Shown: positions 1 to 64,000 of the stretch, in pieces
Layout of the letters: each line of letters opens with the position of its first letter
Numbering within the stretch: the stretch's first letter is position 1
Assembly (NCBI GenBank): GCA_001574975.1
Contig: KQ965831.1
Coordinates: forward strand, 116,343 to 180,342
DNA length: 64,000 nucleotides
Direction of reading: 5' to 3'
Origin: Gonapodya prolifera JEL478
Taxonomy: Eukaryota > Monoblepharomycota > Monoblepharidomycetes > Monoblepharidales > Gonapodyaceae
Made by a program: the position numbers and the translations under genes
The notes under the pieces: model-generated
Told to the model about the DNA's origin: nothing
The model's input: only the letters and a program-made list of their open reading frames with translations
Databases searched by the model: none

Positions 1-112
1 CCTCCGGCAGACACCCTCGGTCAGCGCTAACGCGCTTAGGCCTCGGGGCTCGCTGCGCTCGCGGGGCTCGGTCTTCCGTGCTTCGCACTCCAAACCTCGC
101 GGACTCCCCCCC
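1..112 (-). repeat. Hairpin-rich intronic repeat, copy 1
   Basis: GC-rich segment within the third intron of the MFS gene, just past a GTGCGT donor. It contains short palindromes such as GCTCGCTGCGCTCGC and GTGCGAAGCAC. A clearly related segment lies at 48246-48346 inside an intron of the NAA50-like gene, in the same orientation relative to the host gene. Shared stretches include the CCTCCGGC end, a TAGGCCTCGG/TAAGGCCTCGG core and the CCAACCTCGCG-like end. Confidence 0.6.
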
Positions 113-802
113 CCTTATACGCACCCCTGGCTGCTGACCCCTTGCGCTGCGCCTTGGAAGACAATCAACAGCGGGAGCATATTTGGCCCGGCGAACGATG
201 TCACCAAGTAACTTCCTCCAAGAAAGACGGCTGAGATAAACACGACGATTCGGTATCCGTGTCTGTCCGCCATGGACCCAAGCAGAGGACCTGCAGCAAA
301 GCCGGCTGCATTCGCAAGCCCACCCGTGAGGGAGTATACGGATTGCGGTGTGCCGGGGTAGGTGTCGTTTCGGAAGTAGTATCGCTTGATGTCAAGGATC
401 GTGCGTGGCAACAGAAGAGCGGTCAGGTCGCATTGGCGATTGAATGGGAAAGGACGTGGCACTCACGAGGTATATTGCCCAGACGTAGATGAGCCCCACA
501 CTCATGAACGAAATGAACCAGTCTTGTGGCCGTCGATATCGCATTAATTCGATGGTGTGAAACGCGGTCCGATTGCACCCACACGCGCCCACCACGCCCC
601 ACGCTTCAGCGCCCCCCTCTGGCGGCGCGTCTTCCTCGGGAGCCGGAGCGGGGGATAAACGATCCGTCTTCGATGCCGCCCCCGCAAGGAGCTCCTCCTT
701 CACCTCCCCCTGCGAGACCAAAGACTCTCCCGCCGCATCCAGCGCATCCGTTGCCCCGCTCTCCGGGGCCTGCAGAGAGTGGGAGTCGTTCTGCGTCGCC
801 AT
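1..802 (-). CDS. MFS transporter, monocarboxylate-permease type (5' part; runs off left edge)
   Basis: Read exons: 802-583, 522-467 and 384-125, followed by an intron starting at 124 that leaves the window. Phases agree at every junction. The start is the ATG at 802. The first ~70 residues are hydrophilic, then PPEGG followed by the first membrane helix (WFISFMSVGLIYVWAIYL) and RYYF. Exon 3 carries a second helix ending in the MFS loop signature GSMADRHGYR, then a third helix. In SLC16/MCH-type permeases the same order is seen: acidic N-tail, P-[DE]-GG, TM1, RYY/F, and the G-x3-D-R-x-G-x-R loop. It is therefore probably a plasma-membrane carrier for a monocarboxylate or similar small solute; substrate cannot be told from this fragment. 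The remaining helices lie outside the window. Family assignment is fairly secure, substrate is not. Confidence 0.8.
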
Positions 803-1532
803 CGTGGCCTGATGGGCGTGGTGCAACGGTGAGGGTGCAGGGGCGGATGAACTGTGCTTCCGCGACCAAATGTGGAATGGTTGTCCCGCCCAAGGCAATC
901 GTCGTTTTGGGAAAAAATACATTCTAACTGGACAAATGAAACTAGAGTTATCTTCCCATAAGCGACGCAAGATTTTCGTTTGCTCTCTCATTTCTGGGAG
1001 CGGAACAGTTCCCCTATGAGACATCCGTTGGAAATGTCTGACAGCTGGAAAGTTCATGAATTACCAGAGAGCCAGGAATTCGGAAATACCTGCCTGCTTC
1101 CGTCTTAGGACACGCGGAGTCTGTTTGGGGTAGGGAAGAGGCAGAAACACGTGTTGAGTAATGTGGCGACTTGGAGGCCATGGGGACGTCACTCCCATTC
1201 GCTCTATGGCACACCCCACTACTTTATAAACACGACAAAGGGTAGCGTACCTTGAGTGTGCACACCATGCTCTGCAAATCTTTCGTTCCCTTTTTTTCTT
1301 GCTCCGGTGCGGTTGCAGGCCGAGTGAGGCCTTCACCCAGCAGCGCAACACCGAGAAAGATTCGTATCGTGGTGAGAATGATGAGAATACCATTTGTAAT
1401 TCAGAATTCCATAGTAAAAGTGAAATTGCAGCTCGACCGTGAGCGGCCTCCGCTAAGGGACTATCATACGACTCGTGGTGGTGAAATATGGGCGTTCCAA
1501 ACGTAACTGGTTGGAGTTCATCAGTGGATTTG

Positions 1533-1740
1533 GATGCTGAGTGCTGACGTCAGCATCATTCAGTCTCCAGCTGTATCAGGAAGGGAAGTCACCCTTAATA
1601 TTCTTCTGGGCGAGAGAACCGTCACGTAGCTCTATCTATGTTCGGCGCCAGTTTGTCGTCCCAAACCTTACTCGTGTTGGGATGCAAATCTTCCCTGTGC
1701 AATGATGACTTCGATACTGTTGCAGTCGCAAACATTCCAC
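1533..1740 (+). repeat. Diverged repeat block 1, copy a
   Basis: Begins with the palindrome TGCTGACGTCAGCA. It shares ordered patches with 2484-2670, in direct orientation: the palindrome, an ATTCTT...GGGC.AGA patch, and GTTGGGATGCAAATCTTCCC against GTTGGGATACAAATCTCCCC. This looks like an old duplication of unknown content. Confidence 0.5.
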
Positions 1741-1799
1741 TTCATGAATAACAGACAAAAGGAATTTCCTCTCAGCACACTATCAAGTAATCTACCTTC

Positions 1800-1885
1800 T
1801 GATATGTTGTGACATGATCTCTATTTGGCGATGAAGGTCAACAAGATGTGTACGTCTTGTGAGATTTTGTGTGGCATAGAAAGTT
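1800..1885 (+). repeat. Diverged repeat block 2, copy a
   Basis: Resembles 2170-2255 in direct orientation. Both contain TGTTGTGAC.TGATCT, then TATTTGGC, AAGGT.AACAAGA and a terminal GTGGCATA. The flanking blocks occur in a different order in the two copies, so this is not a simple tandem duplication. Confidence 0.5.
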
Positions 1886-2169
1886 GGAAGCTTTTGGCTT
1901 GCGGGATCGGAGATAGGCGCAACAAAATAACTCTTCACTGCTTTTCTACTTGGCTTCTTCCATTAGGATACAAATGAATGTCACTTCCGCTCGCGCCTCT
2001 TCCCTACTCCCCGTGATTCAGTCCACACGAGACTGTGTTTTTCACGAAGGTACCTTATTTGCGCCTGCTTGTGGGTTGTGTTCGCTTTGATATTTTGCCG
2101 CGGGAAACACGCCATTCATTGATAAATGAGAAAAAAGAAAAATCTGACAGCAAGATTTCATTTTAGTTT

Positions 2170-2255
2170 TCCTTGCGAGGTGTTGTGACTTGATCTTTAT
2201 TTGGCAACCAAGGTAAACAAGACAAAGTCCTGTTTGATCTTCAGTGGCATAAATA
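2170..2255 (+). repeat. Diverged repeat block 2, copy b
   Basis: Partner of 1800-1885; see that entry for the shared patches. It lies ~230 bp before copy b of block 1. Confidence 0.5.
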
Positions 2256-2483
2256 TACGTACGTGTTCACAATGTACCGGGGAAGGAGCCCATGCCCTTG
2301 TCTTTGTTCAACGTTTTGCATCATAAGTGGCACTACATTTTGAAAGCAAATGATGTAGCTCTCGCGTCCTTTCCTTTTGTGGAGCGTGTCTGTGGCGTCG
2401 GGCAAGTTCCACTGACAAATTGGGCCTGTGATTACCAATACCGACTCTGCAATGCTTGCCCAGTTGTTGGACTCAACGTTAGG

Positions 2484-2670
2484 TTCAGATGCTGACGTCA
2501 GCATCGTGAGGTTTGGAACTGTATTGCGGTGGAGAAGAACACTTCAGAATTCTTTGGGGCAAGAACATTGTTGTATGGCTGCATCAACGTGTCGCGCAAG
2601 CTCGCCAAGCTCAAAGTTGGGATACAAATCTCCCCTGTTGCAAAAAGATACTGCAATACTGATGCCACAA
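2484..2670 (+). repeat. Diverged repeat block 1, copy b
   Basis: Partner of 1533-1740. It carries the second perfect TGCTGACGTCAGCA palindrome at 2490-2503. Confidence 0.5.
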
Positions 2671-2685
2671 AAACCTTGTTACTCA

Positions 2686-2870
2686 GATGTACATAGTAAG
2701 ATGTAATGTGCATAGAACTCACCTGCAGGAACGTGATGCCAAACTTAGGGACGTCCTGCAGGTGTGCACATCTAAACCCGCGGCCACAGTAGTGGCACAG
2801 CAGCTAATACCCAACACTCATACTACACTATATACTCCACGTTAGTGGATGTCAGTGTGACATTGCTGCT
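2686..2870 (+). repeat. ~185 bp dispersed repeat, copy 1 (near left end)
   Basis: Nearly identical to 63149-63330 in the same orientation, from CAGATGTACATAG to GGATGTCAGTGTGACATTG. Differences are a few substitutions and a 1-nt indel (GGGACGTCC against GGGCACGTCC). Read on the minus strand, this copy encodes a short cysteine/histidine stretch (CHYCGRGFRCAHLQDVPKFG) directly followed by a good GTGAGT splice donor, so the repeat may be a fragment of a coding exon of a mobile element. What element is not known. Confidence 0.75.
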
Positions 2871-3139
2871 GTGTTGTGCAAGATGATTCAATGGCCATTG
2901 TAACAGGACGTTTCACAAGAACAGAGCCACAAAATGCAATTTCAAAAGAGCATTCCAGATGCAACAACGCAAAGAGCAGCTATTAGCAAAGCTACCTCCC
3001 AGAGCTTCTATTATTTGAATTATTGGCGTGAGACCACAGTTCTTGAAAATCTCCACCTCTGTTCAAGGCACAGGCATCCTGACTTGAGCGATCATGAATC
3101 TGTCCTCTGTTCTCTGATTGTCATGGGAACCAGCCAACA

Positions 3140-5282
3140 GTGCCATCCTTATTCCACAAAACCCAAATATCACATCCTGTTCAAAAGGCATTGAAGAAGG
3201 CCATCACGTTCCCATTCAAACTCCAACTGTTTATCTCACTCCAATGCCCATTTGTCTTCTTGTATGGATCCCTGCATCTGGTATTGCAAATGTGGCAGAA
3301 GGTAGCCCTCATGTCTATGAAAGAGTTGGTTGTTTGAATGATTCGGGACACCGACAGCAAGATTCTTGCTGTCAATGTGACCCAACTGAAGCGCAAGGGG
3401 CACCTCAAAGGTACCTTAGAGGACTTTGAAACTTGGGTCATGAAAGAGGTTGATGTGGATGAGTGCGACATGTCAGTGCTCATTGACATTTTCCAGGAGT
3501 TGCGAAAGGGCATCATCAATATGTTTGATCAAGACACAGCAACTAAGAGTGTCGCAAAAGAGACCATTGAGCATCGGTGGGCTGCACTTCTTAGAGGCTT
3601 GTGGATCCAGGATATTCAAAGGCTTGCCTGTGTGCTTGCAAACATTGATATCTCTGTGGACGATTTGGACCAAGAATTCATCATTACAGAATCTTTCAGT
3701 CTGTCAATTGGCTGAGTTCTTTGCCAGGGCAGATACCTCACCCCGGTATCTGTTCAGAGATTGTTGCATGTGCTGTATACAAATCGTGGGAGCCTCACGT
3801 TTCCTCAGATGTGGGCTGAAATCGCTCTGGCAGAAGATTGGCTGGCTTTTGAACTTTGTGCAAAGTCTGGTTGTGATGCTGCTCAGAATGCTCCACAGGC
3901 ACAAGTGTCCAAGAACGTCAAGGAATTGTTTCTTCATTAGATCCAGTGCGCTCATGCCACAGACATGTTGACCATGCCTGAGAACCTTGCCATTGCACAG
4001 GATGATGCAAAAGAGTTTCTGGCAATGGAAGAGCTGGTGCTAGCCATGGGTGCACTGCGATTCACAACCCTGACTGGAGACATTATCTGGCGGATGAAGC
4101 TCACTGATGTCAATACAGTGGAAATCATCAGAGGTCTTCAGTGAGTTTATAGCAGCTTTGACCTCTCAAAACAGTTTCTTCTTGCTTGAGGTGTAAACGC
4201 TGCAAAGCTCCTATCCAAGCTGCACATAAAGATCCAACCATTGTGATAACCAAGATTTTCTTCACAGCAAGGAATCTTAACTCAACAAAAACTGGCGGCC
4301 ACAACTATATTTGTGCAATGTTGGCAGTCCTGCTTTATCTGAATGAACCATACACTGGATCAGTATCCACACCTACCTTACCTAGTTTTGCAGACCCAAT
4401 GGTAGACACAATCAAGCAGATCTTTACATCAATGTTCCCAATGCCAGGAACAGATTACAATGGATATTTGTAGGCTTTCAATGCTGATTTTCCTCCTTTG
4501 TTTTAACAATGGGCGTATATTCCTGACATGCAGCACTGACAAAAACCTTGCTTCTCAACAACAATTCTGCACTGGAGCAATCCTGGAACCTTTTGCAATG
4601 GTCTTGTGTTGATTTCATTGCTAGGCACAGGACTGGTTGCTTTACTTTTGAGCAAGGCAACTGAGTGACGTTCCCACATGGGTTGCCACCTCTTGGGGGA
4701 CCCGCTCAAAGTCGCTGAGAGAAATTTATCTCCTGTGTTCAAAATGATGTGTGATGGTGAAACACGCATTGGAGGGTGATTGTGCCCACAATGACAGATG
4801 ATGAGATGGATGGGATGTTGCTCAGTGTTTGGGAAACGCTGTGGATTGGGTTGCAAACTTAGGAGAATAATCTTGATTGTATTGAATTTGACGACAATGC
4901 TCCTGTTGCAGCCATGAGAAGCGTCAAAAGAACCATTGTTGCATCTCTTATTCAAGTCACTGGAGCTGTCAGATGGGTAGCTTGGTCGTGGTACGTTGAC
5001 AGCTCATGTGTTGCATTTCTTAACACTTTCTGACACACCCATCACTCATGCTGCACGCGCTTTGCTTTGACTCTGCATGATCTAACTTCGGGGCAACAGT
5101 CAGCTCTGTCGCCAATAATCCAATCCACCAATGACCCCGAACGATGGAACAACTTGGTTCGTGTACTCAGGCTTGCTGACCGCTCGAACGCAAGCATATG
5201 CGAGATCATGACTCAGATGAATGTGATGATGGGAGCTGCCAAGGTCGCGCAATGGATTCAGGCAATGATATCCTATCCATAA
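3140..5282 (+). pseudogene. Decayed F-box-like family member, copy A
   Basis: Co-linear at the protein level with copies B (11203-12911) and C (51813-53370). Order of conserved blocks: F-box-like start (FPFKLQLFISLQ, then GSLHLV), MKEL..MIRD, KRKGHLKGTLEDFETWV, RWAALL.GL....RLACVL, WAEIALAEDW (near 3810), LAIAQDDAKEFLAMEELV (near 3985), IIWRMKLTD, an ankyrin-like block, LNEPYTGSVSTPTLPSFADP, and a C-terminal PERWN...VAQWIQAMIS block ending at 5282. In-frame stops (for example TGA at 3335-3337, where copy B has a glutamine codon, and stops near 4141-4190) and several frame changes mean no continuous protein can be made without many unsupported introns. I judge it a pseudogene. The F-box assignment rests only on the short LP.ELQ..I-type motif; the rest matches nothing I recognise. 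Confidence 0.65.
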
Positions 5283-5289
5283 ATCACAT

Positions 5290-6320
5290 GCGAGGTTGTG
5301 GCCCGACTCTGCGACTTTTTGTTGGGAGTCTGGGACTGATCAGCGCTGGACTTGTAGCAGTAAAGAAACTTCTTGTGGTTTCCAAATTGCAGGCAATATA
5401 TATTGAAAAACGCAGTATATTGAATCTTTGCAATCAATGGTCTTTCAAATCAGATTTCTCCTGGGCGTCGGCAAGGATCTGTTGCAGTGGTACAAGGAAA
5501 TACAGGAACATGAGGTCGACGCTATTGGCGAGTCCAGACCCGCCTCACCTTGAGGATGCCAACCTCCTTCAAAAGCACAATCCCATGGCATTACCACCCC
5601 GCGGGGTCCTTGCGCACCGCGCCTGACGTGATGTCCCCCAGCATCACCTCACCACACCGCTCCCTTATTGGGGACACCGCAGCGGGTGACATTCCCTCGA
5701 GGCAGCAGACACACTCGCCACACGCAGCCACCGCACACCGCCACGGAAACTCTCTCGGAACGTGGTCACTATGGAACCGCCCGCGGCATCGGATCCCGCG
5801 TCCCTCCAAGGTTCAGGTCGGCACCCCGACTCTCCGACCTCCGAGAAGGGCGAAGCGGCGTGGCGGAAAACAAAAAAATGCAAAAAGCAAAAAGAGAAAA
5901 TGACTAAGGGAAAGTAAAAGGGAAAGACAAAGACGAGCGGCCCCCGGTTGACCTCGTCCCCATCCCACGAACGCCACCGCGCAAAAACCCAAAACCCATA
6001 CCGTAGAAAAATGATGCAAAACCAAACTCGTTATAGATTCTCTACATCGCTAATCCCAACACTCGAGTCGGCCGCCACATTATTACACCGGACTCGTCGT
6101 CATACTAGGATCAAATATATAACAGGGGGAGCACGACACGCTCGCGGACGACCTTGATCCTTTCACACACTCATCTTCCCCACCCTCCTCATACGCACCT
6201 CCTCGCCCTCCTCCCCGTGACCACCGATCCCGCCCGTGCCCCCCCACGTCGTGCAGTCTAGCCCAAACAAAAAACACACTCGCTCCCAAATGTCCATGGA
6301 CCATGTCCAGCGTCGACCCT
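5290..6320. other. Gene-less stretch between copy A and BTB gene 1
   Basis: No supported gene. 5640-5900 has open frames rich in Arg, Pro and His without a recognisable domain. The right part (6010-6320) should include the 3' untranslated region of the BTB gene that ends at 6324. Confidence 0.4.
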
Positions 6321-6323
6321 CAT

Positions 6324-9125
6324 CTAGGGCGACATGACGGCCTCCTTCGAGAAAGGCCCGCCCGAGCCCAACCACCCTTCCAGCACCGACTTCACGTCCA
6401 GTCGCCCTCCCCCTCCCCCTCCTCCTCCTCCTCCTCCTGGTAAACCTCCCGACCCCGGCCCACCTCCACCAAACCCATTCGCGCTCCCGTTGGTCATTCC
6501 CATCCCCCCACTCCCCGTTCGTACCGATCTCGTCCCGCTCCCCGTTTCACTTCCGTAACTCCCATCACTCCGCCCATTCAGCGACCCGTACTGGCCCGAC
6601 CCCCCGTGGTACGCCATCACGGGGCTGTAACTTCCATTCATCGTCCCGTTCCCGTTCACGCCCGTATTCGGCGACCCTCCGCCCCCTGAGTTGGCGCCCG
6701 TGGGCCGGTACTGCAGATACGGCGACTCGGGCGGTGCGATCTGCGGCGGCTGTTGGGGTTGACCGGGGGACCGGGGCACGTACCCGCTCATGCTCGGTCG
6801 CCCGGGTCCGGCCTCGTACCCGGCTCCCCTGGCGTCGAACGATTGTCGCGCGTCCATGGACGGTCGCGCGTCGGTCGATCCGCGGGGGTCCATCGACAGT
6901 CGGGGGTCCATTGATAATCGCGGGTCCATCGACATCGACACCCTCTGGTCCATTGATCCCCTGGCATCCATCGACCCCCGCATGTCCATGCTGCCCCTAG
7001 CAGCCATGATCGTAATCGCGTCCGCGCTCGACGTCCTCGAAATAATACTCGGCGGGGACATCAGCGTCCCGCCCGATGACGGCGACGACGTGGAACGGTC
7101 CAGGAGGGTCGACCCCGACGAGGCGTACGTCAGCGTCGACATCGAGGTCAAGTCGGAAGCGGTGCGGACGAGGTTGTAGGGTGAATTTGAGGGGCCCCCG
7201 CGGGTTGGGGTGCCGTTTTGGGAGTTGCTGCGGAGTCTGGTAGGTGGAAGGACGGCAGGGGTGGGGTGGGCGTGAGTAAACGGAAGCAAACAAGGGGTTT
7301 AAGGCATCAACCTCGAACCAAGCCCCCACACACGGACTCACTTCAAAAACAACGCCTCCACCACCCTCATCTTCGGAGCAATCCCCTCCACATCCGCTCT
7401 CTGCAGGACCTCCAGCGGGAGCTCCGTGAACTGCACGCGGTCCCACAAATCCGTCCTCGCGGCCTCGTTGAGCCACGGCTTGGTCCGGTGCACGGCAATG
7501 TACCCGCGCACCAGTGTGTAGGTCTCGCTCGGCGTCCACAAGATCGCGCTCGGGACCGACCGCACACGACCGTCGGAGGAGATGGACACGGGGCTGGCGC
7601 TGCCGGCGCTCGAGGGGGGGTTGGTCGGTCGCGGAGAGGGGGCGAGCCCCGTGGCGTGGTCGGCGGCGCGGAGGAAGAATTCGATGGAGGATCCGGAGAG
7701 GGCGGACGGATCTTCCTTGAGCACCTCGGCGGCGGCGTCGAGGATGGCGTGATGCGGGGTTCCAGGCATGCGCCAGAGCCGTTCGAGGTCCTGGATCTCG
7801 GCGCTGGCGAACGACACGCGGGACCACAGCGCGGCGGCGGCGTTGGCGGATAGGGGCATGTTTGTGCGCTGCTTGACGTCAACAAAGTTGCGGACGAGGG
7901 CCAAATGGCTGGACCGCTCGACGTGGTCCAGGATGTGCGCCAGGGCCTCCGAGCTTGTGATGGCCAGCACGAGCTCGTCCGTGTCGGGGCTCCCGGCGAC
8001 CTCCACGAGCCGCTTTGTCGCCAACTGGGAGATCTCGGGCTCCTCCCACCTCCCCGCCTGAACGGCGATCGAGTGCAGTTCGTCCGGTGGCGTGTCGGCG
8101 TCAGGGTCCACGAGCGAGTCGCGCAGAACGAGGTCGTAGTGGGAGCGCAGTTCCGTGAGCTCGAACATGTGCGAGATCCGGTGGATGCCCAGGATGAGGT
8201 CCCATTGTCGTTCGGGGACGGGCATGGCACCAATGTCCATCGTTTCGTCGGAGTAGATGTACCAGAGGATGAACCCTAGGGCTTCGTGGAGGAGTTCGTG
8301 GTCGGGGAAGTGCGGGAGGTCGTACATGGGAATGCCCGTCGCGGAGAGTTCGGTAGGGCGGGTTTGGGTGAACAGGTCGTCGAAGAATTGGGAGCGTTGG
8401 GCGAGGACGACCCGGTGGGCCGGGAAGGTGCTCAGCTGGAGGATGGTGGGAGTGGAGTGTCGGGGGGGGAGAGGGGAGGAAGGGGTGGGGATGAGGCGGG
8501 GCGAGATGGGGGGAACGAGGAGCGGGTGGTGGGGGTTGGGGCGTTAAGGAGTGAGAGAGAGAGATGGGAGGGGGCGATGGGAGGACAGATGTCAAACGGA
8601 GGATGAGGGAATCCAGTGGGGTAGGAAGAGGAAAGGGGGAAAGGAGGAGAGGAGAAACATCAGCCATCGCGTCATCGGGACACAAACCACCCAAACACCG
8701 AAACACCGGCGAGAGGCGGATCCAGCCGCCTGTCCCTCCCCCTCTCCCATACGCACCTTTCCATCGCTCGTCCTGACTTTCAGCACTGCATCGACAAACT
8801 TTGTCGACTTCAAGAACGGAACAAACCCAATCGACGTCGCCGGCATCTGCTGGCCCCCGACCTGGCCCTGCGAGGCCGAGGGTGAGGGCACGATGTTGCT
8901 GCCTCTACTGGACCGCTTTCCGGGGTCGCGAGACTTTGCCCTCTTCTTCCCCGCGGGCGAACCGGCCCTCCCCCCAGTCCCACCCCCGTTGGCTCGGCCC
9001 CCGCCTCCGCCCCCACTGCCCGACTTGGCGGGCTTGGGCGACACGGACCGCGTGCGGTCGTCGGCGGGGGGAGGAGGTGGGCGCGGGCTCTTTGCGGAGC
9101 GGTGGCTGCCCCCAGAACTGTCCAT
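6324..9125 (-). CDS. BTB/POZ domain protein 1 (791 aa)
   Basis: Exons 9125-8757, 8435-7342 and 7236-6324; phases 0 and 2 join exactly. Start ATG at 9125. Residues 1-95 are Ser/Pro/Gly-rich and basic. The BTB fold begins near FVPFLKSTKFVDAVLKV, is split by intron 1, and resumes with LSTFPAHRVVLAQRSQFFDD, the usual substrate-adaptor BTB core. A helical region follows to about residue 487. The tail is low-complexity and contains a run of SMD-centred repeats (RGSMD, RLSMDP) at about 7000-6850 and a poly-Gly stretch near the C-terminus. BTB proteins usually dimerise and often serve as adaptors for cullin-3 ligases; there is no Kelch, BACK or zinc-finger domain to refine that. It is a paralogue of the gene at 13575-15663, sharing both intron positions and phases. 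Confidence 0.85.
6840..7000 (-). repeat. Coding minisatellite (SMD repeats)
   Basis: About ten degenerate units of GGGTCCATCGA-like DNA (15-24 bp period) encode repeating R-G/L-S-M-D-x peptides in the BTB protein tail. Unit variants include SMDMRG, SMDARG, SMDPRL and SFDARG. Confidence 0.7.
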
Positions 9126-11202
9126 CGTCTGCAAGCGCGGATGGCTCGATGGTGAGGCGGCGAGGAGGGGAGGATGGCGGGCGGACGGGGTGGGAGCGGG
9201 GGCGGGCGGGGGGGGTGGGGTGGAGTTGGGATTGGTTTGTGTGGGTTGGGTTTGCGAGGCTGGGTGCCACGCCCGGGGGAGGACAAAATTGTGTCCCAAA
9301 TCCGCTCAGGCAGAGGCGTCGTTCTCTCTTTCCCTCTTCCTCCAACATCCTGCCTGCCTATTACTCCTCTCTATTACGCCTAGCCTCTACGCTGCTTACC
9401 CCCTTCCGCGAATGGACTCAGCGCAGCGTTCCGGCGCCCTCGCGAGAATTGTTCCATCTGAGGAGCAGCCATCTCCTCGTCCACTCTCCGACCTTTTGCT
9501 CGTGCGGTCTGCACTGGATTCTTATTTCCTTCTTTGTTATATCTACACTTGTGGCATCGCTGCACCATGCTGTCCCATCTTTCGCCTTTCTTTGTATTTC
9601 GACACCCCACCACATCTGACCAACCTCACCTCCAGTCGTCCGCCAACACAACTACACTTTCGTCATACCCAGTGACCTTACTCCGCCAGGCCGGCTCCCA
9701 CATCGGTCAGGTCCTCACATCTCCAAACTCCAGAACGCACGGCGAAACTCCATTCCCGGTCGCCCCCCTTTCCTCTCTCTCGTAACGAATTTCACTTTCC
9801 TGCGCGGTATCACTTGACATGACATCATCATGCAGTACATGCACATCTAACCGGCCCGGATTCCTCCCTCCCGCCACTCGGCTTCAACGCTTTGCCGTGC
9901 CTTCTGCCACCCGCACCTCGCCCACGCTGACCTCGCGCACCAATTCATTTTTAAAACGAACTGCACCCTCTCACGTCACCGCAGGGGCAACACGTCCTTC
10001 CTGCGGCCGTTTTCCAAGCCCTGCCCCTCACACTGACTCCATTCCGCCCTTACCCGTTCTTTTCCCCCATCTGCTCATCGACCTAGCCCACACCACGCAA
10101 TCCCCTCCCCTCGACATCCCCGTCTCGCTCCCATCGGCGCACAACTCCCGCCCGCACGGGCTGCGAGGTCCGGGGTCCGTTGTTGGGGACGCAGGGCATC
10201 GCACTCGGCGTCCTCGCAGGTCCTTTCGCCATCCTTCCCCACGACTGATCGGACACGATAACAGCCACATCCCGTCACGTGCTCGTCCAAGCCTAACCCG
10301 GAAACTGCATAGAACGCACCTCTGACCTCAACCCCACGGTGGGTCCAGGCGCCAGGAATAGGAACAGGTCCAGGGCTTGCCGTCCGCGGCGGCGGGGGCG
10401 TGATCGTCCCACTGTCGGCTTTCGGCTCGGCTCCCGGCTGATCGGCCTGCCGTGTGCCGCCTTTATGCCATGTGCCGCGTGCCCGACATCAAGATTGCAT
10501 TGCATGCGGTACGGCGCCCAATGCGGCCCGACGTCTTGGCTCAAGAGATGCCGCTCCCGCGGACACGTGACACGTGACTCATTCGGCAGTCGGCAGTCTC
10601 GACTTGACGCCGCCCAGTAGCGGCTCTGGAGAGATGTCGTGAGCCGACCTCATGTGACCAGGTCGTTGTCAAGGCACAACTCCCCACTCGCCACGGGCCA
10701 GGTTACTCATGAAAACACACGTGGTCGTGCAGTGTAGTGCAGTCCGTCGTGCTTATCCAAATGATCTACATTACGCGTACGAGCACACCGTGGAACATCG
10801 GCAGACGGTAAGCACGACAATATTAACGTCACCCCGCAAGATCAGCTCCTGGTCACGAATAGGTGTCTCTCCAGCGAGCTGCGAGCTTGGAACGTCCCTC
10901 TCCGCGAATGACATGGACTTTTATGATCACCCCGGCGCACGCAGTTCTGGGATCGGTCGACGGACCTTTGGTTTCTACGGCAACTTACGTTCAAGCACAA
11001 AAGCATCAACTCTTACACGATAAATTGTTTTCGAAAAGATTTAACACCGTTTTTTCCCCCTCTATGTTGGTATTAAGATATCTGGAAACTACGTGAAGCG
11101 TTTTGAAACACACCGCTGCAGATCAGTCCCACAAAGAGCTTCTAGGGTCGAAGACTGCAATCAGAAATTGTAAGCTGAGTTGGTGATAACCTTGCGTGTG
11201 AC
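9126..11202. other. Gene-less stretch upstream of BTB gene 1
   Basis: About 2 kb with no recognisable coding region. 9126-10330 is pyrimidine-rich on the plus strand and gives long low-complexity open frames on both strands, which I take as promoter/leader of the BTB gene rather than protein coding. 10560-10580 holds overlapping ACACGTGAC-type E-box motifs. Nothing identifiable in 10620-11200. Confidence 0.4.
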
Positions 11203-12911
11203 TTATGGGCTGGATATCATTGCTTGGGTCCACTGAGCAACGTCGGCACCTGTCATGGTCACATTCATCCGAGCCATGACTTCGCACAAGTCTGCGTTTG
11301 AGTAGTTAAGAAGTCTGAGTGCATGGGCCAAGTCGTTCCATCGCTCAGGTTTGTTAGTGAAACACATTAATTGGGGCAGAGCTGCGGGTTGCAAGGCAAG
11401 GTGTGAAAATGTCAAACAGCGTAAAGGGAACCCAAGACCTAAAGTGTCAACGTACAACCACCAACTTCCTCGTTGGAAAGTCCCAATGACCTGAGAAGGG
11501 ACGCACATATGGTCCTCTTGTCCGTTCTGGGAGCCGCCACAGTCGCTCCATCTTCAAGTTGGATGTGGTCAAAATTGCGCCCCGACGTTGATATACCAAT
11601 CCACGTTGTTTCCCAATACTGAGCAACATCTTATTCATCTCGTCATCTGCCATCGCGAGCTTGACCGACCCTGATCTATCCTGTGTCACGCCGCTACGCA
11701 TCATTTTGAGCACAGCAGACACGTTTTTCTCAGCGGCCTTGAGCTGATCTGTCGTGACGCGTCCACCGGAGCGTCCGAATGGCTCAGTCAACAAGCTTAT
11801 AAGAAAGTAAAGGAGACCCGTGCCGAGAGATGTGATGGACACGAGACTTGCGCGCACAAATTGGAGAATTGATCGGGCGCAGAAGTGCTGGCGGGAAGAT
11901 AGATTGTGGTCGTGGCTGAGTAAAAAGTGACGTTGTAGATCAATGTTCCATTTATACCAAGGCGTACACTAAGAAGCAAACCAGACATCGAACAAAAACA
12001 CTTACAAACGTTTATTGGAGTTTGATCCTTGCTTGGAGAGCATGGCGGCCAAAATCTGCTTGATCGCGTTAACCGTCGGGTCCGTGAAAGTGGGTCGCTT
12101 TGGTGTTGACACCCTTCCAGTGTACGGCACATTCAGACAGAGCGGGACCGCAAGCATTACCCACAAAGCCTGCTGATCGCCAGTACTCGCTGAGGTACGG
12201 CTCTCTGCCGCGGCATAGATCCTGGTGATCACGAGGGTTGGATCCTGGTGAGCTTTGTAGTAGATTTCGACAGCATGGACTCCTCCCGCCCAAAGAAACT
12301 GCTTCGAAATGTACCAAGAATCATCGCTGTCCTCAAGGCATTGGACGATTTGCAACTTTTCTGTGTCAGTAAGCTTCATGCACCAAATTACTTCCCCCAG
12401 CGTGGAGTCGTAATGCAGTGTTTCCATTACTTGCACCAGCTCTTCCATCCCCAAAAACTGTTTTATATCGTCAAGCGCGATTGCAAGTTTTGCTGGGTTC
12501 GCCATTATCCCGGCCCCTGTCGAATACTTTGTCAATTAGTGCTGACGTGGCGCGGTTGTCCGAGTCTACTGCCCTCCTGAACCAGGTGCCAAAATCAGCC
12601 AAGGTGCTTGAGAGATGCCCTTCGCGCTTCAGCTGCGCCGCGACAGCCGCGAGGGTTTTGCTCTCTTCGTCCCGAATCATTTGACTTAACAGCTCTTTCA
12701 TCGACATCCGCCACGATCTTGATACCAGCCGCAAGGATCCTTTGAGGAAGACAGCGGGACATTGGAGGCAGATCAAGAGTTGGAGCTCCAAGGGGAGCGA
12801 GATGGGAGGCTTCGAGGTGTTCTGAGTTGGATGTGATAATCGGTTCGCGAAAGGGGGATGGAGCCTCGCTGGTTTCTGTAGCAATAAGGAAAAGGAAGAC
12901 ACACCCACCAT
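11203..12911 (-). pseudogene. Decayed F-box-like family member, copy B
   Basis: The ATG at 12911 opens a good N-terminus: LPLELQLLICLQ (F-box-like), GSLRLVSRSWR, MKELLSQMIRD, KREGHLSSTLADFGTWFRR, then ALID. At that point the middle part present in copies A and C (RWAALL through WAEIALAEDW) is missing, and the frame changes into KYSTGAGIMANPAKLAIALD. From there the frame is intact: MEELVQVMETL, VIWCMKLTD, an ankyrin-like segment (SKQFLWAGGVHAVEIYYKA), LNVPYTGRVSTP and FTDPTVNAIKQIL. After an intron, ITSLGTGLLYFLISLLTEPF carries a hydrophobic stretch, and a further frame change precedes the C-terminal PERWNDLAHALRLLNYS...VAQWTQAMISSP block. The internal deletion plus frame changes suggest a pseudogene, although spliced exons could rescue part of it. 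Confidence 0.6.
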
Positions 12912-13574
12912 CGATCAAAGTCGGGATAGTTCGTGCCCCGTATGGAAGTGGTGATTTTTGAAGAACTGTGGGTCTGTCCGTTACTCATGTTTATTAGTGG
13001 CTTCCGAGAGCTCTGCTGAGTGCTGATGCACAGACTGCACTTCAGCCAAGATATGAGCGTATTATTGAATCGGTCTTTGCTCATCTATTCGTCAGACACA
13101 CTTTGTGTTGAAGAACGTCCATGGTGCGCCAAGAAAAACCAGGCCCGAAATGTACTTCGCAGTAAGTTTCGACATGCGAGACAGGTAGCACCCTCCAAAT
13201 GTAGATATGAAGCTTCACGGCAATGTCAATGAAATTCTGCCTCGGCGTTGCACCATCCTGTGATCACCATCACGCAGCCCAGCACCTAGTTTCACACTTG
13301 TTTTCTCTCAGACCTCCGCTTCAACACCACAAATACGTGCATACCGGTTCTCTATTTTCCAAATATCAAAAAATCATTTACAAGGTTCACAAGTTGTTCC
13401 ACGACGTGAAGCGTTACATATAATTTCTCCCAAGCCAGTTCAGGTACAGATACTGTACAGTTCCGATCCCCTTCACACCACACTCCTCCAATCCTCTCTG
13501 ATCTGACCATTACACCCCACCTCGGCCCAAACTCTGAAGACAAAAAACGGAAACGTCCAGCGTCACCGTCCGGC

Positions 13575-15663
13575 TCAGTACCTCGACCGCCCATTCCCGC
13601 CCCTTGAACTGCCCCGATCCCTTTCCCTCTCTCGCTCGCTCGGCCGCTCAATTTCGTAACCCATCGCACCCTTACTGACCGTCCGCGCGGGGGGGAGGGG
13701 CATGTCTCCGTACCCGTAGTCCCGATCACGGTCGCGGTCGGTGCTCCCGTACCTCCCATCAGAAATCGTGCTCCCCGTAGAATACGTGTTGATCGAGTTG
13801 GCGGTGTTCGACCGGTTCAGCGCCGTGGAGGACGACGCGCCCGATGAGGCTGGACTGGGTGTGGCGGAGTTTGGACCAGGTAGGAGGGAGTTGGTGTAGT
13901 TGCGGTGCGCGGAGCTGGGGTTGCGGCGGACTCTGGTGGGAGGGGGAGGCGAGGACGGGGAGAGATGGTATGAGCACGGGATCGATCAAGAGAAAAGCAT
14001 GCATCCAAACAGTGCAAACGAGTACCGAGTGGTGCCCAGGCGGGCTGCCCCCTCTGCTTGCGCTACCAGTACTCACTTTCTGAAGAGAGCGCCGACAACC
14101 ATATCGTTCGGCGCTAAATTCGCCTCGTGAATGCGTCTCAGCTCCTCCACTGACATATCATCCAGCTTCGCCCTACTCCACAAGTGGAACCGCTCCTCGT
14201 CGTCCAAGTCGGGTCGCGCGGCACAGAACGCCGCAAGTAGGTTGCATGTTCGTGCGGGGGACCAGGGTGTGTACAAAATAGACCGGCCCGGGGCCGCCGA
14301 GCCGTCCGTGGGCTGTGAGGCCGTCGCGTGGTCCAACGCAGCAGCGAACAGGTCCTCCGAGACTCCGTCGAGGGATCGAGGGTCCTGAGCCAGGAGGCGC
14401 GTGGCAGCGTCGAGGACGAGGTGCACGGGGACGTCTTCCCCGGCAAAGGCGGATTCGACGTCGTCCAGGGTAAGCGTGTGGAAGGGCACGCGGGCCCACA
14501 GCGAGGTGAGCTGTTCGGGTGTCGGGGGCATCTTGGAGGCAGTCCGGACCGAGATCCATCGACGGAGGATGTGGAAGGTCATCGAGGGGTCCGTAGAGTT
14601 GATGACGGTCGCCATGATGTCGTAGCTGGACCGCGCGAGCGCAGCGTCCGAGGCTTCGGGGCGGCCGACGAGGGCGAGCAGGCGCTCAAGGGCGGCTTTC
14701 GAGACATCGCGCACGGCCCACTTCGTGGCCTCGGTGAAGATGGTGTACAGGTCCTGCGGGCTCGGCGTGGCCCGCGGGTCGTCCAGCACGGCGCCGATGA
14801 TGCGGGCGGTGAAGTCGTGCAGCTGGTTGAGCTCGAACATGTTGGACACCGCGTGCACACCAAGCACCAGGCCCCATTCGCAGTCGGGGATCGGAATGCG
14901 GTCGGGATCCGTCATGGAGTAGATGTACCATAAGTTGAAGCCGAGGGCTTCATGAAGAGCTTCGTGGGCGGGGAAGACGGGCATGTCGAACATGGGGACC
15001 CCGTTTTGGTTCGTTTCCGAGGGATCGATGTCCGAGAAGAGTGCATCGAAAAAGGGAGACCGTTGCGATAAGACAACGCGGTGCGCGGGGAATGTGGAAA
15101 TCTGCGGTGGAAAACCGGGAGTGTTGGGTTGGAGTGAGGTGACAAAGGAAGCCACAGCGGTGGGTTTTCGCAACCACCATCAGCCGACAAGGAGTTGCAA
15201 TCAAGGCAGCCAAACACTTCCCGGTACGGATTTTCTCCTTGTCTTTGAATACGAGAGAACCAATGGACGAGAGAACCAATGGGCTCGGAATCACCACCAA
15301 GCATCAAGTAACAATTCAACCTGCACTTTCCACCACCCTATCACCCGCGCCCACCCCCACGACCCCGCCACGCCAACGCACCTGCTTGTCGGTTGTTTGC
15401 ACTTTGAGTATACAATCGACGTACTTTGCGCTCTTCAAGAACCTGATAAACCCAGTGTGTGTCGGCTGCTCCTCCCCTTCATCGTTCCCACCCTTCTGCG
15501 CCCTGTGTCGCGAGGTTTTTGCCTTCCGTGCTGCTGCTGGCGGTGGAGCCCGCATCTGCCGATTTCGCCCACTCCCGTAGTCCCCCGGTGATTGGCCCGT
15601 GGGGGACGGCGAGGGCGAGCGAGACTTTCCCGTCCTGTTGTCGATGCTCTCGCGTCCGCGCAT
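13575..15663 (-). CDS. BTB/POZ domain protein 2 (554 aa)
   Basis: Exons 15663-15382, 15101-14077 and 13932-13575; phases 0 and 2, the same as in BTB gene 1. ATG at 15663 is the first in the frame. BTB core: FIRFLKSAKYVDCILKV before intron 1, then ISTFPAHRVVLSQRSPFFDA after it, followed by MFDMPVFPAHEALHEALGF, which aligns with MYDLPHFPDHELLHEALGF of the paralogue. The helical middle ends in MVVGALFRK just before intron 2, as in the paralogue (MRVVEALFLK). The tail is short and charged (ERDRDRDYGYGD, then an ERERERDR-type run) and lacks the SMD repeats. Probably an adaptor or scaffold protein; function beyond BTB dimerisation is unknown. The tandem arrangement suggests duplication, with copy B of the decayed family between the two. 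Confidence 0.85.
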
Positions 15664-16781
15664 GGGGGAGACGGCGGATCGTGCGCTGGTGATGGTGGTC
15701 GGGGTGCAGGGTCGCAACGGTGCTGAAGGAAAGCGGTGTGGCGCGGCAAGCGGTTGCCTTGCCTTTTTTTCAGATCGAAGTGGATTCACAACAATCTTGC
15801 CAAGCAAGAAAGAAGTGCACCTGGATAGTTGCTGTCTTGTGCAAATGCAAAGAGACCCTGCTAGTCACAGGAAGACGGAGTGAGTGACATGTGAGAAAGT
15901 TCATCTTTCCACGACGCCTCGCAAGATCGCCCGCGTGGCCTCAAAGGTTACTCATTATTGACTTACATAAGTCAATCGGATGTTACCACAGCAGATATGG
16001 TTTGATGAAGATCAATGCGTTCAGAAAGATCAATTATTCACCTCTCAGCATCTTGTGCTGATGATTCGGGCTCACTTGAGTCTCAACGGCGAGGGGAAGG
16101 TAATCGGCTGTCCTGTCTGAGCTCGAGTCACCGTGAAAGTTACAGTTGACAATACGGTGGCTTGGCGGCAGCCCATCTCTCGCCTCCGTCAAAATGATGT
16201 TCATCGCTTCCACGAATACTTAACCCCACTGGTCCTGTCAAATGCATCTAATGTATGGCCAGGTATGGTTGTTTCGTGTCATTATGTCAGAATTCACGCT
16301 CCGTCCGCCAAGAGCAAGGGGAGAGGTAGGAGGGTTGCACCTGGTTGCACGGGGTTGCACCGTATCAAATTTTTGTAGAAGAACGTCAGTGGTAGCCGAA
16401 CTCTGTGCTCTTTTCAATCTTCAGCCGTGTTTATTTTACGCGACAAATATGAATTGAAGAGGCTGGAAATTGGAGGAATACGACCGGAATACGACCGGAA
16501 GAAGCGGATGCGCTTTATTCGTGGCCCTTTTCCCGGAGCGAGCATCGGAACGTTGATTTGTAAAAATCTTGTTTTTCAGGTTCAGTGCACAGGAAGGTTC
16601 AATGAACTGTTCCTTTTGATATCCGCACTTCAATCGAGGAGAGGACCAAGCTCAGCAGTGGACGCTTCAAAGGGCAGTACAGCTCAGACTGTCTGCTTCA
16701 ACCATCAGTGGGGGAGAAGGCTTCACTTCCTTGCGACTCTCTCTCTGCTTTCACCTCACACCGCCGAGCATCGGACCGCCC
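15664..16781. other. Gene-less divergent intergenic region
   Basis: 1.1 kb between the divergently transcribed BTB gene 2 and the transcription-factor gene; it should hold both promoters. Tandem GGTTGCAC repeats occur around 16334-16360 and a duplicated GAATACGACCG occurs at about 16476-16497. No coding region recognised. Confidence 0.45.
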
Positions 16782-18885
16782 ATGGCCGACACCCAGTCGA
16801 TGGACGGGACAATTGGGTCGCCGTCGATTTCGAGTGTCTCTCGCAAGCGATCTCCTCCGCCGTTGGAGGTGAGTGTCTGCTTGGAACACAAAACCTGATT
16901 CGTCAGGTACTGATGCCCACCTTCGCAGCGACCAACCTCTTCAAAGCGGCCGACGCGCCACGTGAATTCCAGACTGTCGCTTCTGGAACACGTCCTGCGA
17001 TCTAGCGCGTCTCGTACGACGGAGAAGGAAAAGGAAAAGGAGCGGAACCTCGATTCAGGGGCGACGGTTGCAGTTATCAAACTCAATCCCAATCCTCTCG
17101 CCGACGCAAAGCTGAAATCGTTCCCTCATTTCCTCTCTGCGGAAGTCTGCTACAAGCTTCTCAGTCGATACTTCGCCAGCAAACCCAGCCACTCGGCGCT
17201 GGTGCACTCCTCTGTCATCCTTGAGAATCCTAAACCAAACCCGATCCTCACGTTCAGCGTCCTTTCGCTTGCATCGAGCTTGAATCCAGAACAACATTTT
17301 CGCACGCTTGGGAAGTGGATGATGTTTCCGCGGATGAAGGAAACCCTGCGAGCGACCTCGTGGCCCTCCGTCGAAACAATCATCGCGTACCTTCACGGCT
17401 TCTTTATCTCATTTACTTCGACAAAGGTATTATGTGCATTTCTCCCTCGCCTTCGCAAGGTGCTGACTTTTCATTGTCCTGTCGACAGTCAGTAAAAGAA
17501 AGTCTCGTCCATCTATCCCAAGCTTGCGCCGCAACCAAGCTTCTCCGAATCACTTCTGAGGAGGGTCTTCACGCACTCTTCCCGGAAGAAGTCACCGCAA
17601 ATTCGGATCTTGTTGGTTCCAACCCAATGACCCCTCCTTGGTTGCTCCGCGAGCAAGCCCGCCGCGTTGCGTGGCTCGCCTTTTCGTTGGACGCTGTCAT
17701 TTCCGCAAGCCTCGGGAACCGAACGAGCTTGGAAGAAGACGGCCTCTGGACGCTCAACTTTCCCTGTGATGACGCGTGAGTCGTGATTCCTCTATGAATT
17801 CGCCATGCGTTTTTGAACTGACGACGCCACACCGCGGCGCTAGTACGTGGTCTCAGAAGAAACCCCCCAGCTTGGATCCGAACACCCCTCGCGCCTCTCT
17901 GCGCTCCATCCTCACCCCCGTGGTCTCAGGTGAAAGGCAGCCCGAACCAACGTACCCCCTCCTGGCCTCGACCTGGGGCAAGATTCCTCCCTACATGGAG
18001 CCCGTTTGCATATACACCTTCCGGCTGGCCACTCAGCTCCATGTACGCATTGAACAGCTCGGGCTGTGTGTGTTCATGTACCAAGACCCGGACATCCACA
18101 ATGTCGGCTCAAAGATCCGGCACGTCGAGCACGTTATCGAGAAGCTCGAGACTTATATCTCGTGCGGAGGGAAAGTGCGGACCTCGTCGTCCTTGCTGAG
18201 TTCGGCAGTGCTTTCAGCGGCAAGGGCCGTCCTCCACGGACCTGGCATGGTGCTGGAGAGGTTGTGGATAAAGTTAATCGGAGAAAGACTGTGGTTTAGG
18301 GACTTTGTTCCCGAAGTTCCTCAGGATTTGGCGTATTGGATTGAACTGAAGAGACCCAGGCATGGGATGGAAACTGAGGAGCTTCTTTCAGCCTGGGTAG
18401 GTGTATTTGCTTCGCTTTGCACCTGTGGAACGTCGAGCCAAATCTCCTTTCCTCTTGTGCAGTCTGCCTCACCTCATTTCATCACAGCCATCGAAGACGC
18501 TTCATGCGCCGCAGTCATCCTCCAAGAGGCCGTCGCTCTCGATCCAGGGCTCAGAAACTACGTCACAGAGGGTGCTCGGGGGTGGTTCGGAAACCCAATC
18601 GAGAAAGTGTACGTTTCGGCCGTTCGCAATAGTTCTCCATCTCTCCTGATCGTCCACCTCTTTCCCCCCGACATCATCAGACTTGGCTCCTCCGCTGTAG
18701 TCCTCATCGTAGCCGCCGCTCTTTCCCGCGTCCACAAGCTCCCGACCGAGCAGCAGCTCGCCTGCTCGGCACAATCCATCCTGAGCGGGGGAGGTCCTCC
18801 CATAGATGTCGAAGGTATGGTCTCGTGGGTGGTGCAGGAGTTGAAGCTGAAGGAAGTTGGGAAGCCGAAGGCCGGGCCGACGTAG
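16782..18885 (+). CDS. Fungal-specific transcription factor domain protein without a visible zinc cluster (~615-637 aa)
   Basis: Exons 16782-16868, 16929-17426, 17489-17775 and 17844-18885; all phases join. An in-frame 66-nt intron (18397-18462) and possibly one at 18609-18680 may also be removed, hence the length range. The PF04082-type middle region is recognisable: FPHFLSAEVCYKLLSRYF near the start, and E-x-A-R-R-V-A-W-L-A-F-S-L-D followed by a DGLWTLNFPCDDATW segment, the usual 'RRVfW..F.lDr ... D..w.LP.ded.W' pattern. A coiled-coil-like linker (NSRLSLLEHVLRSSAS) precedes it, as is usual just after a Zn2Cys6 cluster, yet the upstream exon (MADTQSMDGTIG...RKRSPPPLE) has no cysteines. Either the cluster exon was lost or it is skipped. 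Likely nuclear; targets unknown. Confidence 0.75.
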
Positions 18886-19345
18886 TTGTCAGTTGTCTGC
18901 AGCAGTGCGCTAACAACTTCAGCCAGGCGCCTGTCAAACGGTGCGCTGTTGGAGATCTGCACCTGACGATGTACATATTGACTCTTTGCATGCCTTCTCG
19001 GTCCGGAACCGGGGAGAGGCGTTACTCTAGTGCGGTAATGGTCGTATTTGCTGGGTTTATGCTGCAAGTTATAGCTTAATGTTGTACCTAGAGGGCCTAA
19101 TACAGTGTGAATTTGCTCGATGTTTGTGAAGATAGAGACTTCTTCCTGAGTGAATTTCTGACCTCACAATTAATAGATCAGACATCGGGACTCGTTGGGT
19201 TCGAGCCCGGATCAGGCGGGTTCATTAAACAGGAGAGATAATCACGCCGAGGACAAGAGGGTGTGCAGCAACATCATTACAAAGAAAGTAAACTTCATTA
19301 GAATTCTGGCGTTACAGCTGGATTCCGTTCTGGATCGCATCGTCA
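18886..19345. other. Intergenic, nothing recognised
   Basis: Tail-to-tail spacer between the transcription-factor gene and the VOC-domain gene. A GGGTTCGAGCCC string near 19198-19209 resembles a tRNA T-arm, but no acceptor or anticodon stem fits around it. Confidence 0.5.
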
Positions 19346-20625
19346 TCAATTAGCAGCAGCCGACTTCTCCACACTCTCCCCTCCATCAACCATCTGCCTC
19401 GCAGCAGCCGACTTCTCCACGCTTTCCCCTCCATCAACCGCCTCCTTGGCAGCGGGTTGCATAAAGTGGATATTGTTACCGTTGGGGTCGTAGCCCTGGA
19501 TGTTGTATCCGTCTTTTCGTTGCCAAACGACGTACACACCGTTACATCTCGTAGAGATCACAAACAAGTCCCAAATCCCAACTCACACTTTGGATCACCC
19601 ATTCGGAGCCCTTCGATGATGGACCCGCCGGCCGCCTTGACGAGCGCCTCGGTATCGTCAAGGTTTTGGACGGTGAAGTGCAAGTCCACTTGAGCCCCTT
19701 TGGGCGTGCTGGGGACGGGGTAGATACCACCAGAAAGTGCAACGTGGGTGCGTTTGGTGCCTTGGAACGTTTCATTGAATGAGAGACAAAGATGAAGGAA
19801 GTAGAGCTGATTCAACCTTCGACTGAGAAGTCTCACCTGGAACGTGACTCGCGTCCCACGACCACAAGGAGTACCCGCCCATGTCGACCCACGACCACCC
19901 AAGCACCTTGCTGTAGAAGTCCCGTGTCGCGGCCTCCTTTCCCTCCAGGCAGGGAATCTCAATGTGCACAGGGTACGATCCGTCTCCAGCGTGGAGAGCA
20001 CCGCATTGGTGCTTGAAGAGCATGGTCATATCGGCGGGCTGGTAGAGATACATAAGGTTCCCGACGGAATCTTCGAACGTCGCGTTCGCGCCGCCTGCGA
20101 GAGGTCGCCGTCGTCAATTGTTACGTGTGTTTTGCAGCAAGGTAACGTTCAAGAAGCTTTACCGGATGGGTCCTCGGGGATCTTTCGCAAGCAAATCATG
20201 CAGGTACCATCACAGTAAGAAGTCAATCTTATCAAGAGAAGCTCACCAGCTGTTTGCCTTGCAGGCACTTCCCTCCGTGCTTTTCAATCTCTTTGAGCTT
20301 CTCTTCGATGTTCTCAGCGAGGAGGTATATCTTGACGCCCGACCGAACTCCAGTTGCCTTTGCCGCGTCGGTCTCGAAGAACCCTCCCGTCGGGAGAAGC
20401 AGACCTTCATTCTTGTCTTTTGCGTCTGGCGTCCAAATCAGCATTTGCGGGTAGTTTGGGTCCAGAGGGAATACACGCCACCCGAAGACAGCCTCGTAGA
20501 ACGATTTGGCGCGAGCGAGGTCCTGAAATCGGTGGAAGTGGTGAGTGGATGGTGGGGACCAACAGGAAACAACGCGATGCACGAACCGCGACAGGAATCC
20601 AAGCATTGAGACGACTGATAATCAT
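19346..20625 (-). CDS. Double VOC (glyoxalase/bleomycin-resistance-like) protein, 321 aa
   Basis: Six exons: 20625-20587, 20522-20247, 20181-20163 (a 19-nt microexon), 20094-19837, 19760-19589 and 19547-19346; phases agree throughout. VOC module 1 begins RLNAWIPVADLARAKSFYEAVFGW and runs through FEDSVGNLMYLYQP. Module 2 begins PVHIEIPCLEGKEAATRDFY and runs to YDPNGNNIHFMQP. Each shows the beta-alpha-beta-beta-beta start D/E..RA..FY..VLGW typical of VOC proteins such as the tandem-module CFP-30/GLOD-like group. These metal-dependent folds act as isomerases, dioxygenases or binding proteins; which applies here cannot be told. The C-terminus ends in two tandem 16-residue units (VDGGESVEKSAAARQM and VDGGESVEKSAAAN). 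Good confidence in fold and structure. Confidence 0.85.
19353..19440 (-). repeat. 48-bp tandem coding repeat at VOC protein C-terminus
   Basis: Two units starting at 19353 and 19401 share GCAGCAGCCGACTTCTCCAC and CTCCATCAACC. They encode the duplicated VDGGESVEKSAAA tail and keep the frame (48 = 3 x 16). Confidence 0.85.
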
Positions 20626-21017
20626 TGTCGTTTGAACGGTGTTGGAGTTAGAGTGCAGGGAGAACGTTCAGTCATCTGTTATGTGCATCCGGCAGTTGAT
20701 CCGATTTTCCGATTTTGCCGGAAATGATGCGCAGGAAAAGACGCCGTCGTCAATGCAAGCGATTTGCGGTGATGCCAACGAGCGACAACACGCTACAAAA
20801 TAACTTAAAGCGAATAGGGCGAGCACTGCCTATTTACAAACAGTGGGGGCGACACGCCCCCGTAGCAACCAATTAGACTCAAACTGATTTCTGTAGAGCC
20901 TGTCTGGCAATGCATGTCCTATATATCACTCATATTATTTTTGGGATTGTAGTAGGCGCCGTGGCCGGCTTGACTGACCCTGTTCGCCAATAACTGCATG
21001 AATATTCCCGGGATACG

Positions 21018-21410
21018 ATGATGGCAGCAAGCGCGACTGCCACTCTCGCAGACGCCGCTAAGACTGGACAGGAGTATGAGATCCGGCAGGTTCTCGACGC
21101 TGGGGCCAGCCCCCTGAAAGTCCCCGTAAAGGAATGTCGCGGCAGAAGGGAGGTCCAACGCCCAAAGAAATAACACAAACATGCAGTCCTTGATCAACTC
21201 CCTCATCGTCGAGAACAGGACGCTCAGGGACCACTCACAGCTCCCCGTTCCAATCGCGAGGACGTCTCTGAGCATTTGTCGCATGATGTTTGCACTCGCA
21301 GACTTCGTACCCAAGGAGCAAGATGAGCTTGTTCTCTGTGCGGGCGATGAGGTTTTTGTGAGTCTGGCGTACCCGGATGGATGGGGCGCGGTGGGTGGCA
21401 GTTGGGGAGT
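21018..21410 (+). pseudogene. Ankyrin-like plus SH3 fragment
   Basis: ATG at 21018 opens a short frame with one ankyrin-like helix pair (LADAAKTGQEYEIRQVLDAG, then ASP). After a plausible intron (donor GTAAAG near 21127, acceptor CACAG near 21240), the plus-strand frame gives MMFALADFVPKEQDELVL followed by CAGDEVFVSLAYPDGWGAV, which is the N-terminal two-thirds of an SH3 domain (ALxDF, DEL, GD, DGW). The usual closing strand (G-x-F/V-P-x-N-Y) is not convincingly encoded downstream; a weak candidate is HSSFPISYS near 21490. The related SH3 segments in the receptor-like genes at 41567 and 57647 are complete. It may be a broken gene or one with an exon I failed to place. Confidence 0.45.
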
Positions 21411-21699
21411 GTTTTTCAGCGAGAATAGCACAATGACGACGTCAACGACACGTGTGTGTTCATGTAGATCCAACAAAAGATCACAAGCAGTTGGTGCATT
21501 CCTCCTTTCCTATCTCTTACTCGATCCGCCATCCACTCCAATCCCATCAACCAATTACACAAGTGCCACGCCAACAACACCCTCCCGCCTCGAATCCCTT
21601 CCCAAATCTCCCGTGTTCCTCGTTGCTTCATCTTTACAGTTTTCCATCGTCTCCCGCCTTGTTTGGAGGACGTCCATCCAAATCATCTACCCTCTCAAC

Positions 21700-22748
21700 T
21701 ATCTCTTGAATGACAAATGTTGGGTGAGCTGCTTGTGCTGTCACAAACAGTCTGTGCATGATAGCAAGAATGCCTTTGTTTGATCCCACGTAGGGCTCCC
21801 AAAGAAATTCCGGAAAGATTCAAGACAAGAACAACTTTTTTGAGGAGCGGGGCGTGGTTGACGAGTCCATCCAGCATACTGGAAACTTTGTTCGGCCCAA
21901 ATATTCCCGCGAAATACAAGACGGCATTGCCATAGATTTCCAGAGTGAGAGATTCAAGGTGGTCGAACTGCATTGAATGATTGATACTCCACCTGAAGAT
22001 GATGTTGGACTGTCCTTGGAGTTATTTACACAAAACCGAACCCGCGATAGCTGCTTAAGGTCTGGGAAGACACGGGAGAGATGGAGAATGTTCATACTGT
22101 CACCCTTATCATTTGCATCCACCATTATTCCTGTCCAGTCATGAAGTGATGTTATCCTTCTCCTCGCGGCATATGGAATGCATCGAATGAGCTCATCTGC
22201 AGTGTCGATTCAAAGGACCAACATTTGGGCACATGGCGAGCAGGATGGCCAGTGCCGGGAAAACGTCGCAAATGATGAATACTCAGATAAGGAACTGGTG
22301 ATGATTCGAAGATGGGTGACACTTTTCATGACGATTCCGAACACGCCCAATACCCCTCCGTCATCACAAGTGCTGATCGACGTCCCAGGGCCGCTGGGCG
22401 GTACGGCAGCAATACTGAGGGCGCGTATCGGACTAGCCCGCGCCCCCGTTGCCCCGGTTCGCACATGCTTGTAGTCGGGGAACGGATTAACCCATTGGCT
22501 ACTGCTGATCACTGTGCATGGAATGTACTCTCACCCCCATACTCTGGAGGGTCCACTGATATAATCAAGTATCAAAGGTCTCTAAAGTTGGTTTGCTTTG
22601 CTCACCAATGAATACAAATGGAGAGACGCTGCCACCTTCCCGCCAAGCCTCCGAGCATTGACGAACTCTTCGTTCACTTCCACTGCCTTACCCTCGCCAA
22701 GAAGTCGCCTGATAAAGGAGACAACAGCTGTGTTGTGATTGCCTGCGT
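21700..22748 (-). CDS. LRR-like hypothetical protein, fragmentary
   Basis: ATG at 22748 gives MNAGNHNTAVVSFIRRLLGE followed by GKAVEVNEEFVNAR and a possible GTGAGC donor near 22600. Further exons contain VTHLRIITSSLSE, LHLSRVFPDLKQLSRVRF and HLESLTLEIYGNAVLYFAG, then NHAPLLKKVVLVL. Spacing of leucines around 'HLxxLTL' and 'PLLKKVxLxL' resembles irregular leucine-rich repeats of F-box/LRR proteins and resembles the gene at 55643-56430. Frame changes between the blocks were not resolved into a clean exon chain, so this may be a pseudogene. Function unknown. Confidence 0.35.
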
Positions 22749-23271
22749 TCATTTCCGATGCTGGTCCGGTTCAGTCAGAACAGCGCTGCCTTGGCATGTT
22801 GGTCATCTTCGCCGATCGGCAGGTATCCTGTGGAGCTTTCACGTGACCTCCATTTCGACGATTGAGTAAGATTCTTGCGAGCTTCGTAGGAGAAAGAAGG
22901 ATCGCACTGATCGGAAAGCGCTCTGATTCTCCATCCTCGTCCAAGCCGATTGTTTGTTGTGGGCATATCCCGGCACTCTACACGATAAGCGAGTTCGATA
23001 GACAGCGGTCATCCCGCAGAAAATTGCATGATGTGAAAGGAGTCGTCGCTCAGATGGATTCGCGAGCATGACAATGCGAGAACGGGTTGAACCAACAAAA
23101 CGCGCCATCATTGCATTCCCGATTTTCCATCCCACAGATCCCGAAGAGCTGAACAGAATAGTTCGGCGGTGCGATTGCTTGCAGGTGTCCCGGTCGCACC
23201 ATTTTGGAACTGTGGAGTGGACCACAAAACGATCGACCAGACCACAGCTCCTACTCAAACTCCTTGCACAG

Positions 23272-24631
23272 ATGGCAGGTCCTCTTGGAGACCCAGGCGG
23301 TCGTCTTGCAGCAATGGGTCTTGATCGCAGCGGGATATGGGGGTGAGTGGGGCCTTTGATGGCTCAGATGATGCCGGCGAGTCGAGTGTCGCGAATGTGG
23401 ATAACCGCGTGGCATTTCATTGTTCTCAACAGGCCAGTGACCGCGACCATGGTGAGGTGAAAAAGCCCAACTCGCAGTCTATGGAGTGATGCAGCTTTCC
23501 ACCCTCCTCCAGGATTGGTGTGAGGAAAACTATGTTGTTCATGAAGGACTCGCCGAATTCTGTAAGTGGGATGCGAATATCCAGAGAATCAATATCAGAT
23601 GCGAAACAATTATACCAGGGAATACCTTGACGTCATTCTCTATGGTGCTTCCATGTGCTTACGCGATGATGCTTGTACAACGTGTGAGGGGAAACATGAC
23701 ACCTTCAGCTCGACCAACAAACGTGAATGCGCAGTAACATTTCATTCATCCTCATTCTCAGCACCGCCTTGGAACCAGATTTCTGTGGCACTATGCGGCC
23801 CTGATGGTGGTTGGAGCTGGTTCTGTCTGTTTCCATGGGACCCTCCTGTACGAGACGCAGTTGATGGACGAACTTCCCATGTAAGATTTGCACAAAACCG
23901 ATACCTCGCTGATGTATTGCTGCTTAACGACTTCTCACGTTAGGGTCTACGCCACGCTCTTTCTCGTCTACAATGCGTTCGAAACGTCGGAGGACGGGAC
24001 TCCAATCTATGGCGCCCCTTTGCTCGGAGCTCTTGGACTTTACGCCGGCTTATTCTCCTACTTGTACACTGCGCACGTTACGAACCCGGTTTTCCATCAG
24101 ACCGTTTATGGCGCAACAGTTGTCACCCTCGTTCTCTACACCATCGCACAGTGGAGACGAGACCCCGAATTACACGAGCCATCGCCTGACTGGAATGGAA
24201 AACATCGAATAGGCACAGGGCAAGTTCAGTTTGTGGGATATCTTCTGTACCTAGCGGGGTTTATGCTCTGGAACGTGGACAACGTTTATTGCGAACACCT
24301 GAGGCTCACACGAATTGCACTCGTCAAGTCTACGGGATATTTTACCGGAAACTGGATTTTAAATCCTCTGCTGCAACTTCACGGCCTTTGGCACATCTTC
24401 ACTGGCTGTGGGTACTTTCGGTATTGTGGTGCCTCTCTGACTGGGTTCAAATTTGAACTCAAAATACCACACATAAATTTATCCATTTTAGTCGGCTCAT
24501 TTGTGCTCTTCACTGCCCAAGTCTACATGCAAATGCTGAAACGGAACAGACGCGACTGCAGGCTGGTATGGAAAATGGGATGGCTTCCCGTAGTAGAATC
24601 AGTTCCACTCGCCGTCAAGAAGGTAGCCTAG
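23272..24631 (+). CDS. Alkaline ceramidase (ACER/YPC1/YDC1 family), 336 aa
   Basis: Six exons: 23272-23342, 23433-23451 (19-nt microexon), 23513-23561, 23619-23683, 23762-23880 and 23944-24631; every junction restores frame. The assembled N-terminus reads GIWGPVTATMDWCEENYVV, the family hallmark. Next come WNTLTSFSM, HRLGTRFLWHYAALMVVGAG, S-x3-H (SVCFH), GTLLYETQLMDELPM and several membrane helices, then LLQLHGLWHIFTG near the C-terminus. In this family the Ser-x3-His, Asp and the paired His residues of the last motif build the zinc active site, and all are present. The enzyme hydrolyses ceramide (often phytoceramide) to a sphingoid base and fatty acid in the ER/Golgi membrane. Length is typical. 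Confidence 0.93.
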
Positions 24632-24998
24632 CAAAATACATGCAAACTGTAATGCCACGTATTTGGTGGGGTGCACGCACTCCGGAGAGACCGTGCCCAA
24701 CCACGCGGAAGAACTCAATCAACGCAACGCAAACCGCGTCGGCTCCAACTATCGCTCTCGTGTAGCTTTGTTCCCGTGCTCGCCATCACTCGTGCGCGTC
24801 TCTGCTGACAAGGACTATCACGTGAGGATGCGTGTCCCCAAACACATTGGTTTTCGAACGAATATCCGCGCGACTTCTGACACATTCTAAACCGCCAATG
24901 ACGGCAAAAATCACGTGACTCGTGGACTCGGCGCCTTCTCCAATCCGTCTCCACTCCTCTCAGTTCTTGACCAACCAACGACTGCTCGTTTCCATCAA

Positions 24999-26195
24999 AT
25001 GGCCTCTCCACGATCGCCAACGTCTCCAACAGCTCAGGCTCCTCAAACTCCTAGGCCTCCTGGACCAACCAGGACTGTCGTTTTCGGTATGTCGGCGGAA
25101 TTCCATTGTTGGAAGGACTTGGACGAACAAGGTTTCTCCCATCCATGTCAATTAGGATACGATCTGACCCCACAACTTGAGAAACTACCTGCTCCAATTC
25201 AACGTGTCGTGGCTCTTGTTCTGACCGCACAGTTCGCTTGGTTTGCTGGGCACGTGCTCACAGGTGCGTTGGCATTGCGTGGTCAACAACACCCGTTTCC
25301 CAAGGGTGCAGAATCGACCGATGCCGGTCTGAAAGCATTCCGTTAAGCGGATGTGCCGCATGGAACTTCTTACATTGCCGAGATAATCGACGGAGCTGGA
25401 TGATATTGTTTGTTTCGGGTCCCCCATTCCTCTAATTTTCATTCTCCATCGCAGTTTGGTACAGCGTGTGGTATATTCTTCTGCGAACACCTCATTTCTA
25501 CTCCAGGGCACTTCTGGGTACCATTCTCTCATATGGTATTGTCCTTTACAAATCGTACCACGTATGTATTCCACTGGAAAGCATTTCCCATTCGAACTAC
25601 TCACCAATTCGCATCCGCGTGTCCCTTGCGGGTATTCAACTTCACGCAGTCTACGTTTACTCCGTCCGATCCAAACTTTCGCGCTCGCATTTCCAGGGAC
25701 GAGAACCTTCACTACGTGCTTCTGGCTCTCCTGTGGTACCTTTCAAACCCACTCTTCCCTCTTCTGGTTCCATTCGCTACCTTTTCTCTGTTCCATGTCC
25801 TCACGTACACCCGGACACACATCTTGCCCAACATCTCCCCATCGTTGTCTGGGACTGTATCACCGACCCTCCTCAAGATCGTCAGAGACTACCAACCTGT
25901 CGCGATTCGCGCCGTTGCCAAGTATGAGATCGCCGTTCTGACGCCTCTTCTCATCGTTGGGGTCTTCCTCCGCTCCGTATCGCTGGTACAACCAGTCATG
26001 TTCGTTCAGTTTCTCCGTCAGCGTTGGGTCTTCAGCGCAACAGCACGCCAAGCCGTACGGGAAGTGAGAAGTGTCCTGGACGGTGCTTTGAATGGGTCTC
26101 CGTTGTATGTGCGAGCGGTGGGGCTGTTGGAGCGGCTGTTGGAAAGCATTCTTCCCGATGGTGGACCCGGTGGCAGCTCGGGAAGGGCGCAATAA
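24999..26195 (+). CDS. POM33: TMEM33/POM33 (Kr-h2) family membrane protein, 282 aa
   Basis: Four exons: 24999-25086, 25156-25263, 25455-25561 and 25650-26195, with consistent phases. After a Pro-rich start the protein has APIQRVVALVLTAQFAWFAG, a second helix at VWYILLRTPHFYSRALLG, then RDENLHYVLLALLWYLSNP and LVPFATFSLFHVLTYTRTH. A C-terminal ER-associated part follows, with IAVLTPLLIVGVFL and LVQPVMFVQFLRQRW. This arrangement matches animal TMEM33 and yeast Pom33/Per33, which shape ER tubules and help distribute nuclear pore complexes. Only 366 bp separate it from the ceramidase stop codon, in the same direction. The symbol is given by family only. Confidence 0.85.
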
Positions 26196-26344
26196 GATGC
26201 GGAAGATTTCATAGTTCAGTGACATACATGTTACTGCTCGGGGGGGTTATAGTTGACCACATTTCGCAATAGAGAGGCTTCTCGACTTCAACAAATTCCG
26301 AAGATTGATTGTCCCTCGGAATTCGGTGGTTTTGCTCCTACCAA

Positions 26345-29300
26345 ATGTCGAAGGACTCTATGAATGATCCTTTCTCGGCAGATCCGTCCGAGTGGGAGCT
26401 GTCAATGCTTGGATACGATGGAGGCGCTGATTTGTTTCCCGAAATCGATCCAACGAATGCGGACGTGACCTTCGACTCTCTGAATACTGATGACTCGCTC
26501 AACGTGGGACCCTCACAGGTACTTTCTTTGGAAGCAGGCGGCGTTCCTCTTCAGGATTCGTTGGGGGGCATTGGCATCTATGGGCAGACAAATGATGTTG
26601 GAGATGCACTCAACGCAGGCGACCTTTTTGCACAACTTGAACTGGGAGGAGGTGACGTCGGTTCTGTGTTTGCTTTGGATTCGGGGATTTCATCAGACTC
26701 CGTCGGGGATGGTGGTGTTGACAGAACTTTAATCGACACAATTGCGATGCATGGAGAGGGTGGACTCACCGAAGCACTGGACACGGAAATGGGGAATACT
26801 CTTGGTGTGCCGCATGTCCTAGCACTCCCATCTATACTTCCTGTGATACCGACGTCCACGATATCCCAACCCGGACTATTGGATACAAATCAGGAAGTGT
26901 CCGTCCTGCCTGCACATCTTTCCGCTCACGAAGAACTATCTTCTATTGCCGTGTATGTTGACCGGAATCGTGATTAAAAGCTCCGAAGGCTTGGTGTAAC
27001 TATCTTCAATGTGAACCAGAGCGCTGCAATGGTCCTCCAAGAACGTTTTAGCCATTTCAATACCTCCTATGATAACTGAGATATCATTCAATGGATTAAC
27101 ACCGTGCTATCGTGGTCATTCTTCACTTTCTGGTGATCAAGAAACGAAGAGGAAGAGGAAGAGAAGGTCTCTTGACTCCGTTTCGTCAGTCTCTCACTCT
27201 GACTGCAAGATACAGTTGCCGTGAGCGTATCACTTTTTATCGTACCTCCTAGGGACTCACAATATAATTAACCCTTGTGCAGCCCTCCTACTGGCGCCAA
27301 TGCCTCCACTCGTCTCTTCCTCTTACGCCCTGCACTTCTTTCCACGCCGGGATTCTTGGCAGCACTTCCTATGATAGATGATATTTCTTCTGCGCTATCT
27401 CCAGTGAAGCTTCTGCGTTGGAACGACGCAGGATCTCTTCTCGCGGGATTATCCGGAACTGGGATCATCACGTTGTGGTCGACCGAAGATATGATGAATA
27501 GCATGCAAATTATCGGTTCTTGGCAGTCTCCAGAGATTGTACTGGACCTATTATGGTTATACTCAGCTCGCGAGGTGGGCACGGTGATCATCTCGCTTCC
27601 GCTCCAAGGGACTCAGCTTTGCATAACCATTGCTAGTGGCACTCCGATACCCCATCATCTGAAAGCCTTCGTGCCAATAGCATCCGGCGCAAATCCTCAG
27701 TCGGCCCACACAGCACGTTTCCGACACTTGCAGTCCTTACCTCCAACTCGAGCGTTCGATTCTTATCCTTGACCCCGGATGGCATCATTGAAGCATCGTC
27801 AACAAAGCTTGCCGTTAATGATTCTTATGCCTGCTTGCATGGATCCCTGAGGTTATCTACGGTTGAGAGGACACTGGTTGCAGCACTGGAAGAAAGCTAC
27901 GGGGGAGAGATTGGCCTTTCGATGTGGACCATCTCGGGAGACGTAGATACGACCGGGCGTGAGTGCATGGGCCGTTTCGTTTAATATGCTGATCAATCTC
28001 ACAAGTGAAGAACGACTTAGGATTAGAGTGTCGCCGGATGTCGCCGCTTTTGCCACTATCACACATCAATCCTTCTGGTCCGCAGATGTATACACTAAAG
28101 CTCGCTTCACGCGATCGTCTCCTTCTCTGTACAAGTATTCCTACACCAGACAACACCGATCTCCACTCAAGGATCGCTTTGTACTGCTTATTAGACGAAA
28201 TGGACGACTTTCCGGATAAAGGAGAGATGGTAGAGGCTATAGCGGTCGAGGGAGGTCAGAGTGGCAAACGATGGTGGTGCCAGGGGGAAGCGCGGTCTCT
28301 GGGTATCTCAACTGTCACTGAGCTACTAAATGGTGGATCGTCCATTGCTTTCGGTGTTACCACGGAATTTTTTGATGTCGTAGACCTGTAAGTTAATGGA
28401 ATTTTATAACGTTTATTCAGTTTTTGAATTTTGTGATGCCCAAACAGGGATACCCTTCCTGCAGAGTTTTCTTCGGCTTCACAGAAGGCTCTCCTTGCAA
28501 AGGGTTGGTACTCTGTAGGTGCTGCAGAATCACCGAATGGGATGCAACTCGCGACTTTACTGCTACCATCAACGGGAGCCCGCGCTGCTGGTCGACTCCA
28601 CATTGTTTCGGCTCTCGGCTGGCACAAGCGCGAATCACCAGAATCTCCCGAATTGCAATCAATGGCACTTGGAAAACAACTGGCTGTTTCCATTCTGAAC
28701 ACTCGCGATCCAGACGATGTTCTCTTGACTGTGTCTTCGTGTGTTGCTAACTTCCGCAAGATTATGCCGGACTTCCACGAACGAGTTTTGGAGACCATGA
28801 ATAGCAGTATTTACAGCGCTGCGACAGAATCGAAAGAGGGTACTTCGAGTTTCGAGCAAACCAAGAAAAGTCAACCAGGCTATTCGATCCCGTTCATATG
28901 TCACGGGTGGGAGAGAAGCATGGTTGGTGTACACGGTGCGCTCTTTAGGTCAGTGTGACGATGCTTCGGACTCAGTGCATTAGTTTGATCACGTAATTCA
29001 AACTCGTCTAGATCACTCGACTTGGATGTTCAGAGTGGTATAACATCTGTTGTTTTGAAGCTTTTATCTTTACTGGATGGTTTCGATTCTGCCTTTGTAC
29101 ATTCCGTTCAGGCAAACGCTCTTTTATGTGGGTATCAGTCTATTCGATTAAGTCTCAAACTGTTTCAAACCGGCAAAAAATAATAAGACGAAGCACTGAA
29201 TAGAGGATCCCTTCCAAGCACTTGGATCCCCTTGATCGACATTCAGCGAGGTTCGTCCAACTGTATGCATTTCCCCACCCGTGGATAGTCTTAAATTATT

Positions 29301-30323
29301 GAATCCAGAAACCTTTCGCGAACTTGCCATGAACTCGACTTGGGTTTCTGAACTCATGCGCTTTCTCCATTGGAATTTATATACCACGTCGAATCTTCGC
29401 CAGAACACGACGGCATCTAACAACTCATCAAATCTCGACGACCTTGGGATTCCCCAACAGGCTGCATCAGATTATCCCTTCACGCGAAATTCAACGTGGC
29501 TGCTTTTGCTTTTCTCCCGTCCCATTCGACGAATCCTCTTGCGAGTTCTTCTTGGAGTTTTCGCTTTGAAACTTAACGTGGAGCGTTTGGGAAGCACTAC
29601 GCCGAACACACCTGAATCCAGGATTCCTACAGAGCATTCCGCAATCGCTTCTCAATCCATTCTTATCTTGAGCAAGTTCGATGGACTGATTGACGATATC
29701 AGTTTCGTCTACTCTGTGGAACAATTGGAAGCCACCACGGGGACTTCCGGCGATGATCTTTTGGCAGATTGTGAGTCCCTGCAAGTGAACGATTTTCCGT
29801 ATTTACTGAGCCGAACCTCAACTGCATGTACTTTGTCGATCAATTTCCTACAGTCCCACGTTGTACGCTTCCAAAGGTCACCAGGATATTCTGGGATCAA
29901 GTACGAAAATTGCACAATGATTATGTCCAGAAACTGTTTCAAGTTTCGGTGGACACCACGAAGACCTTTTTTTTCCGACCGGGACTCGAGGTTGGTGCTC
30001 TCACGATGTACCCATCCGCCTATCACGACCCAAGCTGCGTTATGGCTGCGAGCAATAACACATCCAATGGCTCAGGTACTTTCCGCAATACGTTGCACCA
30101 CGTAGCTTTTATTCCACTCAACAATTACTTGTCAGGCTGGACTGACATTGTCACAAACGGGCCACTTCAATTTGCAAGCAGTGTGAAATGCTGTTTGCGT
30201 TGTCGAAACAGCACCGTAATATTGGCTAATGATTCAAACGAGGGACCGTACCCTTCATTGGAGTACGCCAGAGGGTGCATATGCGGTGGCATATGGGGAT
30301 TGCGACATGTCGATAGGGCATAA
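26345..30323 (+). CDS. MED16: Mediator complex subunit 16 (1114 aa)
   Basis: Exons 26345-26952, 27020-27220, 27283-27574, 27637-27958, 28021-28387, 28448-28948, 29012-29131, 29247-29770, 29854-30075 and 30136-30323; all phases fit. Residues 1-200 are acidic and low-complexity. An ALQWSSKNVLAIS start then leads into WD-like repeats: LLRWNDAGSLLAGLSGTG followed by LW, then SSVRFLSLTPDG. The middle region has FPHERV-type and SLDLDVQSG helices and an RTLLSRP-like helix (LLLLFSRPIRRILLRV). The C-terminus has the MED16 cysteine signature: VKCCLRC, then ARGCICGGIWGL. MED16 (yeast Sin4) belongs to the Mediator tail and links activators to RNA polymerase II. The last intron (60 nt) is in frame, so both spliced and retained forms would stay open. 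Strong identification. Confidence 0.9.
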
Positions 30324-30392
30324 TAAGTGGGGTAGAGATTGAAACTTGTTCCAACATAATATAATCTAAACAAATACAAGTTGCGGTGCTAG

Positions 30393-33300
30393 TTATGCAG
30401 TCCTTGGACGATCAGCTGGGCTCGTCACCTGGCGATCTCGTGTAGACGAATGTTCTTCGGCAGATCGTACATCCAGGTGTTTCTCTGTGCGCTCGCGGTG
30501 CTCTTCCTCGCGAAGGACAACGTAGTCCGGTGGTGCTGTCGTATCTCGAATGGCCATCACAAGGAAATCGGGGACTTGCAAAGCGACTGGCAATAGCAAT
30601 ATTGCAAAGTAAAACGCTGGCACAGACGCGACATCTCCTGCGAAGGAGGTTTCGGAATACCCCAGCAGAACACTCATGTAAATCCCAATGACGAAGATGA
30701 CGACAGAGAGTACGATGCCGAGGAGGTGGAAATAGGTCCAATGACGGGTCACAAGAATAAACTTAATCAAAACAGCGATGAAGACGGCAGTTGTGTAGAA
30801 CCAAATGAGGTTGTAGAAGCCTATGACCCGGCCAGAGGGACCAATCGCACCATCTTCAACAATGCGATAGACCGCAACAAATATTGCTGCAGGGGATTAA
30901 CATCATGTTCTGCTTCGGGTGCCCGGTGCTGTCTTATTAGATCAAACTCACCAGCGCAGACCCACAACGATCCAACGATGTAGAGAAGAAAGGTTTTGAG
31001 ATCCCAATACAAGTGTGCCTGGACCTCGCGATACGCTTCCGGATACTCCTCGATCTTATCTTCATCCACATCTTTCTCAAAAATAGCGAGTACGAGCGGG
31101 GGCAACGAAACATAAATAACGTTGTATGCGAGGAGGAACAAATCATCATACGGAGCCTTTCGAAAAGAATAATTTTTTTAGTTCGGATGCAGTCTTTCAG
31201 TCGGTTGCAATTCCACCTACAATGCCCGTCCACATGGAAACGAATCCAAAAATCCACTGTTGCGTAATCATGGCCAGATTCTTATAGAAGCTGACGAAGA
31301 TAATTTTGCACATTCTCATGTAGTCATATCGTCCGTGAAGAGCGAGGAGACGTCGGAGAAACTTGAATTCCAGGAATGCGAAATCCGCTGCCCGCACGGC
31401 TTGAGCTCCTTCACGCCCGATGATTCCAACTCCAACATCAGCCGCTTGAATCATGGTGACATCGTTTGCACCATCGCCAATGGCGAGAGTGACCTTTCCT
31501 AGGTGATTCCGCACGAGTTTGACGATTTGGGCTTTCTGCAGAGGAGTAACTCTACAGCACACGACCTGATCCAGCAAAAAAGTGCAGTATCTTGCCGGAA
31601 TTAAGACCCGGACAATAACAAAGCACTCACCGAATGGCATCTCGTTCCAAGCTCGAGGAACTGGCGCTGAAGTTCCGTAAGTTCTCCTCCAAGACCTGCT
31701 TGCCCATCACGTTTGAAGATATTCTTCATCCAACTTGTCAACTTCGACCCACCGCCTTGCGAGCGGTTAGATGCAAGCGAGGCTCGTGACTGAGGGCGGC
31801 CACCAAGGTTGTCAGCGTCTCCAGGATCAGCTGTGACACGACCCCGTCGCTGCTTCTTTCGCAGCGTCCCCGCGGTGGGCTCCTTCACGGACCAAGTCGC
31901 AAAAAGAACATTGAGGACGTCACCAGTGACAACCAGACCATTCTTCCGCCACTTTTCTTCCAGTTCCGGGGGGTCACCGAAACCACTCCCTTGACTGAAA
32001 GGTGCACGTCCAGATCCGAAAATCTGTTGGAAAATTCCCCGCCCATTCCCCTTTGTAACATGGTCCTTCCCCCATTCGTTTTTGGATTTCAAACGTTCGA
32101 TTGCTTCAGAAATCTGTTCCGTTATTTCAGACTCTGACCGGGAGTTGAGGACGTATAAATTCATGTCAGGAGTAAGAAGTCGAGCGGACATTCCAATGTT
32201 GATCGCAGTTTCCTGTTTGTCGCCGGTGAGCACCCAAACACGCACATTGGCCTGTCAAAGTCACAGGTATGCCCACAGTAAATAACATGTACTTATTCAC
32301 GACGAATCAGTCCACACACCTTCAACAAATATGCGATTGTTTCCGGGACTTCATCTTGAAGCCGATCCTCGATCGCAGTGAGGCCTGCGAGCTTCAGCTC
32401 GGTCTCCACACTCTCAAACACCGCATTCACTTTCCGTTCCCGATCTTCCAAAGCCATCGATGCTTGCTGAAACGCCGCGTCTAAACGATTCCATTCGTCC
32501 TCTGGAATCTGCTTCGAGGCAACGACCAACGTTCGCAATCCCTCGACACTGAACGATTCCAAGGCACGTTCAGCAGATCGGATGAGAGCTGGATCGTTCA
32601 CACCGGGGTCCTTCGACAGTCTGGACAGAATAATATTGTCGGCTCCTTTGCAGTAGAGGAAGATGGGGCCCTTGGTGGACGGTGGGGATCCGCGAGGAGG
32701 TGGATGACGAACAACAACACTCATCCGCTTCCGGTCCGAGTTAAACTCCAAAAGCACGAGTAGCTCGTAATCCTGCTCGACGGTACTATCCAGTATGCTC
32801 ACCGAGAGCGCGGCCTTTGTCCGACCAACCAATCGAATGTTGTTGGTCTTCAACCCCTCGAGAATCGCCGTTTCGTCCGGAGATTGAGACTCGTAGACCA
32901 ACTCGCCAGTCGAATCGTCAACAGACGGAATCACTTCATGTGCAAGTATCAATGCACGAATGTAGGTGAGATAGTCTTCCTTGGCCTTAGCTGAAAGACT
33001 CGAGTCCATCGCTCTCCTCATGAGCGCACGTGGGGACGCTAACTCGTCCAAAGTATCCCCAGCCACCCACCACCGTGCCATTCTCATCTCATTCTGAGTG
33101 AGTGTGCCGGTCTTGTCCGAGAACACGTACTCGACGCAACCCAAATCCTCGTTCAAATTGGTATTGTTGGCACGCATCGGAACCGGTACGTATTTGGCCT
33201 CCTTCACGAGCGTTCCACCTCTTAGTTGCGTGGACATCTTCAACGCGCTCCTGTTCCGTTTCGAGGTCGAAACCAAAGACCCCGATACACTCGGGGCACG

Positions 33301-36179
33301 AGTCGAGGAGAGGCTCGTCCTCCCATCAGCAATCGGGCTGGACGGCGATGGCGCACCAAGTCCCTCTGATTGCATTGGCGCAAGACTTCCACTGATCCCA
33401 GGAAGGGGACTATTCGCGGTTGGCCCAGATCCCGCCGGGGCCTGATCGAGGAGAGCGTTGTTGGCACCGGTGATTCGAGAAGGCGCCTGACGTTCCAGGG
33501 ACAAAAAGCGTGTTGGGCGCGGTAAGCTCCCATAGTTGGCTCGTGGGGGGCCTTCCGTCGGTTGCTGAACTCTTGCGCTTTCCGTAGTGCGAGGCCGGGA
33601 AAGACTAAACGATTTCGAGTAAACAGCGCTTTGGTTCCCAGACCCTGGCGAAATTGGCGGCGTCCCAACGGACGAAATATCCGAGTGCACAGAAGCACCC
33701 GCGGACGGCACTCGTGCCGCCTCCCGTCCAAACACCGACGTCGTGCTCTGCCTTCTCCGCAGCTCTTCGCCCCCCTTGGCACCAAGCTGGGTCGTGGTAC
33801 CGACGCGTTCCTCCTTCCGCCTGCCCTCCATTTTGAGGTCGGCCGTCATGAACAAGCCCTGGAAGATCCGTGTGAGCTCCATACTGACAAACAGCGAGAT
33901 AGGAATCACGTAAGTGTAGATGGCGAACCAGGTCAGCACGGAAGTGAGCGTTTCGGAGCTCCAATTCGTGATGTTGAGGAACTTGTCAGTGGCCGCGTCC
34001 GTGGGGTCCCACAAGTACCACGGGCCGAGGTAGGGGTCTTTGGTCTCTTGGTAAGGGATCACGTAGGACCTTTGCGTGGAGATTTGCGCCACGACGGAGT
34101 AGGCGAGCAAGAACACATTGTACAGGAAGATGCCGAAGACGAGCCAGTTGAGTTTTCCTTGTAAAGTGGAGAACTTGAGACTGGTGGCGCGGAGGTTCTG
34201 CGGAGTGAGGGGACACGTGTCGAGTCAGATTCGTCGGGTCGTTGATGCCGCCGCCGATGCCGATGCACAACTCACCCGCATAATCTTCGTATCCAACCCG
34301 GCATACACCACAATCCCAAACACATACTCCGTGTTCCTCAGAACCGCGCCTCTTGGCAAAAACTGCCCTACCGACAGGGGGAATGTCTGCCTCTTCCCAT
34401 TCATCGCGGCTTGCGGAGACACAGGAGTCCCGCCTTCGAGCAGATCCCGCGCGGCGCCCTGTTGTTGAAGGGCGTGCACGTCCACAGAGTCCGAGACGGA
34501 AAGCGTGCCGTCGAATTCGTTGAGCTTCTCGTTGGGGAGAGGACACCGGACAACCCCACGCAGGAGGACCACTTCTTCGAGGTCTTGAAGGGACGACAGT
34601 TCGGGGACGGCCGTGCGGCGTTTTAGGTTGGTTTCACTGTCGCGGGTCGGGGGGGGGGGGGGGGGGGGGGGGGCGCATGATGTGAGGGACGAAGGGGCAG
34701 CGTGGTGAAAGGAACACGCAGAACCTACCCATCCAGATCCGACGTCTCTATAAAGCACGTTCCGTCGTCGATCGAACTCGACAGCAGGACCAAATCCGAC
34801 GGGAACTTCTCTCCCTTGAGCACCATACACTATCGAGGCCGGGGGCGCCGCGAGACGGGGAGTGGCGGGACATCGGGAGGGCACCGGGAAGCGGAAAGCA
34901 GCACAAATGAGTATTCCGAACGGAAACGACCCCGAGCGCCGAAACGGAACCGGAAACGAGACACTCACGATATCCCCTGGCGCGATATTCCGGCTTTCCA
35001 CCTGCTCGAGCTTGTCGCCGCGCACGACGGTGTACTTTGTGGCGTTGGCACGGGAGTCGGCTTGGTAGCGGCGCTGAGTGGGAAGGATGGGGGCAAGGTG
35101 GGGGGTGGTGGGTTAGTGGTGGAGGCGGTAAAAGGAGAACGGGTATGAGCAAGAACCGGTCAGCATGTGCGTGTGCGTGTGCCCCCATCCCCCTCGCCCC
35201 CCCTCTCCACTCACATAATCCTCAACTCCATCCTTAATCATCGTGATCCCCACCACGAACGCCAGCGGCATGGTGGCGCTCGTCTTTGAGACCGTCGCGA
35301 CTCCGGAGAAGGTCGTCAGGGCGCCGAGGAGGAAGTAGAGGTTGTATATGCGGCGGAACTGCGGGGTGGGGAGGATGGGGAATGGAAGGGGCGGGGGGAA
35401 GGGTGGTGTGGGGGAAGTAGAAGGGTAGAGTGAGTATGGAAGGAGGAGGAGCCTAGGCCGAAGCCGAAGAAGGAGAAGAAGCACGAGCACGAGGAGGAAC
35501 CTCTCACCTGCCCGATCAAATTCAGCGGAATGAACGACAGCACGGTGTATTTTGTGGTCTTGATGTAGTTCTTGTCCCGGGCCGGTTTTCCGGCACGTGG
35601 GTACCGCACGCTGTAGGCCGATTCGGACACGTCCAGGGTGTTGTGGCGCGCGAGAGCTGTGCCTGCGCCTGCTCCTCCACCTTGGTGAGGCGGAGGACCC
35701 CCACCACCCCCACCGTGCGAGGCAGCCCCGGAAAAAGACCCTGGCCCGTACGAGTCCATCAACGTGGTAACGGCGGGGAAGCCCGTATCGAACGCATTTA
35801 CATGGGGAGGCCGGGATGATGAGGATGTGAGGGTGGATGTGAGCGGGAGTGCGAAGCGGTTCTCCATTAGTGGGGAGGAGGGGCCCGGTGAGGAGGGGGG
35901 AGGGTAGGCGGAGGACGGGGAGGTGTAAGGCGAGGAAGGGGCCGGGTAGGAGGAGGAGGAATGGGAGGTGCTGAGGACGTGTTGGGCTTCTGGGAGGATT
36001 GGGCTGGCTGGGGTATCGCCACTCCATTTCTTGTCCGTCGAAGCAGGCACGGGCCGGGTGGAATCAAAGTTCTGAAGCGACAGATTGGGGTCACGTTCGA
36101 ACGTGGAGAAGAAGGGCAGGGAGAACTGGGTGTCGCCCTCTTTGATTGGGTCCAGTTGGGGCTGCTGGTTTGAGGACAT
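30393..36179 (-). CDS. P4-ATPase phospholipid flippase (1641 aa)
   Basis: Ten exons: 36179-35508, 35358-35215, 35073-34969, 34829-34729, 34636-34276, 34197-32320, 32251-31631, 31565-31221, 31156-30952 and 30886-30393. A 200-residue Ser/Pro/Gly-rich N-tail precedes [20 protein letters not shown]. Key motifs: the actuator-domain loop split over two exons (DLDG|ETNLKRR), PISL in TM4, DKTGTLTQN with the phosphorylated Asp, the nucleotide-binding [24 protein letters not shown] and the ten-helix C-terminal half. These enzymes move phospholipids to the cytosolic leaflet, usually with a CDC50 partner, in Golgi, endosome or plasma membrane. Odd point: about 200 Ser/Pro-rich residues are inserted between TM4 and the P domain. 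The intron at 34728-34637 contains a 25-G run. Transcription is convergent with MED16. Confidence 0.92.
34649..34673. repeat. 25-nt poly-G homopolymer in an intron
   Basis: Uninterrupted run of G on the plus strand, i.e. poly-C on the coding strand of the P4-ATPase, inside the intron that splits the DGETN motif and ~10 nt before its acceptor. It could act as the polypyrimidine tract. Exact length may be unreliable because homopolymers are hard to sequence. Confidence 0.9.
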
Positions 36180-37756
36180 GGCTGGGGGCCCGGAGTGGCG
36201 GGTGCGAGTCGGCTACAGGTCCCCGCTGAAAAAGATGTGGCAGTGGAGTGGGAGAGGGGTCGCGATGGGAGAGGGGGGAGGCAATAGGTGACAGGTCGCA
36301 AGGGGGGCGACTTCAGCCTCTCGTCACACACGCAGCAGGGCTCCCGCAGCAGGAGTGGCGTGCGTCTCTGGCCTCGCTGAGTCTACCTGGAGAGTGTGCG
36401 AGTGTCAGATCGCGATGATGGCGGGTCTACAATTGTCCGCGTCCACCCACAACGGTGGCGACCGCGTCTCCTTCGCGCGCAATCAGCGTCCGGAAGCGAC
36501 CGGATTCTCGAGCAGATGGGCGGAGGAAGGTTCGCCTGTTCGCAGTCTCATCCGCGGGGAGTCCGCGTTCTCCGTTCTCCTTATGTGATGCAGCCACGCG
36601 ACGCCTTTCCAGCACTTTGGCTCGGAACTCAACCCGACTCGGAGACCCAGCACACGACGATTGGACGACGCTAAGCACACACGCGATCCCGCTGGACGGA
36701 AGGCGGCGATGGGGAAGGGCAAAGGGTGCGGTCCTGCGAACTGGGGGTGGTTGGTGTCCTCGCAGGTGAGCCGCGGAAAGTCTCTTCTGCCTGGAATAAC
36801 ACCGCACATCTTCCACCTTTGTGAGAAAAAGAAACGATAAACAATCCTTCGTTATTCTCTCGACATCTAACAATTTATAGTCTGCTAACTTTTCCTGAGC
36901 TGGCGTGCTGAATCGACGCCTCTCATCGTACGCACGTTCTCGGGCAGATTATTCTCCCCAAGGTATCATACAAATACCTAGCGTCGGGTTACTGGCGGGA
37001 GTACCTCGCACAAGGCATTGCGTCTTCTTGGCACGTATCGGTTGTGGTGCATCACGTGCGCGGATGTCGAGCATTGTCCATCAAGTCAATGCAATAACCA
37101 GTACATCCCCTCCAAATGGATCCATCATACAATCATCCTTCTAGCAAGGTGTTGCTTCATGTTTCGATGCATAATCACGCATCGAAAGCGGTATTTGGAT
37201 CGCTGGGCTTTCGCCATGCCGTTGTGGCTTCAATCTGAGCAACTGGTACGTGGACACCCGGCTGCGAGACGGAACATGCCCCACGACAGATACTTGGGGC
37301 CAATGGGACTGGTAGGACCGACGCAAGTAGTATGGGCACACTCAATCTCAACATTATTTGGTCGCCGCTAATATCCGGTTAGGGATCCAACGAACCTTAC
37401 GTTCACACTTTTGTTCCCATTTATAGATATCATTCCCCAGTGAACCAGCATATCCAACTCTTCTCTCTTCTTCCCACATTCTCGACTCCCGGGGTCGGTG
37501 GAGAGGCAGCAACCGCTCCAATCCCAATCCACCCACCAGCGCTGATGCAAACAAAGGGCCTCCAGCCGTACCGTGCCCTTCAGTAAAGCACTCCAGGGTA
37601 CGTGACTCGAGAACAAAAAGGCCCAACGACTGGCGGCTGATCTTGTTTCAAATTTCAACACTCCGCATTACAGCCTTTATTACTCAGATGGTTTGATGTA
37701 ATATAATGATGTATACGGACCGATAAATAACGGCCCTGGATGAATAGTTTTTCTTT
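36180..37756. other. Gene-less stretch upstream of the flippase
   Basis: No gene recognised on either strand. It includes the flippase promoter region (36180-36900). A short segment (37300-37372) resembles 41070-41147. The remaining open frames show no domain. Confidence 0.45.
37300..37372 (+). repeat. Diverged dispersed repeat, copy 1
   Basis: Shares GGACCGACGCAAGT, CAATCTC and GTCGCCGC in the same order with 41070-41147. Short and diverged; origin unknown. Confidence 0.4.
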
Positions 37757-40117
37757 TTATAAATAGTACAGTCCGTGTCCGTGGTGGCCGGGCCGTGGAC
37801 ACGATAGCTTACGAGGTTGTGTCGATGCAGATTCCGCTCCTATACTCCGACGGGATCCTCGAAAAAAGTGTTGTTGCCGAGTCGAGGGGATTCGCACATG
37901 CGCCGCTGCTTGATGCGTTGGCGGCAGCGACTGCGAGGGACGACACACCGACACCGCTTCGGCTTCGGAGAGCGATATCTTGTCCCTGTCCCGGTCGACT
38001 TGTGACACAGGTTTCGGTGTCGAAGCTTTTGTCAGTTTCAACGTGCAAGTCACGTCGGCGTGAAACGCGAGTGCGCGTTTGGTGGTCGCGCCAAATAGAG
38101 AATAACCACCAGCGCCGTCGTGGTGGTCTTGATTTACGGCGGAGGTAAAAGAATTTAGCTTTAGCTGGAGAGCTTGACGAGGAAAGTCTAATCGGCTTTG
38201 AGCGCGGGGAGGTCGGAACATATCGAGGGCTCGTTCAGGCGCTGGCTTGGTGTCGGGCTGGATGAGCTCCGAATGTTTACAGTTGTTGTTCGCATGTGAC
38301 AAGAAATCTAGAGCCGTCAGCTTGTGCGTCACGTCGGCCTGGAAGGCACGAGCGTGTTTGCTGGCCGTTCCGAAGAGCGAATACTCGCCCGAGCCGCCGT
38401 CCCTGTCTTGGGGATCAAGCGTTCCGATAGACCCAAAAGCGCCGGCCTGGATGAGCTCCGCGTTTGCAATCCTTGCGCTGGGATACAAAGAGAACTTGTG
38501 ATGAAGACTGACGTCTCGCGGCGCGCATTCACGTAGAGGTTGCTTCTGCAATATCGCTGCCCGATGATAAAAGAAGTTGCGCTGAAGACTGTGTCGGAGT
38601 GGTGCAAGTGCACGTGGACGTCCCACCGGCGCCTTTGGATTGGATCGTCGCAAGACGTCAGCATGTACCGGATCAAGCTGATCATGGACGCAACTAACGA
38701 CGGCGTGGCCCAATACCGGAGCGGGCATTTCATTCGCAGCTGCCCTAGCCGGCGACCAGGATAGTACAGTAACACATCCAATGCAAAGAGGTCGGACGCT
38801 CTTGAACCCGAGAGCTTGGGGCTGAACAGCCGAAGCTGGTCGGGTGCGTTCCAGAACGGTGTACCGGTTTTGAACGGCAGAGCGTTTACGCCGGTAGTAG
38901 ACTGGAAGCGTGTGTGTGATCAGATGAGAGACGATTCCGTAAAGGAGGCAACGGCATGAATGAACTCACTTCAATAACCGAGGAGCCAAAGGCGATTATT
39001 CTCAGATCAGCTTTCCATCGCTTCGCGGTGGCGAACATCACGCTTTCACCCTTTGACGTGAGATATTCGAACGGTTGGTTTTTGATCAGTCAAGATGGAG
39101 TACAGGTCTTCATACACACCTTCAAGTCAAGATGCAGAACTTGTTTTTCGTGTACACCTTTCAAGGCGTGAGTCAGAGTCCTGCAGAATTTGATGGCGGT
39201 TTTGACGCGGAAGGACCCCAAGCCACTGTGTCGCGCATCGACGGCGTCTAGAAGAGTTCCACTGGGAAGGAAGGGGAGCACCTCCACGGTCTGGATATGA
39301 CCCGACACGTTTCGAAAGGGCTGCTATGCAAAACCGGCGTAATGTTGGGAGGGCAATCCCGTTGAAGGAGGCGGTAGACGTCTGTAGACGATTCGGTCCA
39401 CGCGTCCGAGACACGCACAGCGACCACTTGATCGTCCTGCAGAGTGCAGACACAGCGTCACAAAATATAATAACAGAAATGCGGAAATCTTCCATAGTGC
39501 CCACCATCAACCCTTTGTAAACGGCTGCGTTTCCACCCCTCGATACCGAGGCTAATAATGAGAACGGAAGGTCGGGCATCGCCAATCGGAGGCGCGCCTC
39601 TTCTTTGGCAATATCACTGTGGTTGAGAATATTTTGGGCGAGGTTGTTCGCCGTCTCTTTAAGTTGAGCGACCTCGTTCCGTTGAGCTTGCAGTGTACAC
39701 TCAAGTTCTTGAGTCGTTTGAGATCGTTCCTTGATCTTGGCTTGAGCTTCAGCATGGCGGCTTTCGAAGCTGCGATTTCGAGAGACGCTTTGACAGTCTG
39801 GTGGATCCTGCGCCAATTTCTTTGTGCCGTGCGGTGAGCGAGGTGGCCATGTTGATGATTTTAGACGTCCCGATCGGCATTCACTCTTTCCCGTCGAGCA
39901 TTGACCGGTGGTCTGCTTCTCTTCTCTGTCAAGAGCTTACGAACGCACATGTTGAGCTCATGGACTGTCTTGACGGAGGATTCTCGACCAGCAGCTGATG
40001 AATTTACTCGGTCGCGGTCTGGAATGAATCGCAGGGAAAAGAACGGCTTGTCATCTTCCACGTTTTTGATTGATCGTGTCGCGCCGTCGGCGTCTGTCAC
40101 TTGGCGCGTCCTCGCCA
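37757..40117 (-). pseudogene. Decayed coiled-coil protein kinase with repeated IRE1/KEN-like motifs
   Basis: Kinase landmarks occur in order on the minus strand but in changing frames. An N-terminal exon starts at ATG 40117 (MARTRQVTDADG), then a coiled coil (QELECTLQAQRNEVAQLKE), a glycine loop (SVSRGGNAAVYKG), VVAVRVS, HIQTVEVLPFLPSGTLLDAV, catalytic loop HLDLK (near 39130), GTPFWNAPDQL, SDLFALDVLLYY and LIRYMLTS with DPIQRR. At least two frame changes (around 39310 and 39740) have no plausible intron, so I call it a pseudogene. Downstream, EYSLFGTASKHARAFQADVT and GYSLFGATTKRALAFHADVT form a repeated ~33-residue unit resembling the start of the KEN nuclease domain that follows the kinase in IRE1 (HPLFW...FL.DVS..L). 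The KEN comparison is inference. Confidence 0.5.
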
Positions 40118-40629
40118 TGTGTCGTGGTCCCCGGGTCACAGGTTTGCACTTTGCACAAAGCGCTTTTGAGCCTCACTCGGCATTGATCGAGGACCGGAAA
40201 CGCACCTTCGCCTGCGTCCTCAACCGACTATGTTGAGTCTTGAGTCTCACCATGGTGTCTGGGTTTTCTGGCTGCTGTGCATGTGGTTACCTCGCCCGAC
40301 GCCCGCGGCCCAGGGAACAAAGGCGGTGGGTGGTGGCGGCGTCGCCTGGCGCCGGTGAGGCGTATGCGGTACCTCGACAGCTGAAACCTGCGCCTCGAAC
40401 CACGGCGGGCTTCACGACCTGCCGCGGGCCGTGGGCCCCCCGGTCCGCCTTGTACGTGGAGAGGTAGAAGTTGCACCATCCTACACCGGCCGCCATGCGC
40501 CATGCGCCATCCGCCCGCCTTGATGCATCCCAAGACCGGACGAGCAAGAAATATGGTGTCAAGCCTGAATCGACCCATGCGCTCTTTTTGAACTGGCAAG
40601 GTACTTACGTACGCACGTGACAGTTGGCG

Positions 40630-40745
40630 CTGGCGCATCTATTGGAGTTTGGAGTTGAAAATTCGGATTTTGGAATTGAATTTGGAATTTGGACTTGGAC
40701 TTTGACTTGGAACGAATTCGAAATTCCAACTGCTCTCCAAAGTCG
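40630..40745. repeat. TTGGA-type degenerate microsatellite
   Basis: About twenty imperfect 5-7 nt units on the theme TTGGA, TTTGGA, TTGGAATT and TTGGACTT, with no interruption by other sequence. Confidence 0.7.
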
Positions 40746-41069
40746 AAACGCACATGCATATGCACATGCACAGGCGTGATCAGTTCGGGCCTTGGTTGAT
40801 TCAACTCTTGTTTCGATCCTGTCGCGAATTGCAATGGTATATGCATACTGCATCGCTTGGATGGGCGATGGCGGATGGCGGATGGCGGATGCATCATCAG
40901 CACTCCATTCTCCATCGTGGACAGTGGTTTGAAAGGTGACCACTAATTTGGACTGGATTCATTCGGCGACGCGGACGTGACGAGGAGACTGAGGTCACTT
41001 CGGGAACAACCCAATTGCACCATGATTTTTTATTTACCCGGCTGGATTCCTGGATTCGTGGGAGGTAAC

Positions 41070-41147
41070 CATACTCCTGCTTGGGACCGCTGGGACCGCT
41101 GGGACCGACGCAAGTGCTCTCGCCAATCTCCAATATATTCAGTCAGG
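41070..41147 (+). repeat. Diverged dispersed repeat, copy 2
   Basis: Partner of 37300-37372. It contains a local triplication of GCTGGGACC at its left end. Confidence 0.4.
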
Positions 41148-41566
41148 TCGCCGCACAACTCCGCTCTTTGCTCCAATCGCGCAATAATGCTCGATACACA
41201 TATTTTGTTTCTTGCCTTCAAAAAGAAAAAGGTCGGATAGCTTTCAAGAACCGAAACGAAGCTACAGGGCTGGGGTTGACGCATCTGTCAGTCAGCCCTG
41301 AAGGTGAAGGAATGGAGAGCCACATACCGAGCGCGTAGAGAAAAACGCCTGGTCGTCTTCCTTTTGCACTCTGCAGTCGACTCTTTGTATCGTATTGCAC
41401 CTGCACTAATATACATACTACCAGCGCCTCTTTCCATATCTGGGTGGAGTGAGGCACCGGCGTTTTTGCACCTCGATCTGCCAGGCAAACCAGACCCGCT
41501 GCACAAAAAACACTCTGCCCACTGCGCCACAACTCTCCTTCCCGTCTGCGACCTGCGTGTGCCCAA

Positions 41567-44500
41567 ATGGGCGGCGTGCTCCCACTCCCCTTCCTCTCCC
41601 CGCTGCGCCACGCCGCCATCTCCCCCGAACAAGAAATCCCCGTCCACTCCCTTCCGCGGAATCGACATCGTCTCTCTACCATCCGCCGCCCCCTCCTCTT
41701 CGTCTCCCTCGCCCTCTTCCTCCTCCTCGCCCCACTCTCCGCGCTCGCACAATCCACCGCTCGAGACTGCGCAGTCCTCGAATCCATCGTCACCCAGTCC
41801 GGTCTCGCATACCCATGGCCGACGGGCGCATGCTGCGCGTATGCCAATGCACGGTACACGATCGCGTGTAATGCCGATGGGAGGGTCATTCAGATCTTGG
41901 CGAGGGGGTTGGGTCTGAGTGGGACGTTGCCCAGTTTTGCTGGGTTGAACAACGTGAGTACCCTCCGAGCGGAGCGTATATCCAGCGGAGGCGTGGAGTG
42001 GGAGGGCATATTCCTGCGCATGCCCGAGGAAAATTCGCTGCAAAACGCAACACTCGATGCACCGCGCGCAAAGTGTGGACTGCTCTCACGAAGCGAGGGA
42101 AATCATTCGCCATGCACCGACCGAGGACTCGGGCCTGTGGCGAATTTCCGGATGGGCCGAATACGCTCGCGGACGTGCGTGTATCGAGGAGTCCGCCTGA
42201 GGCGATCGCGAGGAGGCGAACCGGATATATTTCCATGCGGAGCGCATATCCAGTGTCCGAGGTGCGAATTCAACATGCAGCTATGCAGAAGAGTACCCGA
42301 CCGGAGCGGGGGACCAAAGTGTGGTGCCATGACCGCAAAGTCTGTCGGATGCGAAGGATGGCCACAACCGTATGAGCGAGTGATACCGAGTCCTAAATGC
42401 GACAGACCACGCATCTGACACATCCTTTTCGTTTTCCTTTCTTTCTTTCTTTTTTTTTTTGAATTGCATTGGTTACGTGTAGCTCCAAGTCCTAGACCTC
42501 GTCAACAACAACCTCGTCGGAAACATCCCCGACTTGTCATCAAACGTACGTTTGTCCCTCTCGCCTCTCTGCCTTGTCCCTCTTTCCTCCTTTCCTCTTA
42601 CTTACTTTCTTTCCCTCTCATCACTTTCCCACCTTCACCCTGATCTTTCCTCGTGCCCACCTTTCTTGGCCTCATTTTTTCCCCCTTCCACCTTCCGCCC
42701 CCCCNCCCTCCCCCTCTTCCCACCCCACCCACAGACCGCCCTCTATACCCTCGCCCTCCAACGCAACTCCCTCTCCGGCCCCATCGACAACATCCTCCCC
42801 CTTTCACTCGTCGACTGCCAACTCACACAACGTCAGTCCAACACCGGGTTGTACTCGTGCACGAATGCTTTTCCGCAGGTGTGTCAGGGGAACGGGGCGA
42901 ATGCGATTCCGGTGGGTGGGGCCGCGTGTGGTGTGCCACCTCCGCCACCAGCACCTGCGCCACCTCCTGCCCCGCCTGGCACGAGCGCGGCGCCCGTTCC
43001 GGCCCCGCCCAGCGCTGCACCAACACCCGCAACCGGCGGCGCAGGCGCACTCCCCACCTCTGCTCCTCCCTCGGATCTCTCCTCCCTCCCTGTGCAACCC
43101 ACCGCCACACTGTCCATATCCGGATCCGTCACCGTGGTGGTCACACCATCACCCTTACTCATCGGCGCCGGCGCCGGCAGCACGACGGGGGGGCAGGCGG
43201 CCTCCGTGACGGCGGGCGGGGCCGGGTTCAACGGAGACTCGCCAAACTCGGGCTCGCCAAAAGGCGCCGGTGCCGGTTCTGGGTCCGGCTCAGGTGACGG
43301 CTCAGGCAACAGCACACCCTCGTCGGCAAACGCCAACGGCACGTCGAACTCACAGGGGTCATCCGCCGTCATCGCGCATGTGGGAGCGGCGGTTGGGGTG
43401 GTCGTGGGTGTGGCGCTTGTGGGCGGGGCGGTGGTTATGTATAGACGCAGACGGCGGGCAAAGTGTGAGTGAATGTTTTGCGTCGGTCGTCGCGCGATGG
43501 CGGAGTTGAACACGTGGCCCCTCGCTCCCCCCATACCAGCGACTCAACCACCACGCAGCACCTCCGAGTTCAACCTCGCCGCCTCCTCCAACTCCTCGGA
43601 CCCCGCCAAATCGCTGTACATTGGCGAACTACACACCATCCCATCCCTATCCACAAAGGCCTCCAACGCCCCCTCCAACTCCATCAAATCCCACGTCCTG
43701 TCCCGCTCAGCCGCACACCCGTCAACCCGCCTCTCCGCCTCCGCAACTTCCACGTCCAGCCACACTCTCTCCAACGTATACACCACAATCGCGCCCTCGC
43801 CGCCCTCGTCCCAGTCATTTTCGATGTCGTCCCACGTCCAACTGGCCGGGGCGCCCCAACTTCCACCCATTGTGGACGTCGGTGTGGTGGGCCAAGACGC
43901 GCCGCACTGGGCGTTCGTCCAGCTCGTACCGCCCTTGTTCCACGCCAGGGCGTCGTACGACGTGCAAGGGAACTTGATGTTCCAGGCTCATATGGTGGTG
44001 CGTTTTTCCGTTTTGGCGGGTTGATTTATACTTCCGATTACGCATGTGACCCATCCGCGCGCTTTTTGTTCGACCCCACCACCAGTTCCAAGCCACCTCA
44101 TCCGACGAAATCGGCGCCCACCCGGACGAATGGTTCAAGATCAAGACCGTATACCGTGACGGGTGGAGCTACGCCCTGTCTGTTGACCGGCAGGTTATGG
44201 GGCTTGTTCCCATGTGAGTTTCACGTCCTCCTTTTCCCTTGGTTACTCGGCGTCGTGTCAACCTCTTACACATTCGCATCCACATTTTGCATTCGTGCAC
44301 ACTAGGGACTGCCTCATCATCCAAGACGGCGAGCATCAAAGCAGCGACGCCGTGAGCTCCCGCGTCGAGTCCCTCGCGATGGCGCACTCGGCCTTGTCGT
44401 TCCAGGTGTCGATACAAGCTCCGCCGGCGAGCTATGGAGGCGGTGGTGGTGCTGGGTGGCCCAATTTCACGTTGTCGTCCGTGCAATCGACCGGTCCGAG

Positions 44501-44600
44501 AGACGAGGAGGCGCATCCTGGAGTGAGTGCATCCACTGGTGTGACGCGTGCGGATTCGGAGAAGGAGAAGGGTGGGGAATCGAAACCGGATGGGTTATGA
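41567..44600 (+). CDS. LRR-transmembrane-SH3 receptor-like protein (686 aa)
   Basis: Exons 41567-41953, 42483-42545, 42735-43464, 43540-43997, 44086-44213 and 44306-44600; all phases fit. A signal-anchor (RRPLLFVSLALFLLLAPLSA) lies at about residue 45. The cysteine-containing cap that follows resembles plant-type LRR N-caps (DCAVLESIV, then GACC). Then come LRRs: GLSGTLPSFAGLNN, LQVLDLVNNNLVGNIP and LYTLALQRNSLSGPID. A Pro/Ala/Ser/Gly-rich stalk and a TM helix (AAVGVVVGVALVGGAVVMY) with RRRRR stop-transfer follow. The cytoplasmic tail ends in an SH3 domain (ARASYDVQG, DEIGAHPDEWFKI, YRDGWSYALSV, MGLVPMDCL). Such a layout suggests an outer-surface recognition protein signalling through SH3 partners; that role is inferred. 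One N occurs at 42705, in intron 2. Confidence 0.85.
41954..42482 (+). other. Unusually long GC-rich intron with internal repeats
   Basis: 529 nt, against 50-110 nt for most introns here. It holds two copies of a GCGGAGCG.ATATCCAG unit (near 41969 and 42234) and palindromic CGCCTGAGGCG/CGCGATCG patches, suggesting inserted repeat DNA. Confidence 0.55.
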
Positions 44601-45032
44601 TTTTGACGGTGGAAGGTACAGCAGCTGTGGCGAACCTGGTAGAAATACGCGTGCCCACGCTCGTCCCCACCATTATTATTGTTAATATTCCAAACCAATT
44701 TTGTGGCTACAACATGATACATTCCAATTTTTATTTCCTTGAAAGCGGTTTTTCACCCGAGCTCGAGCAGCAATTATGCAACCCCAACATGTACATTCCA
44801 AATCAGAACCCTTCCCGGCTCGCCGTCCCGTTACTCTACAAGAGTGGAAGACTGTCGGGGTGAACATTCATTCCTATGAATCGGATTCGAGGAGGTAGAT
44901 TCTTGTGAACGGCGAATGGCGACGGAGACCGACGACGACGCGGTGGCGAGAAGCTATAGTTGGAAAAAAATAAATTCAGTATTAGACGAGGGGAGGCTAG
45001 CGAATAAGCCGGGGCGACTGGTTTGACAGTAC

Positions 45033-47269
45033 CTAGTAGATGATCGTGTGCAGGATGATTGGCACGATGGACGAGACGAAGGAGGGGCTGTAGCTCCGGG
45101 ATCGAGACCTGGAGGAATATGTTCTCATAGACGACGAAGTGCTCAGATATCGGCGAGAATGGCGTGAGGAGTCTTCATCACTCGAGGAGTATGCGCGGTA
45201 GGCCTAGGATTTTCGGGGTGCAGGCTTTGTTGAGGCTCTTCAGGGTTCACATGGCATGGATGATGTAAGTGCCATGTGATTACCAACACTTAATTTGACC
45301 AAAGAAATCAGGCAGATAGACTCACTTGTGGACAAACTGCTTGTAGATACCGCTGTTGATTCGAGATCGTGCTTCTCGCGACGACTCAATCTGGTGATCG
45401 GCGAACTTCGTGCGCCCGCATTCTTCTGTGTGGTATACAAAAGCAAGACATGAACCGTATTCGTGTCAGCGCAAATAGAGGTGGAGATACCTTGCGAACT
45501 GATTCCTTCTGAATCTCTCCCAAAAAGTGTGCGTAAGAACACTTGGGCAACCGTGGACTTGATTCGTTGCGCGATTGGTCAGTACCAGTGCCGACGTCAG
45601 TAGTTCAGTTCATGGTCAACGTACCACTTCCGTCCGTCCTTAATGTAGCTGCATAGAGTACTTTTGGGGTCCTTCGTGGAGGGGTTGGAGGAGCCGACAG
45701 AGAGTGCGACTTTTGTAGGGATGGTCTATGACGTCTTTCCGCCCGATCCACTCGCAGTCTTTCGCAAGACGTACATTGACACGCGGAGATCTTCACGGCC
45801 ATGGGCAAACCAGCACTGATCAGAGGTTCGTGGGCTGGTGGAACCGTGGGCCGGGCATCAATTACGGTTAACTCTCACATGACCGATCATGACCCGTCAG
45901 CGTCACTCACCAAGCGCCGTCCTTTTCAAAATTCACGCATAGTCGAGCTTTCTTATGCTGGTGTTCTCCACAATTTGTACCAGAGGGACTGATGTCGGAA
46001 TAAATCATTCCCTCGTTAGATGTCCAACCAAACAACTTTCATAAAAGCGGAGGAGCCAGCCGCGCACCAAAATCTTAGCGCCTCGACATGTACGCATCTT
46101 GAGTTTGAGTGATTTTGATTCCCACCTTTGAAAGAAAGTTACATGGAATCATCGCAGCGTTTCAGATGCCTTTCACGTACCTGTTAGCCGTTTTCTTGTG
46201 CGGTGATTTGTTACCCTCTCTTTGATCAAAGTTTGAGCGCTGGAAATCCCGCTCTTCTTGTGCGCATTCTGAAGAGCGCGGTCTGGGAACGGTACCAGGC
46301 CCTAGGGGGCTCATATTGCTTTCGTACGCTCGTCTCGTTTTAGAAAGTAGCCTTTCGGGCTCTTGATGTTCCTGATTTGCGGTGATGTCGCGTGTCCCGG
46401 CGGATGTGTGCTTTTGTCGCAAAGCCTGGCGCCCTCGTGTTTGAATTTTTGATCCGGCGCCTCGAATACTGAACGACAGCCATTTGTCTCGTTTCTCGTG
46501 TCTAGGATTCGCCACATCAGGTCGATGTTCATCTGGTGCGTTATTCTCGATCGCCTCCCTGGTGCAACTACTGACGTCTGCTGTCTTTGTCCCAAACGAT
46601 CCTCAAGTCCGCTTAATGTACTTCCACTTGGAAACCGTTCGCCGACCACTGACGGGCTTGAATCGACAATTGTGTTTTCGGTATTTTCAAAGCTGTGGAC
46701 GAAGGGACATTCCCATCCGCGAACGCTTCGGGTTTGGAGCAGTGGCGTGTATGAGAACTAAAATGGAAGTAATCCGGCATTCCACGAAAGACTCACCAGT
46801 TTCCAGTTTCAGCCCATACAACACACACCTTTGTTTTCCATGGAACAGACTCTCTACAGTCTCTTCCTATTGGACTATAGTGTTGAGTTAGATGATTTGT
46901 GGACTGCGAAGCCGCCACATGAAAGGAAACTCCCAAACCCGCACCAGAATCCATCACGATCTATATGAGGGCACCAGAACCGCCAATTCTGGTCGCGAAA
47001 ACGAAAGTGTCACTGGGATTCGGCGATATCAAAGGATGACGTGTTGATCACTCCATCCGGCAGGTTGCCTCTGCTCCCAGCGCCAAAAGAGGCCGTACTG
47101 TGCGTTCTTCCGTGACTGATGTGAGGTTTTTACGCTCTAGAATATCGAGGATCGACGTGGAAACCCGAATCAGTCCAGATGAGTCCGGTTCGTAGCCCGT
47201 TGTGTCTTTGAGGAGCTGCAGAAACGCGTTCCTCTTCTCAGGTGGGATCCGAAGGTGGGTTTCCGCCAT
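45033..47269 (-). CDS. Possible multi-exon gene, unresolved
   Basis: ATG at 47269 starts a compact exon (MAETHLRIPPEKRNAFLQLL, followed by KDTTGYEPDSSGLIRVSTSI). Further protein-like pieces on the same strand: TIPTKVALSVGSSNPS...YIKDGRKWYVDHELNY ending in a stop at ~45603; PRLPKCSYAHFLGEIQKESV with a GTATCT donor near 45491; KFADHQIESSREARSRINSG with a GTGAGT donor near 45325; and a final Ser/Arg-rich exon (45203-45033; MRTYSSRSRSRSYSPSF) ending in a hydrophobic tail. The stop near 45603 may mark the end of one gene, with the later exons belonging to another. I recognise no family and could not build one consistent chain. Confidence 0.3.
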
Positions 47270-47761
47270 GGCACGTCCTCGTCGCCTTTTGTATGTCAAA
47301 AGGAAGCGCTAAACGGGTGGGATTTGCGCGCTTTGTCGGGTCTGGGAAGTCGATGTGAAGGTAAAGTCGACAAATTAATACGTAGCACATTAGCTCGCTG
47401 GACGCCCAAAACTCCGGCTTCCACTCTCGTGAAATTCAAGAAGACTTCTCAAATGAACTCACTGTCGAGATAATTGAGGCGACAGGTACAGAAACAACAG
47501 GTCGAGAAATACTCTGTATTGCACCCAACTGCTACAATGTCTTCATCCGATCACACACGTCGACCAGTACAGCGTAGCAGCTGTACAAAATTAAAGCCGC
47601 TCTACAACTCGACAGCACAAATTCCAAACATCCCTCGGCCACCGGCCACCCTCAGCCTCAACGCCCATCCTTCACACCTTCACCACGGTCGCCTTTCACC
47701 TCCCTCGCCACCTGCACCTGCCCACCCTGGCCCGGCCCGGCCCACACCTACGCCCACACCC

Positions 47762-49295
47762 TCACGCGCCCACGATCTTCCAATTCCCCAACGGCCTCTC
47801 CAACAAATATGCGTCGGGCGGCTCGACGCCCTTGTTATGCGCGTAGTACCCCTTCTCCTCCTTGACAATCCGGAACCCGTTGCGCTCGTACAGACGCACG
47901 GCCGCGATATTGGGTGTGTGCACGTGCAGACGCACCCGAGACGCGAGCGGGAAGAGCGTGCAAAGGGGGTTAATAACCGAGGAGAGAAGCTGCGAGGCTG
48001 TGGATGGAGATGACGGGGCAGAGGGGTGAAGGGTGGAGGGTGGTGCATTACGAATTGTTCAGGACGTATAACATGGAACGGGCAGCATGGAACGGTCACC
48101 CAGCCAAGCACCCATCTCCACAAGAAAGTCCACTTCACGGGGTATTCACCTCCAGCAGACACCTTCACAGCACGACAGTCCCAAACTCAAGCCCTTAGGC
48201 GTCGTTCTCGCTCCGCAAGAGTATTCCGCTTCTCGATATGATTCACCTCCGGCGACCAGCCTCTGTCAGTGCCTAGCGGTGCTAAGGCCTCGGAGTCCTC
48301 GCAGCGCTCGAGTCTCGAACGTCCAACCTCGCGACCTCGGACCTTGATCGTTGTTCGACCTGACTCACCGATTCCCATCCTTCGGTACTCATCCAGCACG
48401 CCAATTGTCATAATATACACCAAGATCCGCGGTGGAGCTGCAAACGCTGAGCGTCCAGCAAAGAACGCTGCTGGTGTCATTGCGGCCAACTCCCTCGGGG
48501 GCCACACGTCTCGATCTTCAGGGTTCGTCGCCAAGTTCACCTGCGGCTCCGTAGCGTGAGTGGAGTGTGAGCTCGAGCGCCAAGAGAGTTTCGGTTTCGG
48601 TTTCGGGGGAGGGGAGAAGGGGGAAGGGGAAGGATTTGCGGATCTATCGGGGACCCACACGTAGTCCCACCGCGTGTCTGTATCGGCCCATTCCAGTCGA
48701 CAGCATATCGCTCCAACCGGCTTCGCATCGACGTTGGCTTTTAGGTCCCACGAACGGATATTAGAGTCAGTCTCCGCTGTTTTCTGCACCGAACAGAAAA
48801 GAATCCTCGCGCGAACTCACCCATGGCGGAAAGCTCCTTCGGATGTGTGTCCACAACGTCCCAATAGAACCTGTCGTTGTACACGACGGGGAAACACGCC
48901 GCGTTCAGCTCACGCAGCGCTGGGAGCGTCGCCTCGGTGATGGGGGAGAGCGTGACCTCGGCAGGTGAGAGTTTGGGTCGGTCTGGCGGTACCACGTCGG
49001 ATTTTCGTGCGGAGGTGGGCAAGGTGTGCGGTGCTGGGTTCGTCCGCAAAATGTTCTCAAGAGGTGTTCGCCCCATTTCTCCCCCGTTCAACGCCTTCTG
49101 CCCCGAATCCCCGGCTCGCTCGCCGTCCGCCACCCATCGCGATCCATTCCACATCGACTGGCTGCTTCCCAGCTGGACCGATCGCCCCGAGTCATTCCGG
49201 CGGTCGGTGGACAGTCGGCGCAGTGCAGACGCGAGCGGGCCAAGGTCGCGGGAGGACGCGTGCGAGGGGGGATATCGTGGGTCGTGGTGCGTCAT
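47762..49295 (-). CDS. NAA50: N-alpha-acetyltransferase 50 (San)-like GNAT protein, 372 aa
   Basis: Exons 49295-48821, 48776-48369 and 47997-47762; phases 1 and 1 join. About 110 disordered residues precede the fold. The GNAT domain then shows LPALRELNAACFPVVYNDRF with YWDVV (compare FPV.Y...FY in NAA50), GAICCRLEW, IMTIGVLDEYRRMGIG (acetyl-CoA-binding R-x2-G-x-G/A), VRLHVHTPNIAAVRLYERNG with F, and YYAHNKGVEPPDAYLLERPL. NAA50 acetylates protein N-terminal Met-started peptides, normally with the NatA complex, and affects sister-chromatid cohesion. Odd: the N-terminal extension and a Pro/Lys-rich insert between two beta strands. The 371-nt second intron contains a repeat (48246-48346) also found in the MFS gene. 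Confidence 0.88.
48246..48346 (-). repeat. Hairpin-rich intronic repeat, copy 2
   Basis: Lies in intron 2 of the NAA50-like gene, ~22 nt after its GTGAGT donor. It matches 1-112, which sits ~10 nt after a donor in the MFS gene. Both are in the same orientation relative to their host gene. Confidence 0.6.
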
Positions 49296-49379
49296 CGGGG
49301 ATGGAAGAAGGGCGAGAAGAGAAGCGGGGGTGAAGAGTTGGGGCGGGGAGAATTGAACTGCCGACAATGTTATAATCAC

Positions 49380-50033
49380 TCATGGAACTTATCGAGGCTA
49401 CACAAATCGCAGCATTCTCAAATACGCACACTTGATAATTTTCGGGACTTCTTATTGCATATTCCCAACGACATCTCACTTGAAAGATGGTTTCCTCGCT
49501 CTGCGTCATGTGACATCACTGACATTCAAAATACCTTCTCCCCCGAATCAAATGCACTAACATACAGTTTGAAGAGTTTGGTGAGGATACATCAGACGTG
49601 TACTGACAGAGGTGGTGCATTACAATGACAGATTCTGGTTTGAAGCTCGTTGATATGGTTTGAAACCCTGCATGTGCCAACCGTTTATGGATTCAACACA
49701 ATTACGAGGTTAGTATCAGAGATGGCTCTCTCAATACACGTCTCATGCTGCTCTACGTCTCGCCCCGATATCGGATTCGTCGAGGACCTTCCAAATATCC
49801 TGCATACCGAACAATGCCTACACTTGTGCAAGATACGAAGTAATTGGGATATGCCAGTTAGCCTTCGGTGGTCCCAACAGACGGAGAACCATTCTGAGAT
49901 GTATCAAATTTGGAGCTCTCTTCAGCGCCAGGTCACCAAAACCTCCAACGGACTATTGTTCCTGCTAACATTACAATTCAATACTTTTATTTGGGGCTTC
50001 ATTAGCGCTCCAGATTCGAAGCTTCATGAAGGC
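49380..50033. other. Gene-less stretch
   Basis: Upstream of the NAA50-like gene. No coding region recognised; AT-richer than the flanks. Confidence 0.4.
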
Positions 50034-50336
50034 TCAATCACACATTGATATCTTCGCTGGAGCGAACTCTTCAATAATCATGATGCGCTCTTCCAAATTT
50101 TTACGCGCGGTATGCAGAGCCTCTAAACTTGCGCCAATCATACTACTCCACTGAGATATTGAGGCTCGGCATCGTTTTCACACTTGGCCAGCGCATTGAA
50201 ATTGCAGCGGTGGTCAACCTTGTCTTTCAAACACTTCAATACTTTGCATGTAGCGTGCTTTGTCGACAATGATGGTCTCCAAGTCGGAGACCTTCAACTT
50301 CGGCTTGCGGAGGAGAGTTTCCTTCAGTTCGATCAT
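50034..50336 (-). pseudogene. Coiled-coil fragment
   Basis: ATG at 50336 begins MIELKETLLRKPKLKVSDLE followed by TIIVDKARYMQSIE, a strongly helical, charged sequence. The frame then shifts to CLKDKVDHRCNFNALAKCEN and again to SSMIGASLEALHTARKNLEE, which ends at a stop at 50034. Heptad-like spacing suggests a coiled coil. Two frame changes in 300 bp make this a likely relic, or exons with unusual introns. Confidence 0.3.
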
Positions 50337-50703
50337 TTAAAATGTGTCCTGAAGGGGTATCCATCCCGTCGACGAGCTTGAAAAGCACGGCGTGATCCTT
50401 CTAGAGTGTGTTGAGGGCTCCAGCCGCGACTCTTCGGCATACTCTAGCTGAGGTATCCAGGAACCCTTCTTTGCAGACGACGTCTCAAGTGCGGTCAAGA
50501 TGAACCCCATCCGATTCCAAAACACCGACCTCTTGTGAACAACAACCAGTCACACGCCACCGTCGCGACCAGACCCCACATCTCGCCCCTCGACCGCTCA
50601 ATGAGTCTCCACCTCCACGCCTTCCAACACCCCTCTCCTGTGCCTTCTCGACAACCCATCCAAAAGTCCCGCCTTTCCTCCACAATCGCGCCTTTCTGGT
50701 CCC

Positions 50704-51400
50704 GTGACATTTTATGTTCCTTGTGCCGTACTCCCTGGTGTGCCAAAATCCCTCCCCGAGCCAATCAATCTCATTCGCACTCTCTTTGACCACACCGCAC
50801 ATCCTCGGCCTCCCGTCTTGCCTGGTTTACCAGCATCTCCCTGGCGCTATCCAGTCGCCTACGAGGCAATATCCAAAGGTCAAATAGTTGTCGCTTCCGC
50901 CGAGAAGCAACAAGGAGCTGCTACGAAGCCCTTCCATGCGTGTAGGAGCCTGCCAGTGGGGGAGGTGTTGGTGCAGAGACTTGAGAGGGATGACTCAAGA
51001 TTGGTGTTATTTTCCCTCAGGGATTCCTGCTTTGATGTGTACGAATTTAGAAATCGACCAATCATGTCTCTCCACGCCTCCACTTTCCCAACTCACATTC
51101 GCCTGCTACCTAACATTCAATACTCACGCAAACGTCGCCACGGGATCCCCCTCACACGCGTCGTTTTCCATTTACGGCAATCACAGATTGACTTTCGGCC
51201 TCTCAACTTGATCCATTCCCCACCGATCTCCCTGATGGTTCCAACATCTGTCGGCCGACTGGGCATTCCTGTCCTCCAGAGCAATTCCACCTTGCTCAAG
51301 TCCACGTCACGGAAGGCGCAGAGCTTGTGCGCGTGCGCGTGGCAGATCTACACGAGGCCGTTGTCGTGTGAATATTGAAATAGGGTGGTGGCGAGCTGAT
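50704..51400 (+). other. Unassigned coding-like region
   Basis: A plus-strand frame from ~50704 reads GVPKSLPEPINLIRTLFDHT, then AYEAISKGQIVVASAEKQQG and LPVGEVLVQRLERDDS. Another frame continues LTFACYLTFNTHANVATGSP, and a third gives EQFHLAQVHVTEGAELVRVR followed by VADLHEAVVV and a stop near 51374. The sequence looks like former protein coding, but the frame changes do not coincide with clear introns. No family recognised. Confidence 0.25.
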
Positions 51401-51812
51401 CTATACTGCGGGACCCCCAAAGTTGCAATATTGGCGCCGGATCCCGTCCTCGCCTCCACCAGCTCGGGCTTGGTTTCCTCCTTCTTGACCTGCACGACTT
51501 CCCCCTCCGCCCAGTTCCTCGTCATTTTCCGTTCCTCCTCTGCGCTCCTCTGATCCCACAATGCCCCAATTGCCCCGGTCCGGCCTCCTCAACTTGCCTC
51601 CTGCACCTCTTTTGGCCCTATCCTTCGCTTCCTCTGCCTCCACCTCACTCTGCCCTTCGCCCTCCTTTTGTCGACGCCAAACCCACCAACCGCTATACGG
51701 ACCATGGTGCAACGTGTAACATCACGCAACTGGACGGATTGCGTCTCCATTTCGGCTCACCATCCCACAAGTGGCATTTCGTCAGATGAGAGCCTTCCGC
51801 GAGAGACACCAC

Positions 51813-53370
51813 TCAGTTCATTATATTAAGCACCAAAGCAACCAGCCCCATGCCCAATGAAGTGATCGAGACAAAGCGTTTGCGAACCAGTTCAATTATC
51901 GCTTGAGCGCAGAACCGGTGTCGGGAAGGTAGATTGTACCTGCTTCAACATAAGCAAATGAAAGTTGCCATCATCACCATTTAACATCATCAACGCTTTG
52001 TGTGGGAAACATACTACAGGTAATAATAGTTGCGGGTCCCTTCTTTCGGGAACAGGGTTGACTCTTGGGTCCGCGAAATTGGGAACAATGAAACTTGACG
52101 TCGTTCCGGTAAATGGCAGATCCAGGGAGAGGGGTATCGTTACCAGTCGCCAAATAGAGGAATGATACACAGTATCAATTGAATAACGGTTTTCGTCTCC
52201 GCCATCCAGAGCTAGAAAGATACTTCTGGTTACAACGACTGGATCCAGTCCCGCTTTCAGAAGGATTTTTACGCCATTCAACGCGCCCACGCGCAGAGAG
52301 TATTTTAAAACTCCCAATCATTCAAAATTTCCTCCCCAGACCTTATGAGGTCCACATTTTCTGCATCTGTAAGTTTCATGAGCCAGACGAGTTCTCCAAT
52401 CGCAACATCGTAATCTCTGTCCAGAGTGTCGCACAGTTCATGCAGGACCTGAGCCAGTTTTTCAGCCGACAAAAATGGTCTCACGTCGAGGAGTGTACTA
52501 GTAAGTTCATCTGCGTTCGATGTTATCCCGTTGCCTCTCGAATACTTGACCCAACGTTGAAAAACTTCCTTAATGTTCCCGAGGCAAGCTCTGGGCGAGG
52601 TCATCTGCAATTTTTGAGAACAGATCGGAAGCCTGCCAGTCTTCCGCAAGTGCAATTTCCGCCCATATCTCAGGAGGAGTGAGTCTGCCACAGCCATTCC
52701 AAAACTCGTGCAAAACTCGCCGCATTGGAATGGGGCTGAGGTATCCGCTCTGGCGAAGTACCCGACCGATTGAAATGTTGAATGAGAGATCCTCTTCGTC
52801 AAACTTTTCATCTACTCAGTTATCAACGTTCCCAAGTACACAAGCGAGCCTTCCGGGATCCTCGATCCTCAACCCACCGAGCAGTGCAGCCCACCGAGTT
52901 TCCATGGGCTCTTTCATCTTATTCCAAGTGCTTGTGATTCGGTAAACTTCAGCGACGACGTCCCGCTGCACCTCCAAGAACACATCAATGAGCACTGTCA
53001 TGTCGCACGTCTCCACATCAACCAACCTCCTAAACCAAGACCCGAAGTCGCCCGATGCGCCTTTCAGATGTCCTTCACGTCTCCGCTGGGTCACGATGGC
53101 CGCGAGCGTTTTGTATTCGTTCTCCCGAGCCATTCGAGTAAACTGGTCTTTCATCGATGCAAGTACAGCTGTCCGCCATGCCCTGGACACCAGTCGCAGG
53201 GATCCATAAAGCTGGCCGATGGGGATATGGAGGCAGATGAGTTTTTGGAGTTCGAACGGGAGAGGGGTTGGCTGTTTCGAGTTGGAGGTGACAATCGGGG
53301 TTCGTGAAATGTGGACGGCGACGCAGGTTGGTTTCCGTAGCAACCAGCAAAGGGAGGACAGATTCACCAT
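51813..53370 (-). pseudogene. Decayed F-box-like family member, copy C (C-terminally truncated)
   Basis: ATG at 53370 opens the most complete N-terminus of the family: LPFELQKLICLH, GSLRLVSRAWR, MKDQFTRMAREN, RREGHLKGASGDFGSWFRRL, MTVLIDVFLEV and RWAALLGGLRIEDPGRLACV with LGNVDN and a stop. The downstream frame continues YLSPIPMRRVLHEF, WAEIALAEDW, then after a frame change KYSRGNGITSNADELTS, LSAEKLAQVLHEL, LVWLMKLTD, an ankyrin-like ALNGVKILLKAGLDP, LDLPFTGTTSS and FADPRVN. A final exon reads FVSITSLGMGLVALVLNIMN and stops at 51813. The C-terminal PERWN block of copies A and B is absent. Function unknown; likely a relic, though the first exon is clean. Confidence 0.6.
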
Positions 53371-53738
53371 CGCTCAAGTCGGAGATGTCGGTGTCTTGTA
53401 CAGCAGTGGTGAATTTTCAAGAACTGTGGTCTGTGAACCTCAGTTTGATGTAGTCATATTTTGAATTCATGCATTCAGAAAGAACAAGGCACGCAAATTC
53501 GGCTTGTACGTAGCCACACCTCTACAGAGACAGCAATCTTGTCGCTCCATCTCTCCTTGTCCCGACCGATTCCAGTCTACAACTTTTTCTCCTTCTTGCA
53601 TTGAATTCTGACATTCAGTGATCCTTTTGAAAGTTCTTCTTATTTATCATAATTTTCTATCTACCGACCGTATCTCAAGCCATTACAATTAAGAGGTATA
53701 AAACCAAAAACAGGAATATAATGTACGCGAGAAGGACA

Positions 53739-55300
53739 TCACAGCTGAGCCGCCACCTCCATCTTAACACCCGCTTGACCCACTCTTCCATTCGCCATCG
53801 CCGTGGTATCTTGTGGCGCGGACGGCCACGCCACGACCGGGAAGAATGACGGCGTGCAGTCCGAAGTCACAGCCCCAAACGCCGCGTCACCCATTGTGTA
53901 TCCGGCGCGTGTGTCGGGAGAACTCATGGCAAGGTGGGACGCCGCGGGTGAAACGATGGTGATGTACGGCTGCTGGGTGACTTGCGATATTCCGGGTTGC
54001 ATGCAAGGATTGAGCTCTTGAGGCATACAGTTCGCCCCGGTGGCCCCAACAGCGAGACCCGCAGCGAGCGGCGGGATGAGAAAGTACCCGCGCTTTTCCG
54101 TCGTCGAAGGAGGGAAGGTTGCGTTTGCGACAATGCTGCCCGGGCCGAGCGAGGACCACATGGGGCTTCCTATGGTCGAGCTCGCGGGCGACGGGAAATA
54201 CTGGGTTGGATTGGGGAGAGTGGATATCCGATTCTGTGGGATGGAAGAGGGCATGGCTGATACGGCGAATGGTGTAAGTGACACAGCATACAGGGGAATG
54301 CATGTAAGTTTGCACACGTCGAGACTCACTTGATGGGACCAAAACGCTCGGCCTGCGAGATATAATCGACTGTCCGTTCGAAGAATGCATTCCTAGCTGC
54401 TGCGACCATTGACATTGCTGCTGCATGGATCCGTCAAAGACCTCGAAGTTTGTTGGTACGGATATTTGGGGGAAGTCCTCGATGGCCTCGCCTGACAGTG
54501 CTGCGACGCACAAAGCAGCATCAGACGTGCATTGGAGGTACTGGTCACGGAAGTCCCTGGCAGCTTCCATCGCGGGTTGATTGTTCATTTGGAGCAAGGT
54601 ACTACTGCAGCTCGATCCGTACCCCGACTGGTCATCCGACACAGGCAGAATCTCCGCAGCAGTCGGAAAAAACGTTTGTGTGAGAGGGATGGAGTACGAA
54701 GTGCCATCGCTTGTGTTGTCCAGCGAGGAGAGACTCCCAGTCGACGACGATTCAATAGGTGGCGTGTCGTCCTCGATACCATCGTCCGGTGAGAGCTTAT
54801 TGCTTTTCGGTCGCTTTTTTTTGGATTGGATGGTATTACCGTGCGTCGAACGAAGATGGCGGACGAGATTGTCTGGGATTAGGGAATTGCACCGAGGTTG
54901 AGTCAACGCCTACAACACCGTGGGCACAGGGACCAGCGAACACGATTCCCAGGCGACCACCAACAACACTCAAGCTTCGTTAATCGTCCTGAAATTGAAC
55001 TTTGCTCCCAGTCTCGCCGTCCCGTTTCCACTATGAGTCATTCTGCGCTTGCCAATACCCCCACGAACCCAACCCACCTCTCCTCCCAAACGCACTGCCG
55101 CACGAGTCGCACAGGAAGGGTTTCTGGCCTTCGTGGATGCGAAGATGCCTGAGGTACGAGGAGCGGTACGCGTGAGGGGCAGGGTGGTGAGAAGGAGGGG
55201 TGAACAACAAGGCGTACCGCAGGAGATGGCCGTGGCGGGTCAGCGACTTTCCGCATTGTGGGCACAGGAAGAGTTTCGCGCTGTGCTCGGTCGAGTCCAT
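53739..55300 (-). CDS. C2H2 zinc-finger transcription factor (404 aa)
   Basis: Exons 55300-55218, 55148-55078, 54872-54330 and 54256-53739 with consistent phases. The first two introns fall inside the fingers: CPQCGKSLTRHGHLLR|H..IH (finger 1) and CDSCGSAFGRR|DNLVRHLRSTH (finger 2), a classical paired C2H2 DNA-binding unit with Cys2 and His2 all present. A Lys-rich segment (SKKKRPKSNK) just after the fingers is a likely nuclear localisation signal. The remainder is Ser/Thr/Pro-rich and probably carries activation or repression activity. ATG at 55300 places the first finger near residue 10. Target genes cannot be inferred. Confidence 0.85.
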
Positions 55301-55642
55301 GGTGTCGGATGGGTGGTGCGTTCGTCGCTTGGTTATCGTGGAGAATATTCGATCCCGCGTGGGTCCCGCTGCAGGGCTGACTCACGGAGGCTACCACAGG
55401 GCGACATCCCCCATCGGCGGGAACTCGATTAAAGTGACATAGAGAGACAGCAGAACAACAAGAAATTCAGTCGATGGAGATAGGCACAATTTTTTTTGCA
55501 ATCCCTTTCGATTACTGCCAAAAATCCATATGAACACCAAGATGCTGGTAAAACGGGTTATCTTTGAAAGTTATCTTTACAGAGAACCGCTAAAACGCTC
55601 CATCTAATCATTCGAACTCCGAAGTCGACGTCCATCCGCACA

Positions 55643-56430
55643 CTAACTTGAGGGAAGTGGTTCGACGCACGGCCGGCCATCCATAACGTGGTAGCTTGCC
55701 ACCAAGGCACACTGCAATGCAATTCGGGGCTTATTCATGTGCGTGACAGCCTTCATCCGCCGAGAACTTGCAGCCGTGTCTTTCCTGAGGTGCATAAGCG
55801 TGAAGAACTCTGCCGAATCATCTCCAAGAATCAAAATAGAAAGAGACGGAGAGGTTTCCAAAAGATTCTTCAGAGCAGCTATCGAAGGCATGCATGGATC
55901 CATGATTTCCTCGAAATCGTCGGCGTCAACGGACAGTTCTACACCCTCGGGAGCGTAACAAAACACGAGTCTGCGCAACTGTGGAAAAGCTCCGCCTTGT
56001 ATCCCCGTCACCAAAGCGCGAATTGCGTCGGTTTTGATCTTGTCGGTGAACCCAACGGTGAGTGTTTCCAAGTTTTCATGGCGCCGTACACGGTCATCCG
56101 GTGTGCGAAATGACATTGAATCCATCGTGTCGTCTGATCCTTCGTAGTAATGCACGTTTGGAAAGAATTAAAGCGTCGACATGGATGCATTAAAAGACGG
56201 ACACGTGGGGCTTTAAGATTTTGGACGATACGTTTGTGGCGAGTTGAAATCACGAGTCATTGCATCGTGACATGTGACCTAATTTCCAGGGACCTTACCT
56301 CTTCAAGCAAACATTCTTCAATCGGCTTTGGATTTTGAGGCATCCAAGTCTGATCGGAGTCCAGTTCCGTGACACCGAGTTCATTGGCGAAACGGATGTA
56401 CCAGGATATTGGGAACGAGTTCGGTACAAA
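55643..56430 (-). CDS. LRR-like hypothetical protein
   Basis: The C-terminal exon (down to 55643) includes RRHENLETLTVGFTDKI, FPQLRRLVFCYAPEGVEL and LLETSPSLSILILGDDSAEF, an irregular leucine-rich-repeat pattern. An upstream exon (about 56430-56294) reads NSFPISWYIRFANELGVTEL followed by PKPIEECLLEE, ending at a GTAAGG donor. The pattern resembles fungal F-box/LRR-like proteins and the fragment at 21700-22748. The start codon and the first exon were not located. Function unknown. Confidence 0.45.
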
Positions 56431-56579
56431 GCTGAGGCGGGGGAATTCGACATGGCCGAAAGGTTATACGCGCTCCGGGAAAGTTCGGAATATGTGTGCG
56501 GTTTTCTTGGGAGCGGTGACTTCCCATCCTTCTCGCGTGTTCTAAGCAATAAGCATGAGTAGATAGGGCGATCAGCAAC

Positions 56580-57646
56580 TATCGCAAGTAGAGTCGGTGG
56601 AAAGACGAAAGAATTTCCGCTGAAGATTAGTGGTGGATTGCACTACTCGGGACTCTTCGATCGAAGAGGGTTCAGCTGCCAGTATCGAGACCGAAACGCT
56701 CACAGTCGTTGCTTCAAGTAAAAGTGTCGTTCAGTTGACGAGGAACAGGCGTAACGCTGCGGCATGTAATGGTAACGAAGCGACACCTTCTGTTATGTCA
56801 GCCTGAATCTCCCTGAATCGGCGACACCAAGGGGATGTGTGTGAAGAACGCCTTTGTATTCGCGACGAGAACGAGCGTGTGGAGAAGGATTTTGTCAGGG
56901 AGTCGTTCCTTTTGGTGTGAAATTAAAAGTTCAACCGGTGTCTCTTGTGGAAAAAACATATCACCAGCGTCACTACACTGAAATTCTTGATTAATTTTTC
57001 ACGTTGCATCCATGAGTTTCTTTGATGTGTGTTTTTTGTGTCTCCGTGCACGATACACAAACACCATACATGACTCTGGAGTCAGACACGTGCTAAATAC
57101 AACAGCCTCGTCTCTCCCTTTCCGTTCGTGAATAAACATACGCCTTGTTGATTCATCCAACACCACTCAAATCCAAAAACAATAATCGAGGTTTGAAAAA
57201 GCAACGCCTCCATTACGTGCACGACACGGCAGGCCGGGATCCCCTCCGGCGTCGACGGTGACTCTAGGAGGTGACTCTAGGATTGTCCACGCAACACAAA
57301 TGACCTTGTTTGATCCCGTCCACACATGCGACACCTAAGCTCAGATCACCAAACTTGCTCCAACGTGAACGTGGATGAGAGCAGCGCTACCTAGACCCAG
57401 GGTAAGGCGTGGCAAAGCCGCCAAGATCCAAAGGGTCTCCAGATGCCTCGTTTTCACGCGGAAGGGTAGGATCCACGTCAACTTCTCTCACTCCACACTC
57501 CAAAGTCCAATCCATTTGAACGCACGCCACTCCGGGCCTGCCCCCCAACATGTCCAACACCGAAATCTCCCTCCACCATCTTCCTGACTCGAGTCTCAAT
57601 GCCGTCCCACACAACTGCCTCCTGCTTCCCACCGCAAAACCTTTCT
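56580..57646. other. Gene-less stretch
   Basis: No coding region recognised. Contains a tandem GTGACTCTAGGAG duplication near 57258-57283. The right part is expected 3' untranslated sequence of the SH3-tailed gene. Confidence 0.4.
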
Positions 57647-60600
57647 TCACACAGCAGGCCCACCACCAGCCCCACCGGCACCACCGGCACCACCACCGTG
57701 CAACTCGCCACTACCCGCCACGAGCTTCATGAACGCCTCGGTACTGATCTCGCCACGACGGAGCATGCTAGCCAGGAGGGGTTCCGGGATCACTGAACGT
57801 GAAATTGGTGGTGGTGGAAAGACAAGACAAAAGACCAAGGTACGTAACTAAACGTCAGTACCAAACACACCGCACCGAGCACCCCAACCAAAAGCTCACC
57901 CATTCCTCTGCCCGCTTCTTGTTCCGACCTCCTACTCTCCGGCTCGCCGCCCCATCCGCCCTGGGCGAACCCGAGCGCTCCAGCGGGTCTCTCGCGATCT
58001 GCAAACGAGGCGAGACTGACACTACGGGCACCAATGGCCATGCCATTGCTCAGCCCCCCGACCCCGCGGGAGAATATTCCCGATACGGAAGGGGGCTCCG
58101 TGTTCGCCGCCGTAGTCGTCGCGGTTGGGGGGCCCTTGACGAGTGGAAGGGATGTGGCAATGGACGCGTCCGCCTCGGGCGGGGCGAGGACGAGGAAGGG
58201 GAGGTTGGCGACTTGAGCTGTTGCGAGGTTGGTCGCTGTGGGGTGATTTGATGTTTCGTGTGGGCTTGTTAGGAGGGGACAGACTTTTGAAGAGACCAAC
58301 AAAAGAACTTGCCGAGACACCACCCGTCCCTATACACAACCCAAACCCACACCTTCTCTCCCACAACCACCCCCATCTCATCCTCCTGCTGTGGCTCCCA
58401 CGCCTCTCTCGCCACATACATGGCACCGACACGCACAGCGGTCTCCTCCGGTGCGCCTCCGAGGGCCACGTAGGCCGGGTCGGGCGGAAGGAGCGGGACA
58501 GAGGCGGGGAAGACCGAAATGTGGGATAGTGTCGACGAGGGCGGGAGGGCACCGAGGGGCGGGATCGAGGTCAGCGTGGACGATGGCGAGACGGATGGCG
58601 TGCCCGCGCCGTGAGCGACGAGGGGGAGTTGAAATCCCGCGTACGGCGACGTAGGGGAAGACCCGCCCGCCGGGATCCACCCTGGCGGGGCCGCGTGGTG
58701 CAGTGGGGATGTTGAGAGGGCCGTGTACGAGAGCGAGGGGGAGTGGGCTCCGGGCGACGCCGAGGTGAGGGAAGACCCAGTCGGGGTTGGGTTGACAAGC
58801 CCCGCGTGGTCCCCTCCAACGCTGGTCCCGAGGGACTGCGAGGCTGTAGAGGGGTCGTCGTCGCGGTCGTCGTTGAGGGAGTCCACGGGGGTCCTCGGGC
58901 GCAGAATGGCGCGGTCGGTGGTATGTCTGTGCGGCATGGCAGGGCGCACGGGTGTGTACGCCGAGAGCGGGGAGGAAGAAGCCGACGTGGGCGCCGAGGA
59001 GGCGAGCCGGCGGCGGCGGTAGAAGATGAGCCCCGCGACGAGGAGGACTGTGATAGCAAGAGAGGAAGCGATGGAGGCGGCGAGGACGGTGGGTGAGGGG
59101 CCCGAGGAGCCGTTTTGGGTGGATGGGTCGGGTGGGTCGGGTAGGGCATTGGAGGATGAGTTTGGTGTTGGTGCGGCGGTTCCCCGGGATGAGGCCGCGG
59201 CTGCGGCAGACGGGGTAGCGACAGCGGTCGAGTTGGTTTCGACGAGGACGGCGGGGGAGGTGCAGTTCTGGCGGTACCGGGCCTGGGACTGTCCGAGACA
59301 CGTTGCGACGTCGACGGGTGTGAACCCCTTTGACATCATCTGATTGAACGTGCTCTGGGCGAGGGAGACCGTGCAGTCGAAGGCGTCTCGCTGCCACCAT
59401 ATCCCGCCGAGGGAGTCGGGCGAGTATGTTTTGATGTTGTCGAGCTCGTCCTTGAAGAGGTTCGTGCAGCGTGAGGTGCCCGGTTGGATCGAGGAGGTGG
59501 AGTCGTCGGGGAAGTCGTAGAGGACTCCCGGGAGGACGTAGCCGAGGGTGGTGGCAAGGTTGTGTAGGCGGAGGGTGACCATGTTGGGGAGGAAGATGAG
59601 GTCTTTTGAAGTGGCGGGTCGGGGAGAGATGGTGAGGTGAGGCGGGGGGCAGGAGACGTATTGAATTGAAAAAAAGAGATAGACGAGATGGAGTTAGAAT
59701 GAAGGAAAGGTGGAAGGAAGGGAGTGGCGGCACGAGTAATCGCATCCCCTTCGTCTTTAAGCTGTCCTGCGCCACCTTTCCCGCAACCCCCTCCAAGAAG
59801 ACGACATCACACCCCGCTGAACTTTGACATATTGCGTCTAGGACGCGTGAGGGGTTATTCCTGTTCCTCCTGTGCAACCTCATCTGGGAACCCCGACAAT
59901 CCACCAGCATCCCCTCCTCCCCACCCCACCTCCCTACCCCAACCGTCCACCCATACCACCCCCACAAACTCACATCTCGGCGCGTGGCCCGTCGCCGCTT
60001 TAATCGTCTCGCACCCCGATACGAGGTTCTGTACAATCTGGTCGTCGGACATGGAGGCGATTGAGGCGTCGAGAGTGAGGGGCCATCGCTGGGCGATGAG
60101 CGCGCCAGATGCGGCGAGGGAGGTCAGGGTGGATATTGCGTTGGCCTGTGGGTGTGAGGGAGTGGTGGAGGGTGGGTGTGGGAGAGTTTATGTGGTAGAT
60201 AGGTCAAGGAGAGGGGAGAAAGCGGATTGGAGGGGAAAAGAAGAGTTAGAAGAGAAACAAGAGCGAGTAGGCAGAGAGAACAAGAGTGAGTAGAAAGAGA
60301 GACGCACATCAAGAAAGTCCGGATGTGGGAAGAATGAAAGCGCAGACGCAGCCACGTTTGCTGCAGCGGCGGCGGCGGGAAGAGAGGCAGACAAGTTTCC
60401 AGGCCCCTGAACGTAGATGAGGGAGGCCTGGCGGTTGCTGTGGCGGAGAGGGAGTCGGTCGATGAGTGGGTACATGTGGTTAAATGTTGGAAGGTGCAGA
60501 CAGAGCACTCACTTAGCGCAGTAGACGGGAAACAGCGTGCGGTTTCTGGTATAGAAGTCAGTCTCTCTCTCTATCCGCTCTATCCCCCCTTCCTCCCCTC

Positions 60601-60683
60601 TCTCGCACTCACTGCCATACCCCGCCCTGCCCCATCACCGTCCCCACGCCGACCCCCGCCACGCACGCCGCCACCGCCCCCAT
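57647..60683 (-). CDS. Cysteine-bearing ectodomain-TM-SH3 receptor-like protein (723 aa)
   Basis: Seven exons: 60683-60613, 60545-60513, 60437-60308, 60145-59974, 59602-58319, 58235-57900 and 57792-57647; all phases fit, though the donor at 58318 (GTCTCG) is weak. A signal peptide (MGAVAACVAGVGVGTVMGQG) leads a secreted part with spaced cysteines (VYCAN, SGCETI, HAPRC, SRCTNL, FDCTV, ATCLGQ, QNCTSP). A Ser/Thr/Pro-rich stalk and a TM helix (LAASIASSLAITVLLVAGLI) with RRRR follow. The long cytoplasmic Ser/Pro-rich region ends in an SH3 domain (MYVAREAWEPQQEDEMGVVV, VWVWVVYRDGW, NLPFLVLA) and a conserved-looking tail, VIPEPLLASMLRRGEISTEA. It shares architecture with the gene at 41567 but has no LRRs. 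A surface-sensing role is inferred. Confidence 0.78.
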
Positions 60684-61325
60684 CTGCAGTCCGCGCCACC
60701 GCCATCGTGTCCCCCGCAATCCCGCGCCGTCTCGCCGTCGCATCGAAGTCTTTTGTTTGTGATGTCACAGAGGGTTGCGTCCACAGCGGCGGCTCAAACT
60801 GAGACCCGTTTGCAAAGCACAGTACACCCGTTGCTGGGATGAGAAGGAGAGTGAAATTGAATGTAATAATATTTTCTGCGCATATTTGTCTGGTGTGATG
60901 GCGTCGGGTGGTGTTGAAGCTTGATTGGGGGAACAATGGCCACCTACACTGGGACGACTGAGACGACTGCGAAGACTGCGACGACTGCGACGACTAGCAG
61001 TTCTACCCGACCTAGTCTCAGTACACCGACTGACAAGCCACGTTTCATTTACACCCGCCACGTGCAAGGGGATCCGACCGATCCGCCGATCATATTTTTG
61101 CAATCCCAGCGCAAAACCACGCACAGCCTTTCGCAAGGTCTCGCAAGAAAAATTACATCGACTGGAGTGTTCGTCCTACCACGCAGTTATACACGTTGAT
61201 GTCGCCTGGCATTCCCCCGGCTCCCTCCTGGAGGTCATGGTACATGGTAAAACCACAATCGGTCTATCATCTTGGTGTGGAATTTATACACATACGTCAA
61301 GGTAAAACAAAACGAAACAAAAACG
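60684..61325. other. Gene-less stretch
   Basis: Promoter side of the SH3-tailed gene. GACTGCGA-type trinucleotide-rich repeats occur near 60955-60995. Nothing else recognised. Confidence 0.4.
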
Positions 61326-61583
61326 CTAGCTACCTAGTAAATTTACCAACAATCCAAATATTGTTTGTGGCTTCTCGACTTTGGTCAATCGCTCCTTCGC
61401 ATCCACATGGCCCTTGTCTGCCGCCTTGCGATACCACACAGTAGCCAGTGCTTTGTCCTCCTGCACACCTTTTCCATCTTCGTAGCATCTACCAAGGTGG
61501 AACTGAGCTTTTGCAAGACCCCAATCATAATCATCTACAGCCTTGCAATACCACTCCACTGCCTGCCGCTTGTCCTTCTTCAC
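61326..61583 (-). pseudogene. SEL1-repeat protein, 3' fragment cut by hAT insertion
   Basis: The frame encodes DKRQAVEWYCKAVDDYDWGL, then AKAQFHLGRCYEDGKGV and EDKALATVWYRKAADKGHVD, two SEL1-like repeats (A..WY.KAA..G...A...LG..Y..G.GV), followed by KERLTKVEK and a stop at 61326. The gene should continue to the right, but at 61584 it meets the transposon end, so the 5' part is separated or lost. SEL1 proteins are solenoid adaptors, often in ER-associated degradation or signalling. Confidence 0.75.
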
Positions 61584-62911
61584 TAGGGTTACGAGGGAGC
61601 GAGTAACTCGCTTGAAATGGTCCAACTTGCAACTTGCTCCCTCGGTTATTGGTGAACTCCCGAACTCACTCCGTCAACAATTCTCAAACTCCGAACTCAC
61701 TCCCTCAGATGGGAGTCCACTCTAAACTCCACGAGTTGACTCGGTTGCAACTCGCAGGTTAAATAGCAGGCTAAATTAGAAAAAAAAATTATTTCGGAGT
61801 TACGATATTACAAACGCAAAGTCCCAACTTAATAAATTATTGCTTCATACACATTAATTCAGGATATTCTTGCTTCCACTTCTTTAATGACATTAAGTTC
61901 CTAATCATTACAGGTCCAAGACGGGTCCTCTGGTCCCAAATAACATTCCTCCCTGCAGAAAACATCTGCTCCAATTCCGCACTGGTCCCTTGAATCCCCA
62001 GGTAGTCTTGTGCCATCCACTGAAGTCCTGGAAGATCTCCCCTTCCCTTCCAGTACTCCAGCAAATCTGTCCTCCATGGCCTCCTCGTCTCCATCAAGTA
62101 CTGGTCCAGTTCCCCTTGCATATCTGCATCCTCATCAAAAATACTCATTGCTCCTGCATCCTCCATGACTGGAGTCTGACACCCAAGGCTACCACCAGTT
62201 GCGACACTTGCATACCTGTTTTCTACTGTTGCTCAGATGGTGGCCTCAGCCTTGTTCATGTACTTTGTTTTCCATCCTTGCTCCTGCATCCATGATAGCT
62301 TGTATTCTGGGTGCAGCACTGTTCTAAAATTAGTCAAGGTGTCACCAATGTAAAACCAAAACAAGGTAACTTACCTAATGCAATCCAATAGAGCATTGTG
62401 CTATCTGTCTTTGCATAGTACTTCCAAAGCACTTCCATGATGGCTTCCCAAATCATTAAAAGGACTGGCAGCAACCCAACATCCACGTCCTGAAGCTTGT
62501 ACATTACAATGTTGAAAAGGGGGACAACCATCACAAGGGTTGCGCATGCTGCACTCTCCACCAAGGAGAGTGCTTGTGCTGTGGCTGTGTGAAATAAACA
62601 GGAGAGGGTGAGGTGAGACCAGATTGCAATTCATGTTTGCACACACCACAAGGAGACGTCAAACCTTCTCCAGATAGTTCCAGTCTTTGTCCATCAGTTT
62701 CTACCTGCTAATGTTATGAGTGAGTGAGTCAAAACTCACTCACTCACTCACTCGCAACTTGCGAGTGCGAGTACAAGTTGACAAAGGTGTGAGCAAGACA
62801 AGTTGCAAGTTGGATATATAGTTGAGTGAGCAAGTTGCGAGTTGTATATTTTAGTGAGTGAGCAAGTAACAAGTTTATATAATATAACTCACTCAACTCG
62901 CTCAGAACCCA
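61584..62911 (-). mobile_element. Internally deleted hAT-superfamily transposon
   Basis: Bounded by imperfect inverted ends: TAGGGTTACGAGGGAGCGAG at the left, and at the right the reverse complement of a TGGGTTCTGAGCGAGTTGAG-type end. Subterminal regions (61590-61765 and 62715-62905) are packed with ACTCACTC, GAGTTGC and CAACTTGC motifs, as in Ac-like elements. The interior encodes only the C-terminal part of a transposase. I did not find a matching 8-bp target duplication (left flank TTCTTCAC), so the right boundary is uncertain. Confidence 0.75.
61837..62600 (-). pseudogene. hAT transposase, C-terminal part
   Basis: Exon ~62590-62369 (LSLVESAACATLVMVVPLFN, AIMEVLWKYYAKTD, MLYWIAL) is followed by a GTAAGT...AG intron and an exon starting VLHPEYKLSWMQEQGW. 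An in-frame TGA near 62260 interrupts the frame, which then reads on to the hAT dimerisation region: LLEYWKGRGDLPGLQWMAQD, SAELEQMFSAGRNVIWDQRT, then MIRNLMSLKKW, with a stop at 61837. This last block is the diagnostic hATC domain. The N-terminal BED finger and most of the DDE core are missing, so the protein is not functional. Confidence 0.85.
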
Positions 62912-62929
62912 AAACATCCTGAGTCGGAA

Positions 62930-63104
62930 ATGAGCGCATCGGTCACCGACGTTGCTAGCAAATGGATGACTGCCAGACGTTTTGTTTCAGCTAAGCGGGA
63001 GTTGTCATGGGTGTTCCGGGATGGCCATTTTGAGAAACAGAAGAATGGATCACGAAAGAGGGCCATCTGCCTCCACAAAGTACAGAATTGCTACACAACC
63101 TAGG
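62930..63104 (+). pseudogene. BED-finger-like fragment
   Basis: The plus strand from ATG 62931 reads MSASVTDVASKWMTARRFVS, then ELSWVFRDGHFEKQKNGSRK and RAICLHKVQN. The S-W-V-F...HF...R-A-I-C-L spacing resembles the front half of a BED zinc finger of hAT transposases, but the second CxxC/H ligands are not present. It is opposite in strand to the adjacent transposase. Could be a piece of a second element. Weak. Confidence 0.3.
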
Positions 63105-63148
63105 TGAGCTGCACGAGCTTGTAATCTGCAGGAACGTGTATATATGAT

Positions 63149-63330
63149 CAGATGTACATAGCAAGACATAATGTGCATAGAACTCACTGGCAGGAACGTG
63201 ATGCCAAACTTAGGGCACGTCCTGCAGGTGTGCACATCTAAACCCGCGGCCACAGTAGTGGCACAGCAGCTAATACCCAACACTCATACTACACTATAAA
63301 CTCCATGTTAGTGGATGTCAGTGTGACATT
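63149..63330 (+). repeat. ~185 bp dispersed repeat, copy 2 (near right end)
   Basis: Partner of 2686-2870, same orientation, ~60 kb away. It has a 1-nt insertion that breaks the minus-strand cysteine/histidine frame seen in copy 1. Confidence 0.75.
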
Positions 63331-63854
63331 GTGCTCCCCTCCTTTACCCTCCCCTTCCTTCTTACTCCCATCAGTCTTTAGCCAGACAGAAAGTATTACG
63401 GTGTCCCAATCTAGAAACAGCTGCAAGTGCCTGGCAGAGTTCTTGGTCCTAGCTTTCAAGTTCCTAGACCTGAGAGTGCAAAGTGGTACCATCTCCGCAA
63501 GGTTACTAATACAGTCTGAAGATCCATTTGAACATTGCAATAGCATCATGAAAAGTTTAAAGTTGCTGTTGGAAAAGTAAGAAGAAAGGATAGGTTGGGG
63601 TGCAGATTTATGACTGTGCAGCCAAAGAGGGCTGAAATGTCATCTACAGCTGCATTTGTCAAGCGATTCTGAGTGATAAATATAGCTTGAGTATGTGAAT
63701 TGCTGGTTGATTCCATTTGGAAAGATCTTGTGACAGCAGAGGCTGCTAATAAATGAGCTGATATGAGTTGCACACAAAGTCGTGAATAACTCAATTAAGA
63801 GCAGTCCAATCCAAACAAAACTTTTAAGTCACAATATTGAATTAATTTAGCGTC
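63331..63854. other. Repeat-like DNA without a recognised gene
   Basis: Short open frames on the minus strand (for example 63549-63289) have no recognisable domain. AT-rich and adjacent to repeats. Confidence 0.35.
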
Positions 63855-64000
63855 GATAAGGGTTAGGGTTAGGGTGCAATAGGACGCTAGGTGAGGGTGG
63901 GGGATTTTTGGGAATGAGAACTTCATGCCCAGCTCCAAGTCTGGTACCAACAGATAGCCCTGATATAGGGTTAGGGTGCAATAGGACGCTGGGTGAGGGT
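63855..64000 (+). repeat. TTAGGG-type telomere-like repeat unit, two copies
   Basis: GGGTTAGGGTTAGGG at 63860-63874 is followed by TGCAATAGGACGCTAGG and TGAGGGT. A second copy of AGGGTTAGGGTGCAATAGG begins at 63967 and runs to the window end, 102 bp after the equivalent position (63865) in the first. It may be the start of a subtelomeric tandem array continuing beyond the window. Confidence 0.65.

Follow-up and report, generated by a model that had tools for sequence, protein, structure and literature searches.

Decayed copies of a candidate F-box-like multicopy gene family in Gonapodya prolifera, one of them lying in CpG-depleted DNA

Three related loci in a 64,000-nucleotide stretch of the Gonapodya prolifera JEL478 genome (contig KQ965831.1, here C101, positions 116,343 to 180,342; hereafter the window), which we call copies A, B and C, are together with a fourth copy, D, best read as decayed members of an F-box-like multicopy family that evolves by birth and death, copy A having been eroded within CpG-depleted DNA of the transposon type; we assign this reading a probability of about 0.72. 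The four copies are duplicates made at the DNA level, which diverged under purifying selection and lost their reading frames separately. In other respects the gene family shows nothing beyond ordinary birth and death.

Copies A (3031-5282, plus strand), B (11203-12977, minus strand) and C (51813-53434, minus strand) are homologous at the DNA level and share one protein layout, with matches far above chance. Within the window blastn aligned A with C at 66% identity over 830 bp (E 6e-52), A with B at 63% over 1364 bp (3e-31) and again at 66% over 463 bp (1e-23), and B with C at 69% over 423 bp (E 9e-36). This homology and the common layout bear out the chain of motifs that the original prediction had traced through the three copies, and the shared DNA starts upstream of the bounds drawn earlier, at 3031 in A, 12977 in B and 53434 in C. 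A start codon opening the common N-terminus MVxxSS... can be read in B (12911) and in C (53370). At the opposite end the C-terminal PERWN block of A occupies 5127-5282 (plus strand), and homology between A, B and D continues beyond the stop codon into the 3' flank. The three copies exist as described, but they belong to a local cluster of four: a whole-genome protein search placed the broken copy D on this contig some 13 kb ahead of the window (C101:~101750-103722, minus strand). Copy D lacks the N-terminus common to B and C and is open over 342 aa, after which come a frameshift at ~102793 and, near 102676, a deletion of ~74 nt relative to A and B.

The proposal that each copy is damaged differently, by stops in A, a deletion in B and a lost C-terminus in C, proved right, with further lesions in addition. 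In the conserved frame copy A carries five stops (TGA 3335, TGA 3713, TAG 3938, TGA 4142 and TGA 4187), and from about 4200 the following block reads in a different frame. Copy B has an internal deletion of ~455 nt, the equivalent of A ~3489-3943, a part that A, C and D retain; it is also missing 12 nt in or near the F-box segment and a single nucleotide near 11615, which shifts the frame. Copy C has a TGA at 52818 and a frameshift near 52600, and its homology ends at ~51820, the C-terminus being gone. Homology to coding relatives is thus combined with disrupted frames, as in pseudogenes. The same lesions bear on the possibility, recognized at the outset, that A, B and C are ordinary intact genes in which hidden introns remove the stops and frame changes. 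These genes are indeed spliced: there is one genuine conserved intron (in B at 11910-12004, minus strand, bounds approximate), whose donor in B is GTAAGT and whose acceptor CAG occupies a common position in A, B and D. Nevertheless, the frames stay broken around it, given that the stops of A at 3335 and 3713 are flanked on both sides, in ungapped alignment, by residues conserved in C or D, that the frameshifts in B, C and D amount to 1-2 nt and fall at aligned residues, and that B and C lack whole segments of the gene; we therefore regard intact genes as extremely improbable. The position of the intron, kept in A, B and D, together with the common 3' flank indicates that the copies are DNA-based duplicates; an origin as retrocopies (processed pseudogenes), which entails intron loss, was considered and rejected on the retained position.

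Estimates of dN/dS point to a long period of constraint. In block 1, the longest, the values are 0.31 for A-B, 0.33 for A-C, 0.36 for A-D, 0.45 for B-C, 0.40 for B-D and 0.43 for C-D; in all six pairs the bootstrap interval stays below 1 and dS is 0.80-1.23. Shorter blocks give noisy ratios. A pair of relatives on contig C53 yields 0.51 (0.39-0.66) in the long block. Ratios of 0.31-0.45 at dS of ~0.8-1.2 imply that the cluster copies are old and diverged mostly as constrained working genes, the losses having come later. One might instead suppose that some of the broken copies still produce shorter working proteins, for instance from the 342 aa that stay open in D or from the F-box segment of B or C, which would serve as truncated adaptors, or else regulatory RNAs. 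Both the open stretch of D and the ratios below 1 in all pairs would suit such products; however, the ratios also take in the time that preceded the breaks and are thus no sign of present constraint, the shared N-terminus and flank are gone from D, and A and C carry stops inside the stretch equivalent to the open part of D. We consider surviving short products improbable and retain the view of the cluster as a set of decayed genes.

To place the cluster in its wider family we searched the genome (G000, 47.6 Mb) with single protein queries; the locus counts are lower bounds. The family comprises at least about 16 loci genome-wide, about 12 of them beyond A-D. Related open frames survive, as had been predicted: one of 651 aa at C53:163473-165425, and one of 763 aa of which the related part lies at C19:370935-369649. 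The expectation of a sizeable family fared less well, as relatives do exist but the number of loci found is modest, not large. Broken relatives lie at C19:368436-367253 (C19-E), C19:421665-422837 (C19:421.7k), C19:324719 (C19:324k), C53:165715-167411, C53:109530-110158 (a fragment) and C87:70462-69559, and among more distant loci those on C106 and C75 are open while those on C154 and at C19:222k are broken. The genes of this genome are intron-poor, and two BTB/POZ-domain genes (PF00651) stand beside A and B at 7341-8543 (7.5e-7) and 14076-15179 (1.9e-5), both on the minus strand. The genome also has 72 Fungal_trans matches and an axonemal radial-spoke gene, which together point to a flagellated fungus; the radial-spoke gene and the scarcity of introns speak against a basidiomycete.

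The homology of the two open frames to the cluster is firm in the N-terminal half and weak at the C-terminus. With copy B alone as the query, the genome search found matches to the C-terminal block in the C101 cluster only. Frame-by-frame reading recovered this block in C19:324k and in C19-E, the latter with 27% identity to D (42.7 bits); the co-linear C-terminal match in the open C19 frame, at 6.9 bits, is too weak to count. The C53 relatives form a tandem, one open (the 651-aa frame) and one frameshifted, with tails 83% identical over 386 bp. As these tails are so similar despite being in different frames, the open copy may end in sequence that did not originally code for protein.

What the intact proteins might be is indicated chiefly by their N-terminal segment. 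In copy A this segment (ITFPFKLQ...LYGSLHLVLQMWQKVAL; 3200-3313, plus strand) was delimited by its reading frame and alignment, and the pattern LPxEL...I...LY..LRLVSR.WR recurs at the expected place near the N-terminus in independent members. The Pfam F-box model PF00646 gives 18.3 bits with a composite of copy C, 16.8 with D and 16.2 with the C106 relative, and PF12937 gives 18.2 bits with the C106 protein against a cut-off of 24.3; the gathering cut-off is reached by no family member scanned (best 18.3 vs 20.5 bits for PF00646). One or other of these models matches C, D and the C106 relative at E 0.002-0.01, and PF00646 matches at E<=1 in four of the six aligned members. The original prediction of an F-box-like start is therefore upheld as to the motif and not as to the scores, all of which lie under the Pfam cut-offs, and the segment is consistent with a sub-threshold F-box. 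The genome as a whole has at least 144 PF00646 matches at E<=0.001, with 150 of 439 candidates scored.

The ankyrin-like unit proposed earlier finds no support: Pfam scans of blocks and members yielded no ankyrin match at E<=1. Sequence searches of the region after the F-box segment returned no Pfam family and no PDB chain, so that the earlier statement that the proteins match no described family holds beyond the weak F-box, and the papers found include none on this gene family. An AlphaFold2 model of copy C, built with the A and B rows, consists of low-confidence helices with a mean pLDDT of 41.7, and at a pLDDT of ~42 we make no claim of a fold. That the N-terminal segment is some other short helical motif, in a family with a different job, would accord with the sub-threshold scores and with the lack of a confident fold in this model. 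Against this, members that share only ~25-35% identity with each other have these F-box models as their best Pfam match at one and the same position, and the motif pattern is retained; we hence view a different motif as unlikely and continue to treat the segment as F-box-like.

The copies also differ in the manner of their decay: A decayed largely by CpG transition, whereas the damage in B, C and D consists of indels and stops. At 77 sites two or more of the other copies have a CpG; A has lost 67 of these CpGs, retaining 10, and now shows TpG or CpA at 51 of the sites, whereas retention is 49% in B, 31% in C and 47% in D. Two of the stops of A lie opposite CpG-containing codons, the TGA at 3335-3337 (plus strand) opposite CGA of copy C and that at 3713-3715 (plus strand) opposite CGG of copies C and D. 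The observed/expected CpG ratio (o/e) is ~1 across the window except in two deserts, one at 2601-5000 (unstranded; o/e 0.12-0.44), which holds most of copy A, and the other at 61801-64000; outside both, the lowest 2-kb interval has o/e 0.64. The depletion in A is thus CpG-specific and matched by a gain of TpG and CpA. Its desert begins near a dispersed repeat of ~180 bp adjoining the gene (2683-2862, unstranded), of which at least 40 genome copies were scored, mostly 96-98% identical. The repeat recurs with 95% identity at 63148-63335, in the second desert, and further copies at C19:424k and C87:67k lie next to CpG-poor paralogues. A degraded hAT transposase retaining the C-terminal dimerisation region (Dimer_Tnp_hAT, PF05699, E 5e-16) lies at ~61850-62090 (minus strand) in the second desert, and a very strong desert (C101:98500-100500, o/e 0.03-0.07) lies ~1-3 kb beyond the 3' end of D.

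Two further dead paralogues, C19:421.7k (o/e 0.22) and C87 (0.08), are in CpG deserts that reach past the gene and carry the same ~180-bp repeat; B, C, D, C19-E, C19:324k and the C53 pair are CpG-normal. Since the affected genes are three paralogues from a single duplicated family, one could suspect a RIP-like process, triggered by homology and aimed at duplicated genes. However, the deserts extend beyond the gene copies and contain the dispersed repeat, the first part of C19:421.7k is itself CpG-normal, and B, C, D, C19-E and the C53 pair escaped although they are equally or more similar duplicates, all of which renders a RIP-like process quite improbable. The CpG loss better fits passive decay of putatively methylated DNA of the transposon type than mutation aimed at duplicates. 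A DNMT1-RFD domain is encoded at C14:450057, ~2 kb before C5-methylase matches at C14:452210-453975.

Taking passive decay as the preferred reading, we propose the following course of events. The intact proteins would be F-box-type adaptors, whose N-terminal segment would bind Skp1 of an SCF ubiquitin ligase and whose mostly helical remainder would select the substrate. Duplicates would arise and vanish by birth and death. Copies A, C19:421.7k and C87 may have come to sit in cytosine-methylated chromatin of the transposon type, where deamination of CpG would erode them, while B, C and D would gather ordinary indels and stops instead. A bolder version, which we offer as speculation and think unlikely as it stands, is that these SCF-type adaptors form an undescribed family that turns over fast among zoosporic fungi and whose substrate-binding half is helical and new, with transposon-type CpG methylation capturing and mutating redundant copies again and again and so helping to set which duplicates survive. 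In any event, a single genome here displays one family at many stages of decay, namely open, frameshifted, truncated and CpG-eroded, and the comparison of CpG-eroded with CpG-normal dead copies makes it testable how, in an early-diverging fungus, methylation of the transposon type comes to affect ordinary duplicated genes.

In terms of known systems, the family resembles the F-box proteins (PF00646/PF12937), the substrate adaptors of SCF, in having the N-terminal LPxEL...LRLVSR.WR signature followed by a long variable C-terminal part; it differs from them in scoring under both curated cut-offs and in a C-terminal part that matches no Pfam repeat or PDB entry. With regard to the CpG loss, 5mC has been reported as confined to transposons in the chytrid Spizellomyces punctatus (PMC12695648), a C-to-T bias in transposable elements is widespread across fungi (PMC4352252), and in early-diverging fungi 6mA is said to have largely taken the place of 5mC (PMC13297926). 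Unlike the Spizellomyces and other fungal transposon cases, the putatively methylated island described here also contains a decayed copy of a host gene. In common with them (PMC12695648, PMC4352252), it shows CpG-specific C-to-T loss in islands with a dispersed repeat and a hAT relic, in a genome that has a DNMT1-RFD gene.
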